A stretch of 64,000 nt of DNA, taken from positions 1 through 64,000 of the forward strand of contig BAYV01000011.1 in NCBI GenBank assembly GCA_000710935.1. The letters run 5' to 3'. The notes under the pieces are model-generated. The model was not told the DNA's origin and ran no database searches. It was given only the letters and a program-made list of their open reading frames with translations. Positions within the stretch are counted from its first letter, which is position 1, and each line of letters opens with the position of its first letter. The position numbers were made by a program, and so were the translations under genes. Shown in pieces: positions 1 through 64,000 of the stretch. The stretch comes from Iodidimonas nitroreducens. Its GTDB lineage: Bacteria > Pseudomonadota > Alphaproteobacteria > Sphingomonadales > Rhodothalassiaceae.

Positions 1-83
1 ACGATCTCCCGCCCGCACCCATCATATCACAGCTCCAACACACAGGGATCCATCTTTCCCAAGCTCCGCCCTTCACGAGTTGG

Positions 84-105
84 ACCCCGGCTCGGGGGCC
101 GGGGT
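84..105. repeat. GC-rich intergenic hairpin repeat (REP-like)
   Basis: ACCCCGG and CCGGGGT arms flank a short G-rich loop, and the sequence continues into GTGACG. Read on the minus strand it gives CGTCACCCCGGCC, which recurs in the hairpin at 54345-54368. The stretch just before it (GCCCTTCACG, then TGGACCC) recurs at 30838-30860. I read it as a dispersed intergenic element, not a gene-specific terminator, because no T-run follows. The rest of 1-207 shows no convincing gene. Confidence 0.5.
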
Positions 106-207
106 GACGCAATTTAAACAGCCCGGGTTGATGAAAGAGGGTGTCTGCGCCCGGCGCGATGAAAAGACCTGCGACATAGGGTCGGGGAGGGGGTTGGGGG
201 ATCAACT

Positions 208-221
208 TTGATTTGCATCAA
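208..221. promoter_or_regulatory. FNR/FixK-type box upstream of ORF 289-705
   Basis: TTGATTTGCATCAA is a perfect match to the FNR/FixK palindrome TTGAT-N4-ATCAA. It lies 68 bp before the ATG at 289. FNR-family regulators activate high-affinity oxidase genes in low oxygen, which fits the downstream cco operon. Which transcript this copy drives is inferred. Confidence 0.65.
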
Positions 222-288
222 AGCGGAAAGGCTGCCAGCCTTCTAAGTGTCTTGCTTCATCGGGTGAGAGACTTGAGGAGGGCGGAGG

Positions 289-705
289 ATGGGGAGCGCT
301 AAGGCCTATCCCAAGGGATGCCTGATCCGGATCAGGCAAGAGGGTGGCATGGCAGGGCTGGTGATTGCGGGCTGGTTCCTGCTTTCAGGCCTGGCCGTGA
401 TATTGGCCCCGGCTTTGGCGGCATCATCGGCACAAGACTCGGCACAAGCTAATGAACCCTCTTTCTTGGGCCTGCCCCAAAGCCTTTTGTGCCTGTCGGT
501 CATCCCCGATGGCCGCGATCATCCGGCGTCCTTTTCCGGCCCGTGCCATGCTGCGATGGCGGTATCCGGTGTTCTTTCTTTTCATCGACAACCGCAAACA
601 TCCGCGCGGGCCTTAAAGCCGTTCATCAGGCTTGCGGTGGGGGCATATGGGGTGGGGCCAATCCCGGTTTTATCGGCTTTTGCCCATGATCCTGCCCCGC
701 CATGA
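289..705 (+). CDS. Hypothetical small exported protein (doubtful)
   Basis: A 138-residue frame that I do not recognise. It has an unusually good Shine-Dalgarno sequence (AGGAGG about 7 bp before ATG 289) and a hydrophobic stretch at about residues 23-45 ending in an Ala-rich cleavage-like site, so it could be exported or membrane-anchored. The C-terminal half has no visible motif. It sits between two FNR-type boxes (208-221 and 754-767), so it could be an oxygen-controlled gene ahead of ccoN. An 18-bp perfect palindrome lies inside it at 320-337. It could equally be non-coding leader sequence or a decayed gene; overlapping frames are also open here. A second possible start is ATG 349. Confidence 0.3.
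   Translation: MGSAKAYPKGCLIRIRQEGGMAGLVIAGWFLLSGLAVILAPALAASSAQDSAQANEPSFLGLPQSLLCLSVIPDGRDHPASFSGPCHAAMAVSGVLSFHRQPQTSARALKPFIRLAVGAYGVGPIPVLSAFAHDPAPP
320..337. repeat. 18-bp perfect palindrome inside ORF 289-705
   Basis: GCCTGATCCGGATCAGGC reads the same on both strands. The core CTGATCCGGATCAG resembles an FNR/CRP-type site with weakened outer bases. It could be a regulator site in the cco leader or a chance palindrome. Confidence 0.35.
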
Positions 706-753
706 GGGGGCAGGCGATAGCGCGTGGCGAAATTTTCATTGGGTGCGGCTGAT

Positions 754-767
754 TTGATCTGGATCAA
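754..767. promoter_or_regulatory. FNR/FixK-type box upstream of ccoN
   Basis: TTGATCTGGATCAA is a perfect TTGAT-N4-ATCAA palindrome, 123 bp before the ccoN start. This is the position expected for an FNR/FixK activator site driving ccoNOQP. The 120 bp that follow carry no gene. Confidence 0.75.
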
Positions 768-889
768 ACCGCAGCCGAGCCGCTAAAGGCAAACAGAACC
801 ATAGATCAGGCGTGGTCATCAAAAAAACGATCCGCCGATTGCGATGGCCGGATCATCGGATTTAAGAAGCAGGGAAAGGAACAGGCCCC

Positions 890-2533
890 ATGTCAGCCAC
901 GAAACCAGCTTTGCCGGGGGGGCTTCCCCTTCTTGCCTGGGGCGTGATCATCGCTTTGGGCGCGGGCGCGCTTTTGTGGATTTTCATTGCCATGTATGCC
1001 CTCGATACCCCGATGCGGGTGCATGCCCTGCTGTTTGCTGCGGCCTTTATTGCCGGGATCGCCCTTATTGGGGATCGGGCCGGGCGATCTGCCGGGCCGC
1101 CGGTGGGCTATAATGATGTGATCGTCAAATATGGCGTCGTGGCCTCGATCTTTTGGGGTGTTGTGGGCTTTCTGGTGGGGGTGGTGATCGCCTTTCAGCT
1201 TGCATTCCCGGCGCTCAATTTCGATACCAGCTTCCTCAATTTCGGGCGGATGCGGCCTTTGCACACATCGGCGGTGATTTTTGCCTTTGGCGGCAATGTG
1301 CTGATCGCCACAAGCTTTTGGGTGGTCCAGCGCACCAGCCGGGCGCGGCTGGCCGGGGATATTGCGCCCTGGTTCGTTTTCTGGGGCTATCAGCTTTTCA
1401 TTGTGATCGCGGCCACCGGTTATCTGATGGGGGTGACCCAATCCAAGGAATATGCCGAGCCCGAATGGTATGCCGATATCTGGCTGACCATCGTTTGGGT
1501 GACCTATCTGCTGGTTTTCCTCGCAACTTTGGCCAAACGCCAGGAGCCGCATATCTATGTGGCCAATTGGTTTTATCTGGCCTTTATCGTGACCATTGCG
1601 ATGCTGCATCTGGGCAATAATATCTCGATTCCCATATCGCTTTTCTCGTCGAAATCGGTGCAGCTTTTTTCCGGCACGCAAGATGCCCTGATCCAATGGT
1701 GGTATGGCCATAATGCCGTGGGCTTTTTCCTCACCGCCGGGTTTTTGGGGATCATGTATTATTTCATCCCCAAAAGGGCCGAACGTCCGGTTTTTTCCTA
1801 TCGCTTGTCGATCATCCATTTCTGGGCGCTGATCTTTCTTTATATCTGGGCCGGGCCGCATCATCTGCACTACACCGCCTTGCCCTTATGGGCGCAAACC
1901 CTGGGGGCCACCTTTTCGATCATGTTGTGGATGCCAAGCTGGGGTGGGATGCTGAATGGCCTGCTCACCTTGAAAGGCGCATGGGATAAGCTGCGCACCG
2001 ATCCGGTGATCCGGATGCTGGTGGTTTCCGTTGCCTTTTACGGGATGAGCACCTTTGAAGGGCCGGTGATGTCGATGCACTGGGTGAACGGTCTTTCGCA
2101 CTATACCGATTGGACCATCGGCCATGTGCATTCCGGCGCTTTGGGCTGGGTGGGCTTTGTTTCCTTTGGGGCGATTTACTGCATGGCCCCTGCCGTGTTC
2201 GGGGTGCGGCAGCTTTATTCGCTGGTTTTGGTGGAATGGCATTTCTGGGTCGCCACCTTTGGCATCCTTTTATACATCACCGCCATGTGGGTTTCGGGGA
2301 TCATGCAGGGTCTGATGTGGCGGGCTTATGATGATCTGGGCTTCTTGCAATTTTCCTTCGTCCAAACCGTTGAGGCCATGCACCCCTATTATATTATCCG
2401 CGGTATGGGGGGCGTGTTGTTCCTCATCGGTGCGCTGATCATGGCCTATAATGTGTATATGACGGCAAAAGGCCGGGTGCGCGGCAATGAAGCCATCGAG
2501 CCAGAGCGTGCTTTGGCGCAACCGGCGGAATGA
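890..2533 (+). CDS. ccoN: cbb3-type cytochrome c oxidase subunit I
   Basis: Catalytic subunit of the high-affinity cbb3 terminal oxidase in the inner membrane; it reduces O2 to water and pumps protons. The 547-residue protein is the usual length or slightly long, with about 12 or more hydrophobic segments. Conserved histidines are visible: His125 in MRPLHTSAV, the [11 protein letters not shown] helix, the CuB-type pair in GPHHLHYT, and [15 protein letters not shown] for the haem groups. An AGGGAAAGGA-like ribosome site precedes ATG 890. It is the first gene of ccoNOQP-GHIS and ends four bases into an extended ccoO frame. Regulation is probably by the FNR box at 754-767. Confidence 0.97.
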
Positions 2534-2544
2534 GGACAGGGATC

Positions 2545-3282
2545 ATGGCAAAATTCACACATAAAACCATCGAGAAGAATTCGATCCTGCTGCTGGTGCT
2601 GACCCTTGTCGTCGTGTCGATTGGCGGGCTGGTTGAAATCGTGCCGTTGTTCTGGATCAAAAGCACGATTGAAAAGGTCGAGGGCATCAGGCCCTATACC
2701 CCTTTGGAACTGGCGGGGCGGAATATCTATATCCGCGAAGGCTGCTATAATTGCCATAGCCAGATGATCCGGTCTTTGCGCTCGGAAGTGGATCGCTATG
2801 GCCATTATTCGCTGGCCGCCGAAAGCATGTATGATCATCCGTTTCAATGGGGATCCAAGCGCACCGGCCCCGATCTGGCTCGGCTGGGGAATAAATATTC
2901 TGATGAATGGCATCAATTGCACATGGCCGATCCGCGTTCGGTGGTGCCGGAATCGGTGATGCCCGGCTATCCCTTTCTCGCGCGCACGCCCCTTGATGTG
3001 GAGATTATCGAAGCCGTGCTCGAAACCCATGCTCTGGTGGGGGTGCCCTATGATGCTCAGATGATCGCCCATGCCAAGGCCGATCTGGTGGCACAATTGC
3101 AGCCCTTTGGCGATCTGGATGGGCTTTATGAACGTTATGGCGAAGGGATTGCGGTGCGCGATTTCGATGGCAATCCGCGCCTGATTTCCGAGCTTGATGC
3201 CCTCATTGCCTATATGCAGATGCTGGGAACATTGGTGGATTTCAATGTTTATAAGGCGCAAGAGGCTGATAATGAAAGATAA
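2545..3282 (+). CDS. ccoO: cbb3-type cytochrome c oxidase subunit II (mono-haem)
   Basis: Membrane-anchored c-type cytochrome that passes electrons to CcoN. The protein has one N-terminal membrane segment (about residues 13-35) and one haem-attachment motif CYNCH (Cys67, Cys70, His71). A longer frame starts at 2530, overlapping the ccoN stop, but ATG 2545 is preferred because GAGGACAGG lies just ahead of it and MAKFTHK is a typical CcoO beginning. Length 245 residues, as expected. Followed directly by ccoQ. Confidence 0.96.
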
Positions 3283-3287
3283 GTGCG

Positions 3288-3503
3288 ATGTATGAAGCCT
3301 TATCGAATATTGCAGGCACCTGGGGGCTTTTGTTCCTGCTCGTGCTGTTCATTGCGGTGCTGGGCTATGCCTTATGGCCCCGCAACAAGGATAAATTCGA
3401 TCATGCCAGCCGCCTGCCGCTTAGCGATGAGCCGCCCGAAGATTTTGGCACAGGCAAGAAGGCACCCGGCGCGCGCCCGACAGACAAGGATCAAAGATCA
3501 TGA
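3288..3503 (+). CDS. ccoQ: cbb3-type oxidase small subunit CcoQ (FixQ)
   Basis: A 71-residue protein with one membrane helix (about residues 11-30), a WPRNKDKFD juncture typical of CcoQ, and a polar tail. CcoQ stabilises the cbb3 complex. It starts 5 bp after ccoO and its stop overlaps the start of ccoP (ATGA), so the genes are translationally coupled. An alternative overlapping frame at 3283 shows no family features. Confidence 0.9.
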   Translation: MYEALSNIAGTWGLLFLLVLFIAVLGYALWPRNKDKFDHASRLPLSDEPPEDFGTGKKAPGARPTDKDQRS

Positions 3504-4393
3504 GCAAGGCACCGGACAAAGATGAACTCACCGGGATCGATACCACCGGCCATGATTGGGATGGGATCACCGAGCTTGATAATCCCCTGCCGCGCTGGTG
3601 GCTTTATATGTTTTATGCCTCGATCGTCATCGCCATTTTGGGCTGGATCTGGTATCCATCCTGGCCCATTTGGGTGGGAGAATGGACCTACAGCAAGGGC
3701 ATTGCCGGCTTTTCCAAGCGTGCCGAGGTGACCGCCGAATTGCAAAGGGTGGCCGAGGGCCGCGAGGTTTATTATCAGCAGATCCGCGAACAGCCGCTTG
3801 AGGCGGTGATCAACGATCCCCAATTGCTGCGGATCAGCATGGCCGGGGGGGCGGCGGCCTTTGGCGATAATTGTGCGGCTTGTCATGGTTCGGGTGCGCA
3901 GGGCTTTGTGGGCTTTCCCAATCTGAATGATGATGCCTGGCTGTGGGGCGGCACTTTGTCCGATATCTATCAAACCCTGCAGCATGGTATCCGCTGGGAA
4001 GCCGATTATGAAACCCGCCTGTCGGTCATGCAGGGTTATCTGGCGGATCAGATCCTGACGCGGAACGAGGTGTCGGATGTGGTGGATTATGTTTTGTCAT
4101 TTCATGATCAGGCCGAGGATGAAGCGGCGGTGGCGCGCGGGCAGGTGACGTTCGAGCAGATCTGTTCGGCCTGCCATGGCGCGGATGCCAAGGGGATGAA
4201 GGAATTGGGCGCGCCCAATTTAACCGATGCCATCTGGCTTTATGGCGGTGATCGGGCCACGATCTATGAAACCGTGGCCAATGGCCGGGCGGGGGTAATG
4301 CCCGCCTGGGCCGGGCGGCTTGACGATGCCACCATCAAACAGCTTGCGATTTATGTGCATAGCCTTGGCGGTGGTCAGGATGAGGCGAATTGA
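3500..4393 (+). CDS. ccoP: cbb3-type cytochrome c oxidase subunit III (di-haem)
   Basis: Di-haem cytochrome c that takes electrons from soluble or membrane cytochrome c. The 297-residue protein has an N-terminal cytoplasmic segment, a membrane helix at about residues 33-55, and two haem motifs: CAACH (Cys125, Cys128, His129) and CSACH (Cys222, Cys225, His226). The start overlaps the ccoQ stop. Completes the ccoNOQP structural genes. Confidence 0.97.
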   Translation: MSKAPDKDELTGIDTTGHDWDGITELDNPLPRWWLYMFYASIVIAILGWIWYPSWPIWVGEWTYSKGIAGFSKRAEVTAELQRVAEGREVYYQQIREQPLEAVINDPQLLRISMAGGAAAFGDNCAACHGSGAQGFVGFPNLNDDAWLWGGTLSDIYQTLQHGIRWEADYETRLSVMQGYLADQILTRNEVSDVVDYVLSFHDQAEDEAAVARGQVTFEQICSACHGADAKGMKELGAPNLTDAIWLYGGDRATIYETVANGRAGVMPAWAGRLDDATIKQLAIYVHSLGGGQDEAN

Positions 4394-4403
4394 ACCATAA
4401 GCG

Positions 4404-5939
4404 GTGATTAGATTGACTGATGAGGCAGGCGCGGCGCATCCCATGGCCGGGGCGGCGGGAACACCGCTCCCCCCACAGCCGAACAAGGCTGCGCCGCTTT
4501 ATCAAAAAAGGATCAAGATTTACCCCAAAAGGGTGAGCGGCTTGTTTCGCAATGTGAAATGGGTGGTGATGCTGATCACTTTGGGGATTTATTATATCAC
4601 CCCATGGCTTCGTTGGGATCGCGGGCCATCGGCACCTGATCAGGCGGTTCTGCTCGATCTGCCCAATCGGCGCTTTTATATCTTCTTCATCGAAATCTGG
4701 CCGCAGGAGATTTATTATCTCACCGGTCTTTTGATCCTGTCGGCGCTGGCTTTGTTTCTTGTCACGTCGCTTTTCGGGCGGGTCTGGTGCGGCTATGCCT
4801 GCCCGCAAACGGTATGGACCGATCTTTTCATCTGGGTTGAACGATTGGTACAAGGTGATCGCAATAAGCGGATGCGCCTTGATAAAGCCCCATGGCGGCT
4901 GGAGAAGATCGCCAAAAAATCCATCACCCATGGCATCTGGCTGGTGATTTCCGTGGCCACCGGCGGGGCATGGGTTTTTTATTTTGCCGATGCTCCCACC
5001 CTTTTAAGCGATTTATTGCAGGGCGATGCCCCGATGGCCGCATATATCGCCATTGCGGCCTTAAGCTTTACCACCTACAGCCTGGGCGGATTGATGCGCG
5101 AGCAGGTGTGCACCTATATGTGCCCCTGGCCGCGCATTCAGGGCGCGATGTTTGATGCCGATACCTATCTGGTTTCCTACAAGGCGGACCGGGGTGAGCC
5201 GCGCGGCCCGCATAAACAGGGCGAAAGCTGGGAGGGACGCGGCGATTGCATTGATTGCAAGGCCTGTGTGACCGTTTGCCCGGTGGGCATCGATATTCGC
5301 GATGGGCCGCAGCTTGAATGTATTCAGTGCGCGCTTTGTGTGGATGCCTGCAATGAAATCATGGATCGGGTGGACCGTCCGCGCGGGTTGATTGATTATG
5401 AAACACTGGCCATGCCCCAGGCCCGTGCGGAAGGGCGAGAAACGCGGCCAAAATTATTGCGGGGCCGGACCATCATCTATGGCCTGTCCATCCTGCTGAC
5501 CATGGCGATCATGGCCTATGGATTGCTCACCCGCAGTGATCTTGATCTTTCGGTCCAGCAGGATCGCAATCCATTATATGTTTTGCTTTCGGATGGCGGC
5601 GTGCGCAATGGCTATCAGCTCAAAATCATCAATAAAGCCCATGAAGAACGCAATTTCATCATCGCTATCAAGGGGCTGGATGGCTATGAATTGAGCCGCC
5701 CCAATCATCAGGGACCTGTGGATGTGGTTTCGGTGGGGCCGGATGCCCAAAAAACCATCCGGCTTTATGTAGCTCTGCCTAAAGAAGGGCTGAACGCATC
5801 CCGCTTTCGGGATGGCGAGGCGCAGATCAGGATCATGCTGCGACAAGAGGATGATCAGGCTTCGGGAGATTTGGGAGATTCGGCGCGTCCCGTGCTGGCA
5901 TCCCAAAATATTGGCTTTCGTACGCCGCCCCAAAGATGA
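4404..5939 (+). CDS. ccoG: cbb3 oxidase accessory ferredoxin-like protein CcoG (FixG/RdxA)
   Basis: Polytopic membrane iron-sulfur protein needed for cbb3 biogenesis, linked in other bacteria to copper reduction during CuB insertion. The 511-residue frame has several membrane segments, the WCGYACPQTVW motif, a MCPWPRIQ motif, and two ferredoxin-type Cys clusters around CIDCKACVTVCP and CIQCALCVDACN. A C-terminal Ig-like periplasmic region follows. The start is uncertain: GTG 4404 is ten bases after ccoP; ATG 4442 is an alternative that shortens a non-conserved N-terminus. Confidence 0.93.
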   Translation: MIRLTDEAGAAHPMAGAAGTPLPPQPNKAAPLYQKRIKIYPKRVSGLFRNVKWVVMLITLGIYYITPWLRWDRGPSAPDQAVLLDLPNRRFYIFFIEIWPQEIYYLTGLLILSALALFLVTSLFGRVWCGYACPQTVWTDLFIWVERLVQGDRNKRMRLDKAPWRLEKIAKKSITHGIWLVISVATGGAWVFYFADAPTLLSDLLQGDAPMAAYIAIAALSFTTYSLGGLMREQVCTYMCPWPRIQGAMFDADTYLVSYKADRGEPRGPHKQGESWEGRGDCIDCKACVTVCPVGIDIRDGPQLECIQCALCVDACNEIMDRVDRPRGLIDYETLAMPQARAEGRETRPKLLRGRTIIYGLSILLTMAIMAYGLLTRSDLDLSVQQDRNPLYVLLSDGGVRNGYQLKIINKAHEERNFIIAIKGLDGYELSRPNHQGPVDVVSVGPDAQKTIRLYVALPKEGLNASRFRDGEAQIRIMLRQEDDQASGDLGDSARPVLASQNIGFRTPPQR

Positions 5940-5952
5940 AGGGCGCCAAAAG

Positions 5953-6477
5953 ATGAAGGACAAGAGAATCATGGCTGTGGCAAGAGCATTTGAAAAGCCG
6001 CTCACCGGGCGCAAGGTTCTGCTGATATTTTGCGGGTTTTTCGGGCTCATCCTAGGCGCCAATATCATCATGATGGTGTTTGCCGCCATGAGCTATGATG
6101 GGGTGCAGGAAGAGGATGCCTATCGCAAGGGCCGGGATTATAATGATGTGCTGGCCGCTGCTGCAGCGCAAAATGCCTTAGGCTGGCAGGTTGAATTTGA
6201 CCAGAAAATGGGCGGCATGGTTTTGCAAAGGCAGGTTTTTGCCCGCTTTTTGGATGATCGCGGCCAGCCTTTGGATGATCTTGATGTGAGGGCGACCTTC
6301 TTTTCCCCAATCGAGGAAGAACATGATACCGGCCTTGGCCTCGCCAATCTGGGGGCGGGCCGCTATGAGGGGATGATCACCGTGCCCCGCGCGGGGCGCT
6401 GGGAATTGCGGATCAGTGCTGTGCGCGGGGATGCGCAGATATTCCATCAGCGCAAAGAGGTGTTCATCGCCCCATGA
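5953..6477 (+). CDS. ccoH: FixH family protein (cbb3 assembly)
   Basis: Single-span membrane protein associated with cbb3 assembly together with the copper ATPase CcoI. About 174 residues from ATG 5953, or 168 from ATG 5971 (AAGGA precedes the latter). The membrane helix is at about residues 23-45 and is followed by a periplasmic FixH domain. A longer frame from 5812 is possible but overlaps ccoG and adds non-conserved sequence. The stop overlaps the ccoI start (ATGA). Confidence 0.9.
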   Translation: MKDKRIMAVARAFEKPLTGRKVLLIFCGFFGLILGANIIMMVFAAMSYDGVQEEDAYRKGRDYNDVLAAAAAQNALGWQVEFDQKMGGMVLQRQVFARFLDDRGQPLDDLDVRATFFSPIEEEHDTGLGLANLGAGRYEGMITVPRAGRWELRISAVRGDAQIFHQRKEVFIAP

Positions 6478-8786
6478 CCCTTTCATCAGCCAAAAACCCG
6501 ATCGGGGATCAAGCCGTGTTCCCGCAGCCATCTGCCGAAAAGCAGGGTGGGGGGCAGGGGGGTGCGCGGCATCTGGAAAGCGGTGATCACGAGATGGATT
6601 TTCTGGTGCCCGGCATGCATTGCGCGGGCTGCATCCGCAAGCTGGAGCAGGGGCTTTCCAAGCTGGAGGGGGTAGAGGCGGCGCGCGCCAATCTCACCAC
6701 CCGACGGGTGCGCTTGCGCTATCGGCCCGGCCTTCAGGATGCCGATCTTTTGCGCCAAAGCATTGAAGCACTGGGCTTTGATGCGGCGCCCTTTGATGCG
6801 CGTCTGGCAGGCGAAGAAGATGAAGCCCGCGCCCGGGGGCTTTTGCGGGCGATGGCGGTTTCGGGATTTGCGGCGGCCAATGTGATGCTGCTGTCGGTAT
6901 CCGTTTGGGCGGGTTTGGTGTCGGATATGGATACCGAAACCCGCGCCCTGTTTCATTGGCTTTCGGCGCTCATTGCCTTGCCCGCCGTGGCCTATGCCGG
7001 GATGCCCTTTTATCGTTCGGCGGCAGCGGCCTTGCGCCATGGCCGGATGAATATGGATGTGCCCATTTCCCTTGGGGTCATTTTAGCGTCGGCGGCCAGC
7101 CTTGCCCAAACCCTTCGCGGTGCCGAGCATGTGTATTTTGATGCCAGCATCAGCCTTGTGTTTTTTTTGCTGATCGGTCGTACTCTTGATCATTCCATGC
7201 GCCACCGCGCGGGTGAGGCGGCGCGCAATCTGCTGGCCATCCGCGCCATTGCCGCCACTAAAATTGCCCCGGATGGCCAGCGTTATTCAGTTCCGGTGGA
7301 AAGCCTTGTGCCGGGGGATCGGGTATTTGTGGCGGCGGGGATGCGGGTGCCGGGGGATGGGAAGATCATCGAGGGGCGCAGCGATATCGATCTCAGCCTT
7401 CTGACCGGGGAAAGCCTGCCGCTGCCGGCGCAGGTGGGGATGGATGTGTTTGCCGGAACCCTGAATCAAACCGGGCCATTGATCATCGAAATCATGGCGG
7501 CGGGCGAAGATACGGTGCTGGCCGATATGGCCCGCCTGATGGAATGCGCTGAACAGGGGCGGGCCGGTTTTGTGCGGCTGGCGGATCGGATCGCCCGCTT
7601 TTATGCTCCCCTTGTGCATCTTCTGGCGGCGGGCAGCTTCATCGGCTGGATGCTGGCGGGGGCGGATTGGTATCAATCCCTGATGATTTCCGTGGCGGTG
7701 CTGATCATCACCTGCCCCTGTGCTTTGGGATTGGCGGTGCCGGTGGTGCAGGTGGTGGCATCGGGGATGCTGTTGCGTTTGGGGGTTTTGGTGAAATCCC
7801 CCGATGGGCTGGAACGCTTGGCGGGCATCGATCTGGTGGTTTTCGATAAAACCGGCACCCTAAGCCACGGCCATGCCGCGCTGATCGGGCCGCTTTCGGC
7901 AAAGGGCGATGATCGCTTTGCTGCCGCTTTGGCTCGGCAATCCCAGCATCCCCTTTCAAAAGCCCTGTTCGCGGCGTGGGGGGCGCAGCATCCTGATGTG
8001 CTCTTGCCCCGCCCCGATGATGTGCATGAAGAACCCGGCTGTGGGCTATCGGCCCGCTTTGGGGATGATCTGTGGCGGCTGGGCAGCCGCGATTGGGTTC
8101 AGGGCATCAGCCGCCAGCCCGACCATGATCCCAATGATGGCCCTGCTGATGACGCGATTGAGACGGCACCCGGTGGGCCGGTTTTATGGTGCGCCCGGGC
8201 GGGTGGGATGGCCCGGCCTTTTGCTTTTCATGATCGCCTGCGCCCCGATGCGGCGGCGGTGGTGGCCGGGCTGAAGGCGGCATCCATCAAGGTGCATCTG
8301 CTTTCGGGGGATCAGCCGGCGGCGGTGGCGGCGATGGCGGCCCGGCTGGGGATTGATCATTATAAAGCGGCGGCCAAACCGGCGGATAAAATCGCGATCC
8401 TCGCCGATCTGGCGGCGTCGGGGCATAAGGTTCTGATGGTGGGGGATGGGCTGAATGATGCCCCGGCCTTGCGGGCGGCCCATGTTTCGATGTCGCCCGC
8501 CAGCGCTGCCGATATCACCCAAACGGCGGCAGATTTCATTTTCCAAAGTGATAGCCTGCTGCCGCTTTTGCACGCCCTTCATATCGCCCGCCGTGCCCGT
8601 GCCCATGTGATTGAAAATTTTGCCATGGCTTTGGGCTATAATCTTTTGGCTGTGCCTTTGGCCGTGGCGGGCTATGTCACCCCTTTGATTGCCGCTTTGG
8701 CGATGTCGTCTTCCTCGCTGATCGTCACCCTCAATGCCCTGCGTCTGCGCCTGTCAAAAACCAGCCCTGGCCGGGACGCGCGATGA
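6474..8786 (+). CDS. ccoI: Copper-translocating P1B-type ATPase CcoI (FixI)
   Basis: Exports copper across the inner membrane to supply the CuB site of the cbb3 oxidase. The 770-residue protein has, in order, an N-terminal heavy-metal domain with GMHCAGC (Cys50, Cys53), membrane helices, the metal-channel motif CPC at residues 414-416, the phosphorylation motif DKTGT with Asp458, and the hinge GDGLNDAP around Asp658. The start is translationally coupled to ccoH and the stop overlaps the ccoS start. The first 40 or so residues before the metal domain are low in conservation. Confidence 0.96.
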   Translation: MTLSSAKNPIGDQAVFPQPSAEKQGGGQGGARHLESGDHEMDFLVPGMHCAGCIRKLEQGLSKLEGVEAARANLTTRRVRLRYRPGLQDADLLRQSIEALGFDAAPFDARLAGEEDEARARGLLRAMAVSGFAAANVMLLSVSVWAGLVSDMDTETRALFHWLSALIALPAVAYAGMPFYRSAAAALRHGRMNMDVPISLGVILASAASLAQTLRGAEHVYFDASISLVFFLLIGRTLDHSMRHRAGEAARNLLAIRAIAATKIAPDGQRYSVPVESLVPGDRVFVAAGMRVPGDGKIIEGRSDIDLSLLTGESLPLPAQVGMDVFAGTLNQTGPLIIEIMAAGEDTVLADMARLMECAEQGRAGFVRLADRIARFYAPLVHLLAAGSFIGWMLAGADWYQSLMISVAVLIITCPCALGLAVPVVQVVASGMLLRLGVLVKSPDGLERLAGIDLVVFDKTGTLSHGHAALIGPLSAKGDDRFAAALARQSQHPLSKALFAAWGAQHPDVLLPRPDDVHEEPGCGLSARFGDDLWRLGSRDWVQGISRQPDHDPNDGPADDAIETAPGGPVLWCARAGGMARPFAFHDRLRPDAAAVVAGLKAASIKVHLLSGDQPAAVAAMAARLGIDHYKAAAKPADKIAILADLAASGHKVLMVGDGLNDAPALRAAHVSMSPASAADITQTAADFIFQSDSLLPLLHALHIARRARAHVIENFAMALGYNLLAVPLAVAGYVTPLIAALAMSSSSLIVTLNALRLRLSKTSPGRDAR

Positions 8787-9037
8787 GCGTTCTTTTATTT
8801 TTGATCCCCATCGCGCTGTTTTTGGGGGGGCTGGGCCTTGCCGCCTTTTTATGGTCTTTGCGCTCGGGGCAATATGATGATCTCGATGGGGCGGCGGCGC
8901 GCATTCTGCTCGATGATGATGGCCCAGATTCCGACAGAGATTCCGACAGAGATTCCGCCAGAGATTCCGCCAGTGATTCCGCCAGAGAAACCGACCCTGA
9001 TGAGGCAGCCAAAAAGCCTGATGATAGCCCTTGCTGA
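8783..9037 (+). CDS. ccoS: cbb3 oxidase maturation protein CcoS
   Basis: Small membrane protein required for cofactor insertion into CcoN. The 84-residue sequence has an N-terminal helix (about residues 3-25), the typical FLWSLRSGQYDDLDG junction and an acidic tail. The tail is unusual: residues about 49-68 are a DSDR/DSAR repeat encoded by five 12-bp DNA units (8927-8986). It overlaps the ccoI stop by four bases and is the last gene of the cco operon. Confidence 0.9.
   Translation: MSVLLFLIPIALFLGGLGLAAFLWSLRSGQYDDLDGAAARILLDDDGPDSDRDSDRDSARDSASDSARETDPDEAAKKPDDSPC
8927..8986 (+). repeat. Five tandem 12-bp repeats in ccoS
   Basis: The unit GATTCCGACAGA occurs twice and is followed by three variants GATTCCGCCAGA/T. 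All are in frame and encode a Ser-Asp-Arg/Ala-rich tail. The repeat number is expected to vary by slippage. Confidence 0.85.
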
Positions 9038-9065
9038 TCGGATGCTTTGTGCTTATGGTCAGCTA

Positions 9066-9236
9066 TGGTGGTGCCTTCGAGTGATCGGAGGCCAAAAGGG
9101 AACGCGGTTCAAAACCGCGGCTGTGCCCGCAACTGTAAGCGGAAAGGTCCGCGCATCATAAGCCACTGAAGCGTCATCGCTTCGGGAAGGCAGCGCATCA
9201 GACCAATGACCCGCAAGCCAGGAGACCTGCCACCCC
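9066..9236 (+). ncRNA. Cobalamin (B12) riboswitch
   Basis: Contains the conserved blocks of the AdoCbl riboswitch in order: GGTGCC near the start, GCCAAAAGGGAA, GCTGTGCCCGCAACTGTAAGC, a GCCACTG and GGGAAGGC block, GACCCGCAAG, and the B12 box AGCCAGGAGACCTGCC at about 9216-9231. It lies 157 bp before the btuB start and probably turns off btuBFCD when cobalamin is plentiful. Whether it acts on transcription or translation is not clear; no obvious terminator was found before btuB. Confidence 0.93.
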
Positions 9237-9392
9237 GTCGTCTTCCTTGGGCCGGGACCAGCCATAAGGAGCGGACTTCCGCAGCGGCGACATCATGGGT
9301 GCTGGTGTGGATCAACGCGGGATGTTCCTTCTATTCCAATATTGATCTTGGCCGGTGGCCCGTTTTGCAATGACGTGAACGGGAGTTTCGCC

Positions 9393-11345
9393 GTGAGAAG
9401 ACTGTTGAAGGGTGCCTTTGCATCCTGTGTTTTATGCTGTGTTCTGGCCTCTAAACCGCTTTTGGCTCAGGAATCCCTATCGATTGAGGGGCGTGATCCG
9501 ATGATGGCCCAGCCTGATGAACCAAAGGCTGCTCTTGAGGAACTGATCATCACCGGCACCCGCGAGCCGGTTGCAAAAAATCTGCTTGGGGCTTCGGTTT
9601 CGGTGATTGATGGGGCGCGGATCGAGGCCCGACAGGTTCCATTATTGTCGGATATTTTGCGCGATGTGCCGGGGGTGTCTGTCAGCCCCACCGGGCCATT
9701 GGGCAGCCAGACCCAGATCCGCATCCGTGGGGCCGAGGGAAACCAGACCCTGGTGCTGATCGATGGGATCGAAGCCACCGATCCGGTGGGCAATTTCGAG
9801 CTTGATTTCGCCGATGTGCTGACCACGGGGATCGAGCGGATCGAAGTGATCAAGGGGGCGCAAAGCGCGCTTTATGGCTCGGAAGCCATTGGCGGGGTGA
9901 TCAGCATCCTGACCAAAGAGCCGGTTGAAGGGTTCGATATGGAAGCCCTGGCCGAAGGGGGATCCTTTGGCACGGCGCGCCTTGGCACCACCTTTGCGGG
10001 GGGTACCAAGCGGCTGGGGGCCACGGTTTCGGTGGGCTATCTCAATACGGATGGTGTGTCGGCCAGCCCATCGGGGGATGAACGCGACGGCTATGAAAAT
10101 CTCACCCTTTCGGCCAAGATCAAGGCTCAACCCACCGATCAGTTGCGCTTGGGGCTGGTTTTACGCCGGGTGTCGGCGGATAGTGAATTCGATCAGCAGG
10201 ATTTTGCCACCGGCCAGATCGTCGATGCCGATCTCGACCGCTCGTTTGATGCTTTTTACGGGCAGGCGGATGCCCGGCTCGATCTGTTTGACGAGCGCTG
10301 GCGGCAAAGGGTTTGGGCGGCGCTCACCGATACCGACAGCGATAATTTTACCCAAAGCCAGTTCACCAATTCCTTTGAAGGCCAGCGGCTGAAATTTGGC
10401 TATCAAAGCAGCTTTGCCCTGCCTTCCACCGATGTCACCTTGGCGGTCGAGCATGAAGAGCTGGATTTCAAATCGATCAATGCCGATCTCGATGATCCAT
10501 CCAATCAGGATCAGAAAGATGATCAAAGCTCGTTCATCGGGGAAATGCGCAGTGATGTTTGGCCGGGGCTTTATTTCACCCTTGGTGTGCGCCATGATCT
10601 GAATGGTGATTTCAAGGATGCGACCACCTGGCGCTCCACCGCTTCATGGCAATTGCCTGCCGCTATCCGGCTTCATGGCAGCTTTGGCACAGGGGTATCG
10701 GACCCCACATTTTTTGATCGCTTCGGCTTTTTTCCGGGGCAGTTTATCGGCAATGAAAATCTCAGCCCGGAAAAGGCGAAAGGCTGGGATCTGGGGCTGG
10801 AAAAATCATGGCTCGATGAAAAGCTGGTTTTCGATCTCACATGGTTTTCTTCCACCCTGCGCGATGAAATCGTCAGCGTTTTTGATGCCACCAGTTTTTT
10901 ATCATCGGTGGAAAACCAGATCGGCAAAAGCGATCGCCGGGGCGTGGAGCTGAGCCTGCGCTATCAACCCCATGATAATCTGGAAATTTTTGGCAGCTAT
11001 ACATGGCTTGATGCCGAAGAACCCGATCAAAGCCGCGAGGTGCGGCGGGCCCGCCATCAGGCAAGCCTTTCAGGCACATGGCGGTTTTTATCCCAGCGCG
11101 GCAGCCTCACCGCTTCGGCACAATATAATGGCGATCAGGATGACCTTGATTTTTCAGTCTTTCCCGCACAGCGTGTAGTGCTCGATGATTTCGTGCTGAT
11201 GACCTTGGCCGCGCGCTATCGTTTGTTTGATGGGGTGGATGCGGTGGCGCGCCTTGAAAATGCGCTGGATCAATCTTTCCAGACCGTTTTGGGCTTCAAC
11301 ACCCCCGGGCTAGGAGCCTTTGCCGGTATCAGGGCGGCGTTTTAG
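9393..11345 (+). CDS. btuB: TonB-dependent vitamin B12 receptor
   Basis: Outer-membrane receptor that imports cobalamin using TonB energy. The 650-residue protein has a signal peptide (MRRLLKGAFA... ending near LLAQ), a TonB box (EELIITGTR, about residues 49-57), a plug domain with IRIRGAEGNQTLVLIDG and ALYGSEAIGG, and a 22-strand barrel ending in an aromatic Phe. GTG 9393 is chosen because GGGAG lies 7 bp upstream; a longer TTG frame from 9342 would spoil the signal peptide. Its position behind a B12 riboswitch and ahead of btuFCD supports the substrate. Confidence 0.93.
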   Translation: MRRLLKGAFASCVLCCVLASKPLLAQESLSIEGRDPMMAQPDEPKAALEELIITGTREPVAKNLLGASVSVIDGARIEARQVPLLSDILRDVPGVSVSPTGPLGSQTQIRIRGAEGNQTLVLIDGIEATDPVGNFELDFADVLTTGIERIEVIKGAQSALYGSEAIGGVISILTKEPVEGFDMEALAEGGSFGTARLGTTFAGGTKRLGATVSVGYLNTDGVSASPSGDERDGYENLTLSAKIKAQPTDQLRLGLVLRRVSADSEFDQQDFATGQIVDADLDRSFDAFYGQADARLDLFDERWRQRVWAALTDTDSDNFTQSQFTNSFEGQRLKFGYQSSFALPSTDVTLAVEHEELDFKSINADLDDPSNQDQKDDQSSFIGEMRSDVWPGLYFTLGVRHDLNGDFKDATTWRSTASWQLPAAIRLHGSFGTGVSDPTFFDRFGFFPGQFIGNENLSPEKAKGWDLGLEKSWLDEKLVFDLTWFSSTLRDEIVSVFDATSFLSSVENQIGKSDRRGVELSLRYQPHDNLEIFGSYTWLDAEEPDQSREVRRARHQASLSGTWRFLSQRGSLTASAQYNGDQDDLDFSVFPAQRVVLDDFVLMTLAARYRLFDGVDAVARLENALDQSFQTVLGFNTPGLGAFAGIRAAF

Positions 11346-11354
11346 GGGATGGGG

Positions 11355-12296
11355 ATGGCGCATAAAATAACCGCCCGGATGATGCTGATCTGGCTGATTT
11401 TGCTGGCTTCCTTGCCGCTCCGGGCGGAGCCTGTGCCATCCCGTATCATCAGCCTTGATTATTGTGCGGATGCCTATCTGCTGGCCTTGGCGGCGCCTGA
11501 GGATATTCTGGCGCTGAGCCCCGATGCCCGGGCCCCCTATGCCTGGGGACGGGATCGGATGGCGGGCATCCCCCAACATCGGGGCGAGGCCGAGGAAATT
11601 CTGGCACTTCGCCCTGATCTGGTGATCCATTCCGGACTTGGTCATCTAAAATCACTGGAAATGATTGAAAGTTTCGGTATCGAAACGATTGATATCGGCT
11701 ATTCAGAAAGCCTGACCCATGGGCTTGAAGCTTTGAAAATCACGGCGGCGGCTTTGGGCCGCGAAGCCCGCGCGGAAACGCTTTTGGCGGAGATCGAACG
11801 GCGCCTTGATAGGGCATTGAAGCTCCGCGCCCGGCTCGATGGCCCGGGGCCACGGCCACAGGCGCTATATATCACCCCATCGGGCATCACCGCAGGCAAA
11901 GGCACCTATATCGATGAGGTTATGCGCCTTGCGGGATTGGATAATCACCTTGATCAACAAGGGGTTTCGGGCTGGTCGGATTTATCTATCGAGGCTTTGG
12001 CCCTGTCGCCGCCGGATGTGGTGATCAGCTCGTTTTTTAATGAACGTCGCGGCTGGCAAGCGGCCTGGCGCTTTTCCCATCATCCCCTGACCGAAAAGCT
12101 GATGCACGAGGCCCGGCATTATGAAGTGCCCGCACAGGATTGGGGCTGCGGCGGATTTTTTCTGGTGGATGCGGTGGAGCGCCTCCTGGATCTGCGCCAA
12201 CAACAGGCCATCCAATCCGATCAGCTTGCGGCTGACCTTTCGGCGCAAAAGGACCAGCAGCCCCAGCAGCCCCAGCAGCCAATGGGGGGGCAATGA
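11355..12296 (+). CDS. btuF: Cobalamin ABC transporter substrate-binding protein (BtuF-like)
   Basis: Periplasmic binding protein of the iron-siderophore/B12 family (helical-backbone type). The protein starts with a signal peptide (residues about 1-23) and has the typical SRIISLDYCADAYLLAL and LRPDLVIHSG motifs. Length 313 residues. ATG 11355 has AGGGG six bases upstream, overlapping the btuB stop; ATG 11349 is closer to that site and less likely. The C-terminus ends in a Gln/Pro-rich tail. Four-base overlap with btuC. Confidence 0.88.
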   Translation: MAHKITARMMLIWLILLASLPLRAEPVPSRIISLDYCADAYLLALAAPEDILALSPDARAPYAWGRDRMAGIPQHRGEAEEILALRPDLVIHSGLGHLKSLEMIESFGIETIDIGYSESLTHGLEALKITAAALGREARAETLLAEIERRLDRALKLRARLDGPGPRPQALYITPSGITAGKGTYIDEVMRLAGLDNHLDQQGVSGWSDLSIEALALSPPDVVISSFFNERRGWQAAWRFSHHPLTEKLMHEARHYEVPAQDWGCGGFFLVDAVERLLDLRQQQAIQSDQLAADLSAQKDQQPQQPQQPMGGQ

Positions 12297-13303
12297 TGAT
12301 GAGAGCTGCCCCCGCTCGCCTGCATCATGGGGCTTTAGGGCTGTTTTTGAGCCTATTGGTTTTGGTGCTGTTCGTCCTTTCCTTGTTTTTGGGGCCTGCG
12401 GATCTGGGATTACCGGATCTGTTCAAAGCCATTGATGGGGATGACGGGATTTTGCAGGCGATTTTCTGGCAGATCCGTTTGCCGCGCGCTTTGCTGGCGG
12501 TTTTGGTGGGGGGATCGCTGGGCCTGTCGGGGGCGGCTTTGCAGGGTTTATTGCGCAATCCTCTGGCCGAACCGGGGGTGATCGGGGTTTCGGCCAGTGC
12601 CGGGTTCGGGGCGGTTTTGGCGCTGTATTTTTCGGCGGCGGGCTTGTCCTTGTCGGTGCCCTTGGCGGCGATGACCGGGGCTTTTCTCGCCACCGCTTTG
12701 CTTTTGGTTTTGGCGCGCCGGGATGCCAGTGTGCTGAGCCTGATTTTGGCGGGGGTGGCGATCAATGCCCTGGCCGGGGCGCTCACGGCGCTGGCGCTTA
12801 ATCTGTCGCCCAATCCTTTTGCCCTGGCGGATATGGTGCATTGGTTGATGGGCAGCTTTGCCGATCGCAGCCATCGCGATGTGATGATGGCCGCACCGTT
12901 CATCATTATGGGCATGGCACTTTTGCTGCTGTCGGGTCGGGGCTTGCGCGGTCTTGTTCTGGGCGAGGAAACGGCGCAATCTTTGGGCATCAACCCTGCG
13001 CGCCTGCGCCTTCTGGTCACTTTGGGAGCGGCCTTGTGCGTGGGGGCGGGGGTGGCGGTGGCGGGGGCCATCGGCTTTGTGGGGCTGGTGGTGCCGCATA
13101 TCCTGCGGCCCTGGGTGGGTTATGATCCGGCGCGGCTTTTATGGCCCAGTGCGCTGGGGGGGGCGGCCCTGCTTTTGGGGGCGGATAGCCTTGTGCGGCT
13201 GTTGCCCGGCGGGCAGGAATTAAAGCTGGGGGTGGTCACCGCCCTCATCGGGGCGCCGGTGTTCCTCCATCTCATCTGGTCCACCAGAAGGCTGATGCGA
13301 TGA
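12293..13303 (+). CDS. btuC: Cobalamin ABC transporter permease (FecCD family)
   Basis: Inner-membrane permease with about ten hydrophobic segments over 336 residues. Family motifs include LPRALLAVLVGGSLGLSGAALQGLLRNPLAEPGVIG and GAIGFVGLVVPHILR shortened to its key parts here: the LRNPLA(E/D)P loop and GLVVPH segment. It overlaps btuF (ATGA) and btuD (ATGA), so the three subunits are translated as a coupled set. Confidence 0.92.
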   Translation: MMMRAAPARLHHGALGLFLSLLVLVLFVLSLFLGPADLGLPDLFKAIDGDDGILQAIFWQIRLPRALLAVLVGGSLGLSGAALQGLLRNPLAEPGVIGVSASAGFGAVLALYFSAAGLSLSVPLAAMTGAFLATALLLVLARRDASVLSLILAGVAINALAGALTALALNLSPNPFALADMVHWLMGSFADRSHRDVMMAAPFIIMGMALLLLSGRGLRGLVLGEETAQSLGINPARLRLLVTLGAALCVGAGVAVAGAIGFVGLVVPHILRPWVGYDPARLLWPSALGGAALLLGADSLVRLLPGGQELKLGVVTALIGAPVFLHLIWSTRRLMR

Positions 13304-14061
13304 CCCTGGCCGTGCGCGATATCAGCATCAGCCTCGATGGGCAAAAGATCGTTAAGGGGGCGTCTCTGGCCGTTTCATCGGGGGAACTGGTGGCCCTGAT
13401 CGGCCCCAATGGGGCGGGGAAATCCACCTTGTTAAAGGCCCTGGCCGGGCTTTTGCCCTATCGTGAAGGGGCGCAAAATGTGCCGGTCAGCGCCTCAACA
13501 ACATCGATCCGCAAAGCGGCGCGGCTGCGGGCGTGGCTGGGGCAGGATGCGGTGATCCATTGGCCGGTAACGGTGGAACGGCTGGTGGCTTTGGGCCGCT
13601 TGCCGCATCTGGATGCTTTTCAAGCCGCCCCCCATGCGGATCGGGAGGCCATTCATCAGGCGTTATCCAGAACCGGCTGCCTCCATCTGGCGGATCGCCC
13701 GGCCACGCATTTATCGGCGGGCGAACGCGCCCGGGTTTTGCTGGCGCGGGCCCTGGCCACGGGGGCACCTTTTCTGCTTGCCGATGAGCCGGTGGCGGCC
13801 CTTGATCCGGCCCATGCCTTTCACATGATGGATTTATTGGCCGAAGAAGCCAAAGCCGGTTGCGGGGTTCTGGTGGTTTTGCATGATCTCAATCTGGCAG
13901 CGCGCTATGCGGATCGGCTGGTTTTGATGCACGAGGGGCAAATTATTGCCGAAGGTGCGGCGGATCATGTGCTTGATGATCATAATCTGGCGCGCAGCTA
14001 TGGGATCAGGGTGGCGCGCGGCCCGCATTGGCTGGTGCCGGTGGGGCGCAGCGAGCCCTGA
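13300..14061 (+). CDS. btuD: Cobalamin ABC transporter ATP-binding protein
   Basis: ATPase subunit of the B12 importer, 253 residues. Walker [10 protein letters not shown] at about residues 33-41, ABC signature LSAGE, Walker B LLADEP, and the switch His in VVLHDLN. It is the last gene of the riboswitch-controlled btuBFCD group; the next gene starts about 70 bp later. FecE/HmuV-type ATPases look alike, so the substrate rests on context. Confidence 0.92.
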
Positions 14062-14131
14062 AGATCGGCCCTTTTGGGGCTGCTCTTTGTGTGGATTGCA
14101 CTGGATGAAAAGGTCTGGCACATTGCAGCGC

Positions 14132-14575
14132 ATGACACAGCACATCCCCTTTCATCTGGCCTTTCCAGTGCATGATCTGGCACAGGCCGAAGACTTTTAT
14201 GCCGGCCTTTTGGGCTGCCTCATTGGCAGGCGATCATCCCATTGGATCGATTTCGATTTTTTTGGCCATCAGATCACCGCCCATCTGCGACCAGAAGAGT
14301 GTGGCGAGGTTCGGAGCAATGGCGTGGATGGCGATGCCGTGCCGGTGCGCCATTTCGGGGCCGTTTTGCCATGGGATGATTGGCAGGCTTTGGGCCGCAG
14401 GTTGGGCGATGCGGGGGTGGATTTTCTGCTGGCACCGCGCATCCGTTTTCAGGGGAAGCCCGGCGAGCAGGGCACGTTCTTTTTGCGCGATCCATCGGGC
14501 AATGCCCTTGAATTCAAAAGCTTTGCCGATCCATCCCGGCTTTTTGCCAAAGGGGCTGATGATGATCACGCTTGA
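14132..14575 (+). CDS. VOC (glyoxalase/dioxygenase) superfamily protein
   Basis: A 147-residue protein with a vicinal-oxygen-chelate fold: [22 protein letters not shown] at the start (shown in part), a middle DFDFFGHQ strand, and [16 protein letters not shown] near the end, giving metal-ligand candidates (His, His, Glu). Substrate unknown. ATG 14132 is preferred over ATG 14105 since the protein then begins just before the first strand. Its last 17 bases overlap the SDR gene that follows, so the two are probably co-expressed. Confidence 0.8.
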
Positions 14576-15317
14576 GGGAAAAACCTATCTCATCACCGGG
14601 GCATCGAAAGGGATCGGGGCGGCTTCGGCGCGGGTTTTGCTGGAAGCCGGGGCAAGGCTGGTTTTGCACTATCATCATGATAAGGCAAAAGCCGCCGATC
14701 TTTTGGCGGATTATGGCCCTGAGCGGGTGCATATGCTGGGGGCCGATCTGGGCGATCAGGATGCCGTGCGGGCCTTGTTTGCCGATGCGGTGGCATGGGC
14801 GGGGGCGCTGGATGGGATCGTGAATAATGCCGCCGCCATGCCCTATAGCGGGCCCGAAGATGCGATAGCGGCATGGGATGCCGATTGGGATCTGGTGTGG
14901 CGGGTGAATGTGCGGGCGGTGGCCGATCTGTGCCGCGCGGCGGTTTTGCATTTCAAGTCGGAAGGGCGGCCGGGGATGATCATCAATATCGCCAGCCGGG
15001 CGGCCTTTCGCGGCGATCTGCCCGATGCCATGCATTATGCCGCATCGAAAGGTGCTGTGGTGGCGCTCACCCGTTCTTTGGCCAAGGGCTATGCGAAGGA
15101 TGGCATCCGCGCTTATTGCATCGCGCCGGGCTGGGTTCTCACCGAACGGGTGGCCCCGCGCATTGAAAGCACCCCCACGGCTTTGGCGGAAATCCCCATG
15201 GGCGAAGCGGCACCGCCTGCTGAAATCGGCAATATCATTGCTTTTTTATTCGCGGGGCTGGCCCATCATGCCACCGGGGCGACCATTGATATCAATGGGG
15301 CCAGCTATTTCCATTAA
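14559..15317 (+). CDS. SDR family NAD(P)-dependent oxidoreductase
   Basis: Short-chain dehydrogenase/reductase of 252 residues. Visible motifs: the nucleotide-binding GASKGIG, the NNAA structural motif, a Ser in NIASRAA, and the catalytic YAASK (Tyr and Lys). FabG-like, but the true substrate cannot be told. ATG 14559 or 14562 is used; AGGGGC lies just upstream. Overlaps the VOC gene and is convergent with serB, six bases away. Confidence 0.88.
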
Positions 15318-15323
15318 GGGCTT

Positions 15324-16259
15324 TTAGGCGCGATAAAAATCGCTGTCGCGATAGCCCTGAATATAAAGCAGGGCGCTCAGATCATTATGATGGATGGCCA
15401 GATCAGCGGCGGCAGCGGTTTTGGGCTTGGCATGATAGGCAATGCCCAATCCGGCGGCCTTGATCATGGGAATATCATTGGCCCCATCCCCCACCGCCAT
15501 GATCTGGGATGGGTGCAGCTTGCGGTTTTTGGCCGTTTCTTCTAAAGCGGTTAATTTGCTGTTGGCATCGATGATCGGTTGGCGCACCCGCCCGGTCAGC
15601 CGTCCGCCTTCAATGTCCAGCACATTGGCGCGATGGTCGTCAAAGCCCAGATGCTGGGCGATCCGGCTGGTGAAAAAAGTAAAGCCGCCGGATACCAGCA
15701 GGCAATAGGCCCCATGGGCGCGCATGGTTTTCACCAGTGTTTCGGCACCACTCATGGGGGTTACCCGCTCTTCATAGCAGCGCAAAAGGGTGGCTTCATC
15801 AAGGCCCGACAGCAAAGCCACCCGTTCATGAAGGGCGGCTTCAAAATCAAGCTCGCCGCGCATCGCCGCTTCGGTGATCAGGGCGATTTTGTCTTTGATG
15901 CCGGCGAAATCCGCCAGTTCATCGATACATTCTACGGTGATCATGGTGGAATCCATATCGGCGATTAAAAGCGATTTGCGCCGATTATGGGCGTCTTGCA
16001 CGGCGATATCGGTGGCGAGATCAGGATGATCGGCAAAGGCCTGATCAAGGTTTTTGCGGATGGCTGCCAGAGCCTGATGCCGGGGATCATAGCGAAAGGC
16101 GATATCAAGGGCCCTATGTTCGGCCAGCAGGCTTTCATCAAGGGGGGTGGCCAGATCAGAAAGGCAGCTTCGGGCCAGATCGCGAGCCATTGCAAGCTTG
16201 CCTTGGCGGGGCTTTGCGATCAGGGTAAGAATAGCGGCGTTCGCTTTCGTTTCGGGCAT
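15324..16259 (-). CDS. serB: Phosphoserine phosphatase
   Basis: Last step of serine synthesis: O-phospho-L-serine to L-serine. HAD-superfamily motifs are clear: DMDST with Asp101 and Asp103, LVSGGFTFF, and GDGANDIPMI. An N-terminal ACT-like region of about 85 residues precedes the catalytic domain. MPETK at 16259 is taken as the start, giving 311 residues; the frame extends further but would overlap miaA. Divergent from miaA with only 18 bp between the start codons. Confidence 0.94.
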   Translation of the reverse strand: MPETKANAAILTLIAKPRQGKLAMARDLARSCLSDLATPLDESLLAEHRALDIAFRYDPRHQALAAIRKNLDQAFADHPDLATDIAVQDAHNRRKSLLIADMDSTMITVECIDELADFAGIKDKIALITEAAMRGELDFEAALHERVALLSGLDEATLLRCYEERVTPMSGAETLVKTMRAHGAYCLLVSGGFTFFTSRIAQHLGFDDHRANVLDIEGGRLTGRVRQPIIDANSKLTALEETAKNRKLHPSQIMAVGDGANDIPMIKAAGLGIAYHAKPKTAAAADLAIHHNDLSALLYIQGYRDSDFYRA

Positions 16260-16277
16260 CAAAAGGGGACTCCATCG

Positions 16278-17249
16278 GTGAGCGTGACGGCGATCCTTAT
16301 CGCAGGGCCAACGGCCAGCGGCAAGTCGGCTTTGGCCGCCGCTTTGGCACAGCGCCATGGCGGCGTGGTGATCAATGCCGATTCCATGCAGATTTATCGC
16401 GATCTGCCGGTGCTGAGCGCGCAGCCTCATCTGGATGCCGATGGTTATGATCCGGCCCATGTTCCCCATCGTTTATATGGCGTGCTGGATGGGGCCGAGC
16501 TTTGCTCGGCGGCGCGCTGGCATGCCTTGGCGGCATTGGAAGTCACCCGGGCCCGGGATTTGGGTTTGCTGCCTATTTTTGTTGGCGGCACCGGGCTTTA
16601 TCTGCGGACATTGATCGAAGGGCTGGCCCCGGTGCCGGATATTCCCCAGGCCATCAGGGATGAGGTGCGGGCGGAAATGGCCGCCTGTGGCCCCGAAGCC
16701 ATGCATCGCGCCCTTGATGCGATTGATCCGGCGATGGCGCAAAAGCTGGAAACGGCGGATAGCCAGCGGATTGCCCGGGCTTTTGAGGTGATCAGGGCCA
16801 CCGGGCAATCCCTGCTCGCCTTTCAATCGCGGCGGTTGCCGGGATGCCTTAGCGCAGATCATGAACAGCAGACTTTGGCTTTGGCAGCACTGGATTTGCC
16901 GCGCGATGTGCTTTATGCGCGCTGCGATATGCGCTTTCACGACATGCTGGATCAGGGGGCTTTGGATGAGGTGCAGGCCCTGATGGCCCGGCGCCTTGAT
17001 CCCGCCTTGCCGGTGATGAAAGCTTTGGGCGTGCCCCCTTTGGGCGATTATCTTGCGGAAACAATCGATCTACCCGAGGCCATCGCCCTTGCCCAGAAAC
17101 AAACGCGCCATTATGCCAAACGCCAGCAAACATGGATCAGAACACAATTTTCCCATTGGCCGATGATTGATGCCGGCCAGCCCGAAGCCGCCCTAGAAAG
17201 CCTTGAGGCCCGGATGGCCCAAATGGCGAAAACCCCTTTGAATGAGTGA
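16278..17249 (+). CDS. miaA: tRNA dimethylallyltransferase
   Basis: Transfers dimethylallyl to A37 of tRNAs reading UNN codons. 323 residues from GTG 16278, with the P-loop GPTASGKS at residues 10-17, the INADSMQIYRDL motif, the VGGTGLY motif and the DSQRI/ARAFEVI region of the family. The frame extends upstream to 15987, but this would cover serB. Divergent from serB; ilvC follows after 11 bp. Confidence 0.94.
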   Translation: MSVTAILIAGPTASGKSALAAALAQRHGGVVINADSMQIYRDLPVLSAQPHLDADGYDPAHVPHRLYGVLDGAELCSAARWHALAALEVTRARDLGLLPIFVGGTGLYLRTLIEGLAPVPDIPQAIRDEVRAEMAACGPEAMHRALDAIDPAMAQKLETADSQRIARAFEVIRATGQSLLAFQSRRLPGCLSADHEQQTLALAALDLPRDVLYARCDMRFHDMLDQGALDEVQALMARRLDPALPVMKALGVPPLGDYLAETIDLPEAIALAQKQTRHYAKRQQTWIRTQFSHWPMIDAGQPEAALESLEARMAQMAKTPLNE

Positions 17250-17260
17250 CGAGACGCCCT

Positions 17261-18262
17261 ATGCCGATGACTGTTTATACCGACATGGATTGCGATCCGG
17301 CGGCCCTTCAAGGCAAGAAGATTGCCATATTGGGCTATGGCAATCAGGGCCATGCCCATGCCCTTAATCTGCGCGATAGCGGCTTTGATGTGATCATCGG
17401 CGCGCGCGATCCCGGGCAATCGAGCGGGGCCAAAGCCCGGGATGCGGGCTTTATGGTGCTGCCCTTTGCCGAGGCCGTGACAATCGCCGATATTGTGATG
17501 ATGACCCTGCCCGATGAGGTGATCCCCGCCATTTATGAAAGCGCTGTGGCGCCTTTTTTGCGGCCCGGATCGGCTTTGGGCTTTGCCCATGGTTTGGCCG
17601 TTCATTTTGGCGCGATCAGGCCTGCTGAGGATGTGGATCTGTTTTTGATTGGGCCCAAGGGGGCGGGGCGCTGGTTGCGCGCTGAATATCTGGCAGGCCG
17701 TGGCCTTGCCTGTTTGATCGCGGTGGGCCACGATGCCACCGGCGCGACCATGCAGATCGCCCTTGGCTATGCCTCAGGCCTTGGTTGCGGCCGGGCGGGC
17801 ATGGTGGAAACCAGCTTTCGCGAAGAATGTGAAACCGATCTTTTTGGTGAACAGGCGGTTTTATGTGGGGGCATTCCGGCTTTGATCGCCGCCGGCTATG
17901 ATACCCTGATTGAAGCGGGCTATGCGCCGGAGGTGGCCTATTTTGAATGTGTGCATGAAGCCAAGCTGGTGGTTGATCTGATGTTTGAGGCCGGGCCGGA
18001 AAAAATGCGGCAGGCCATTTCCAATACCGCAGAATATGGTGGCTATCTGGCGGGCGAGGCGCTGGTGGATGATCGCATGCGCCAGACAATGAAGACTATT
18101 TTGACGGAGATTCAATCTGGCGCATTTGCACAGCGGCTTTTTGACGATACAAGAAAAGGAAGCCCTGATCTCATGCGGTTTCGGGCGCATCGTCATGATG
18201 GACTCGAAGCCGCCGGAGAACGGGTGCGTGCCTTGATGCCATGGCTGGTCGAAAAAGGCTGA
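17261..18262 (+). CDS. ilvC: Ketol-acid reductoisomerase, divergent
   Basis: Second step of branched-chain amino acid synthesis (acetohydroxyacid to dihydroxyacid, NAD(P)H- and Mg-dependent). 333 residues, class I length. The Rossmann motif is GYGNQG (residues 25-30; usual form GYGSQG), and metal-binding segments ETDLFGEQ and FECVHEAKLVVD are intact, so it should be active. Other normally constant stretches are altered: PKGAGRWLRAEY in place of PKGPGHTVR-EY and AVGHDATG in place of AVxQDATG. It may be a secondary or laterally acquired copy. Start is ATG 17261 or 17267. Confidence 0.88.
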   Translation: MPMTVYTDMDCDPAALQGKKIAILGYGNQGHAHALNLRDSGFDVIIGARDPGQSSGAKARDAGFMVLPFAEAVTIADIVMMTLPDEVIPAIYESAVAPFLRPGSALGFAHGLAVHFGAIRPAEDVDLFLIGPKGAGRWLRAEYLAGRGLACLIAVGHDATGATMQIALGYASGLGCGRAGMVETSFREECETDLFGEQAVLCGGIPALIAAGYDTLIEAGYAPEVAYFECVHEAKLVVDLMFEAGPEKMRQAISNTAEYGGYLAGEALVDDRMRQTMKTILTEIQSGAFAQRLFDDTRKGSPDLMRFRAHRHDGLEAAGERVRALMPWLVEKG

Positions 18263-19536
<1,274 letters not shown>

Positions 19537-19575
19537 AAGCGTTCTTTGCCGTCATGATGGCGGGGGACTTTGCCC

Positions 19576-20484
19576 TTGAAAGCGCCCCTTGCCAAAACAT
19601 CAAGGGGCCTTTTGGCCAGCCGGACGGGTCGGCGGTTGTTTGCGGGCTTGTTGTTTGTGGCGTTTACCCTGCTTTTGCTGGGCCGGATCGATCATCCGCT
19701 GATCGATAGAATGCGCGGGGTGGCAGGGGATTTTGCCCGGCCTTTGCTGCAGGTTTTGTCGCGGCCGGTGGAGCGGGCTGATGCGGCCATCGAATGGGCC
19801 GGATCGCTGACCTCTTTGCTGGCGGAAAACCGGCGCTTGAAAGCCGAAAATGAGCGGCTGTTGCAATGGCAGGCGGCGGCCCGGGCGCTGGAGCGGGAAA
19901 ATGCCCGCCTGCGGGTTTTTCTTAATGCCCCTCAATTGCACAATACCCCTATCGCGACCCCACGGATCGTGGGGGTGGCCGGCGGGCCCTTTGTCCGCAG
20001 CGTGATCATCAATGCCGGGCGGGCTGATGGGGTGAGGGATAATCAGCCCGTGGTCGATGAATTGGGGCTTGTGGGGCGGGTTTTTGCCGCCGGTGAGCAG
20101 GCGGCGCGGGTTTTGCTGATTACCGATCTGAACAGCCGGGTGCCGGTGCGGCTGCAAAGAACCGGCGATCCGGCCATTGCCCGGGGCCGCAATGGGCTGC
20201 TTTTGGAATTGGTCTTTTTGCCCCCCGGTGTGGATCCCATGCCCGGTGATGCGGTGGTCACGACCGGCGATGGCGGCATTTTCCCCCCCGATATTTTGTT
20301 GGGCCATGTGGTGGCCGATGCCTCGAAAGAGGTGCTGATCAAACCGGTGGCTTTGCTCGATAGATTGGAATTCGTGCAGGTTTTAAAGCCGGTTTTGCGC
20401 GATCTGGATATGGAGCCGACGCCTCAGGATACCCCCGTTGATGCGCCAAATCATGAGGGCACGGCCAGGGCGATCGAGCCATGA
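19576..20484 (+). CDS. mreC: Rod shape-determining protein MreC
   Basis: Periplasmic scaffold anchored by one membrane helix (about residues 20-38), with a coiled coil at about residues 70-110 (LLAENRRLKAENERLL region) and two beta-barrel domains. 302 residues. TTG 19576 is chosen because GGGGGA lies about 8 bp upstream; TTG 19570 would be too close to it. Overlaps mreD by four bases. Confidence 0.92.
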   Translation: MKAPLAKTSRGLLASRTGRRLFAGLLFVAFTLLLLGRIDHPLIDRMRGVAGDFARPLLQVLSRPVERADAAIEWAGSLTSLLAENRRLKAENERLLQWQAAARALERENARLRVFLNAPQLHNTPIATPRIVGVAGGPFVRSVIINAGRADGVRDNQPVVDELGLVGRVFAAGEQAARVLLITDLNSRVPVRLQRTGDPAIARGRNGLLLELVFLPPGVDPMPGDAVVTTGDGGIFPPDILLGHVVADASKEVLIKPVALLDRLEFVQVLKPVLRDLDMEPTPQDTPVDAPNHEGTARAIEP

Positions 20485-20996
20485 GCGAGCGGGCAGGCAG
20501 TTTTGGCTTATCGCTGCTGCGGGCTTTTGGGCCTGCGGTGATCGCGGTGGTTTTGATCATCATCATGCATCTGCCCTATGGCGATGCCAGCGGCGGGGTG
20601 CCCTTGCCGCATATGGCTTTGATCGTTGTTTATTACTGGTCGATCCATCGGCCCGATCTTTTGCCCATCGGGCTGGTGGCGGCCATCGGATTTTTTCTCG
20701 ATATGCTGTCGGGCGGGCCGCCGGGGCTGAATATGCTGGTTCTGATGATTGCCCAGATCGTGCTATCCAATCAACAGGCGCTGTTTGTGCGCCAGTCTTT
20801 TGCCGTGGGATGGCTGGGTTTTGTTCCGGTCACGTTTCTGGCCATGCTCTTGTCGTGGATCATTGCCAGCCTTTATTATGGGGATAATCTATCGGCCATG
20901 CCGGTGATTGCCCAAGGTCTTGTCACCCTTGCGGCTTATCCGCTTTTTGGCTGGATTTTCGGCTGGTTCGATAAGATGATGAAAGCGGATTTTTGA
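20481..20996 (+). CDS. mreD: Rod shape-determining protein MreD
   Basis: Integral membrane partner of MreC, 171 residues with about five hydrophobic segments. Typical features are PLPHMALIVVYYWSIHRPDLLP and the GFFLDMLSGGPPGLN loop (quoted in short). Start overlaps mreC stop; mrdA begins 9 bp downstream with GAAAGAGG ahead of its ATG. Confidence 0.9.
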   Translation: MSERAGSFGLSLLRAFGPAVIAVVLIIIMHLPYGDASGGVPLPHMALIVVYYWSIHRPDLLPIGLVAAIGFFLDMLSGGPPGLNMLVLMIAQIVLSNQQALFVRQSFAVGWLGFVPVTFLAMLLSWIIASLYYGDNLSAMPVIAQGLVTLAAYPLFGWIFGWFDKMMKADF

Positions 20997-21005
20997 AAGA
21001 GGATC

Positions 21006-22910
21006 ATGGCATCTGATACCTCACGCTTTAAGACATTTTCCCGCCGGGCGGCCTTGCTGGCCGGGGCGCAGGGGCTTTTAACCGCGGTTCTGGCCGGGCG
21101 GCTTTATTATCTTGGGGTGGTGGAAGCCGATCAATATGAAATGCTGGCCGAAGAAAACCGCATTTCCATTCGGATGCTGGCCCCGCACAGGGGCGATATC
21201 GTTGATCGTTTTGGCGAAACCATTGCCAGCAATCGTCAGGATTATCGCGTTTTCCTGATCCCCGAACAAAGCCTTGATGTGCGCTTGTCGCTGCAAAGGC
21301 TGGGGCAGATCATTCATCTGACCGAACGCGATCTGCGCCGGGTTGAAACCCAGATCGCCCGGCAGCGCAAATTTTTGCCGGTGACGGTAGCGCAGGGGCT
21401 TTCCTGGGAGGATTTTGCTAAAATCAATGTCTCGGCCCCCGATCTGGCCGGGATTCAGCCCGATAGCGGTTTGAGCCGATGGTATCCCGATGGTCCGGTG
21501 GCCAGCCAGATCGTGGGCTATGTGGGATCGGCCAGTGAGGAAGAGATGGATGGCGATCCTCTGCTGACCTTGCCCGGTTTCAAGATCGGCAAGCGCGGGG
21601 TGGAGCGCAGCTATGATCGGATTTTGCGCGGGCGGGCAGGATCAAGCCGGGTTGAGGTGAATGCTTATGGCCGCACCATTCGCGAATTGGGGCGCACCGA
21701 AGGTATTCCCGGCGATCAGGTGGCGTTGACCATCGATATGGGATTGCAGCGGGCGATTGCAAAGCGCTTGGGCGAAGAAGCCGCCGGCGTGGTTGTGATG
21801 GATATTGATACCGGCGATATCTATGCCCATGTCTCGACCCCATCCTATGATCCCAATAGCTTCAATCTGGGGATCAGCCGGGAAAATTGGGCGGCACTGT
21901 TGCGCGATCCGCGCAAGCCCTTGGTTGATAAATGCATTTCCGGGCAATATCCGCCCGGATCTGTATTTAAAATGGTGGTGGCACTGGCCGCTTTACATCA
22001 TAAGATCATCACCCCTGAAAAAACGATTTATTGCAATGGTCGCCATCGCTTAGGCGATAATGTGTGGCATTGCTGGCGTCGGGAAGGCCATGGCGCCATG
22101 AATATGGAAGATGCTCTGGCCCGATCTTGTGATGTGTATTTTTATACGATTGCCCATGAATTGGGGATTGAAAGACTGGCGCAATGGGCACAGAATTTCG
22201 GCCTTGGTCAGGTTTTCGATCTTGAGGTGGGCGGAGAATCGAGCGGGCTGGTGCCCACGCCGGGCTGGAAAATCGCCACCACCGGCGAACCCTGGATGGG
22301 TGGCGAAACCCTGAATGTGGGGATCGGGCAGGGGGCTTTACTTGCCACCCCCGTGCAATTGGCGGTGATGACCGCAAGGCTGGCCAATGGCGGCTATATG
22401 GTGCGGCCAAGGCTGGTGCGGGCCATTGGGCCTGATGCCCGGGCCCTGCCCGCAGCCCCCAATGGCGGCTGGCCAAAGCTTGATTTTGCGGGCGATCATC
22501 TGGCCGTGGTGCGGCGCGGTATGGAAAAGGTTCTGGAATATCGCGGCACCGCCTATCGATCGCGCTTGTCGTGGAATGGCATGACCATGGCGGGAAAAAC
22601 CGGCACGGCCCAAGTGCGTCGCATTACCCGAGAAATGCGCGATAATAATGTAAAGCAGGAAGATCTGCCATGGCAGGCCCGTCACCATGCCTGGTTTGTT
22701 GCCTATGCCCCTGCTGATAAGCCGCGCTATGCCTGTTGTGTTTTGATCGAACATGGGGGCGGCGGGGCCAGTGCGGCGGCACCGGTGGCCCGGGATGTGA
22801 TGGCCCAGGCTTTAGAGCGCGATCCGGCGGGCCGCCCGGCCCTTGATCAGATGCGCCGGGCCTTGGGGGCGGCGCAGATGCCCCCGGGCAGCAGTTTTGT
22901 GGATGATTGA
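21006..22910 (+). CDS. mrdA: Penicillin-binding protein 2 (elongasome transpeptidase)
   Basis: DD-transpeptidase that cross-links peptidoglycan during elongation. 634 residues: a single N-terminal membrane anchor (about 17-38), the PBP dimer/pedestal domain, and the transpeptidase domain with SxxK at Ser319-Lys322 (PPGSVFKMV), the SxN-like SCD motif in ARSCDVYFY, and KTGT near the end. Directly followed by rodA, its partner glycosyltransferase (stop and start adjoin). Confidence 0.96.
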   Translation: MASDTSRFKTFSRRAALLAGAQGLLTAVLAGRLYYLGVVEADQYEMLAEENRISIRMLAPHRGDIVDRFGETIASNRQDYRVFLIPEQSLDVRLSLQRLGQIIHLTERDLRRVETQIARQRKFLPVTVAQGLSWEDFAKINVSAPDLAGIQPDSGLSRWYPDGPVASQIVGYVGSASEEEMDGDPLLTLPGFKIGKRGVERSYDRILRGRAGSSRVEVNAYGRTIRELGRTEGIPGDQVALTIDMGLQRAIAKRLGEEAAGVVVMDIDTGDIYAHVSTPSYDPNSFNLGISRENWAALLRDPRKPLVDKCISGQYPPGSVFKMVVALAALHHKIITPEKTIYCNGRHRLGDNVWHCWRREGHGAMNMEDALARSCDVYFYTIAHELGIERLAQWAQNFGLGQVFDLEVGGESSGLVPTPGWKIATTGEPWMGGETLNVGIGQGALLATPVQLAVMTARLANGGYMVRPRLVRAIGPDARALPAAPNGGWPKLDFAGDHLAVVRRGMEKVLEYRGTAYRSRLSWNGMTMAGKTGTAQVRRITREMRDNNVKQEDLPWQARHHAWFVAYAPADKPRYACCVLIEHGGGGASAAAPVARDVMAQALERDPAGRPALDQMRRALGAAQMPPGSSFVDD

Positions 22911-24053
22911 ATGAGTGAGGGTTATCTTTTCGCACCGCGCAAGGTGAAGCGCAGCCTGCCGCAAAAGCTTTTGGATCTGAATTGGCTGGTGATTGCGGTT
23001 TTGATCCTGATCGCCGGGGTGGGTGTGGCCATGCTTTATTCCGTGGGGGGCGGGCATTTCGATCCTTGGGCGCGGCAACAGGCCATTCGCTTTGGCGCTC
23101 TTTTTCTCTTGATGATCGCTATTGCTCTTGTGGATCTGCGTTTCTGGTTTCAATTGGCTTATCCCGCCTTTTTTGGGGCTTTGGCTTTGCTCATCGCCGT
23201 TGAATTCATTGGGGTTGTGGGTATGGGGGGGCAGCGCTGGCTTGATCTTGGCTTCATGCGCTTGCAGCCATCGGAAATTATGAAAATCGCCCTCGTCATG
23301 GCGATGGCCCGCTATTATCACGGCCTGAATGCTACCCAATCGGGCCAATATGTGCGGCTGATCCCGCCTTTTTTGATGGTTCTTTTGCCCATGGCCCTGA
23401 TCGTGCGCCAACCCGATCTGGGAACGGCTTTGATGCTGGCCGCCGGGGGGATGGCGGTGCTGTTTTTAGCGGGGGCACCGAAATGGCTGTTTTTGGGGGG
23501 TGTGCTGGCAGCGGCGGCTGCGGTGCCTGTGGCTTGGGGTTTTTTGCATGATTATCAGCAGCAGCGGATCCTGACCTTCGTCAATCCCGAAAGCGATCCT
23601 TTGGGGGCGGGCTATCAGATTATGCAATCAAAAATTGCTTTGGGATCGGGCGGGCTCACCGGCAAGGGCTTTTTGATGGGCACCCAAAGCCATCTTAATT
23701 TTTTGCCCGAAATGAAAACCGATTTTATCTTTACGGCTTTGGCCGAAGAATTTGGCCTTGTTGGCGGGATGGGGGTGATTGCCCTTTATCTTTTCATCTT
23801 GGCTTATGGATTTTATGTGGCAGCCACCTGCCGCAATCAATTCGGCCGATTGCTGGCTTCCGGTCTTTCCCTGACCATGTTTTTATATGTGTTCATCAAT
23901 GTGGGGATGGTGATGGGTATTTTGCCGGTGGTTGGGGTGCCCTTACCCATGATTTCTTATGGCGGCTCGGCCATGCTCACGATGCTGACCGCTTTCGGCC
24001 TGATTTTTTCGGTATCGCTCAATCGCAAATTGGTGATCCCGAAAGGGCTTTGA
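22911..24053 (+). CDS. rodA: Peptidoglycan glycosyltransferase RodA
   Basis: SEDS-family lipid II polymerase of the elongasome. 380 residues with about ten membrane helices; signature stretches are GGQRWLDLGFMRLQPSE, RQPDLGTAL, GLTGKGFLMGTQ and GVPLPMISYGGSAML (parts quoted). Abuts mrdA with no gap. Last gene of the shape operon. Confidence 0.96.
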   Translation: MSEGYLFAPRKVKRSLPQKLLDLNWLVIAVLILIAGVGVAMLYSVGGGHFDPWARQQAIRFGALFLLMIAIALVDLRFWFQLAYPAFFGALALLIAVEFIGVVGMGGQRWLDLGFMRLQPSEIMKIALVMAMARYYHGLNATQSGQYVRLIPPFLMVLLPMALIVRQPDLGTALMLAAGGMAVLFLAGAPKWLFLGGVLAAAAAVPVAWGFLHDYQQQRILTFVNPESDPLGAGYQIMQSKIALGSGGLTGKGFLMGTQSHLNFLPEMKTDFIFTALAEEFGLVGGMGVIALYLFILAYGFYVAATCRNQFGRLLASGLSLTMFLYVFINVGMVMGILPVVGVPLPMISYGGSAMLTMLTAFGLIFSVSLNRKLVIPKGL

Positions 24054-24219
24054 GGGGCATCACAAGGTCATCATCGCGCATCACAGCTCGGTGAAAGCGG
24101 CTTTCAGCATCATTTTTGCCTTTATTTCGTCTTAATGCCTTTCTAAATAAGCCTCCGTTTTCTGGGCCTGTCATCTCTTTGATGATCATGCATAATCCGT
24201 CATTCCGCAGAGTATTTCC

Positions 24220-24672
24220 ATGGTCCGTTCTTCCACCAAAGCACTGGCTTTCATTTCTGGCGTCATCATTGCCTTGTTTTTTGCCATATCGCAGGGATTG
24301 GCCGATCCGCAGGCTTCGTCGGTTTTGGGGGTGTGGAAAACCGATGGGGATCGCTCGGCCGTTGTTGTGCAGCCCTGTGATGATACGATCAGCGACCAGA
24401 AGATTTGCGGCAATATCATCTGGACAGAAAGCGGGAAACGCTTAGGCGCGCTGATCCTCAGCGATTTTCTGCTGGATGATGATGGCCTGCAGGATGGCTG
24501 GATCCATGATCCCCGTTCCGGCAAATCCTATCGCGCACAATTGCACCTGAAAGATGAAAACAGCCTTGAGGTAAAAGGCTGCTGGCTGGTTTTTTGCCAG
24601 TCACAGGTCTGGACCCGCGCCTCATCCCTGAGCTTTGATCCCGCCGATATGTGGAAAAAGTCTGGGGGCTGA
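24220..24672 (+). CDS. DUF2147 family exported protein
   Basis: A 150-residue protein with an N-terminal signal sequence (about residues 1-29) followed by the DUF2147 pattern: GVWKT near the mature start, CGNIIW, a GWIHDPRSGKSY segment and LEVKGC...SQVWTR at the end. Function of this family is not established; the fold is lipocalin-like. It stands alone, convergent with putA 61 bp downstream. About 165 bp upstream is non-coding. Confidence 0.82.
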   Translation: MVRSSTKALAFISGVIIALFFAISQGLADPQASSVLGVWKTDGDRSAVVVQPCDDTISDQKICGNIIWTESGKRLGALILSDFLLDDDGLQDGWIHDPRSGKSYRAQLHLKDENSLEVKGCWLVFCQSQVWTRASSLSFDPADMWKKSGG

Positions 24673-24733
24673 TCAAAAGATCGCCCCCCTTTGCATTTCA
24701 TTTGGTCTCTCTTTTTTTATGGCACGCCGCCCT

Positions 24734-27700
24734 TCAGCCGATGAGGCGGAAAAGATCGGTATTGCCGCCAATCGCTGCGGTATTGATGGTGCGCACCCGT
24801 TCGCTGGCAAAGCGCAGCAGATAATGCGGCCCCCCGGCTTTAAAGCCGGTGCCGGATAGCCCGCGTCCGCCAAAGGGCTGCACGCCCACCACGGCTCCCA
24901 CCATATTGCGATTGATATAGACATTGCCCGCAATGGATTTTTCAAAAAGGCCCAGATAGCGGCCTTCAAGGCGGGAATGGACCCCGCAGGTCAGCCCATA
25001 GCCGGTGGCGGCCAGATTGTGCATCAGTTGATCAAGCTGGTCGGCTTTATAGCGCAGAATATGCAAAACCGGACCGAATACCTCGCGCTGCAATTGCGCC
25101 AAAGACGAAATTTCATAGATCGACGGGGCAAAAAAGCACCCATGTTGAAGGCTTTGATCAAGAGGCGCGCGGGCGATGAAGTGGGCTTCCTTGTCCATCC
25201 GCTCGATATGCTTTTGCAAAACGGCGCGGGCATCCTCATCAATGATTGGGCCGATATCGGTTTCCGGCTTCACCGGATCGCCCAGCTTGCGCAAAGCCAG
25301 GGCCCCCTTGATCATTTGAATGACTTCATCGGCCACATCGGATTGCACACACAAGATGCGCAAGGCCGAACAGCGCTGCCCGGCCGAGCCGAAAGCGCTT
25401 TCCATCACCGCATCGCAGACCTGTTCGGGCAAAGCGGTGCTATCAACGATCATGGCATTCTGCCCGCCGGTTTCAGCGATCAGCGGCACGATCGCCCCTT
25501 CGCGGGCGGCCAGATTACGGTTGATCAACCGCGCCACTTCGGTGGAGCCGGTAAAGACGACGCCGGCAATGCCTTCATCCTCAACCAGGGGCCCGGCCAC
25601 TTCGGGGCCATCGCCAGCCAAAAGATGCAGGGCATCGGCAGGCACCCCGGCGCGATGAAACAGTTCGGTGGCAAAAGCTGCAATCAGCGATGTTTGCTCG
25701 GCAGGCTTGGCGAGCACCGTATTGCCTGCGGCCAGGGCCGCCATCACCTGCCCTGTGAAAATGGCGAGGGGGAAATTCCATGGCGAAATCGAAAGAAACA
25801 CCCCGCGCCCTTCCAACATCAGCTCATTGCGCTCGCCCGTGGGGCCGGGCAGGGGCGTGGGGGCACCGAATTGCTTTTCCGCCATCATCGCGTAATAGCG
25901 GCAGAAATCAACGGCTTCCCGCACTTCGGCAATGCCATCGGATAAAGTTTTCCCGGCTTCGCGCACCATCAGGCTGATCAGGATTGCGGTGTTGTCCTCC
26001 AAAAGGTCGGCGGCCTTGCGTAGAATATCGGCCCGCGCTGTGGCCTTGGTGCGGTTCCATGCCGGAAAGGCGGTTTGGGCCGCCTTCAGGGCCTTCATGG
26101 CATCGTCTTTTCCGGCCATGCGGATGCTGCCCACCTTTTCCCGCCGATCAATGGGCGACAGCACATCTTGCGGGGCGCCACCGGCGGCCTTGCCACTGAT
26201 GAGGCTGGCCAGATCAAAGCGGCGATCATGATGTTCGGCAATCGCGGTTCTGAGCGAGGAAAGCTGCGGCTGATCCTGCAGATTATGCCCTTTGGAATTG
26301 CTCCGATCCTCGCCATAAAGATCGCGGGGCAGGGGGATATTGGCATGGCGCCCCCGTTCATCGGCTTCGATGATGGAGATGGGATCGCGCACGACCTCTT
26401 CCACCGGCACTTTCTGATCCATGAAGCGATTGACGAAGCTGGAATTGGCCCCATTTTCCAAAAGCCGCCGCACCAGATAGGGCAAAAGATCGCGATGCGC
26501 CCCCACCGGGGCATATATGCGCGCCTTCACCGGGCGCAGAATTTCCTGACGCACCGCCAGATAAAGCACATCGCCCATGCCATGCAAACGCTGGAATTCA
26601 TATTCGGCATCGCGGCCCATTTCCTCGATGGCCGCAATGCTATGGGCATTATGGGTGGCAAACATGGGATAAAAGGCATCGCCCCCATCAATCAGCTTTT
26701 TCGCGCACGCAAGATAAGACAGATCGGTGGCGGCCTTGCGGGTCCAAACCGGATAATCAGGCATCCCCAGTTCCTGGGCGTGCTTGATTTCGGTATCCCA
26801 ATAGGCTCCTTTCACCAGCCGCACAGGGATGCGGCGATGGGTTTCATGGGCCAGAGCATAAAGCCAATCCACTACATGATGGGCGCGTTTTTGATAAGCC
26901 TGCAAAGCCAGCCCCAGCCCCGGCCAGCCCAAAAGCTCGGGCGAGCGGGCGAGCGCTTCAAACAGATCGAGCGACAGATCAAGGCGATCTGCTTCTTCGG
27001 CATCGATGGTCAATTGGATATCATAGTTTTTGGCCCGCAAGGCCAGATCATGCAGCCGATCATAGACATCGGCCATCACCTGATCGCCATTCGTCAGTTC
27101 ATAGCGGGGATGCAGGGCGGAAATTTTGATGGAAACCGACGAGCGTGTATTGGGGCCGCCGAGTTTCGCGCTTTCATGCTTGCCCACCGCATCGATGGCG
27201 TCTTTATAAAGCTTGAAATAGCGATCCGCAGTCTCTTGGGTCCGGGCCCCTTCGCCCAGCATGTCAAAGCTCATGAGTTGCTTTTGATCGGGCATTTTGC
27301 TCATGCGTTTCAGGCCTTCGCCAATAGAGCGGCCAAAAACGAATTGTCGCCCCATGATCCGCATCGCCTGATTGACCGCCTGCCGGATCACCGGCTCGCC
27401 GGTGCGCTTTACCAGCTTATCCATGAAATCGGCGGGGTCTTTGCTGATGGCGGGATCAACCTTGATGATGCGTCCGGTAAGCATCAAAGCCCACACCCCC
27501 GCATTCACAAAGGGGCTGTGGGATTTGCCCAGATGGCTCGACCAATCGCCGGTGCGGATTTTTTCGGAAATCAACGCATCCTGGGTTTCGGAATCGGGAA
27601 TGCGCAGCAGGGCTTCTGCTAAACACATCAAGGCCACCCCTTCCTGATTGGAGAGCCCGAATTCCTGCAAAAAAGCATCGAGGGTGCCCTGTTCAGAGCT

Positions 27701-27892
27701 TAAATCCCGTGAACGCTGAACGATCGAGCGGGCCCGTTCCACCACCGCCTTGCGCTGGGTATCATCAAAAGGAAGGGCATCGAGCAGGTGACGTGTTTCC
27801 TGGGCTTCATCCCCATAGCCTGCGGCTCTCAGGGCCTTGCGGGTGGTGGCTAACGGATCGACTGAGGGCGCAGACTTGATCGCATGGGTCAT
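24734..27892 (-). CDS. putA: Bifunctional proline dehydrogenase / L-glutamate-gamma-semialdehyde dehydrogenase
   Basis: Oxidises proline to glutamate in two steps with FAD and NAD. 1052 residues from MTHAIK at 27892, where AAGGAT precedes the ATG; a 31-residue upstream extension is not conserved. The PRODH barrel (about residues 190-500) has RLVKGAYWDTE and the FAD/substrate-side RRLLENGANSSF; the aldehyde dehydrogenase domain has ETGGQNAMIV and catalytic Cys in GSAGQRCSALR. There is no N-terminal ribbon-helix-helix and no long C-terminal domain, so it should not act as its own repressor (type A PutA). Divergent from the TonB receptor at 28130. Confidence 0.96.
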   Translation of the reverse strand: MTHAIKSAPSVDPLATTRKALRAAGYGDEAQETRHLLDALPFDDTQRKAVVERARSIVQRSRDLSSEQGTLDAFLQEFGLSNQEGVALMCLAEALLRIPDSETQDALISEKIRTGDWSSHLGKSHSPFVNAGVWALMLTGRIIKVDPAISKDPADFMDKLVKRTGEPVIRQAVNQAMRIMGRQFVFGRSIGEGLKRMSKMPDQKQLMSFDMLGEGARTQETADRYFKLYKDAIDAVGKHESAKLGGPNTRSSVSIKISALHPRYELTNGDQVMADVYDRLHDLALRAKNYDIQLTIDAEEADRLDLSLDLFEALARSPELLGWPGLGLALQAYQKRAHHVVDWLYALAHETHRRIPVRLVKGAYWDTEIKHAQELGMPDYPVWTRKAATDLSYLACAKKLIDGGDAFYPMFATHNAHSIAAIEEMGRDAEYEFQRLHGMGDVLYLAVRQEILRPVKARIYAPVGAHRDLLPYLVRRLLENGANSSFVNRFMDQKVPVEEVVRDPISIIEADERGRHANIPLPRDLYGEDRSNSKGHNLQDQPQLSSLRTAIAEHHDRRFDLASLISGKAAGGAPQDVLSPIDRREKVGSIRMAGKDDAMKALKAAQTAFPAWNRTKATARADILRKAADLLEDNTAILISLMVREAGKTLSDGIAEVREAVDFCRYYAMMAEKQFGAPTPLPGPTGERNELMLEGRGVFLSISPWNFPLAIFTGQVMAALAAGNTVLAKPAEQTSLIAAFATELFHRAGVPADALHLLAGDGPEVAGPLVEDEGIAGVVFTGSTEVARLINRNLAAREGAIVPLIAETGGQNAMIVDSTALPEQVCDAVMESAFGSAGQRCSALRILCVQSDVADEVIQMIKGALALRKLGDPVKPETDIGPIIDEDARAVLQKHIERMDKEAHFIARAPLDQSLQHGCFFAPSIYEISSLAQLQREVFGPVLHILRYKADQLDQLMHNLAATGYGLTCGVHSRLEGRYLGLFEKSIAGNVYINRNMVGAVVGVQPFGGRGLSGTGFKAGGPHYLLRFASERVRTINTAAIGGNTDLFRLIG

Positions 27893-28129
27893 AAACACAT
27901 CCTTGTCATAGAGCTTATACACATCACCCCAAGCATGTAGTGATAAGGGAAGCAAATGAAAAGGATAGTGAGCATGAAGCAACACTGCTTCATAAAATGC
28001 GTGTTTAAAGTGTTTTTTATCGCGCTTTTAAGTCTCAATATATAACCTTGTTTCGCAGAGCCGACCTGTGAGGAAAAACAGGCGGACAAATATGTGATGA
28101 TTTGAAACAAGTTTGATCGGGAGGATCAT

Positions 28130-30700
28130 GTGAAAAAACAAAATGCTGCGAGCAGGCGCGGTTATCATAAGGCTTTGCTGGGATCGGTCGCGGTTTTGCC
28201 CTTGCTGAGCCTGATGGCATCGGGGGCCTACGCGCAAAGCAATGAAGATGGCGAAAGCGGCGCCATCACGCAGATTGAAGAAATCATCACGCTGGGCACC
28301 CGGGTGAAGGGGCGCACCTCTGTTGATACGGCGGTGCCGGTGGATGTTATCAATATCGAAACGATCCGCCAGAATGGCTTTACCGAATTTGGCCCCATGT
28401 TGCAGGCTTTAGCACCTTCGTTCAATTTTTCCCGCACACAGATTTCCGATGGCAATGATCTGTTCCGCCCGGCCACTTTGCGCGGCCTGGGGCCTGATCA
28501 GGTGCTGGTTTTAGTGAATGGTAAGCGCCGCCATCAGCGGTCTTTGCTGGGCTTGTCGGGCACCATTGGCGAAGGTGCCACGGGAACCGATTTCAACGCT
28601 ATTCCCACGGCGGCCATTCAAAGGGTTGAAATTCTGCGCGATGGTGCAGCGGCCCAATATGGCTCTGATGCCATTGCCGGGGTGGTGAATATCGAATTGC
28701 AAGAAAGCGTCAATGAATTTTATGTTGCCGCCCAGCTTGGCCAAACCTATGAAGGCGATGGGGAAAGCTATCAAATCCAGGGCAATGGCGGCTTTTCCCT
28801 GGGCGAAAGCGGGTTCATCAATTTCACCGCTGAATATCGCAATGCTGAAGAGACCAATCGCGCGGATATCAGCCCCTTTTTCGGGGATCGGCGTTTTCAG
28901 GTGGGGGATGCGGATTCCGAAGGCTATATGCTGTGGTATAATATGGCCGCACCCATATCGGATAGCGTCGAGCTCTACAGCTTTGGCGGCTATTCCTATA
29001 ATGAAGCTTTGGGGGCCGGTTTTTTCCGCTTTACCAATAATCCGGCGCGCACAGTGCCACAGGCCTTCCCCGAAGGCTTTTTGCCCCGCGATCTCAATGA
29101 ATCCGAAGATATTTCCTTTGCCGGGGGTTTTCGCGGCGATCTGGGGGCCTTCTGGACATGGGATGTTTCGGCGGTTTATGGCAAGAATGATTATGATCTC
29201 AGAACCCGCGATACACCCAATGTTTCGATTGCGGCCGATTTTTTGAATAACAATCCCGGTGCCACGGATGCCGAGGTTGTGGCCAATCTGGGGCCTACGT
29301 CGGGCTTTTCCGGTAGCCTGGAATTTGAACAGGCCACCTTCAATGCTGATATCGCAGGCCAGATCGATGATCTGTTGCCCAGCACGCTTTATATGGCCTT
29401 CGGGGCGGAATATCGCGATGAAACCTTTCGCATCACGCCCGGTCAGCTTGAAAGCTTTTCCTGCGGCTTGAGCCCGGAAAATCGTTTCATCCCCTCGATC
29501 ACCGATCCTGCAACTGCGGCGACCTGCGGCTTTCAGGCTTTTCCCGGGTTCCGCCCGGAAACGGCGGGCACTTCGGGTCGCGATAATTATGCCGTATATG
29601 CCGATTTTGAAACGACCTTTGGCGATATCTGGACTTTGGGCGTCGCCGGGCGTTTTGAAGATTATGGCGATATCGGCGATAAATTCACCTGGAAGGTCAG
29701 TTCCCGGGTTGAAATCACCGATCAGCTGGCCCTGCGTGGGGCTGTGGCCACAGGCTTTCGCGCACCTTCTCTGCAACAGATCGGCTTTACTCAGGTGGCG
29801 ACCACAGCCAGCGCTGCGGGCCTGACGGAAACCCTGCTGGCCTCGGTCGGGTCGGAATTTCCGGGCTTTTTTGGCATCGATAGTCTTCAATTGGAGGAAT
29901 CCGACAGCTATAGCGCAGGCTTTGTCTGGCAGCCTTTGGATAATCTCACCATCACCGTGGATGGTTTTTTGATTCAAATCGATGATCGGATCGTTTTGGG
30001 AAATCCCCTGCGCCCCGGCGATCTGGATGATGCGCCTGCAGCCCAGCAGTTTCTGATTGATAATGCCATTGGTCAGGCGAATTTCTTCTCCAATGCCATC
30101 GATACCGAAACCAAAGGGGTGGATGTGGTGATCAATCACAATACCACCCTTGCCGGAGGGGCGCTGACCTCGACCTTCGCGCTCAATCTCAATAAAACCA
30201 CCGTGGAAAATGTCAGAGCACCCGATGGGGTGGATCCCGCTTTTCTATTCCCCGAGCCATCAGAAGTGTTTTTGGAGCGCGGCCAGCCACGGGTGCGGGG
30301 GAATGCCAGCTTCGATTATGAGCGCGATGAATGGGGCGGCGTGTTGCGGTTCAATTATTTCGGCAGCACGGAAACCAGCTTTTTCACCGCGCGGGGGCTG
30401 GGCTTTCCGCCTGAAGCCATCGCCGGATTGGGGCTGGCGGATGAAGACCGCCTGCGCCCCGGTGCGGCGGTGCTGATCGATCTCGAATTGCGCTATAAGC
30501 TCACCGATTGGGCGCAGATCGCGGTGGGGGCGAATAATCTGCTGGATCAAAAGCCCAATAAACTGGCCGATAATTCGCCTCTGCGCTTTATCACCAGCGA
30601 TCCCAGCGGAGAATTTGGCAATATCAAATTTCCCTTGCGGGGTCTCGCTTATGGCTTGAATGGCGGCTTCTACTATGCACGGCTCTCTTTGGATTTCTAA
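28130..30700 (+). CDS. TonB-dependent receptor, substrate unknown
   Basis: Large outer-membrane receptor (856 residues). Signal peptide at about residues 1-35 ending ASGAYAQ; TonB box-like EEIITLGTR; plug domain with LRGLGPDQVLVLVNGKRRH and AAQYGSDAIAGVVNI; barrel ending in SLDF. GTG 28130 has GGGAGGA about 5 bp upstream. The 237-bp gap to the divergent putA probably holds both promoters. The putA neighbourhood hints at amino acid or peptide use, but this is only a guess. Confidence 0.92.
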   Translation: MKKQNAASRRGYHKALLGSVAVLPLLSLMASGAYAQSNEDGESGAITQIEEIITLGTRVKGRTSVDTAVPVDVINIETIRQNGFTEFGPMLQALAPSFNFSRTQISDGNDLFRPATLRGLGPDQVLVLVNGKRRHQRSLLGLSGTIGEGATGTDFNAIPTAAIQRVEILRDGAAAQYGSDAIAGVVNIELQESVNEFYVAAQLGQTYEGDGESYQIQGNGGFSLGESGFINFTAEYRNAEETNRADISPFFGDRRFQVGDADSEGYMLWYNMAAPISDSVELYSFGGYSYNEALGAGFFRFTNNPARTVPQAFPEGFLPRDLNESEDISFAGGFRGDLGAFWTWDVSAVYGKNDYDLRTRDTPNVSIAADFLNNNPGATDAEVVANLGPTSGFSGSLEFEQATFNADIAGQIDDLLPSTLYMAFGAEYRDETFRITPGQLESFSCGLSPENRFIPSITDPATAATCGFQAFPGFRPETAGTSGRDNYAVYADFETTFGDIWTLGVAGRFEDYGDIGDKFTWKVSSRVEITDQLALRGAVATGFRAPSLQQIGFTQVATTASAAGLTETLLASVGSEFPGFFGIDSLQLEESDSYSAGFVWQPLDNLTITVDGFLIQIDDRIVLGNPLRPGDLDDAPAAQQFLIDNAIGQANFFSNAIDTETKGVDVVINHNTTLAGGALTSTFALNLNKTTVENVRAPDGVDPAFLFPEPSEVFLERGQPRVRGNASFDYERDEWGGVLRFNYFGSTETSFFTARGLGFPPEAIAGLGLADEDRLRPGAAVLIDLELRYKLTDWAQIAVGANNLLDQKPNKLADNSPLRFITSDPSGEFGNIKFPLRGLAYGLNGGFYYARLSLDF

Positions 30701-30726
30701 AGCCTTCAGGGCGCTTTAACAGGAAA

Positions 30727-30762
30727 ATGAGGGGCAGGTGAGAAAAAGCACTTGCCCCTCAT
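30727..30762 (-). terminator. Strong hairpin, probable terminator for the minus-strand operon
   Basis: Two 14-base arms (ATGAGGGGCAGGTG and CACTTGCCCCTCAT) with one G-T wobble surround an 8-base A-rich loop. On the minus strand the hairpin is followed by TTTTCC, so it can end transcripts from 34432-30875; on the plus strand there is no T-run, though it may still protect the receptor mRNA. Confidence 0.65.
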
Positions 30763-30810
30763 AGCGCCGCCGTCAGGGCCATTCGGTCAGCCCATCGCTT
30801 TGCTTCAGTT

Positions 30811-30860
30811 GCCGGGTCCACTCTTTCGAATGCACGCGCCCTTCACGCGATGGACCCGGC
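30811..30860. repeat. Inverted repeat, dispersed intergenic element
   Basis: GCCGGGTCCA (30811-30820) and TGGACCCGGC (30851-30860) are perfect inverted arms around about 30 bases. The right part, GCCCTTCACGCG-ATGGACCC, closely matches 69-87 at the window start. Confidence 0.5.
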
Positions 30861-30874
30861 ATAACACCCCGCCC

Positions 30875-31495
30875 TTAATGCTTTTTGTTATCGGGATCGA
30901 CGAAATTATGGCCTTCGCGGAATTGCGTTTTATAGTCTGAAAGCTTATCGCCCAAGGCCTTGACGGCTTCATCAAGCGGCTCTGGATCTTCCAGAAAGGG
31001 CTTATCTTCATGATATTCGATCGTGGAGGATGAATATTCCAGATAAAGGCCATTGGGATCGCGGAAATAGATCGATTTGCAAAAGAAATGATCAATCACT
31101 TTGGTGACGGAAATCCCATGGGCTTCGAGCTTTTCTTTCAAGGCATAAAGCTCGTCCACCGTTTCGACATTGAGCGAAATATGATGCATCACCCCCAGAT
31201 CGGGATCGATATCCCCAAAGCTTTCATTCCATGAGAAAAAGGCGAGGCTTGCCCCCTGGCCGCAATCAAAGAAATAATGCCGGGTGCCTGCCACATCGCC
31301 GCGCACCGGAATTTCTCCGGCAAAAGGATCGGGTTCGGGTAGGGCCAGGGTAACCACCAAGGGCATATTGAGCAGATTGTGATAGAAATCGATGGTTTTA
31401 TCCATGTCCTTGGTCAGATAGGCCGCATGGTGCAGGCCACGGGTTTTCAGCTTGAAATCTTTGGGATTCGTCGCTGTTTCTAAGGGTGCGGACAT
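30875..31495 (-). CDS. VOC superfamily (glyoxalase/bleomycin-resistance/dioxygenase) protein
   Basis: 206 residues beginning MSAPLET; GAGGAG lies about 7 bp before ATG 31495. Two beta-alpha-beta-beta-beta modules are visible: LHHAAYLTKDMDKTIDFYHN, then VMHHISLNVETVDELY and IYFRDPNGLYLEYSS (parts quoted). Candidate metal ligands are the His of each module and the Glu of LEYSS. A C-terminal acidic tail follows. Last gene of the lyase/CoA-transferase/pirin operon; perhaps an extradiol-type or lyase step in the same pathway, but substrate is unknown. Confidence 0.82.
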   Translation of the reverse strand: MSAPLETATNPKDFKLKTRGLHHAAYLTKDMDKTIDFYHNLLNMPLVVTLALPEPDPFAGEIPVRGDVAGTRHYFFDCGQGASLAFFSWNESFGDIDPDLGVMHHISLNVETVDELYALKEKLEAHGISVTKVIDHFFCKSIYFRDPNGLYLEYSSSTIEYHEDKPFLEDPEPLDEAVKALGDKLSDYKTQFREGHNFVDPDNKKH

Positions 31496-31544
31496 CATCT
31501 CTCTCCTCATTCACGCTGGTTATGGCAAAAGGCCTGTCGCAAAA

Positions 31545-32402
31545 TCAAAAGCGGCCCGCCTGAAAATCGGCAACGGCCTGTCTCAATTGATCAGCCGTGT
31601 TCATAACAAAAGGCCCATAGCGGGCCACGGGTTCATGAAGGGGCTGGCCAGCCACCAGAATAAACCGGCTAAGCGGGGATTTGCCGATGATCTCGACCTG
31701 ATCACCGGGGCTGAGAACGGCCAATTGCTGATGCGGTAAAAGCTGGGCTTCATCCCCTGAACCAATGGCGATATCGCCATCATAGGGATAGACGAAACAA
31801 TTATGGGTGCTGGGCAGATCATGGCTGAAGGATAAATCCTGAGGCAGGGCAATATCCAAAAAGACCGGATGGGTGGCAATGCCATCCACCGCGCCCTTGA
31901 CGCCATCCACTTCACCGGCGATCAGCTTGATCCGAATGCCATCCTCGCGTTCGATCTGCGGAATATCTTCGGGCTGAATATCCTGATAGCGCGGGGCGAT
32001 CATTTTTTTATCGGCTGGCAGATTGACCCAAAGCTGAAAGCCCCACATCAGGCCATTTTCCTGCTCGGGCATTTCGGAATGAATGATGCCGCGACCGGCG
32101 GTCATCCATTGGACGGAACCAGGCCGCAAAAGCCCCTGATTGCCTTTATTATCGCCATGGCGCATCCGGCCCGCCAGCATATAGGTAACGGTTTCAAAGC
32201 CGCGATGGGGATGATCGGGAAAGCCGCCGATATAATCTCCGGGGCGATCGGTGCGAAATTCATCGAGCAGCAAAAAAGGATCCACATAATCGAGCAGGGG
32301 CGAGGCGATGAGGCGGCGCATCTTGACCCCGGCACCATCCGATGAGGGCACGCCCGCAACCTTTTTGCTGATCTGTCGGCCGCTTTTATTCATGGATGCC
32401 AT
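31545..32402 (-). CDS. Pirin family protein
   Basis: A 285-residue bicupin. The N-terminal cupin has PHRGFETVTYMLAG and MTAGRGIIHSEMP with the usual metal ligands (His, His, His/Glu). Bacterial pirins include quercetinase-like enzymes and regulators of central metabolism; the exact role is unknown. It lies 49 bp after the CoA-transferase and before the VOC gene on the same strand. Confidence 0.88.
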   Translation of the reverse strand: MASMNKSGRQISKKVAGVPSSDGAGVKMRRLIASPLLDYVDPFLLLDEFRTDRPGDYIGGFPDHPHRGFETVTYMLAGRMRHGDNKGNQGLLRPGSVQWMTAGRGIIHSEMPEQENGLMWGFQLWVNLPADKKMIAPRYQDIQPEDIPQIEREDGIRIKLIAGEVDGVKGAVDGIATHPVFLDIALPQDLSFSHDLPSTHNCFVYPYDGDIAIGSGDEAQLLPHQQLAVLSPGDQVEIIGKSPLSRFILVAGQPLHEPVARYGPFVMNTADQLRQAVADFQAGRF

Positions 32403-32451
32403 AGGGCCGATCTTTCCTTCTTCTTGCAGCCTTTAGGCCACGGTTCACGAT

Positions 32452-33621
32452 TTATTCTGCCGCGCCCTGATTGCGCACAGAGGCGTTCCGATCTGCTAAT
32501 TCGGCACGGATTTCAGCGCCATGCTCATCCAGCATCGGGGGCGCCAGCACATCAAGGCTGGCGGCGCCATCATAAGACAAAGGCGAGCGCACCGTGGTGA
32601 ATTCGCCCATCACCGGATGGTGGGTGCTGACCTTGATCTTGAGATGCTTGGCTTGCGGGTCTTCCAGCGCTTCATCGCTATCATAGGCGGCGGAATAGGG
32701 CACGCCTTCGGCTTCCAGCCGATCGCACCAATAGGCGCGATCATGGCGGCGAAAGATCGGGGCCATCAGATCAATCAGATCATCCTGATGTTTGATCCGG
32801 GCGGCGCGATCGGCAAAGCGGGGATCATCGAACAGATCGGGCTTTTCAATGGCGGCGGCCAGCCCATCCCAGAATTTGGGGGGCGATGACAAATGAAGCG
32901 CAACCCATTTTCCATCAGCACATTCAAAAACATAGGATTGCGAGACGCTGGGCCGGCTATAGGGGTCCATCACTTCATTCATGGAGAAATAATGGGTGAA
33001 GCTATCCAGATTGAAATGACACATGGCTTCGAGCATCGACACATCCACCCGCCGCCCTTTGCCGGTGGTGCCGCGCTCCACCAAAGCCGCCAAAATGCCA
33101 TAGGATGCATAAAAACCGGTGACGGCATCGGCAATGGCCGGGCCCAGCACGCGCGGCTTATCATGGGGTACCAGCAGGCGTAAATAGCCGCTGGCGGCCT
33201 GCGCTACCGTGTCGAATGCCGGGCGATCCATGGCCGGGCCGCTGGTTCCAAAACCTGAAATCGAGCAATAGATCAGCCGGGGATTGATGGCCCGCAAAGT
33301 TTCCTCGCCGGCACCAAGCTTTTCTGCCACGCCGGGGCGGAAATTCTGAATGAACACATCCGCCGTTTTGATCAGTTCATGCAAAACCGCCTGATCTTCG
33401 GGTTGGCGGGTATCGAGGGCGATACTGCGTTTATTGCGGTTATAGGTTTGGAAATGGGGGCTATAAAGCCCGCCTTTAAAGGCGCGAAAGGGATCACCCG
33501 TTTCGGGGCGCTCAACCTTGATCACATCGGCCCCCTGATCGGCCATATACATGGCAGCCGCCGGGCCGGTGATGAAGGTGCCCATCTCAACGACCCGAAT
33601 ATCCTTCAAAATCTTGGTCAT
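32452..33621 (-). CDS. CaiB/BaiF family (class III) CoA-transferase
   Basis: 389 residues from ATG 33621, where GAGGA precedes the start; upstream extension to 33741 would overlap the lyase gene. Typical class III features are VVEMGTFITGPAAAMYMADQGADVIKVE at the N-terminus (part quoted), the catalytic Asp region in SGFGTSGP, and RPSVSQSYVFECADGKWVALH. Only 10 bp separate it from the upstream citryl-CoA lyase-like gene, so the pair probably act in sequence: CoA is put on a citrate-like acid, which is then cleaved. Confidence 0.9.
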   Translation of the reverse strand: MTKILKDIRVVEMGTFITGPAAAMYMADQGADVIKVERPETGDPFRAFKGGLYSPHFQTYNRNKRSIALDTRQPEDQAVLHELIKTADVFIQNFRPGVAEKLGAGEETLRAINPRLIYCSISGFGTSGPAMDRPAFDTVAQAASGYLRLLVPHDKPRVLGPAIADAVTGFYASYGILAALVERGTTGKGRRVDVSMLEAMCHFNLDSFTHYFSMNEVMDPYSRPSVSQSYVFECADGKWVALHLSSPPKFWDGLAAAIEKPDLFDDPRFADRAARIKHQDDLIDLMAPIFRRHDRAYWCDRLEAEGVPYSAAYDSDEALEDPQAKHLKIKVSTHHPVMGEFTTVRSPLSYDGAASLDVLAPPMLDEHGAEIRAELADRNASVRNQGAAE

Positions 33622-33631
33622 ATGTGTGTCC

Positions 33632-34432
33632 TCACGCCTTTTCTTTGGGAGCAGGGCCGTCATAATCAATGGCCTGACTGGCGCCATAAGAAAGAACAAA
33701 GCCGATGGGCCTTTGCGTTTCCTCGTAAAGATGGCCCACAAGGCTGGCGGTGCGCGCCAGAAGGGGCACGCCCTTCAAGGCGCTGAGGGGAAAGCCCACA
33801 TCCAGCATCACCGCCGGAATGGCCCCGCTCACATTCACCGGCAGATCCCGATTGGTGATCAATTTCGCCTGTTTCGAGATGGCCCGCAAAGCCGCGATAT
33901 GATCCCCCGAAACCCCTTTTTCATCGGCTAATTTGAGCAGGAGATTGGCCCGAGGATCGCCGGTGGAATGATGGGAATGGCCAATGCCGGGAATTTTACG
34001 CTTTTCTGAAACCGCCATTTCGATGGTTTGTTTCGCTGCCGTATCAAGATCGCTATCGTCTGATTTTTGCCGCGCAAGCACGCGGGTCAGGAATTGTCCG
34101 GCCACTTCCGAACTGCCCAGAACCACCGAACCGCAGCCCAGAAGGCCAGCCGAAACCGCGCCTTGCCAGGCTTCGGGGGCGGCGGCCAAGGTCATCCGGG
34201 CGGCCTGAACGCTTGGCACCAGCCCATGTTCGGCGATGGCCACCAGAACGGCATTGAGAAAAAACCGCTGATTGTCATTCGGCATCTGGCCGGTCACCAG
34301 AAAATAGAAATAATCGGCAAAATTGATCTTGCCGATCAGATCTTCGCATAAATCCAGACCCCGCACGGTGATCACATCGGCGGTGGATGTGGAGATGGCC
34401 GAATAAGGCTGATCTTGTTTCCCGATACGCAT
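33632..34432 (-). CDS. Citryl-CoA lyase-like short citrate synthase homologue
   Basis: 266 residues, against about 430 in full citrate synthase. The second catalytic His (GIGHSHHSTGDPRA, equivalent to GFGHRVY) and the Asp (MLDVGFP) are present. The first, normally in LHGGANE, is replaced: here the segment reads GSVVLGSSEVA with Val at the His position. Loss of this residue fits a lyase that cleaves a citryl-CoA-like thioester. It heads the operon with the CoA-transferase; AAGGGA precedes ATG 34432. Real substrate unknown. Confidence 0.83.
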   Translation of the reverse strand: MRIGKQDQPYSAISTSTADVITVRGLDLCEDLIGKINFADYFYFLVTGQMPNDNQRFFLNAVLVAIAEHGLVPSVQAARMTLAAAPEAWQGAVSAGLLGCGSVVLGSSEVAGQFLTRVLARQKSDDSDLDTAAKQTIEMAVSEKRKIPGIGHSHHSTGDPRANLLLKLADEKGVSGDHIAALRAISKQAKLITNRDLPVNVSGAIPAVMLDVGFPLSALKGVPLLARTASLVGHLYEETQRPIGFVLSYGASQAIDYDGPAPKEKA

Positions 34433-34773
34433 AGGGTTCCCTTGATTTTTTGTCTGTCAGTCTGGCTCAAGACGATCTGGCATTGTTGATCGCGCGGAAT
34501 CGATGACAATTAATTTCGTATATCGAAAATAAATCCGATTTACGAAAAATAAACTGGATAAGACAAATTTGTCAAGATTGAACGGGTCTGCACCGGCCCT
34601 GTATTGTGGCTCGCCCCGGCTCTTTATTTGGGCTTCACGCGCCTTTTAGGGTCAGGAGCGCTTATCTTTCGCCGCTCTCCATCGTGATCATCACATAAAG
34701 GTGATCGTCTCCGGCCGCTCAGCCACAAAAGAAGGCCGTGCACCAGATCAGCGGAGACATATCAACCGGTTCT
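34433..34773. other. Intergenic region between the lyase operon and phoU
   Basis: 341 bp with no gene. The part next to the lyase gene is AT-rich and contains the operator-like palindrome at 34514-34528; the other part holds only short inverted repeats near 34682-34712, possibly the end of the phoU transcript. No RNA gene was seen. Confidence 0.5.
34514..34547. promoter_or_regulatory. Operator-like palindrome and direct repeat upstream of lyase operon
   Basis: TTTCGTATATCGAAA (34514-34528) has perfect 5-bp arms. A related half-site with CGAAAAATAAA follows; the CGAAA cores start at 34524 and 34543, 19 bp apart, about two helical turns. It lies 82 bp upstream of the lyase start in AT-rich DNA. 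IclR-family regulators often bind such TTTCG...CGAAA sites, but no regulator gene is nearby. Confidence 0.5.
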
Positions 34774-35493
34774 TCAGGTCCGGGGGGGCGCGATCTGATC
34801 GGGCCGGGCAAAAGATGTGGTATCGCTTTTGGGGCGATCATCTTCCAAAGGCTCGCCTTCGATGGCGAAATAAATCACCTCGGCGATATTGGTGGCCTGA
34901 TCGCCAATGCGTTCGATATTTTTGGCGATGAACAGCAAATGGGTGCTTTGGGTGATCGAAGAGGGCGATTCCATCATATAGGTCAGCAATTCACGAAACA
35001 GGCTATTATAAAGAGCATCCACCCGATCATCGCTGCGCCAGACCATCACCGCCTTGGCGCTATCGCGCTCCACATAGGCTTCCAGCACATTGGAAATCAT
35101 CATATGCGCTTCCTGGGCCATTTGCGGGATGGTGGCGGCTGGCCGCACGGGCGCCGATTGGGAAATTACCGTCACCCGCTTGGCGATGTTTTTGGCAAAA
35201 TCGCCCACCCGTTCCAACATTCCGGTGATTTTCAGGGCGGAAATGATCTCGCGTAGATCGTCCGCCACAGGGCTGCGCCGGGCGATCATCTGAACGACAA
35301 GGGCATCGGCCTCGAATTCCAAAGCATCAAGCCGTTTATCCATGGCAATGACCTTGGCAGCGGCTTCCGGATCCCGGGCGGTAAGGGCGGCGACAGCCTC
35401 GGCAAGTTCCTGTTCGGCAAGGCCCCCCATTTGCGTTACGATAGAGCGTAAGGCATTGAGTTCCTCATCATAGGCGCTGACCGTATGCTGCAT
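34774..35493 (-). CDS. phoU: Phosphate transport regulator PhoU
   Basis: Links the PstSCAB transporter to PhoR/PhoB signalling and represses the Pho regulon in high phosphate. 239 residues forming two three-helix bundles, with duplicated E/DxxxD metal-binding patterns (for example ERVGDFAKNIAKR and ERIGDQATNIAE). ATG 35493 is used because AAAGGG lies 9 bp upstream; ATG 35514 lacks such a site. Unlike the common pstSCAB-phoU order, phoU here is divergent from pstS. Confidence 0.94.
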   Translation of the reverse strand: MQHTVSAYDEELNALRSIVTQMGGLAEQELAEAVAALTARDPEAAAKVIAMDKRLDALEFEADALVVQMIARRSPVADDLREIISALKITGMLERVGDFAKNIAKRVTVISQSAPVRPAATIPQMAQEAHMMISNVLEAYVERDSAKAVMVWRSDDRVDALYNSLFRELLTYMMESPSSITQSTHLLFIAKNIERIGDQATNIAEVIYFAIEGEPLEDDRPKSDTTSFARPDQIAPPRT

Positions 35494-35642
35494 GATCGAT
35501 GACCCTTTATCCATTATGGTTTATGAAGGCGTGCGCGTTTTGCCGGGCTTTGTCAAATTGGATGGCTGGTGGCTAGGAATTCAAAGCATAACACAAAAGC
35601 GATGACAATTTTACGCAGCCATCATCCGCATAACAAGGGCAT

Positions 35643-35682
35643 GTGTCATATAACTGAAACAAAAATGTAGTCATTGCGTCAT
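35643..35682 (+). promoter_or_regulatory. Tandem Pho boxes upstream of pstS
   Basis: Four 7-bp half-sites at exact 11-bp spacing: GTGTCAT (35643), CTGAAAC (35654), ATGTAGT (35665), GCGTCAT (35676), each followed by 4 bp. Against the PhoB half-site CTGTCAT/C they match 6, 5, 4 and 5 of 7. The array lies 130 bp before the pstS start and could also serve divergent phoU. No gene lies in 35494-35811. Confidence 0.72.
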
Positions 35683-35811
35683 TGGGGGTCTTCAGCTTGG
35701 GCCCCATAGGCTCGCGATGATCATAGTGCCCAGATGAATGGCCTACTAGGATAAGGCCGGATGAAAGCGAGAGGAAGGCCCGGAATAGGGCCAGAAATAA
35801 GGAATATTCAG

Positions 35812-36810
35812 ATGAAAGCAGTGTCCATCCTCATGTCGGCAGCCCTTGGCGTGACGGCTTCTTGGTCAGCCATGGCGCAGCAGATGGTCAGGATCGATGG
35901 GTCCAGCACGGTTTTCCCGATTATCGAGGCGGTCGCCGAAGAATTCCAGATTGAATATCGGGGCAACTATCGGGTGACGGTTGGGGTTTCGGGGACCGGT
36001 GGCGGCTTTAAGAAATTCTGCCGGGGCGAGGTTGATCTGACCAATGCTTCGCGCCCCATCCGCAATGAGGAAATGGCGCTGTGTGTGGAAAATGGCATTG
36101 ACTTCATCGAGATGCCGGTGGCGCTGGATGCCTTGGCCATTGCCGTCAATCCCCGCAATGATTGGGTGGATTACCTCACCATTGCGGAATTGAAAAAGAT
36201 GTGGGAACCAGAAGCGCAGGGCCGGATCAATAATTGGAATCAGATTCGCGAGAGCTTTCCTGATCGCGCTCTCGAACTCTTTGGTGCGGGCGCCGATTCG
36301 GGCACTTATGATTATTTCACGCAGGCTGTTGTGGGCCGGGAACATGCCAGCCGGGGCGATTTCACCGCCAGCGAAGATGATAATGTTCTGGTGATGGGGG
36401 TGGCCAATACCACCTCCGCATTGGGATTTTTCGGCTTTGCCTATCTCGATGAAAACCGGAATAAATTGAAGCCCATTCCTATCAGCTATCAGGGTGGCGC
36501 GCCGGTTTTGCCAAGCATTGAAACAGCCAAGAACGGGACCTATCAGCCCTTGTCCCGGCCTTTGTTCGTTTATGTCAATGCGGCTGCTGCCGATGAAAAA
36601 GAAGCAGTGAGAAAATTCGTCGATTATATGCTCGATCCTGAATTGGCTGCGGAACTGGTGAAGGAGGTGGGCTATGTCCCCCTGCCGCTCGAAGCCTATG
36701 AAATGGCGCAGGCGATTTTTAAAAACCGCCGCCTTGGAACCGTATTTGAAGATGGCTCGCAGATTGGGGTATCGATTGAAGACTTGCTTCAGATGGAAGG
36801 GGGCCGTTAG
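35812..36810 (+). CDS. pstS: Phosphate ABC transporter substrate-binding protein PstS
   Basis: Periplasmic phosphate-binding protein, 332 residues. Signal peptide [23 protein letters not shown] (about 1-22), then the phosphate-binding [10 protein letters not shown] and [11 protein letters not shown] loops. ATG 35812 has AAGGA upstream; a longer frame from 35761 would disturb the signal peptide. PstS of the longer PhoX-binding-like clade. First gene of pstSCAB. Confidence 0.94.
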
Positions 36811-36912
36811 AAGGGGCGGCGCATAAGAAAACAGCCGATACAATAAAACTGTCATCGAAAGCGGTCATATCCTTGATATGTCTTCAGGCGGATTTTTCAG
36901 CGGGATGAAAAT

Positions 36913-37875
36913 ATGTCGGATCAAGCAGCCCTGATCGGGGGCGCAGCAGATGGTCAGGGGGCCGGGGGTTCGGTTCTTGTTGACCCGAGCTTCCTGTGGC
37001 GTCGCAAGCTGAAAGATCGTATCGCCCGCGTGGTGTTGTTTTTATCGGCCAGCCTTTCGGTCTTTGTGACGGCGGCTATCGTTTATATCCTGATCACCGA
37101 ATCGATGAGCTTTTTCGAGGTCGTCTCGATTTGGGATTTTCTCACCGATACCCAATGGACCCCGCTTTTCACCGATGCCCATTATGGCATTTTGCCGCTT
37201 TTAAGCGCGACCTTGATGGTTTCGGGGATTGCCCTTTTGGTGGCGGTTCCGGCGGGTACGGTGCTGGCGGTTTATTTGAGCGAATATGCCCCAGCCAAAT
37301 TGCGCGAGGCGATCAAGCCGATTTTGGAGCTTCTGGGTGGCGTTCCCACCGTTGTTTATGGCTATTTCGCTTTGCTTTTCGTCACGCCTTTGCTGCAGAA
37401 ATTCATGCCCGGTCTTAATGGCTTCAATATGCTGGCACCGGGCCTGGTGATGGGCATCATGATCTTGCCCTATGTTGTTTCGGTGAGCGAGGATGCCATG
37501 CGGGCGGTGCCCGATACCCTGCGCGAGGGGGCTTATGCCCTTGGTTTTTCGCGCTTTCACACAGCATTGCGGGTGGTGATTCCCGGGGCATTTTCCGGGA
37601 TTACCGCAGCTTATATTCTGGGTATGTCGCGGGCCGTAGGGGAAACCATGGTGGTGGCCATTGCAGCGGGACAAAACCCCAATCTTACCCTCAATCCTTC
37701 TGAGGGTGCGGCGACCATGACCGCCTATATCGTGCAGGTGAGTTTAGGCGATCTGCCCCATGGATCGATTGGCTATCAAACCATTTTTGCCGTGGGGCTG
37801 ACCTTGTTTGTCATCACCTTGCTGTTCAATATCATTGGCTTCTGGCTGCGCCGCCGCTACCGCGAAGTTTATTGA
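36913..37875 (+). CDS. pstC: Phosphate ABC transporter permease PstC
   Basis: Inner-membrane permease, 320 residues with six predicted helices and the inner-membrane EAA-like loop around LREGAYALGFSRFHTALRVV (in part). N-terminus has an extra roughly 25 polar residues before the first helix. Lies 102 bp after pstS; the gap has no gene. Confidence 0.94.
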   Translation: MSDQAALIGGAADGQGAGGSVLVDPSFLWRRKLKDRIARVVLFLSASLSVFVTAAIVYILITESMSFFEVVSIWDFLTDTQWTPLFTDAHYGILPLLSATLMVSGIALLVAVPAGTVLAVYLSEYAPAKLREAIKPILELLGGVPTVVYGYFALLFVTPLLQKFMPGLNGFNMLAPGLVMGIMILPYVVSVSEDAMRAVPDTLREGAYALGFSRFHTALRVVIPGAFSGITAAYILGMSRAVGETMVVAIAAGQNPNLTLNPSEGAATMTAYIVQVSLGDLPHGSIGYQTIFAVGLTLFVITLLFNIIGFWLRRRYREVY

Positions 37876-37959
37876 TCTTTGAAAAAAATATGGCTGCCGC
37901 CGCCCGATGTAACTACCCGATAAAGTCGCCGGATAAAGTCGAGAGATGGAAAGACGATC

Positions 37960-38862
37960 ATGAAAAGCTACCAACAGATCATTTCCGGGAATAAGCGAAC
38001 CGACCGCACATTCGTGGTCATCGGTCTGCTGGTTTTGCTGATTGCCATGCTCACTTTGGTGGCCCTGATCCTTGATCTGGCGATACAGGGGCTGCCCCGG
38101 CTGGATTGGGATTTCATGACCAATTTCCCCTCGCGCCGGGCGGCCCGCGCCGGGATCATGTCGGCTTGGGTTGGGACCACTCTGGTCATGATTGTCACGG
38201 CGGCTCTGGCCATTCCCCTTGGGGTGGCGGCCGGCGTTTATCTTGAGGAATATGCGCCCAAAAACTGGATCACCGATATCATCGAAATCAATGTCACCAA
38301 TCTTGCCGGGGTGCCTTCGATCATCTACGGGCTTTTGGCTTTGGGGCTTTTTGTTTATGGGCTGGGCTTGGGTCAAACCATTCAGGTGGCGGGGCTGGTA
38401 CTGGCTTTGCTGATCCTGCCCATCGTGATCGTTTCCACCCGCGAAGGCATTCGCAGCCTGCCGCAATCGATGCGCGAGGGGTCTTATGCTTTGGGGGCGG
38501 ATCAGTGGCAAACCACGGTCCGCTATATTTTGCCGAGCGCCCGTCCCGCCATTCTCACGGGATCAATCATGGGGCTATCGCGGGCCATTGGTGAAACCGC
38601 ACCGGTGATCACCATCGGGGCGCTGACCTTCATCGCCTTTCTGCCGCCTTCGCCGGTGCAGGAAAGCGTGCCCTTCATCAATTTTGATTGGCTTGAAAGC
38701 CCCTTTTCTTTGTTGCCCATTCAGATGTTCAATTGGATTTCCCGGCCACAGGCGGATTTTCATGTGAATGCGGCGGCGGCGGGGGTTGTTTTGCTCGCCA
38801 TGACCTTGCTGATGAATTCTTTTGCCATTTATATTCGCTATCGCCTGCGCAAGGTGTTGTGA
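37960..38862 (+). CDS. pstA: Phosphate ABC transporter permease PstA
   Basis: Second permease, 300 residues with six helices. Family stretches include EEYAPKNW, NLAGVPSIIYGLLALG and REGSYALGADQWQTT. A short direct repeat (CCGATAAAGTCG / CCGGATAAAGTCG) lies in the 84-bp gap before it, purpose unknown. Confidence 0.94.
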   Translation: MKSYQQIISGNKRTDRTFVVIGLLVLLIAMLTLVALILDLAIQGLPRLDWDFMTNFPSRRAARAGIMSAWVGTTLVMIVTAALAIPLGVAAGVYLEEYAPKNWITDIIEINVTNLAGVPSIIYGLLALGLFVYGLGLGQTIQVAGLVLALLILPIVIVSTREGIRSLPQSMREGSYALGADQWQTTVRYILPSARPAILTGSIMGLSRAIGETAPVITIGALTFIAFLPPSPVQESVPFINFDWLESPFSLLPIQMFNWISRPQADFHVNAAAAGVVLLAMTLLMNSFAIYIRYRLRKVL

Positions 38863-38961
38863 TGATGGGCTGCTGAAACGGTCGTTTTCCTACCGGTGCA
38901 CACTGAAATGACAGCATCGCAGCCCGCTCGAAGCCAAAAAGATCACCAGAAAGATCAACGG

Positions 38962-39819
38962 ATGACGGATCAGACAGAAGGCGAGAAAAAGATCATGAAA
39001 GATCTGGATTTAAGTGCGCTGATCGAGGCGCGGGACGGCCAAAAACCGGAAACCGAGCCGACCTTGCGGGCCAATGTCGATCAGTTGAATTTCTGGTATG
39101 GCGATTTTCAGGCCCTGAAAAATATCAATCTGCCGATTCATGATAAAAAGGTCACGGCTCTGATCGGGGCTTCGGGCTGCGGTAAAAGCACCTTGCTCCG
39201 TTGTTTCAACCGGATGCACGATCTTTATCACAATAATCGTTATGAAGGGGCGATCACCCTTTATCCCGAAGGTGATAATATCGTGGGGGCAAAAACCGAT
39301 CCCATGCTGATCAGATTGCGGGTGGGCATGGTGTTTCAAAAGCCCAATCCCTTTCCCAAATCGATTTACGAGAATGTGGCCGCAGGCCTGCGGATTCGCG
39401 GTATCAATAAACGCACCATCTTGGATGATAAGGTGGAAGCAGCGCTGACCGGGGCAGCTTTGTGGGATGAGGTAAAGGATCGTTTGAACGAAGGGGCCTA
39501 TAGCCTGTCGGGTGGCCAGCAGCAGCGCCTGTGCATCGCCCGGGCCCTTGCCCCGGAGCCTGAGCTTTTGCTTCTTGATGAGCCGACATCGGCGCTCGAT
39601 CCTATTGCCACCGCCAAGGTGGAAGATCTGATCGAAAAGCTGGCGGATAATATCACCATTTTGATCGTCACCCATAATATGCAGCAGGCCGCCCGCATTT
39701 CCGATCATGTGGGCTATATGCATCTGGGCGAAATGGTGGAATTCGATCTGGCCAGCCGGATTTTCGTGAAGCCCAGCAAAGAGCAGACCCGGGCCTATGT
39801 TACCGGCCGTTTTGGCTGA
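38962..39819 (+). CDS. pstB: Phosphate ABC transporter ATP-binding protein PstB
   Basis: ATPase of the high-affinity phosphate importer. From ATG 38962 it is 285 residues; ATG 38995 (274 residues) is a fair alternative and GTG 38896 is too long. Walker [10 protein letters not shown], the PstB-typical [15 protein letters not shown], signature LSGGQQQR, Walker [12 protein letters not shown] are all present. Ends 35 bp before an intrinsic terminator. Confidence 0.95.
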
Positions 39820-39854
39820 TTGGCCGCTCTTTCTTTCATGATCTTGCGCAGATG

Positions 39855-39877
39855 AAACCGGATTTTTCCGGTTTTTT
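39855..39877 (+). terminator. Intrinsic terminator after pstB
   Basis: Perfect 8-bp stem AAACCGGA / TCCGGTTT with TTTT loop, followed by further T residues. Ends the pstSCAB transcript. Confidence 0.85.
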
Positions 39878-39985
39878 CTGTATTTGGCAAAAAAACCTGC
39901 CCATAGGGCGCGACAGAGCGTTCTGAACACGCTATTGAAGTTTCGCATTGAAACGCACGAACCAGATTTCGGTAACAACGGGAAT

Positions 39986-42682
39986 ATGGCCGCCATGTCG
40001 AAATGGGTCTATAGCTTCGGAGACGGCGCTGCGGAAGGCACGCGCCAGATGAAAGAACTGTTGGGGGGCAAAGGGGCCAATCTGGCTGAAATGTCGTCCA
40101 TTGGCCTGCCGGTGCCGCCGGGTTTCACCATCTCAACAGAGATGTGCGCCTGGTATGATCGCCATCAGCAAAGCTATCCCGATGCCCTGACCGGCCAGAT
40201 CGAGGCCGCCATGCAAAAGATGGAACAAAGCGTGGGGGCCATCTTTGGCGATTCCCAAAATCCCTTGCTTGTTTCTGTCCGATCCGGGGCCCGGGTCTCG
40301 ATGCCCGGCATGATGGATACTGTGCTCAATCTGGGGTTGAATGATCTGACGGTCGAGGGGCTGGCCCGACGATCGGGGGATGCCCGCTTTGCGTGGGATA
40401 GCTATCGCCGCTTCATCCAGATGTATGGCGATGTGGTGATGGGCGTGGCGCACCATCTGTTTGAAGAAGCTTTGGAAAATCTAAAGCTCGATAAAGGGGT
40501 CGATCTCGATACCGAATTGGACGAAAAAGATCTGCGCGATCTGGTGGAGATGTATAAGGAAGAAGTAGAAAGAACCCTTGGCAAGCCCTTCCCCCAGGAT
40601 CCCCAGAAACAGCTGTGGGGGGCGATTTCCGCCGTTTTCAAATCCTGGAAAACCGATCGCGCCCGGGTTTATCGTCGGCTGAATGGGATTCCCGAAGATT
40701 GGGGCACGGCGGTGAATGTGCAGGCCATGGTCTTTGGCAATATGGGGGAAAGTTCGGCCACGGGGGTGGCCTTTACCCGCGATCCATCCACCGGCGAACG
40801 GGCCTATTATGGCGAATTTCTGATCAATGCTCAGGGCGAGGATGTAGTGGCCGGGATCCGCACCCCCCAGCATCTGACCATCAAGGCCCGGGAAGCAGGC
40901 AAAAGCAACAAGCCTTCGATGGAAGAAGCGATGCCCAAGGTGTTTGGGCAGTTGGTCGGCATTTTTGAAACCCTTGAAGGCCATTATCGGGATATGCAGG
41001 ATATCGAATTCACGGTGCAGGATAACAAGCTGTGGATGCTGCAAACCCGATCAGGCAAGCGCACGGCAAAGGCCGCGCTCAAAATCGCCGTGGATATGGC
41101 CTCGGAAGGGCTGATCAGCGAGGATGAAGCGGTGATGCGGGTCGATCCTGCGGCTTTGGATCAGCTTTTGCATCCCACCCTTGATCCCGCCGCATCGCGC
41201 GATGTGCTGACCATCGGCCTGCCCGCCTCACCGGGGGCGGCTTCGGGCCATGTGGCCTTTACCGCCGATGAAGCGGAAGCCCGGGCGAAGGAAGGCGAGG
41301 CGGTGATTCTGGTGCGGGTTGAAACCAGCCCCGAAGATATTCATGGGATGCATGCCGCACGCGGCATCCTCACTGCGCGTGGCGGGATGACCAGCCATGC
41401 TGCCGTGGTGGCGCGGGGCATGGGGCGGCCCTGTGTTTCGGGCGCGGGGGCCTTGCGCGTTGATGTTAAAACCGGCGAAATGACGGTGGGGGGGCGCACC
41501 ATCAGGCGGGGTGAGATGATCACCATCGATGGCAGCACCGGCGAAGTGATGGCGGGCCATGTGCCCACCTTGAAGGCTGAATTGAGCGGCGATTTCGCCC
41601 AGCTTATGGCCTGGGCGGATCGCGCCCGCACGATGGCCGTGCGCACCAATGCCGATACCCCCCATGATACCGAAACGGCGCGCGGCTTCGGGGCCGAAGG
41701 GATTGGCCTGTGTCGCACGGAACATATGTTTTTCGATGGCGATCGGATCATTGCCGTGCGTCAGATGATTTTGGCCGAAGACGAAGCCGGGCGGCGGCGG
41801 GCGCTGGAAACTTTGCTGCCCCATCAACGGCAGGATTTTGCCGAGATTTTCCACATCATGCGCGGCCTGCCGGTGACCATTCGCCTGCTTGATCCGCCCT
41901 TGCATGAATTTTTGCCCCGCGAGGAAAAGGAATTCGCCGAAGTGGCGGCGGTGATGCAGGTCAATCCCGAACATTTGCGCCGCCGGGCTTTGGAACTGAC
42001 CGAAGCCAATCCGATGCTGGGCCATCGGGGCTGCCGTTTGGGCATTGCCTATCCGGAAATCTATGAAATGCAGGCCCGGGCGATTTTTGAAGCCGCCCTT
42101 CATGTGGGCGAACAATCGGGGGAAACGATCATCCCCGAAATCATGATCCCGCTGGTGAGCACGGTGGCCGAACTGGCTTTTTTGAAAGAGCGGATCGACG
42201 CCGTGGCAGAGATTGTTTTTGAGGAAAAAGAAACCCGTCTCACATATCTGGTGGGGACGATGATCGAATTGCCACGGGCGGCGATCACCGCCAATGAAAT
42301 TGCCGGAAAGGCCGATTTCTTCAGCTTTGGCACCAATGATCTGACCCAAACCACCTTTGGCATCAGCCGCGATGATGCCGGCGGGTTCATGCCCCTTTAT
42401 ATCGATTATGGCATCCTGAGCCGCGATCCTTTCGTCAGCATCGATCAAACCGGCGTGGGAGAATTGGTGCGGATGGGGGCAGAGCGGGGCCGATCCACCA
42501 AAGCCGAGATTAAGCTGGGCATTTGTGGCGAGCATGGGGGCGATCCCGCATCGATCCATTTCTGCCATGGCGTGGGGCTGGATTATGTATCCTGTTCGCC
42601 TTATCGGGTGCCCATTGCCCGTCTGGCCGCCGCTCAGGCTGCTTTGGAGGCGAAAGCGGCTTTGGAGGGCGGCAAAGCCTGA
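39986..42682 (+). CDS. ppdK: Pyruvate, phosphate dikinase
   Basis: Interconverts pyruvate, ATP and Pi with PEP, AMP and PPi. 898 residues from ATG 39986 (or 895 from ATG 39995). N-terminal ATP-grasp domain (GGKGANLAEM), the central phosphohistidine domain with GGMTSHAAVVARGMG, and the PEP/pyruvate barrel ending in GICGEHGGDP with catalytic Cys. Upstream extension to 39884 contains the region around the terminator and is unlikely. Followed by meaB 10 bp later. Confidence 0.95.
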   Translation: MAAMSKWVYSFGDGAAEGTRQMKELLGGKGANLAEMSSIGLPVPPGFTISTEMCAWYDRHQQSYPDALTGQIEAAMQKMEQSVGAIFGDSQNPLLVSVRSGARVSMPGMMDTVLNLGLNDLTVEGLARRSGDARFAWDSYRRFIQMYGDVVMGVAHHLFEEALENLKLDKGVDLDTELDEKDLRDLVEMYKEEVERTLGKPFPQDPQKQLWGAISAVFKSWKTDRARVYRRLNGIPEDWGTAVNVQAMVFGNMGESSATGVAFTRDPSTGERAYYGEFLINAQGEDVVAGIRTPQHLTIKAREAGKSNKPSMEEAMPKVFGQLVGIFETLEGHYRDMQDIEFTVQDNKLWMLQTRSGKRTAKAALKIAVDMASEGLISEDEAVMRVDPAALDQLLHPTLDPAASRDVLTIGLPASPGAASGHVAFTADEAEARAKEGEAVILVRVETSPEDIHGMHAARGILTARGGMTSHAAVVARGMGRPCVSGAGALRVDVKTGEMTVGGRTIRRGEMITIDGSTGEVMAGHVPTLKAELSGDFAQLMAWADRARTMAVRTNADTPHDTETARGFGAEGIGLCRTEHMFFDGDRIIAVRQMILAEDEAGRRRALETLLPHQRQDFAEIFHIMRGLPVTIRLLDPPLHEFLPREEKEFAEVAAVMQVNPEHLRRRALELTEANPMLGHRGCRLGIAYPEIYEMQARAIFEAALHVGEQSGETIIPEIMIPLVSTVAELAFLKERIDAVAEIVFEEKETRLTYLVGTMIELPRAAITANEIAGKADFFSFGTNDLTQTTFGISRDDAGGFMPLYIDYGILSRDPFVSIDQTGVGELVRMGAERGRSTKAEIKLGICGEHGGDPASIHFCHGVGLDYVSCSPYRVPIARLAAAQAALEAKAALEGGKA

Positions 42683-42692
42683 AGGATCGATG

Positions 42693-43727
42693 ATGGCCCG
42701 ATCAAAGGCCCCTGATGGTCTGTGCCTTGATGATCTGCGCCTTGATGATTTGCGCCTGGATGGTTTGCGCGAAGGGGGCAAGGCTTCTTTGGCGCGGGCT
42801 TTGGCCCTGATCGAAGAACGGCCCGAAGCGCCGGAGGTTATGGCCTTGCTCGATCACGCGTTCAATGCACCCAAAGGCCATGTGATCGGGCTGACCGGTC
42901 CGCCCGGTGTGGGGAAATCGACCCTGGCCGCAAGCCTTGTGCAGCAGTGGCGAAAAGCTGATCCCGCCTTGTCGGTGGGGGTGATTGCGGTCGATCCTTC
43001 ATCGGCAGATAGCGGCGGGGCGCTTTTGGGGGACCGGATGCGCATGGCATCCGATCCGGATGATCAGGGGCTGTTTATCCGGTCGATGGCGGCGCGCCTT
43101 GCTTTGGGGGGGGTGGCCGATCTCAGCTTTCCAGCGATGATCCTGATGCGCGCGCTGTTTGATCGGGTGCTGATTGAAACCGTGGGGGTGGGCCAAAGCG
43201 AAACCGATATTGCCGATATGGCTGATCATATTCTGTTTTGCATCCAGCCCGGATCGGGCGACAGCATCCAGTTCATGAAATCCGGCATTATGGAAATACC
43301 CGATCTGTTTATCGTTACCAAAGCGGATATGGGGCCGCTGGCTGAGAAGGCGCGGGCCGATCTTGAGGGGGCCCTCTCCTTGCGTTTGGCCAAAAAGGGG
43401 GACCCGCACGATCCGGCAGAGCGGATATTGATGATCTCTGCCCTGAAGGGCATGGAGGGCTGCGCGCCTTTATTTGCCGCCCTTGATGATCTCAGAAAGA
43501 CGATGCCCGATGCCGATCTGCTGGCACGACGCCAGCTTCAGGCCCGCATCTGGTGCTATCGCCATCTGCGGCAAAAGCTGGGGCTTGATGGATTGGCGGC
43601 TTTGGGAGCGGAAAACCCGGCAGCGGCGCTTTATGATGGCTGCGGGAAGGCCCCGTTTGCAACCGCTTATCGCCTGCGCCAAGCCCTGCGCCAGACCCTG
43701 GGCATGGAGCGCGTGGCTGATCTTTAG
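42693..43727 (+). CDS. meaB: Methylmalonyl-CoA mutase-associated GTPase MeaB
   Basis: G3E GTPase that loads and protects adenosylcobalamin in methylmalonyl-CoA-type mutases. 344 residues from ATG 42693, which is 6 bp after GAAGGA; ATG 42690 is too close. P-loop GPPGVGKST, the VDPSS motif, ETVGVGQSE and VTKAD are present. Near the N-terminus LDDLR occurs three times in a row, from a 15-bp DNA repeat at 42726-42770. The mutase itself is not in the window; the upstream B12 import operon fits its role. Confidence 0.93.
   Translation: MARSKAPDGLCLDDLRLDDLRLDGLREGGKASLARALALIEERPEAPEVMALLDHAFNAPKGHVIGLTGPPGVGKSTLAASLVQQWRKADPALSVGVIAVDPSSADSGGALLGDRMRMASDPDDQGLFIRSMAARLALGGVADLSFPAMILMRALFDRVLIETVGVGQSETDIADMADHILFCIQPGSGDSIQFMKSGIMEIPDLFIVTKADMGPLAEKARADLEGALSLRLAKKGDPHDPAERILMISALKGMEGCAPLFAALDDLRKTMPDADLLARRQLQARIWCYRHLRQKLGLDGLAALGAENPAAALYDGCGKAPFATAYRLRQALRQTLGMERVADL
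42726..42770 (+). repeat. Three tandem 15-bp repeats in meaB
   Basis: CTTGATGATCTGCGC, CTTGATGATTTGCGC and CTGGATGGTTTGCGC follow one another in frame and encode LDDLR, LDDLR, LDGLR, an addition ahead of the conserved GTPase fold. Confidence 0.85.
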
Positions 43728-43737
43728 GGTCCTGAGC

Positions 43738-43851
43738 CTAATCCATCCACACAAAGAGGGCGGTGATGATCAGCCCCGCCAGCCCGGCCATGATTAAAAC
43801 ACGCTTATCGCCCTTTTTAAGGGGGCCACTATTGCTTTTTCTGCGGGCCAT
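43738..43851 (-). CDS. 37-residue single-span membrane protein
   Basis: Small frame read on the minus strand from ATG 43851: a basic N-terminus MARRKSNSGPLKKGDKR, then one hydrophobic helix (about residues 18-35), ending WMD. GGAAGGAA stands 6-7 bp before the start, a strong ribosome site, which supports translation. It is 32 bp downstream of the ygfZ-like gene on the same strand, so it may be co-transcribed. I do not recognise it; its function is unknown. Confidence 0.65.
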   Translation of the reverse strand: MARRKSNSGPLKKGDKRVLIMAGLAGLIITALFVWMD

Positions 43852-43883
43852 AATCGTTCCTTCCCTAGATGTGGGGCCCGATT

Positions 43884-44792
43884 CTATGATGATCGGGGCT
43901 TTTCGTCCAGCCAATCAGGATGGATGATCTGCACAGGGCGACCATCGGCCAGCAGATCGGGGTTATCCAGATCCTCGATACGGATAAGGGCGATGGCCCG
44001 ATCCCCTTCATGGCTGCGGATTTCCCCCACGGCCTTGCCGTTTTTCTCGATTGGGGTGCCTGTGGCGGGGGCGCCGCCCTTGATGATCGCGGGCAGCAGG
44101 CGCTTGCGGATTTTGCCGCGATGCTTGGTGCGGGCGGTGAGCTCCTGACCGATATAGCAGCCCTTGGTGAAATCAACGCCATTGAGCAGGTCCAGATTGG
44201 CTTCCAGCGCCAATGTTTTATCGGCCAGATAATCGCGGCTGCCATCCAGAAGGCCCAGATCCAGACGCCGGATTTCATAGCTTTGCCCGGATGGATCCAT
44301 GGGGGCTGGGGTCTCGGCATTTTTAGCAAGGATCGCCCGCAGGCCGATCCCCTGATGGCGGGGATCGCGATAGATCACCCCTTGGGGGAAAGCCGCCGCC
44401 GCCCCCGCAGCTTCGCCCACAGCAGGCCATTGCAGGTTATTTTTCGCAAAAAGATCGGCCATCACATCAGATGACAAAACCCAGATATCGAAATCTTCGC
44501 TGCGGTCGGTGATCTCGGCCTTGCTGCGCAAGCGGTAAAGCATCAGGCGGCGGAGCAGATCGGCTTTTTGCCCGGCTTCGCAATCAAGGTAAATGCTGCC
44601 ATCCTCGGCTTCGCTCAAAAAGAAATCGAACTGCATCTTGCCCTGCGGGGTGAGCAGGGCGGCATAAAGCGCTTTATCGGGCGAAAGGGCCCGCATATTC
44701 TGGGTGAGGATGGCCTGCAGGAAATCCCGCGCTTCCGGCCCTTTGATCGACAACAGGGCGCGATCGGGGAGGCGATGGGCAAAGCTGTTCAT
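43884..44792 (-). CDS. ygfZ: YgfZ/GcvT-domain folate-binding protein
   Basis: Tetrahydrofolate-dependent factor for iron-sulfur enzyme maintenance. 302 residues with the signature KGCYIGQE (conserved Cys) at about residues 223-230, DFLQAILTQNM near the N-terminus and a C-terminal barrel. Divergent from pyrC, 110 bp away. Annotation as YgfZ (IBA57 family) rests on the signature. Confidence 0.9.
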   Translation of the reverse strand: MNSFAHRLPDRALLSIKGPEARDFLQAILTQNMRALSPDKALYAALLTPQGKMQFDFFLSEAEDGSIYLDCEAGQKADLLRRLMLYRLRSKAEITDRSEDFDIWVLSSDVMADLFAKNNLQWPAVGEAAGAAAAFPQGVIYRDPRHQGIGLRAILAKNAETPAPMDPSGQSYEIRRLDLGLLDGSRDYLADKTLALEANLDLLNGVDFTKGCYIGQELTARTKHRGKIRKRLLPAIIKGGAPATGTPIEKNGKAVGEIRSHEGDRAIALIRIEDLDNPDLLADGRPVQIIHPDWLDEKPRSS

Positions 44793-44902
44793 GAGTGCGA
44801 TCCTGTTCCGGTTTGATCTTTATGGCGAGGCTTGCATGATCTATGGATGATGGAGGCTTCATTCAAGTTTGAACATCATCAGATGAAGAGGAAGACAACA
44901 TT

Positions 44903-46240
44903 ATGGGCCGTCAGATTGATCTGGTCATCCGCAATGCCACACTGGTTTCCCATGCCGGGCGCGCGGTGGGCGACGTGGCCATCGATCAGGGCCGCATCAC
45001 AGGGCTGGGGCAAATTGGTGCCGTTACTGCGGCCGAGGAGATCGATGCAAAGGGGCTGCATCTGCTGCCCGGGGTGATCGATAGCCAGGTGCATTTCCGC
45101 GAGCCGGGGAATGAACATAAGGAAGATCTGGAAAGCGGCAGCCGCGCCGCTGTGATGGGCGGGGTGACGGCGGTTTTTGAAATGCCCAATACCAAACCAT
45201 CCACCTCCACCCCGGCGGCTTTGGCCGATAAAATTGCCCGGGCCAAAGATCGGATGTGGTGTGATTTTGCCTTTTATGTGGGGGCCACGGGCGATAATGC
45301 CGAAAGTCTGGCTGATCTTGAGGGGCATGAGGGATGCTGCGGGGTGAAGGTATTCATGGGGTCTTCCACCGGCGATCTTCTGGTCAGCGATGATGAAGCC
45401 TTGTTGCGGGTTTTGCAATCGGGGCGGCGGCGGGTGGCCATTCATGCCGAAGACGAAGAGCGCCTGTTGGCCCGCCAAGGCCATCGGGTGACGGGCGACC
45501 CGTCCAGCCATCCCATCTGGCGTGATGAGGAAACCGCGATCAAGGCAACCCGGCGGATCGTGGCGCTGGCGCGGCGGGCGGGGCGGCGCATCCATGTTTT
45601 GCATATCACCACGGGCGAGGAAATGGCCTTCCTTGCCGCCAATAAGGATATTGCCAGCGTGGAAGCCACGCCCCAGCATCTGACATTGGATGCGGAAACC
45701 GCCTATGCCCGGCTTGGCACCTTTGCCCAGATGAACCCGCCCATCCGGGGATCGGCGCACAGGGACGCTTTATGGGCGGCGGTTCTGGATGGCACGGTGG
45801 ATGTGATCGGCTCTGATCATGCGCCCCATAGCCTTGAGGAAAAAAACCAGCCCTATCCCCAATCGCCTTCCGGCATGCCGGGGGTGCAGACCCTGCTGCC
45901 CCTGCTGCTCACCCATGCAGCCAAAGGCAGGCTGAGCCTTGAACGGGTGGTGGATCTGACCAGCACATCAGTGAATCGATTATTCAATCTGCGCAGCAAG
46001 GGGCGGCTGGCTATGGGCTATGATGCCGATTTCAGCCTTGTGGACCTGAAGCGCCAGTGGACCATCGAAGACAACTGGCTGGCCGCCCGCTGCGGGTGGA
46101 GCCCCTTCACCGGTATGGAGATGATCGGCAAGCCCGTGGCGACGATTGTGCGCGGGCGGGTGGTGATGCGCGATGATGAATTGATCGGCACGGCCCATGG
46201 CCAGCCCATCGCCTTTCAGGAAACCATCCGCCCGGCTTGA
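44903..46240 (+). CDS. pyrC: Dihydroorotase (class I)
   Basis: Third step of pyrimidine synthesis. 445-residue amidohydrolase with HxH-like DSQVHFREPG, the Lys of GVKVFMGSSTG (probable carboxylated Lys region), HAEDE, HVLHITT and the catalytic Asp in GSDHAPHS. ATG 44903 follows GAGGAAG. Allantoinases and hydantoinases are similar; the sequence pattern and length favour dihydroorotase. Convergent with cysQ, 15 bp apart. Confidence 0.88.
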   Translation: MGRQIDLVIRNATLVSHAGRAVGDVAIDQGRITGLGQIGAVTAAEEIDAKGLHLLPGVIDSQVHFREPGNEHKEDLESGSRAAVMGGVTAVFEMPNTKPSTSTPAALADKIARAKDRMWCDFAFYVGATGDNAESLADLEGHEGCCGVKVFMGSSTGDLLVSDDEALLRVLQSGRRRVAIHAEDEERLLARQGHRVTGDPSSHPIWRDEETAIKATRRIVALARRAGRRIHVLHITTGEEMAFLAANKDIASVEATPQHLTLDAETAYARLGTFAQMNPPIRGSAHRDALWAAVLDGTVDVIGSDHAPHSLEEKNQPYPQSPSGMPGVQTLLPLLLTHAAKGRLSLERVVDLTSTSVNRLFNLRSKGRLAMGYDADFSLVDLKRQWTIEDNWLAARCGWSPFTGMEMIGKPVATIVRGRVVMRDDELIGTAHGQPIAFQETIRPA

Positions 46241-46255
46241 AAATAGACGCCGGTT

Positions 46256-47098
46256 TCAAAGGAGGGGTCGGGGGGTGAAGTTGCGATCCCCCCAGGCCAG
46301 AAAATGGCCGTTTTTAAAGCCAGGCTTATAATAGCGGAAATCCGCGCCCTGATCATCGACCATGGCCCCGCCTGCTGCCAAAAGCACGGCATGGCCTGCT
46401 GCCGTATCCCATTCCATGGTTGGGCCAAGGCGGGGATAGATATCCGCTTCGCCGGTGGCCACCAGGCAGAATTTCAAAGAACTGCCGATGGAGGTGAGTG
46501 GGGCATCGGGATAATGCGCCAGATAAGCATCGGTTTCGGCATTGCGATGGGATTTGCTGGCCACAAGGGTGGGGGGCGTGGCGCAGGGGCGGCAGGTGAT
46601 GGCGTGTTTGGGGCCTATTTCATTGTTATTTGAAATATCGGCCTGCCACGCGCCGGTGCGAACATCACCCACGAAAAGGCGGCGCTTTGCCGGGCAATAA
46701 ACCAGCCCAAGCTGGGGTTTGCCGTCTTTGATCAGGGCGATATTGACGGTGTAATCATCGCCGCCTTTTAAAAATTCCTTGGTGCCATCCAGCGGGTCCA
46801 CAAGCCAGAAAGGGCCGCTCACCCGATCAGGCAGGCCACCGGCGGCGGCGCTTTCCTCAGCGATCACCATCCATGAGGGGGTGAGCTTTGAAAGGCAGGC
46901 CAAAATCACCCGTTCGGCACGTTCATCGGCTTCGGTCACCGGAGAATGATCATCCTTTTTGCGCACGCTGATCGCGCTTTTGGCAACATCGAGGATTTCT
47001 TCGCCAGCCTCGATGGCAGCCATGATCAGGGCGGGAAGATCGCCCGCCAAATCAGGGGCAGGCGATGGGGGATGGGGATGATGGGTTGAAAATGTCAC
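46256..47098 (-). CDS. cysQ: 3'(2'),5'-bisphosphate nucleotidase CysQ
   Basis: Inositol-monophosphatase-family enzyme that removes phosphate from PAP formed in sulfate assimilation. Motifs: EADERAE (first metal Glu/Asp), DPLDGTKEFLKGGDDYTVNIAL (in part) and EWDTAAGHAVL. GTG 47098 gives 280 residues, the family length; ATG 47017 is an alternative, and the full frame to 47218 overlaps the chpT leader. No strong ribosome site is visible, so the start is uncertain. Confidence 0.88.
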   Translation of the reverse strand: MTFSTHHPHPPSPAPDLAGDLPALIMAAIEAGEEILDVAKSAISVRKKDDHSPVTEADERAERVILACLSKLTPSWMVIAEESAAAGGLPDRVSGPFWLVDPLDGTKEFLKGGDDYTVNIALIKDGKPQLGLVYCPAKRRLFVGDVRTGAWQADISNNNEIGPKHAITCRPCATPPTLVASKSHRNAETDAYLAHYPDAPLTSIGSSLKFCLVATGEADIYPRLGPTMEWDTAAGHAVLLAAGGAMVDDQGADFRYYKPGFKNGHFLAWGDRNFTPRPLL

Positions 47099-47239
47099 GG
47101 GCAGGGGGCTTTCTGATGGTTTTGAGACGACTCTTCTTGCTGAATATGGTGGAGTGTTGAAGCGACTTGCCCCAATATGCAATGGCAAGTTCCGGGGTGC
47201 GCGAAAAAAATCACCCATGTCGAAAGGGAAGGGGGGCTG

Positions 47240-47866
47240 ATGTCGTCTGTGAGTTTTGCCGCATTGTTATGTTCGCGTTTGTGCCATGATCTTGTCAGCC
47301 CGGTGGGGGCTTTGTCGAACGGGCTTGAGGTTCTGGCCGATGAGCATGATGATGATATGCGCCTGCAGGTGCTGAGCCTTTTGGATCAAAGTGCGCGGCA
47401 AACCGCCAATCGCCTGCAATTTTTCCGCTTGGCCTTTGGGGCCGGTGGCGGCTTTGGCAAGATGGTCGATCCGCGCGATGGGGAAAAGGCCTTGAGGGCT
47501 TTTTTGCAGGATTCCAAAACAACGCTGGAATGGCAGATCCAAAGCCCCAGCCTGCCCAAGGATGCGCTGAAATTAATTCTTAATCTGGCTTTATTGGCCG
47601 GAGAAGGGCTGGTGCGCGGCGGTGTTTTGCGGATTGAAAGCACCGGAACCGAGGCGGGCCAGGTCATCGAAGTGTCTGCATCCGGGCCGCGTGTTCTGTT
47701 TTCCTCCGCCGCCCGCGATGCCCTGGAAGGCACGCTTTCTGAAGCAGATCTGGAGCCGCGCACGGCACCGGCTTATCTGGCGGGGATCGTCGCACGAGAT
47801 ATTCCGGCTCGGTTGCAAATCGATTCGTCGCAAGAAGACCGGATCCTCTTTCGCATCTCCCTTTGA
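47240..47866 (+). CDS. chpT: ChpT-type histidine phosphotransferase
   Basis: Alphaproteobacterial phosphotransferase that passes phosphate from CckA to CtrA and CpdR. 208 residues: dimerising helical hairpin with the phospho-His motif CSRLCHDLVSPVGALSNGLE (in part; His in HDL), then a degenerate ATPase-like domain. ATG 47240 has AAGGGAAGGGGGG upstream; longer frames are not conserved. It stands directly before cheA, separated by a terminator-like hairpin. It may be the cell-cycle ChpT or a chemotaxis-dedicated relative. Confidence 0.85.
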   Translation: MSSVSFAALLCSRLCHDLVSPVGALSNGLEVLADEHDDDMRLQVLSLLDQSARQTANRLQFFRLAFGAGGGFGKMVDPRDGEKALRAFLQDSKTTLEWQIQSPSLPKDALKLILNLALLAGEGLVRGGVLRIESTGTEAGQVIEVSASGPRVLFSSAARDALEGTLSEADLEPRTAPAYLAGIVARDIPARLQIDSSQEDRILFRISL

Positions 47867-47927
47867 AATCAGCCCAAATAATTGAGATGAAGTGCCCTTT
47901 TGCGCAGATGGGGCGCTTTGTTTTACG

Positions 47928-47947
47928 GCTGTGTTTTACAGCTTTTT
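47928..47947 (+). terminator. Terminator-like hairpin after chpT
   Basis: GCTGT-GTTTT-ACAGC followed by TTTTT. The stem is only 5 bp, so termination may be partial; cheA has its own start region 145 bp later. Confidence 0.5.
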
Positions 47948-48091
47948 AATTGTTTCGCGCGATCTTGTCAGCCTGCGCTCATGCAGCGTCTGATTTTTCC
48001 CGCCCTTGTTTTTCAAGCAAAAGCGAAAGGCTGGCAGTGAAAAATCCGGCCCTGTCCTGACTTTTCTGCTGGCTTCATAAGGATATACCAC

Positions 48092-51000
48092 ATGGACGAC
48101 CTTCTGAATGAGTTCCTGACCGAAACCGCGGAAAGCATCGATGTGGTCGATGTGGAACTTGTGAAGCTGGAACAAGACCCCAATAATAAAGGCGTTCTGG
48201 ATAATATTTTCCGCCTTGTGCACACCATCAAGGGCACCTGCGGCTTTCTGGGCCTGCCACGGTTGGAATCGGTAGCCCATGCATCAGAAAATGTGCTGGG
48301 CAAATTCCGGGATGGCGAATTGCTGGTCACCCCCGAAGCGGTGACCGTGGTTCTGGAAAGCCTTGATCGAATCAAGGAAATCCTCAGTGGTCTTGAACAA
48401 ACAGAAACCGAGCCCGAAGGCGACGATGGGCCGCTGATCGGCCGTCTTGATGCCATTGCCGAAGGAAAGGGCGCCGCGGCCAAGCCTCCCTCTCAGCCTG
48501 CTACAGCGCCGGAAATCGTTGCTTCAACCGAGCCGGATGCGTCGCTGGCGGATGCCGGCCTTGATCCTGATGCTGGCCTTGGGCGTCCGCTCAAACCCGG
48601 CGAGGTGGCCCTCGATGAGCTTGAGCGTGCCTTCATGGAGGCCCCCGGCCCCGATGATGAGCCTGATCAGCCATCCGCGCCCCAAGCAACGCCCAAGCCG
48701 ATGGCCGGGGCGCGCCTGTTCGAGCGCGCAGGGGGCGAGGATGCGATTGCGGTGATGGCGCATTTACTGGCCAATCGCCTGCCGCGTCATGCGAAAATCG
48801 GCAGTTTTTTCAGCGTTATCCCCGATGATTTGCGGAAAGCCAAATTTCTTGGCCTGCTCACCGCGCTTTTCAAGGAAGATGAAAGCTCATCCAATAATGT
48901 GATGGCATCGATCATCGGGCAGCCGGGCTTTGGCAATGATCAATTCGATGTGCTGGCCGCTGAGATGAAGGCCGTTTTCAAAGAGGTGAAGCTGGCGGCG
49001 GATGTGTGTGATGATGCCGTTATGAGCCTTGAACTGGTGCGCGATGCGGCGCTGGCGGCCTCGGAAAAGCATGTGACCAAGGTGAAGGCCAGTGCTGGCG
49101 CCGCCAATGATGATCATGATCATGGTGGGGGTGGATCGGTTGAAAAACGCACATCCCAATCCATTCGGGTTTCCGTGGATCTGCTTGAAGATCTGATGAA
49201 TATGGTCAGCGAACTGGTGCTGACCCGCAATCAGCTTTTGCAGATGGTGCGCGAAAAAGAAGACAGCGAATTCACTGTGCCGATCCAAAGGCTTTCGCAA
49301 ACCACCACGGAATTGCAAGAAGGGGTGATGAAAACCCGGATGCAGCCGATTGGCAATGCCTGGGCCAAGCTGCCAAGGATCGTGCGCGATCTGTCGATGG
49401 ATCTTGATAAGAAGATCGAATTGGATATGCGCGGCTCGGAAACCGAGCTGGATCGGCAGGTTCTGGAATTGATCAAGGACCCGCTGACCCATATGGTCCG
49501 CAATTCGGCCGATCATGGCATTGAAACCCCGCCCGAACGGGTGGCGATGGGCAAGACCGAGCATGGCACCATCGTTTTGAACGCCTATCATGAAGGCGGC
49601 CATATCATCATCGAAATCCGCGATGATGGACGCGGTATCGCCGCCGATAAAATCCGCCAGAAGGCGCTGGAAAAAGGGCTGGCATCGGAAGCCGAGCTTG
49701 CCAATATGTCGGAAGCTCAGATCCAGAAATTCGTTTTCCACGCAGGCTTTTCAACAGCTGCGGCGGTGACCAGCGTATCCGGGCGTGGTGTGGGCATGGA
49801 TGTGGTGCGCACCAATATCGAAAAAATTGGCGGTACCATCGATATGGTATCGGTGGAAGGCAAGGGCACGACCTTCCAGATCAAGATCCCCCTCACCCTG
49901 GCCATCGTTTCGGCCCTGATCGTTTCTGCTGCTGGCGAGCGTTTCGCCGTTCCCCAGATCAGTGTTCTGGAATTGGTGCGGGCTGCTGATGGCAGCGATC
50001 ATCGTATCGAGCGGATCAAGAACACCCCGGTTTTGCGGCTGCGTAATCGATTGCTGCCGCTGGTTTATCTCAATGATATTCTGGGCTTTAAAAAATCTGC
50101 TGATGGCGCATCGGATCAGAAGGCCCAAGATGCTGATAAGAAAGTAGCGGATAAGGATGCCCCTTCGGATGATTTCATCATCGTCAGCCAGGTGGGGGCG
50201 TTCACCTTCGGTATCGTTGTTGATCAGGTTTATGATACCGAAGAAATCGTAGTGAAGCCGGTGGCCCCGATCCTCAAGGATCTGTCGATTTATTCGGGCA
50301 ATACCATTCTGGGTGATGGCAGCGTGATCATGATTCTCGATCCCAATGGCATTGCCGAGCGGACCAATTCCGGCGTGGTTCAGGAAAGCGGTGCTGTAGA
50401 CGAAAAGGCGGCTGCCAATCAATTGACCATCAAGGATGAATCGGAATCACTGCTGCTCTTTGGGGCGGGGGCGAAAAGCCGCAAAGCCGTGCCTTTGCCC
50501 CTAGTGGCGCGCCTTGAAGATATCGAAGTGGAGAAGATCGAACTCTCGGATGGCCGCCATGTGGTGCAATATCGTGGGGCTTTGATGCCGATCGTACTGG
50601 CGGAGGGGCTTTCGGGCCTCAAAACCGAGGGGCGGCAGGCTGTTTTGGTGTTCACCGATGGCGATTATACCATGGGCTTGGCGGTGGATGAAATTCTCGA
50701 CATCGTAGAGGATCATGCCGATATCAAGATCGTTTCCGGCAAGCCGGGGATGGTGGGTTCGGCGATCATCGGCGGCAAGGCGACCGAGGTGATCGATGTC
50801 GCCTATTATTTAAGTCAGGCTTTTGACGATTGGTTGAAATCCCGCGATCAGAATAGCGGTGTTGCCCCCGAACGCGGCACCCGCATTCTGCTGATTGATG
50901 ACAGTGCTTTCTTCAGAAACATGCTGAAACCGCTTTTGAAGGTGGCTGGCTATGATCTCACCTGTGTTGATCATGCGCAGGCCGCCATCGATCTGCGCGA

Positions 51001-51256
51001 CAAGGGTGAGCATTTCAATCTGATCATTTCCGATATCGATATGCCCGGCATGGATGGCTTTGAATTGGCGGGTATTTTGAAAAAGGATGGTCACTGGGCG
51101 CACACCCCGATGGTGGCCCTGTCGAGCTTTTCCAGCCCCAAACATCTGGAACGCGGGCGGGCTGTGGGCTTTGATGACTATATCGCCAAATTCGACCGCA
51201 AGGCGCTTTTGGAATGTTTGTCTCAGCAATTAAAGCTGCAAGGCGATGCTGCCTAA
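48092..51256 (+). CDS. cheA: Chemotaxis histidine kinase CheA with globin-like insert, two CheW-like domains and receiver
   Basis: 1054 residues. Order: Hpt domain (about 1-105, phospho-His44 in LVHTIKGTCG); Pro/Asp-rich linker; globin-like domain (about 206-326); Asp/His/Gly linker; dimerisation domain (about 356-420); HATPase (about 430-600; NSADHG at 471-476, DDGRG, GRGVGMDVV); CheW-like P5 (about 605-755, with a Lys/Asp-rich insert near 667-692); a second CheW-like domain (about 790-910); receiver (about 930-1050; Asp936/Asp937, phospho-Asp981 in SDIDMPGMDG, Lys1033). The P2 region normally found before the dimerisation domain is replaced by the globin-like part. Followed by cheW-cheY-cheB-cheR. 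Confidence 0.95.
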   Translation: MDDLLNEFLTETAESIDVVDVELVKLEQDPNNKGVLDNIFRLVHTIKGTCGFLGLPRLESVAHASENVLGKFRDGELLVTPEAVTVVLESLDRIKEILSGLEQTETEPEGDDGPLIGRLDAIAEGKGAAAKPPSQPATAPEIVASTEPDASLADAGLDPDAGLGRPLKPGEVALDELERAFMEAPGPDDEPDQPSAPQATPKPMAGARLFERAGGEDAIAVMAHLLANRLPRHAKIGSFFSVIPDDLRKAKFLGLLTALFKEDESSSNNVMASIIGQPGFGNDQFDVLAAEMKAVFKEVKLAADVCDDAVMSLELVRDAALAASEKHVTKVKASAGAANDDHDHGGGGSVEKRTSQSIRVSVDLLEDLMNMVSELVLTRNQLLQMVREKEDSEFTVPIQRLSQTTTELQEGVMKTRMQPIGNAWAKLPRIVRDLSMDLDKKIELDMRGSETELDRQVLELIKDPLTHMVRNSADHGIETPPERVAMGKTEHGTIVLNAYHEGGHIIIEIRDDGRGIAADKIRQKALEKGLASEAELANMSEAQIQKFVFHAGFSTAAAVTSVSGRGVGMDVVRTNIEKIGGTIDMVSVEGKGTTFQIKIPLTLAIVSALIVSAAGERFAVPQISVLELVRAADGSDHRIERIKNTPVLRLRNRLLPLVYLNDILGFKKSADGASDQKAQDADKKVADKDAPSDDFIIVSQVGAFTFGIVVDQVYDTEEIVVKPVAPILKDLSIYSGNTILGDGSVIMILDPNGIAERTNSGVVQESGAVDEKAAANQLTIKDESESLLLFGAGAKSRKAVPLPLVARLEDIEVEKIELSDGRHVVQYRGALMPIVLAEGLSGLKTEGRQAVLVFTDGDYTMGLAVDEILDIVEDHADIKIVSGKPGMVGSAIIGGKATEVIDVAYYLSQAFDDWLKSRDQNSGVAPERGTRILLIDDSAFFRNMLKPLLKVAGYDLTCVDHAQAAIDLRDKGEHFNLIISDIDMPGMDGFELAGILKKDGHWAHTPMVALSSFSSPKHLERGRAVGFDDYIAKFDRKALLECLSQQLKLQGDAA
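48707..49069 (+). other. Globin-like (group I truncated haemoglobin type) domain inside CheA
   Basis: CheA residues about 206-326. By eye, ARLFERAGGEDAIAVM matches the truncated-haemoglobin start (LFExLGGExAIxxVV); GSFFS matches the C-D FF motif; RKAKFLGLLTALF matches helix E (RxKQxAFLTxAFG); QFDVLAAEMKAVFKE matches helix G (HFDAVVEHLxxxLRE); and VRDAAL the last helix. The B9/B10 Phe-Tyr pair is Leu-Ala, and the proximal His position (helix F) falls in NNVMASIIGQPG, which has no His. So it is probably a haem-free or very altered globin fold. A divergent P2 domain is the alternative. Confidence 0.65.
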
Positions 51257-51286
51257 GCGTGAACATAAGATCAGGAAGGGTTGAAA

Positions 51287-51739
51287 ATGGCATCTTCATT
51301 AGGACATGAATTCGTGACCATGCGGCTCGAGGGCCAGCTTTTGGGCATCCCCGTACTTTCGGTGCAGGATGTTTTGAGCGCACAGAAAATCACCAGCATT
51401 CCCTTGGCCCCGGCCTGGGTTTCGGGTGTTCTTAATCTGCGTGGGCGGATTGTTACGGCGATCAATATGCGGGAACGTATGGGCTTTGGGAAACGCACTG
51501 ATGGTGGTAAAGATATGAGCATCGTCGTTGAATTTCGTGGCGAGCCTTATAGCTTGCAGATTGATCGCGTGGGTGACGTTCTCAATCTTGAGAAAGAGGT
51601 TATGGAAAAAAATCCAGTGACCATGGATCAGCGTTGGCGGGAGGTGAGCCGAGGGATTTATCGGCTTGATGGCGAATTGCTGGCGATCCTCGATGTTGAA
51701 ACGGTGCTGGGCAGCGCAGAATCTTCGGCTGCCGCTTGA
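51287..51739 (+). CDS. cheW: Chemotaxis coupling protein CheW
   Basis: 150-residue CheW domain that links receptors to CheA. FVTMRLEGQLLGIPVLSVQDVL and GVLNLRGRIVTAINMRERMG are characteristic (parts quoted). AGGAAGGG lies 7 bp before ATG 51287; an earlier TTG at 51281 is less likely. 30 bp after cheA. Confidence 0.94.
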   Translation: MASSLGHEFVTMRLEGQLLGIPVLSVQDVLSAQKITSIPLAPAWVSGVLNLRGRIVTAINMRERMGFGKRTDGGKDMSIVVEFRGEPYSLQIDRVGDVLNLEKEVMEKNPVTMDQRWREVSRGIYRLDGELLAILDVETVLGSAESSAAA

Positions 51740-51779
51740 GGGCGTAAGGCGTGATCGCAACAGGGAACGGAGCCGAACT

Positions 51780-52145
51780 ATGAAATCCTGCCTCGTGGTA
51801 GATGATTCAAAAGTCATTCGACGGGTGGCGCGTCGCATTCTTGAGGAAATGGATTTCTCAATTGAAGAAGCGGTTGACGGGAAAGACGCTCTGGAAGCCT
51901 GCGAACGGATGCTGCCTGATGTGGTGTTGTTGGATTGGAACATGCCGGTGATGGATGGCCTCGAATTTCTCAAGGCCATTCGGGGGCGCGCCAATCTCAA
52001 ACAGCCCATTGTGGTTTTTTGCACCACGGAAAACGACATGAACCATATTCGTTTGGCCATGGAAGCCGGGGCCGATGAATATATCATGAAGCCTTTTGAT
52101 CGTGAAATTATTGAAGCCAAATTTGCTCAAGTCGGATTGATGTAG
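51780..52145 (+). CDS. cheY: CheY-like response regulator
   Basis: Single receiver domain, 121 residues: acidic pair DD near residues 8-9, phospho-Asp in LLDWNMPVMDG, Thr in FCTTEND and Lys in MKPFD. Likely the flagellar-motor output of CheA, or a partner of the CheA receiver. The start at 51780 follows a GGGAACGGAG stretch. Confidence 0.93.
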   Translation: MKSCLVVDDSKVIRRVARRILEEMDFSIEEAVDGKDALEACERMLPDVVLLDWNMPVMDGLEFLKAIRGRANLKQPIVVFCTTENDMNHIRLAMEAGADEYIMKPFDREIIEAKFAQVGLM

Positions 52146-52157
52146 ATTAACCGGATT

Positions 52158-53456
52158 GTGAATGTGTCCAGTATTTTGAATGGCTCTGATCGAACACAGG
52201 AAAACGCGAAAGTGAAAGATCCCTTCCGTGTGATGGTTGTTGATGACAGCGCTGTCATTCGCGGTTTTCTTGTGCGTTATCTTGAGCAGGATGGAGCCAT
52301 CAAGGTTGTTGCCACGGCATCGAATGGCATCATGGCCTTGCGCACGATGAACACGGCCAAGCCCGAAGTCGTTGTTTTGGATATCGAAATGCCGGAAATG
52401 GATGGCATGACCGCCTTGCCGAAAATCCTTGAGGCCGATCCCGATGTGCGGGTGGTGATGGCTTCAACCCTGACCCGGAAAAATGCGGAAATCTCCCTGC
52501 GCGCCCTGCAGCTTGGGGCTTCTGATTATGTGCCAAAGCCGGAAACCACCCGGGCGGTGAATGCCAATATCGATTTCCGCCAGGAATTGGTGGAAAAGGT
52601 CAAGGTTTATGGGGCAGCGCGGCGACGGGCGCTGCGTCAGGAAATGCCCGGCGGTCAAACCCCCGGGGGCGTGCCCAGCCTGCGTGAAGGGGCGGCAACA
52701 ACCGCGCCGGTAAGGGCACGGTCAAGCTATCAGGTGGTGGCGCGCCGGGGCGATGAGCCAGCATCCCGGCCCGCTATGGCGCGGCCCGGGCGTGGGGCCG
52801 AGCCATCGGCCGGAGCGCTGCGAACCCTGCGGGTTGGCGAGCGCGAGATCACCTTGCGCGCGCCATCCAAATCACGGCCCGAAATTCTGGTGATCGGCTC
52901 GTCCACAGGGGGGCCACAGGCCTTGATTCAGGTGTTTACCGGGATCAAGGATGCGGTGAAGCATCTGCCCGTTCTGGTGGTTCAGCATATGCCCGCCACC
53001 TTCACCGCTATTCTGGCCGATCATTTGGGGCGGGCTTCGGGCCTGCCGTCTTCTGAGGCCAAAGATGGCGAAAAGCTGTTGCCCGGGCATATCTATGTCG
53101 CCCCCGGTAATCATCATATGACCATGCGTCGTGGTGAAGCGGGGATTGTTTTGGGGCTTGATCAAAACGAACCGGAAAATTTCTGTCGGCCGTCTGTGGA
53201 TCCCATGTTCCGCAGTGTGGCCGGTCTTTATGGCGCACGGACATTGGCTGTGATCTTGACCGGAATGGGACATGATGGCTTGCGCGGCGCGCGAGACCTC
53301 GTGGGAACCGGTGCCACGCTGATTGCCCAGGATGAGGCTTCGAGTGTCGTATGGGGGATGCCAGGGGCGGTGGCCACGGCGGGATTATGCAGCGCGGTGA
53401 CTCCGCTGTCCGAAATCCCGGATATCATCATAAAAAGCCTGAGAGGCAACCCATGA
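52158..53456 (+). CDS. cheB: Chemotaxis methylesterase/glutamine deamidase CheB
   Basis: 432 residues from GTG 52158: N-terminal receiver (Asp29/Asp30, phospho-Asp75 in VVVLDIEMP), an Arg/Pro-rich linker of about 100 residues, and the methylesterase domain with catalytic GSSTGG, QHMP and GMGHDG. GTG 52212 is an alternative start close to the conserved part. Overlaps cheR by four bases. Confidence 0.94.
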   Translation: MNVSSILNGSDRTQENAKVKDPFRVMVVDDSAVIRGFLVRYLEQDGAIKVVATASNGIMALRTMNTAKPEVVVLDIEMPEMDGMTALPKILEADPDVRVVMASTLTRKNAEISLRALQLGASDYVPKPETTRAVNANIDFRQELVEKVKVYGAARRRALRQEMPGGQTPGGVPSLREGAATTAPVRARSSYQVVARRGDEPASRPAMARPGRGAEPSAGALRTLRVGEREITLRAPSKSRPEILVIGSSTGGPQALIQVFTGIKDAVKHLPVLVVQHMPATFTAILADHLGRASGLPSSEAKDGEKLLPGHIYVAPGNHHMTMRRGEAGIVLGLDQNEPENFCRPSVDPMFRSVAGLYGARTLAVILTGMGHDGLRGARDLVGTGATLIAQDEASSVVWGMPGAVATAGLCSAVTPLSEIPDIIIKSLRGNP

Positions 53457-54298
53457 AGCCCCAGGATTTTGATTTCCTCAGCAGCCTTTTGAAGCGGCGT
53501 TCGGGTTTGACCCTCAATCCCGATAAGGTTTATCTGCTTGAATCGCGATTGACACCGCTGGCGCGGCGCTCGGGCATGGATAGTCTCGATGCCTTGATCG
53601 CGGAATTACGGCGCTCGGGCTCGGAAACCCTGTTGCGGGATGTGACCGAGGCGATGACCACGAATGAATCCTTTTTCTTTCGTGATCGCACCCCATTCGA
53701 TCTGTTTCGTGATCAGGTTCTGCCGATGTTGTATCAACGTCGGTCCACGACCAAAAAAATCCGCATCTGGTGCGCGGCCTGTTCTACGGGGCAGGAGCCT
53801 TATTCCCTTGCCTTTGAATTAAAAAAGCAGGAAGCCAAATGGCGGGATTGGAGCATCGAGATTGTGGGCACCGATATATCGCGGCCTGTTTTGCAAAAGG
53901 CACGGGATGGTGTTTATTCGCAATTCGAGGTGCAAAGAGGCCTGCCCATCCAGCTTTTGATGAAACATTTCACCCAAGAGGGCGATATCTGGCGTCTGTC
54001 AGAAGATATCCGCAAGATGGTCACCTTCAGGGAATTCAATCTGCTCGATAATTTTGCCGCCCTTGGCAAATTTGATGTGATCTATTGCCGCAATGTTCTG
54101 ATTTATTTCGATCAACCCACAAAATCGAATGTGCTGGATCGGATGCGCGGCCTTTTGCCAACAGATGGCACCCTGTTTTTGGGGGCGGCTGAAACGGTTT
54201 TGGGGATCACCGATCGCTTTCGCCCGGTGCGTGGCCAGCGCGGCATGTATCTGCCTTCGGATGCAGAGCCTAATCTGATGGCCGCCGTTGGGGGCTAG
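53453..54298 (+). CDS. cheR: Chemotaxis protein methyltransferase CheR
   Basis: SAM-dependent methylation of chemoreceptor glutamates. 281 residues: N-terminal helical domain (SGLTLNPDKVYLLESRL), TTNESFFFRD, SAM-binding AACSTGQEPYSLA, and CRNVLIYFD. ATG 53453 overlaps the cheB stop (ATGA). The cluster lacks cheD and any MCP gene inside the window. Confidence 0.95.
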   Translation: MKPQDFDFLSSLLKRRSGLTLNPDKVYLLESRLTPLARRSGMDSLDALIAELRRSGSETLLRDVTEAMTTNESFFFRDRTPFDLFRDQVLPMLYQRRSTTKKIRIWCAACSTGQEPYSLAFELKKQEAKWRDWSIEIVGTDISRPVLQKARDGVYSQFEVQRGLPIQLLMKHFTQEGDIWRLSEDIRKMVTFREFNLLDNFAALGKFDVIYCRNVLIYFDQPTKSNVLDRMRGLLPTDGTLFLGAAETVLGITDRFRPVRGQRGMYLPSDAEPNLMAAVGG

Positions 54299-54344
54299 TC
54301 GGCATTTCCAGCCCTTTTTTCGACATTCCGTAATATTTTTTCGT

Positions 54345-54368
54345 CACCCCGGCCCTCCGCCCGGGGTG
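54345..54368. repeat. GC-rich intergenic hairpin repeat (second copy)
   Basis: CACCCCGG and CCGGGGTG arms around CCCTCCGC, preceded by CGT. Same core as 84-105 in inverted orientation. It separates the che cluster from the lipoprotein locus. Confidence 0.5.
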
Positions 54369-54458
54369 GTGCTCTTTGAAGCAGTGCCGCAAAAAATTCA
54401 TCTTCATAATCCCATGAGACTCCACGCTTCCATTCCCCAAAGAAGATGTGTCCACGGC

Positions 54459-54498
54459 TTGTGACAGAATGGTCACGACCGTGAAACAGAACTGTCAC
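54459..54498 (+). promoter_or_regulatory. Pho-box-like array upstream of the lipoprotein-TonB-T2SS locus
   Basis: Four 7-bp half-sites at exact 11-bp spacing: TTGTGAC (54459), TGGTCAC (54470), GTGAAAC (54481) and CTGTCAC (54492). Matches to CTGTCAC are 5, 5, 4 and 7 of 7. The same spacing and a similar xTGAAAC variant occur in the pstS array (35643-35682). The array ends 136 bp before the ATG. The remainder of the 335-bp gap 54299-54633 has the GC-rich repeat but no gene. Confidence 0.6.
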
Positions 54499-54633
54499 CA
54501 AACAACATTAGTTTTTCGCGAGCCACAGTCACGTTCCCGTTGAAGGGGCGATGCGGCATCCGTTCAGCATGGCCGTTTGGCCGGGTTGATCCAGTTTTGT
54601 TTGTTTGCACACACAACCTCTTGTGGGGAAAGC

Positions 54634-57513
54634 ATGTTTAATCATCATCAAAGACGCCAAACTCTTTTGGCCCTGGTTTCGTCGCTGGCCATCGCTGCGT
54701 GCAGTGACAGCACCAGCGAATTGATATCTGAAGGCGGCACCGGTGACGGCACACCACCGCCAACGACCACGCCCCCCCCCACGAATGGCGGTGGTGATGG
54801 CGGCGATCCGCCCCCCAGCGAGGGTGCGTGCCCCGCGGGTACCAGCGAACTGACGATTGCCGGACAAACCCAATGCGAAATCCAAGGCACCTTGACCGGG
54901 GATGTGACCCTGACAGCCAATAATATCTATAGCCTGAATGGCGGGGTCTTTGTGGGTGAAGATCTGGGGCCCGATGCGGCAAATCCCATTGCCGGGCGCA
55001 GCGCGGCCAGCCTCACCATCGAACCGGGCACAGTGATTTATGGCCAGACAACGGATGCGATTCTTGTTGTATCCCGCGGTTCAGAAATTTTCGTGAATGG
55101 CACGGCCACCGAACCCGTGGTGATGACCAGCGCCGAAGATCTGGGGCTGGCAGCCGAATTTGGCCGCACCCAGAGGTCGATTTTTACCGGCAACGCCACC
55201 AATGATCCCAATACCGGGGAATGGGGCGGGTTCATCGTCAATGGTCGGGCACCGATCAATGTGTGCGGTGATAGCGGCGAGATTTGCGTGAAGCTGGGCG
55301 AAGGCGATAGTGGCGAATTTGGCGGCAATGATCCCGATGATGATAGCGGCCAGATCAATTTCTTGCAGATCAAATATACCGGTTTTGAAATCACCCCGGG
55401 CAATGAGCTGAACGGCTTGGCGCTGCAGGGCGTGGGCCGGGGCACCGAAGTTGATTTCGTGCAGGTGCATAATAATGCCGATGATGGTGTTGAATTCTTT
55501 GGCGGCACGGTGGATGCGAAGCATATCGTGGTCACCGGCTCGGATGATGATGCCATTGATTGGACCGATGGCTGGCAGGGTCGCTTGCAATTCGGTCTGG
55601 TTTTGCAAAATCCCAATCAGCCGAATTCTGATCGCGGGATCGAAGCGGATAATTTTGAAGAAAATAACGACTTCACCCCGCGTTCGCAGCCGATCCTTTC
55701 CAATCTGACCCTGATTGGTGCTGCTGATAGCGGCATCGGTGATACCGGGATCGTTTTGCGGCGCGGCACCGGGGTGCAGCTTTATAATGCTGTAGCCAGC
55801 AATTTTGCGGATGCCTGCCTCGATCTGGATGATCCCGCAACCTTTGCTCAGGCTGATCCGCAAAACGCCACGGCAGCGGGGGCGGGCCTGCGCATTGGTC
55901 ATACTCTGCTGGATTGCGCGGCCCCTATTGAGAACGAAACCGATGATACGACTTTCGGCCTGCAGGCCTGGTTCGAAGCCGGGGCTGGCAATGCCATCGG
56001 TGCCTCATCGCTTTCAGGCTTTATCAATGGCCCGGTCGAATCATCAGCGGCTGCCTTTGATATTGCCAGCGCCGATTCATTCTTTGATGCGGTCGATTTC
56101 ATCGGGGCCATCCCGAATGGAGAGGCCCGTACAGCGCAGCAGGAAGGCAATTGGACCCTGGGCTGGAGCTTTGGGCTCAATCCCGATCCATCCTGCCCGA
56201 ATGTGGTGGGCGTGACCCCAACCGCCGATGGGGATAGCTGCATCCTGGAAGGCACCTTGACCGGAACCGTGCGGCTGGTTGCCGGGCTGGATTACTTCCT
56301 GCGCGGGGGTGTGTTTGTGGGCGAAGATCTGGGCCCCGATCCGGCCAATCCCATTGCCGGGCGCACGCCGGGCGAATTGATCATCGATGCGGGTGTCACC
56401 TTGCAGGGCGAGAATACCTCATCGATCCTCGTGGTGTCTCGTGGCTCGAAAATCTTTGCCAATGGTACGGCGAGCGCGCCGGTGGTGATGACGGCAACCA
56501 ATCCTGAAACCCGCAATGTGGATCTGGATACCGGCCTTTGGGGCGGTTTCATTGTCAATGGCCGGGCACCGATCAATGTGTGCGGTGATAGCGGCGAGAT
56601 TTGCGTGAAGCTGGGCGAAGGCGATAGTGGCGAATTTGGCGGCAATGATCCCGATGATGATAGCGGCCAGATCAATTTCTTGCAGATCAAATATACCGGT
56701 TTTGAAATCACCCCGGGCAATGAGCTGAACGGCTTGGCGCTGCAGGGCGTGGGCCGGGGCACCGAAGTTGATTTCGTGCAGGTGCATAATAATGCCGATG
56801 ATGGTGTTGAATTCTTTGGCGGCACGGTGGATGCGAAGCATATCGTGGTCACCGGCTCGGATGATGATGCCATTGATTGGACCGATGGCTGGCAGGGTCG
56901 CTTGCAATTCGGTCTGGTTTTGCAAAATCCCAATCAGCCGAATTCTGATCGCGGGATCGAAGCGGATAATTTTGAAGAAAATAACGACTTCACCCCGCGT
57001 TCGCAGCCGATCCTTTCCAATCTGACCCTGATTGGTGCTGCTGATAGCGGCATCGGTGATACCGGGATCGTTTTGCGGCGCGGCACCGGGGTGCAGCTTT
57101 ATAATGCTGTAGCCAGCAATTTTGCGGATGCCTGCCTCGATCTGGATGATCCCGCAACCTTTGCTCAGGCTGATCCGCAAAACGCCACGGCAGCGGGGGC
57201 GGGCCTGCGCATTGGTCATACTCTGCTGGATTGCGCGGCCCCTATTGAGAACGAAACCGATGATACGACTTTCGGCCTGCAGGCCTGGTTCGAAGCCGGG
57301 GCTGGCAATGCCATCGGTGCCTCATCGCTTCAGGTGCCCCAAGGCGGGGGCAAGGCTTTCGTGAATGGTGCGAATGAAGCCCAACGCCCGGCTGAAGACC
57401 CATCTGCCATCGATCCTTTCTTTGACAGTGTCGATTTCATCGGTGCCATCGAAAGCCCCGAGGCGGATTGGACAGCAGGCTGGACCATCTGGCTCGATCG
57501 TCCTGCCAATTAA
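54634..57513 (+). CDS. Predicted surface lipoprotein with beta-helix-like duplicated repeats
   Basis: 959 residues from MFNHHQRR. A lipobox (LAIAAC, Cys23) marks it as a lipoprotein; a Thr/Pro/Gly-rich spacer follows (about residues 35-65). The rest is two related units of about 439 residues that begin with CP...GTLTG and GGVFVGEDLGPD, contain WGGFIVNGRAPINVCGDSGE and DDGVEFFGGTVDAKHIVVTG (parts quoted), and look like a right-handed beta-helix. 256 residues of the two units are identical at DNA level. An upstream frame from 54577 lacks a signal. I know no exact function; it precedes a TonB receptor and T2SS genes, so secretion to the cell surface is likely. Confidence 0.85.
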   Translation: MFNHHQRRQTLLALVSSLAIAACSDSTSELISEGGTGDGTPPPTTTPPPTNGGGDGGDPPPSEGACPAGTSELTIAGQTQCEIQGTLTGDVTLTANNIYSLNGGVFVGEDLGPDAANPIAGRSAASLTIEPGTVIYGQTTDAILVVSRGSEIFVNGTATEPVVMTSAEDLGLAAEFGRTQRSIFTGNATNDPNTGEWGGFIVNGRAPINVCGDSGEICVKLGEGDSGEFGGNDPDDDSGQINFLQIKYTGFEITPGNELNGLALQGVGRGTEVDFVQVHNNADDGVEFFGGTVDAKHIVVTGSDDDAIDWTDGWQGRLQFGLVLQNPNQPNSDRGIEADNFEENNDFTPRSQPILSNLTLIGAADSGIGDTGIVLRRGTGVQLYNAVASNFADACLDLDDPATFAQADPQNATAAGAGLRIGHTLLDCAAPIENETDDTTFGLQAWFEAGAGNAIGASSLSGFINGPVESSAAAFDIASADSFFDAVDFIGAIPNGEARTAQQEGNWTLGWSFGLNPDPSCPNVVGVTPTADGDSCILEGTLTGTVRLVAGLDYFLRGGVFVGEDLGPDPANPIAGRTPGELIIDAGVTLQGENTSSILVVSRGSKIFANGTASAPVVMTATNPETRNVDLDTGLWGGFIVNGRAPINVCGDSGEICVKLGEGDSGEFGGNDPDDDSGQINFLQIKYTGFEITPGNELNGLALQGVGRGTEVDFVQVHNNADDGVEFFGGTVDAKHIVVTGSDDDAIDWTDGWQGRLQFGLVLQNPNQPNSDRGIEADNFEENNDFTPRSQPILSNLTLIGAADSGIGDTGIVLRRGTGVQLYNAVASNFADACLDLDDPATFAQADPQNATAAGAGLRIGHTLLDCAAPIENETDDTTFGLQAWFEAGAGNAIGASSLQVPQGGGKAFVNGANEAQRPAEDPSAIDPFFDSVDFIGAIESPEADWTAGWTIWLDRPAN
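55246..56013 (+). repeat. Direct repeat, copy 1 (768 bp, apparently identical)
   Basis: Offset 1317 bp (439 codons) from copy 2 at 56563-57330. Compared by eye, the two copies match over their full length, and both encoded peptides are identical. Flanking parts of the two units are clearly diverged. Confidence 0.85.
56563..57330 (+). repeat. Direct repeat, copy 2 (768 bp)
   Basis: Second copy of the repeat at 55246-56013, in the same frame of the lipoprotein gene. The match stops sharply at both ends (first differing bases 55245/56562 and 56014/57331). Confidence 0.85.
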
Positions 57514-57525
57514 GCCAAACCTGCG

Positions 57526-57559
57526 GATGCTGCGGCGGGGTGATCTCTGCCGCGGCATC
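57526..57559 (+). other. Intercistronic hairpin between lipoprotein and TonB receptor genes
   Basis: GATGCTGCGGCGG pairs with CTGCCGCGGCATC (13 bp, with G-T wobbles) around an 8-base loop. No T-run follows. It could be an mRNA stability or partial-termination element that keeps lipoprotein expression above that of the receptor. Confidence 0.5.
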
Positions 57560-57620
57560 TCGCCCCTCGTCACCTTATGTTGCAGCCTCAATAAAGGCCC
57601 AAAAGGCTTAGGGGAATTTC

Positions 57621-60272
57621 ATGTCAGCCGCCCATATCAATCGCCTGCAGCTTTTGCTTGGCACTGCTTTTTCCACGCTTTCTCTGGGCCTTGGTGCCGG
57701 GGATGCGGTGGCGCAAGCCGAGCCCGATATTGAAGAAATTGTTGTTTCCGGGAAATATATCCCCGATGAAAAGCGCGCCACATCCGAAGTATCGAGCCTA
57801 ATTGATGCGGAAGATTTCGCCTTGTCTGGCGATAGCGATGCCGCCGCCGCTCTGCGCCGCGTTACGGGCCTGTCTCTGGTGGGGGATGGCTTTGTTTTCG
57901 TTCGCGGCCTTGGCGAGCGCTATTCAAAAGCCCTTTTGAATGGGGCGGAACTGCCCAGCCCGCAGCCGCTGGAACGGGTGGTGCCCCTTGATGTTTTTCC
58001 AGCCGGTTTTCTGGAAAGTGTGCTGGTACAAAAAACCCATTCATCGCAATATCCCTCGGAATTTGGCGGCGGTGTGGTGGCCTTGCGGACCAAGGGCCTG
58101 CCGGATGAAAATTTCATCAGTTTTGGTGTCTCATCAGGCTTTGATCTGGCCAGTAGCCTTGATGATGGCCTGTCGGTTGAAGGCAGCGGATTTGATATCT
58201 CGGGCGTTGATACGGGCGGACGTCAACTCCCCAATATTCTGCGGGATCTGCCTATTGGGGCGCTCAATTCCCTTGGCGGTGCCGAATTGGAAGCGGCCAG
58301 TGAATCTTTGCCGCAAAATCGTTATTCCATCGATAGCGAAACCAATGCCCCCAATGTGGCGGTTAATTTCTCTTTGGGCCAGCGTTATGAAATTGGCGAT
58401 GAGGCGGAATTGGGCATCATCGCAGCGGCAAATTATGATAGCGAATTTCAAAATAAATTCGGCATCCGGCGCAGTGTAACAGTGCAGGGGGCCGATGGCA
58501 GCCTGGGCTTTAACGAAGATTTTTCGCCGGAAGTGTGCGAACGTCAGGAATTTGAAGGCGGCGGCGATGATTGCGGCTTTCGCTCTACGGAATGGGAAAT
58601 CAAGCTCAATGGTTTGCTCACCGTGGGTCTGAAGCTCAATGATAATCACAGCTTTAAATATGATACTTTGATCCTGCGGAAAACAACCCGGGAAGCGGCC
58701 ATCGAAAAAGGCGAGGCGGCGGATGATCCGGGCACTCTTGTGGCCGATAATCGCACTGAATGGGTGGAAGAGCAGCTTTGGATGAATTTGCTTTCAGGCG
58801 AGCATTTCTTCTCGTTTTTTGACAATCCTGTGCTGCAGGATACCAAGATCGATTGGCGCATGGCCTATTCTGAAGGCCGCCGGACTGCACCCCTGCGCCG
58901 CACATTCCGCTTTGAATTTACCGAATTTGATCAAACCTTCCGCCTGCCCACCGGCGCTTCATCGAATGTTTCAAGCTTTGGGGCTTTGGATGATGAAGTC
59001 TATGATCTGGGCTTTAATGGTCGGCAAAGCCTGACGCTTTGGGGTCGCGCGGTCGATCTCAATTTCGGGATGAGCTATTTCGATCAGCAGCGCACATCCG
59101 TGTTTCGTCGGTTCAGCTTTAATCTCAGCGGCTTGGGGCCTTTGCTCGATCTGCGCACGCAAATCCCCGAATTGATCTTTGCGCCGGAAAATATCGGCCC
59201 CGGGCAGATTCGGTTGATCGAATCAACACGGCAATCCGATGTTTCGGATGGCAGCTTTGAAAATTGGCAGGGCTTTGCCGGTTTTGATGCGCAAATTCTG
59301 GATACAGTGCGGCTGGCCGCCGGTGTGCGGGTGGAAAATTCCCTGCAAATCACCGAAACGGTGTTTACGCCCATTCCCGGCAGCCCCATCAGCCTGCCCA
59401 ATGGAAGCCCTATCGAAACCCGGCTGGATAATGATTCGCTGCTGCCTTCGGCAACGCTTACCTGGGAATTTGCCAATAATATGCAGCTTCGTGGGGCTTT
59501 CAGCCAAACATTGGGCCGCCCCTCTTTGCGCGAATTGTCGTCATCGACTTTTCTTGATCCCGAACGCGATCGCGATGTGATCGGCAATCCCTTTCTGGGG
59601 ATTACGGAATTCGATAATTATGATGTGCGCTGGGAATGGTATTTCGGCAATGGTGAACAGATCACTTTGGGCGGCTTTTATAAAAGCCTTGATAATCCCA
59701 TTGAACGCACTTTTGTCTTTCTGGCCGATGAACCGGTGCGCACCTTCATCAATGCCGATAGTGCCGATTTATGGGGCATTGAACTGGAAGTGGAAAAGCT
59801 GATCCCGCTGGCCCAATGGTTTGATGGCGATTTTTTCCAGAACAGAGACTTCTTTTTCAAAGGCAATGCCACTTTCATCGATGCGGAAAGTCGACTTGAT
59901 CCCGATTTTGCCAATGGGGCGCAAACCAATCTTGAACGCCGCCTGACCGGTCAATCCAAATGGCTGGGCAATGCCCAATTGGGCTGGCAAACACTTGATC
60001 TTGATGAACGGCTTGCGATCAATGTCAATTATACCGGTAAGCGGATCACCGATATCGGGATTTCCGGTGCCCCTGATTTGTTTGAAGATCCGCCGGTCAT
60101 GGTCAATCTGACCTATGCCCGGGATCTGGAAATCTTTGGTGGCTTGTGGACCTTCAGCTTCGAGGCGGATAATCTTTTAGGCGAAGATTTCCGGCTGGTG
60201 CAGGGGGGGCTTGATGTTGAAGCTTTTCGCCTTGGGCGCGAGATTTCCATTGGTGCTTCGGTGCGCTTTTGA
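57621..60272 (+). CDS. TonB-dependent receptor paired with the lipoprotein and T2SS
   Basis: 883 residues. Signal peptide about 1-32 (ending AVAQA), TonB box-like EEIVVSG, plug domain with VRGLGERYSKALLNG and YPSEFGGGVVAL, and a long barrel ending in SVRF. AGGGGAATTTC precedes the ATG. Lies 107 bp after the lipoprotein gene. The stop overlaps the gspC start (TGATG), so the receptor and T2SS genes are translationally coupled, an uncommon arrangement. Confidence 0.93.
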   Translation: MSAAHINRLQLLLGTAFSTLSLGLGAGDAVAQAEPDIEEIVVSGKYIPDEKRATSEVSSLIDAEDFALSGDSDAAAALRRVTGLSLVGDGFVFVRGLGERYSKALLNGAELPSPQPLERVVPLDVFPAGFLESVLVQKTHSSQYPSEFGGGVVALRTKGLPDENFISFGVSSGFDLASSLDDGLSVEGSGFDISGVDTGGRQLPNILRDLPIGALNSLGGAELEAASESLPQNRYSIDSETNAPNVAVNFSLGQRYEIGDEAELGIIAAANYDSEFQNKFGIRRSVTVQGADGSLGFNEDFSPEVCERQEFEGGGDDCGFRSTEWEIKLNGLLTVGLKLNDNHSFKYDTLILRKTTREAAIEKGEAADDPGTLVADNRTEWVEEQLWMNLLSGEHFFSFFDNPVLQDTKIDWRMAYSEGRRTAPLRRTFRFEFTEFDQTFRLPTGASSNVSSFGALDDEVYDLGFNGRQSLTLWGRAVDLNFGMSYFDQQRTSVFRRFSFNLSGLGPLLDLRTQIPELIFAPENIGPGQIRLIESTRQSDVSDGSFENWQGFAGFDAQILDTVRLAAGVRVENSLQITETVFTPIPGSPISLPNGSPIETRLDNDSLLPSATLTWEFANNMQLRGAFSQTLGRPSLRELSSSTFLDPERDRDVIGNPFLGITEFDNYDVRWEWYFGNGEQITLGGFYKSLDNPIERTFVFLADEPVRTFINADSADLWGIELEVEKLIPLAQWFDGDFFQNRDFFFKGNATFIDAESRLDPDFANGAQTNLERRLTGQSKWLGNAQLGWQTLDLDERLAINVNYTGKRITDIGISGAPDLFEDPPVMVNLTYARDLEIFGGLWTFSFEADNLLGEDFRLVQGGLDVEAFRLGREISIGASVRF

Positions 60273-61165
60273 TGGCAGCCTTCGCCTTTATGGATAAGCC
60301 CGGGTTAAGGGCCGAAGGGGCCGTGCGGATCGCTATTATGGCTTTGCAGATCGCGGCTGTGATCATGCTGGCCTGGCTGTTCGTGCGGCTTTTTTGGGCC
60401 CTGGTCGCGCCGCTTTCCATCAGCCCTTCGGCCCCCGTCTCGGCACTTTTGCCCATGCGGGCGCCGCCGCCTTTGGCCCGGCCTTTAAAGCTTGAAATCC
60501 TTCAAAGCTATGATCCATTTGAACGTCGGCAAAATGATGCTCCGCAGGCCGAAAGCCCGGCGGATTTGCCCCAAACCAGCCTTGATCTGAAGCTTTATGG
60601 GGTGCGGGTTGCCCTTGATCCCCATGATGCCGAACAGCGGGCCACGGCGATCATCCGCACGCCCGATCATCGCCAACAGGTGTATCGTCAGGGCGATCGG
60701 CTGATTAATGGGGTGCGCCTTTCCAAGATTCTTCCTGACCATGTGATCATCGACCGTGGAGGCGCCCGGGAAAGCCTTTATCTGACCGATAGAAAACGCC
60801 CTGCGGCAGAAAAGTTTTCTGTGCCCGAAATCAGCGATCAGCCGCCCAAAGCTGTGGATCAGCAGGCTGAGATGCTTGATTTGGAAGGGCTTTTGCAATC
60901 CGTTCAGATCAGCCCCCGGATCGAGAATGGAACGATCAGCGGATTGATCATGAAAGAACGGGGCACTGCAACAATCCTGCAATCAAATGGTCTTATTTCA
61001 GGGGATGTGCTGCTCTCTGTTGATGGCGTGCCGATGACCTCGGTCGCCAATCTGCAAAGGCTGGCGCAATCGATAAGCGGCACAAAAACCGTGACCCTTG
61101 AAATCGAGCGTGAAGGGGAGCGGCAAACCATCAGCATGCGCTCGGTGAGTAAGCCACGGGAATGA
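60272..61165 (+). CDS. gspC: Type II secretion system protein GspC
   Basis: Inner-membrane T2SS protein that contacts the secretin. 297 residues: short cytoplasmic end, membrane helix (about 20-40), homology region (LDLKLYGVRVALDP...VYRQGDRLINGVRLSKILPDHVIIDR, shown in part) and a C-terminal PDZ domain (about 205-297, GLISGDVLLSVDGVPM). ATG 60272 overlaps the receptor stop; a TTG three bases earlier is also possible. Four-base overlap with gspD. Confidence 0.9.
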   Translation: MAAFAFMDKPGLRAEGAVRIAIMALQIAAVIMLAWLFVRLFWALVAPLSISPSAPVSALLPMRAPPPLARPLKLEILQSYDPFERRQNDAPQAESPADLPQTSLDLKLYGVRVALDPHDAEQRATAIIRTPDHRQQVYRQGDRLINGVRLSKILPDHVIIDRGGARESLYLTDRKRPAAEKFSVPEISDQPPKAVDQQAEMLDLEGLLQSVQISPRIENGTISGLIMKERGTATILQSNGLISGDVLLSVDGVPMTSVANLQRLAQSISGTKTVTLEIEREGERQTISMRSVSKPRE

Positions 61166-63261
61166 CATCAAGACCACAGAGCGGGGAGACAAGGCGTAGG
61201 TCCGGGCGCTTTGGCTTGACTGCCGGGATTTTGGCCTATGCGGTCACACTATCCGGTTTTGGGGCCAGCACCAGCATAGGGGGATGGGCCCTTCTGGCGG
61301 TGTTCGGCCTTTCTGATGTGGCCATGGCGCAGGATAATCCCCAAGGTCTGGCTGCGGGGCGGGCCCGGGCAGAGGGGCAGGTGCTTAATTTTCGCGATGC
61401 CGATATTCGCGCCTTCATCGAAGATGTGTCGATGATGACCGGGCGGGCCTTTATCGTGGGGCCTCGGGTCACGGGAAAGGTCACGGTGATTTCTGAAGAG
61501 CCAGTGAGCCCCGCTGCGGTCTTTGATGTGTTTTTATCCACCTTGCAGGTGCATGGCTTTACCGTGACCCCCACCGCATCCGGGGCCTATAAAATCATTG
61601 AAGAAAGCCGCGCCGCCCAGCAGGCGCAGCCGCTTGGGCCTGAAGCTCAAGGGAAAGAAGATCGTTTCGTAACCGAAATTTTCCGCCTTCGCCGTGTCGA
61701 TGGCCCCATGGCCATGCGTTCGGTGCAGCCGATCATCAGTGCGGATGGCCGGGCGATTGCCCAAGCGGGCAGCGATTTTCTGATCCTTGTGGATTATGCC
61801 TCGAATATGGATCGTTTGCGCCGGATCATCGCGCAGATCGATGCCGATCAATCGATCACCCGCACGATGGAATTGAAAAATATCTCATCCACTGAAATGG
61901 CCGGGATTTTGAATGAGCTTCTGGGTAAAAGCCGCAATGCCGAACCCGGCAGCGGCGGTGCAGCGCCCCGGGTGGTGCCGGTTGTGGCCAGCAATACATT
62001 GGTTTTGCGCGGCGAGCCAAAGGCGCTGGCAGATTTGATGGAAACCATCGAAGATATCGACGGCAAAAGTGCGGCGCGCAGTTCGATCCGGGTTTTTTAT
62101 CTCAAACATGCCGAAGCCGCCGAGCTTGTGAGCCTGCTGCAGGAGGTCTCGCAATCGCTGGCGACATCAGGGGGAGAGGCGGCGGCGGGGCCACGGCGTG
62201 CCAGCATTGCCATGCATGAAGAAACCAATGCCCTGATCATCAGTGCCGAGCCCGATATGCTGCTTGCTTTGGAACAGGTGATCAATCAGCTTGATATTCG
62301 CCGGGCACAGGTGCTGGTCGAGGCGATCATTGTCGAAGTGTCGGATAATGCGGCCCGGGATCTGGGCCTGCAATATGTTCTGGGGGGTGGTTCGGGCAGC
62401 AATATCCCTTTCACTGCAACCAATTTTTCCAATACCGCGCCCGATATTCTGGCCGCCACCGGGGCGATTGCCGTGGGGGAGCAAACCAGCGGCGATAGTG
62501 ATCTCCTTGATGGCCTGCAGCAGGCGGCGATCAGCTCTTTGCTCGGCGTTGGCGGTTTTGCCGCAGGCATTGGCGGGCTGACCAATAATGGCACTTTATT
62601 CGGGGTTATTCTCACGGCGCTGGCCGAAGATGTGCAATCCAATGTACTCTCAACCCCGCATATCATGACCATGGATAATGAATTGGCCAATATTTCGGTG
62701 GGTCAGGAAGTGCCGATCACCACGGGCGAAGTGGTGGGGGCGGATCTGGTCAATCCCTTTCGCACGGTTGAGCGCAAGGATGTGGGGGTGCAATTGGAAG
62801 TGCGCCCGCAGATCACCGAAGGCAATACGGTGCGGCTGGTCATCCGTCAGGAAGTATCGAGCATTTTAGGGCCGGTGAGCGCGGCCTCATCGGAACTGAT
62901 CTTTAATAAGCGCGAAATTACCACCACGGTGATGGTGGATGATGGCGAGATCATCGTTTTGGGTGGGCTGATCGAGGATGATGAGCGGGTATCCCTGCAA
63001 AAAGTGCCTTTTTTGGGGGATATCCCCGGCATCGGGCGCCTGTTTCGCTCTGAAAGCCGATCGCGCGCCAAAACCAATTTGATGGTGTTTATCCGGCCCA
63101 CCATCGTGCGCGATAAAAAGACCGCCGCCAGCGTGACGGATCGCAAATATGATTATATCCGCGCGGAACAGATGCTGCGCTCGGATGGTGGCGAAGCCCG
63201 GCTTGATAGCTATCTGAATAAGGTTTTGGGAGCAGGCCCCGATGACCAACCCCAACCCTGA
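61162..63261 (+). CDS. gspD: Type II secretion system secretin GspD
   Basis: Outer-membrane secretin channel, 699 residues. Long basic N-region then a hydrophobic signal segment ending near AMAQ, N0 domain (LNFRDADIRAFIEDVSMMTGR, in part), N1-N3 domains, and the secretin core with SNVLSTPHIMTMDNELA, VGQEVPI and VPFLGDIPGIGRLFR (parts). No lipobox. It overlaps gspC and gspE. Confidence 0.96.
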   Translation: MTSRPQSGETRRRSGRFGLTAGILAYAVTLSGFGASTSIGGWALLAVFGLSDVAMAQDNPQGLAAGRARAEGQVLNFRDADIRAFIEDVSMMTGRAFIVGPRVTGKVTVISEEPVSPAAVFDVFLSTLQVHGFTVTPTASGAYKIIEESRAAQQAQPLGPEAQGKEDRFVTEIFRLRRVDGPMAMRSVQPIISADGRAIAQAGSDFLILVDYASNMDRLRRIIAQIDADQSITRTMELKNISSTEMAGILNELLGKSRNAEPGSGGAAPRVVPVVASNTLVLRGEPKALADLMETIEDIDGKSAARSSIRVFYLKHAEAAELVSLLQEVSQSLATSGGEAAAGPRRASIAMHEETNALIISAEPDMLLALEQVINQLDIRRAQVLVEAIIVEVSDNAARDLGLQYVLGGGSGSNIPFTATNFSNTAPDILAATGAIAVGEQTSGDSDLLDGLQQAAISSLLGVGGFAAGIGGLTNNGTLFGVILTALAEDVQSNVLSTPHIMTMDNELANISVGQEVPITTGEVVGADLVNPFRTVERKDVGVQLEVRPQITEGNTVRLVIRQEVSSILGPVSAASSELIFNKREITTTVMVDDGEIIVLGGLIEDDERVSLQKVPFLGDIPGIGRLFRSESRSRAKTNLMVFIRPTIVRDKKTAASVTDRKYDYIRAEQMLRSDGGEARLDSYLNKVLGAGPDDQPQP

Positions 63262-64000
63262 GATCGTAACGCCGGATGCCTTTGATGCAGCGGCGGAGGA
63301 AAGCCGGGAGGAACAGGCCCCGCGCCTGAGCTATGGCTTTGCCCGGGCCCATGATGTGGTGCTGCTTGATTATGGGACAAAGGCGGTTTTGGGGGCGCGC
63401 GCACCCCTGGGCGGCCATGCTTTGCTGGAAGCCCGGCGGGTTTTGCGCCGTCCGCTGCGCGTGGATAGTTTGGACGGTGCGGATTTTGACCGGCTGCTGT
63501 CGGAACGCTATTCCCTAGAGGGCATGGCCGGGGATGATCTGGCATCCGGGGAAGGGGATCATGATCTCGATAGCCTGATCGATGATATTCCCCAAAGCGC
63601 CGATCTTTTGGATAGCGCCGATGATGCCCCGATCATTCGGCTGATCAATGGGTTGATCGCGCAGGCTGTGCGGCGGCGGGCCTCGGATATTCATATAGCC
63701 CCCTTCGAGCCGGCGCTTTTGATCAGCTTTCGGATCGATGGCATTTTGCATGAGGCCCTGCGCCTGCCGCCGCGTTTGGCGCCACGGCTGATTTCGCGGA
63801 TCAAGGTGATGGCCCGGCTCGATATTACCGAAAAGCGCATTCCCCTTGATGGTCGGGTGTCTTTGAGTTTGGGCGGCAAAAGCATCGATGTGCGGGTGTC
63901 GACTTTGCCCTCGCGCCATGGGGAGCGGGTGGTGATGCGCTTGCTTGATAAGGATCAGGCGCATTTCCATCTTGATGCTTTGGGCATGAGCCGCCGAGCC
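63242..64000 (+). CDS. gspE: Type II secretion system ATPase GspE (partial, runs off the window)
   Basis: Open frame from ATG 63242 to the window end: 253 codons, no stop. It overlaps the gspD stop by 20 bases. N1E-like region, then QAVRRRASDIHIAPFE, FRIDGILHE, ISRIKVMARLDITEKRIPLDGR (part) and RVSTLPSRHGERVVMRLLD, all typical of GspE upstream of the Walker A, which lies beyond the window. Confidence 0.94.
   Translation, partial: MTNPNPEIVTPDAFDAAAEESREEQAPRLSYGFARAHDVVLLDYGTKAVLGARAPLGGHALLEARRVLRRPLRVDSLDGADFDRLLSERYSLEGMAGDDLASGEGDHDLDSLIDDIPQSADLLDSADDAPIIRLINGLIAQAVRRRASDIHIAPFEPALLISFRIDGILHEALRLPPRLAPRLISRIKVMARLDITEKRIPLDGRVSLSLGGKSIDVRVSTLPSRHGERVVMRLLDKDQAHFHLDALGMSRRA

Follow-up and report, generated by a model that had tools for sequence, protein, structure and literature searches.

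The chemotaxis kinase encoded in the window, the 64,000-nucleotide stretch of Iodidimonas nitroreducens DNA analysed here, raises the question of what lies between its phosphodonor and dimerisation domains and what this part does for the kinase. The cheA gene (48092..51256, + strand) is one open frame of 1054 amino acids, and the domain order of its product is Hpt - linker - globin - linker - H-kinase_dim - HATPase_c - CheW - CheW - REC. With Pfam, the P1/Hpt domain was located at residues 3-95 (48098..48376, +; PF01627, E 4.5e-16), the P3 dimerisation domain H-kinase_dim at residues 355-415 (49154..49336, +; PF02895, E 1.4e-15), the P4 HATPase_c domain at residues 463-602 (49478..49897, +; PF02518, E 1.4e-18), the better of two CheW (P5) stretches at residues 608-756 (49913..50359, +; PF01584) and the C-terminal receiver at residues 932-1041 (50885..51214, +; PF00072, E 4.8e-17). 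The layout was set against class F5, for which the cited passages of PMC10782961 give Hpt, H-kinase_dim, HATPase_c, two CheW domains, a receiver and no P2; by Pfam this domain set, duplicated CheW included, is complete in the window CheA, which is hence of F5 type in its layout. Hereafter "F5-like" denotes a CheA core similar to that of the window, the trees containing no published F5 reference set.

The gene stands in a chemotaxis cluster on the + strand, in the order HPTransfase - cheA - cheW - cheY - cheB - probable cheR. A ChpT-like HPTransfase gene lies directly upstream (47177..47866; PF10090, E 1.8e-27), and cheA is followed by cheW (51281..51739; PF01584, E 2.8e-32), a cheY-like single receiver (51777..52145; PF00072, E 5.6e-30; its start is a chosen position within the longer frame 51666-52145), cheB (52158..53456; Pfam CheB_methylest and Response_reg) and the probable cheR (53351..54298), named by eye from its translation and with an unrefined frame start.

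The original prediction had placed a globin-like domain at about residues 206-326 of this CheA, between Hpt and the dimerisation domain, where P2 would be absent. The globin was delimited at residues 207-324 (48710..49063, +), almost as predicted, a segment that falls between the Pfam limits of the two neighbouring domains, and a P2/CheY-binding domain gives no Pfam match in the window CheA even at E up to 10. Submitted to phmmer as a single sequence, the segment obtained ten matches in the PDB, nine of which are group I truncated haemoglobins (best E 0.0037). A 29-row profile, made of the window and 28 relatives of its order that are all haemless by reading, reached 4xdi at E 1.4e-10; of the 25 chains in its list (E up to 1), all but one, hence 24, are truncated globins. 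Aligned by hhalign with a profile made here from 15 free-standing truncated globins, it gave a significant probability of 99.3% (E 1.2e-20, 117 columns). A comparison with Pfam Bac_globin (PF01152) speaks against a globin for the window protein itself, which alone gives no match and stays below the curated cut-off; 17 of the 29 order rows match at E up to 1.

The predicted structure is in line with the profiles. AlphaFold2 models built from 37 rows and from 28 haemless rows only had mean pLDDT values of 90.7 and 90.5 respectively; the idea that haem-competent rows force the fold prediction was ruled out by the same outcome from the haemless-only alignment. In both models DSSP finds helices only, in a globin-like order, and among the matches listed by Foldseek (50 for each model) all titles name globin or haemoglobin, with no E-value below 0.001 for either model. 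One of these matches, 5vmm, is IsdB with human haemoglobin. VIA-align of the models to truncated haemoglobins reached a best Z of 13.6, to be read knowing that a Z near 13 is attainable among helical models generally, and superposition on 1dly gave 2.5-2.7 A over 114-115 residues. The P2 fold is alpha/beta. A P2 or ferredoxin-like fold was thus ruled out by the all-helical models, which match globins as anticipated, and by the missing Pfam match. Of the two results named beforehand as refutations, such a fold and an insignificant profile comparison with globins, neither came about, the second as judged by hhalign. Residues 207-324 are hence a group I truncated-globin domain by homology, with the fold taken from a confident model.

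The names B10, CD1, E7, E11 and F8 are those which we take to apply from trHbN. With group I truncated haemoglobins (trHbN, PF01152) the window domain shares the fold, the helix order, similarity over the full length of the profile, the GG motif after helix A and Phe CD1 (Phe240). Unlike these proteins, it is embedded in a kinase instead of being free-standing, and has neither the proximal His nor Tyr B10, with Ala227 at B10, Arg248 at E7 and Phe252 at E11. The F region contains no His, the exact F8 partner being uncertain as the F helix aligns with a gap. The loss of both ligands, claimed from the start, was therefore confirmed for the window and extends to its relatives. Among 44 rows of the order (32 orderA and 12 orderB; L057 and L084 are one gene) the F8 column never holds a His, although 7 rows have one elsewhere in the F stretch. 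B10 is Ala, Ser, Gly, Glu or Cys in all 32 orderA rows, and orderB, which corresponds to family f8, shows His at B10 and Phe at F8 in 12 of 12. To judge from the aligned sequences, the CheA globins sampled from the window's order are devoid of the haem ligands. The domain has conserved polar residues of its own (D217, H224, R229, K249, E314 and R317). A His at the H224 position is found in 31/32 orderA and 12/12 orderB rows and in 1 of 48 other rows; near-invariant in the order and rare elsewhere, it points to a constraint that the order's CheA globins share among themselves.

A search of CheA homologues showed that the same segment is common in the order and has haem-competent counterparts in other families. 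A mixed globin profile matched 93 of 385 sampled alphaproteobacterial genomes, compared with 28 for the earlier profile. The count took in every match in a frame of at least 366 aa and few of those in shorter frames, some of which stand at contig ends. On this basis 21 genomes from 13 families, the window's own among them, have a globin within a CheA frame; these frames were recognised as CheA by accompanying P1 and P3 motifs or, for G204, by Pfam. At the threshold of E 1e-100, 137/385 genomes have an F5-like core, among them 20 of these 21, and in the remaining one (G340) the CheA is cut by the contig end. Tyr B10 and His F8 are found together at the P2 position in eight of the 21 genomes (G449, G204, G268, G240, G236, G371, G340 and G352; rows L062, L167, L169, L168, L153, L100, L114 and L159), belonging to seven families. 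What is new here is that in these other alphaproteobacterial families the CheA globin, in the same place, keeps both haem ligands. A further 13 P2-position rows outside the order are without one or both, including L155b with His F8 and Phe at B10. L159 (G352) has an unusual Tyr at CD1 and His at E11, and G371 carries one haem-competent globin CheA and one of the other sort, without one or both ligands, in a record that gives 10% contamination.

In the haem-competent CheAs, Pfam Bac_globin appears beside the CheA domains at 38.7-69 bits per single copy against a cut-off of 21, in a scan that covered seven of the eight (all but L100), and L122 reaches 124 bits over two copies. In the CheAs of G204 and G226 the first CheW domain is interrupted by a second globin, and some CheW proteins also contain a globin. 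L110, initially a candidate for a haem-competent CheA, was rejected as it has an N-terminal globin and PAS repeats and is not a CheA; its whole frame (= L282, G430) reads Bac_globin, PAS and MCPsignal. In a sample of 299 genomes of the phylum, globin CheA frames were found, among the matches listed, only in the window's genome and G182, the frames above 450 aa from G708, G741, G658, G742 and G662 being by reading not CheA. The layout hence looks alphaproteobacterial within this phylum sample. Searched against plasmids, the haem-competent CheA L062 retrieved 14 records, 12 of them from Azospirillum, among which no globin CheA was found; they match L062 only from query residue 304 onwards.

Given the haem-competent CheA globins elsewhere, CheA probably captured a globin that bound haem, and the window's domain would be its descendant, put to new use in haemless form as in the stressosome protein RsbR; the trees are unrooted, and haem binding is the presumed starting state. 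Whether one capture would suffice is a separate matter. A short conserved linker motif, RPLKPGEVALDELERAFMEAPGPDDE (residues 165-190; 48584..48661, +), was recognised upstream of the globin by CheA comparison. The motif is present in 17/17 labelled CheAs of the order versus 0/13 labelled globin CheAs elsewhere; among 37 further unlabelled globin CheAs 31 have it, and one of the six without it (L058) is an order member. This confinement to the order among labelled globin CheAs counts against a single capture. The motif is also present in 20 of 34 globin-less F5-like CheAs. In a quick core tree of 72 rows, built with no globin-less order CheA and after L100 and L114 had been dropped as too short, the 25 globin rows of the order form one clade (SH-aLRT 98) and the haem-competent rows are scattered in several places. 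The domain tree (92 rows) needs five changes of haem state and eight changes of context, a count in which L155b and L063 (Phe B10, His F8) were scored as haem-competent, unlike in the other counts. With its small number of columns, its long branches and its poorly supported deep forks, this tree would also be compatible with independent captures. One clade of 39 P2-position CheA globins gave a p-AU of 0.65 and was thus not rejected, and the tree held to one clade beats the free quick tree by 7.4 log units. This test was run on 63 rows, with both order groups thinned and with L162, L160, L161, L155b, L106, L163, L164 and L057 omitted, four of the eight being long-branch P2-position CheA globins.

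We propose, with a probability of about one half, that a captured gas-sensing globin lost its haem in the window's order and was kept as an accessory regulatory module of CheA. According to this proposal, an F5-type CheA would have captured a haem-binding globin and thereby gained an internal input for a gas, O2 or NO; the ancestral CheA globin of this order would then have lost the haem, with the domain retained. Tethered by flexible linkers between the P1 phosphodonor and the catalytic core, the haemless domain would bind a non-haem ligand or a protein partner, and binding would alter the mobility of P1 or its access to the kinase core or to the response regulators. The globin would tune signalling rather than enable it, because several lineages have dropped it. 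Such a protein-binding or sensory reuse of the domain may apply, as had been suggested at the outset; that it has a ligand or a partner and affects the kinase is an inference. A bolder form of this proposal, which we hold only tentatively, is that in scattered Alphaproteobacteria CheA possesses a haemoglobin of its own, sensing O2 or NO and acting on P1 directly so as to by-pass or bias the receptor array, and that in the window's order the ligand switched from a haem-bound gas to a different kind of ligand while the wiring to the kinase was kept. Many F5-like CheAs, that of a congener included, have no globin, which counts against the explanation.

The main rival holds that the domain took over the job of P2, as a docking site for CheY or CheB which speeds phosphotransfer, with no sensing involved. 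The place fits, since the domain occupies the usual site of P2, itself absent, and is separated by variable linkers from P1 on one side and P3 on the other, and a kept fold with lost haem and a conserved polar set would suit a binding surface. Nevertheless, the globin-less F5-like CheAs that were inspected display a low-complexity, disordered-looking linker and no globin, most CheAs of the order keep the separate conserved linker motif, itself a candidate docking site, and the haem-competent versions elsewhere indicate a sensory origin. A purely docking role is thus rather unlikely.

The distribution of the domain within the order bears on whether it has a role at all. Of 147 genomes in the order sample, 70 have an F5-like core at the same threshold of E 1e-100, and the globin is present in 61 of these 70, in some as contig-end fragments. 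By family, it is present in 6/7 genomes of f1, 3/3 of f2, 29/29 of f5, 2/2 of f7 and 21/24 of f8. It is missing in seven of the 70 (G020, G003, G010, G017, G052, G047 and G053); the G002 CheA has a long helical-looking linker with no HMM match, and in G097 the CheA is a fragment only, both genomes being counted neither as present nor as absent. In G020, which belongs to the window's genus, the globin is gone and the flanking linker motif retained, and on a 31-row tree of the order its CheA joins the window and L031 (97/92) within globin-bearing relatives (98/98): the globin was lost in this congener. Similarly, in f8 the globin-less G053 and G047 adjoin globin-bearing sisters (93/89 and 100/100 respectively). 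Six changes between presence and absence of the globin are needed on this tree. Family f4, which has no globin, is joined to the globin-bearing f8 (91/88), and a single gain would require a loss in f4 too. Within the order, loss was hence frequent, or gain not single.

Where the domain is present, it is well conserved. The globins of the window and of the congener L031 are identical at 84/118 positions with no gaps (omega 0.08), compared with 3/16 in the stretch just before the globin. Omega for the globin could be computed for four of six pairs and was 0.05-0.08 in these; the values are rough, most pairs having a high dS and some no computable one. In a set of 24 CheAs the globin has a mean pairwise identity of 0.57 and a gap fraction of 0.00, and the linkers directly flanking it have mean identities of 0.18 and 0.31. 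These comparisons indicate that the globin is kept under purifying selection. It is accordingly improbable that the domain is a spacer or a decaying relic with no specific job, even if it was lost in G020 and two f8 members and is barely recognisable in L162, L161 and L160 of other families: against this stand the low omega, the gap-free alignment of congeners, clade-specific near-invariant residues next to far more variable spacers and retention in most F5-like genomes of the order (61/70).

The near-invariance of H224 in the clade, together with the additional His at B10 in all 12 orderB rows and a globin with swapped ligand sites reported in the cited part of PMC4476040, could also suggest that haem, or a different tetrapyrrole, continues to be bound by the domain, with H224 or a similar residue as an unusual ligand. 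However, H224 lies at B7, one turn from B10, the proximal ligand has no replacement, and Phe E11 and Arg E7 of the window should fill the pocket; retained haem binding is thus very improbable. A chance resemblance of a helical pattern in a segment that is not a globin is close to refuted, since in spite of the single window sequence falling short of Pfam Bac_globin, the absence of Foldseek E-values below 0.001 and the Z near 13 that helical models can give, profile, profile-profile and fold comparisons all point to truncated globins at full coverage.

The haemless regulatory module proposed here can be compared with signalling globins already described. The cited passages of PMC4976288 report that RsbR globins are non-haem in the Bacillus stressosome and haem-binding in Vibrio brasiliensis, so that RsbR and CheA are alike in having a signalling globin in haem and haemless forms among related proteins. 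They differ in that the RsbR globin is N-terminal on a STAS protein, whereas that of CheA is a truncated globin inside a histidine kinase. The traits of a non-haem regulatory globin, namely a globin fold, lost ligands and a place in a signalling protein, are all found in the window domain. Alignment of the RsbR domain 2bnl with the model gives Z 9.2, a value that helical models can attain through their arrangement alone, and the likeness would concern the way of working and not common descent. Globin-coupled sensors such as HemAT likewise couple a globin to chemotaxis signalling, but according to the parts of PMC13401364 cited here the sensor globin of the HemAT type forms the N-terminus of a receptor or of an enzyme that gives the output, whereas the window globin is internal to CheA. 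It follows Hpt and is nearest to truncated globins, which sets it apart from the globin-coupled sensors. Ethanol binding by the HemAT globin without its haem (PMC7542364, in the passage cited) provides a precedent for haem-independent globin sensing. Finally, a receptor of Corallococcus coralloides with Bac_globin, PAS and MCP is in print (PMC6194562, in the passage cited), a truncated-type globin in a chemosensory protein, but in a receptor and not in CheA.

As for CheA itself, the cited passages of PMC10782961 state that in AlphaFold models of CheAs without P2 the region from P1 to P3 is extended and has no structure, unlike the window CheA, where a folded globin is modelled between P1 and P3; the words globin, heme and haem have 0 occurrences in the main text of that paper. 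A full-text search of open-licence literature gave, among the matches listed, no description of a globin in CheA or CheW. The cited passages of PMC3770913 and PMC4720485 contain no globin CheA either, the only CheA match in the latter being the surname Cheatham. The original prediction had regarded the layout as undescribed, which stands in that none was found in the literature searched, and has to be qualified in that the layout is common in the order. Automatic databases probably list the architecture already, because Pfam Bac_globin exceeds its cut-off in the haem-competent CheAs.

In the passages of PMC10782961 cited, CheA differs from other histidine kinases in having no sensor domain and in depending on receptors. 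Should the globin turn out to be an input, the haem-competent globin CheAs and the haemless ones of this order would be exceptions to that rule, and a kinase thought to be sensorless may in some bacteria have a built-in sensor. Intact, haemless and deleted versions of the domain in related bacteria, down to a single genus, offer a comparative system in which the entry of gas sensing into chemotaxis at the level of the kinase, and the passage from a haem sensor to a haemless regulator, become testable.

Within the linker that joins the P1 and P3 domains of F5-like CheAs, that is, those whose core is similar to the one of the window's CheA, a short conserved motif is observed while the rest of the linker looks disordered. 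In the window this motif lies at 48584-48661, upstream of the globin, and it is also present in the linkers of L173-L201, with a consensus of about PGEVSLDELEAAFxxAPGPD. It occurs in 68 of the 101 distinct F5-like CheA frames and is doubled in 4 of the 34 that have no globin, and the window motif is identical at 24 of 26 positions to that of the CheA of the same genus, L031. The motif looks like a docking peptide, whose putative partner is possibly a response regulator.

Two CheAs, L167 (G204) and L155 (G226), carry two globins each: the first lies between P1 and P3, and the first CheW domain is interrupted by the second. In L155 the first globin is devoid of Tyr B10 while the second one retains both haem-site residues, Tyr B10 and His F8. 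In family f111 the CheA frames are short (L171 of G520 and L154 of G443, 660 and 776 aa), and in G520 the CheA core match spans one in-frame TAG.

A C-terminal truncated globin was also observed on six CheW proteins. Both CheW and Bac_globin were matched by Pfam in L059, L063, L071 and L158; for L163 and L164, Pfam gave the CheW and the globin came from the profile search only. Tyr B10 and His F8 are retained in L059 and L071, L063 displays a Phe at B10, and the haem sites of L158, L163 and L164 are degenerate. Among receptor-type proteins, L282 (G430) begins with a truncated globin, after which come PAS repeats and then an MCP signalling domain; L098 (G338) starts in the same way, its frame being truncated by the contig end.

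Downstream of the window's chemotaxis cluster, a gene named by eye as a probable large surface protein (54577-57513) contains two near-identical internal stretches, seen as long peptides that recur unchanged in two antisense frames, which suggest a recent internal duplication. It is followed by genes that resemble, again by eye, those for a TonB receptor and for type II secretion.

Some CheAs display no recognisable globin. In L231 (G002) the P1-P3 linker is as long as that of globin CheAs and looks helical, and a globin HMM search of it returned no match; it is perhaps a globin degenerated beyond recognition. The CheA of the window organism's congener, L245 (G020), is a natural globin deletion, in which the globin is absent and the linker motif is retained. 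The linker motif may be more general than the CheA globin.
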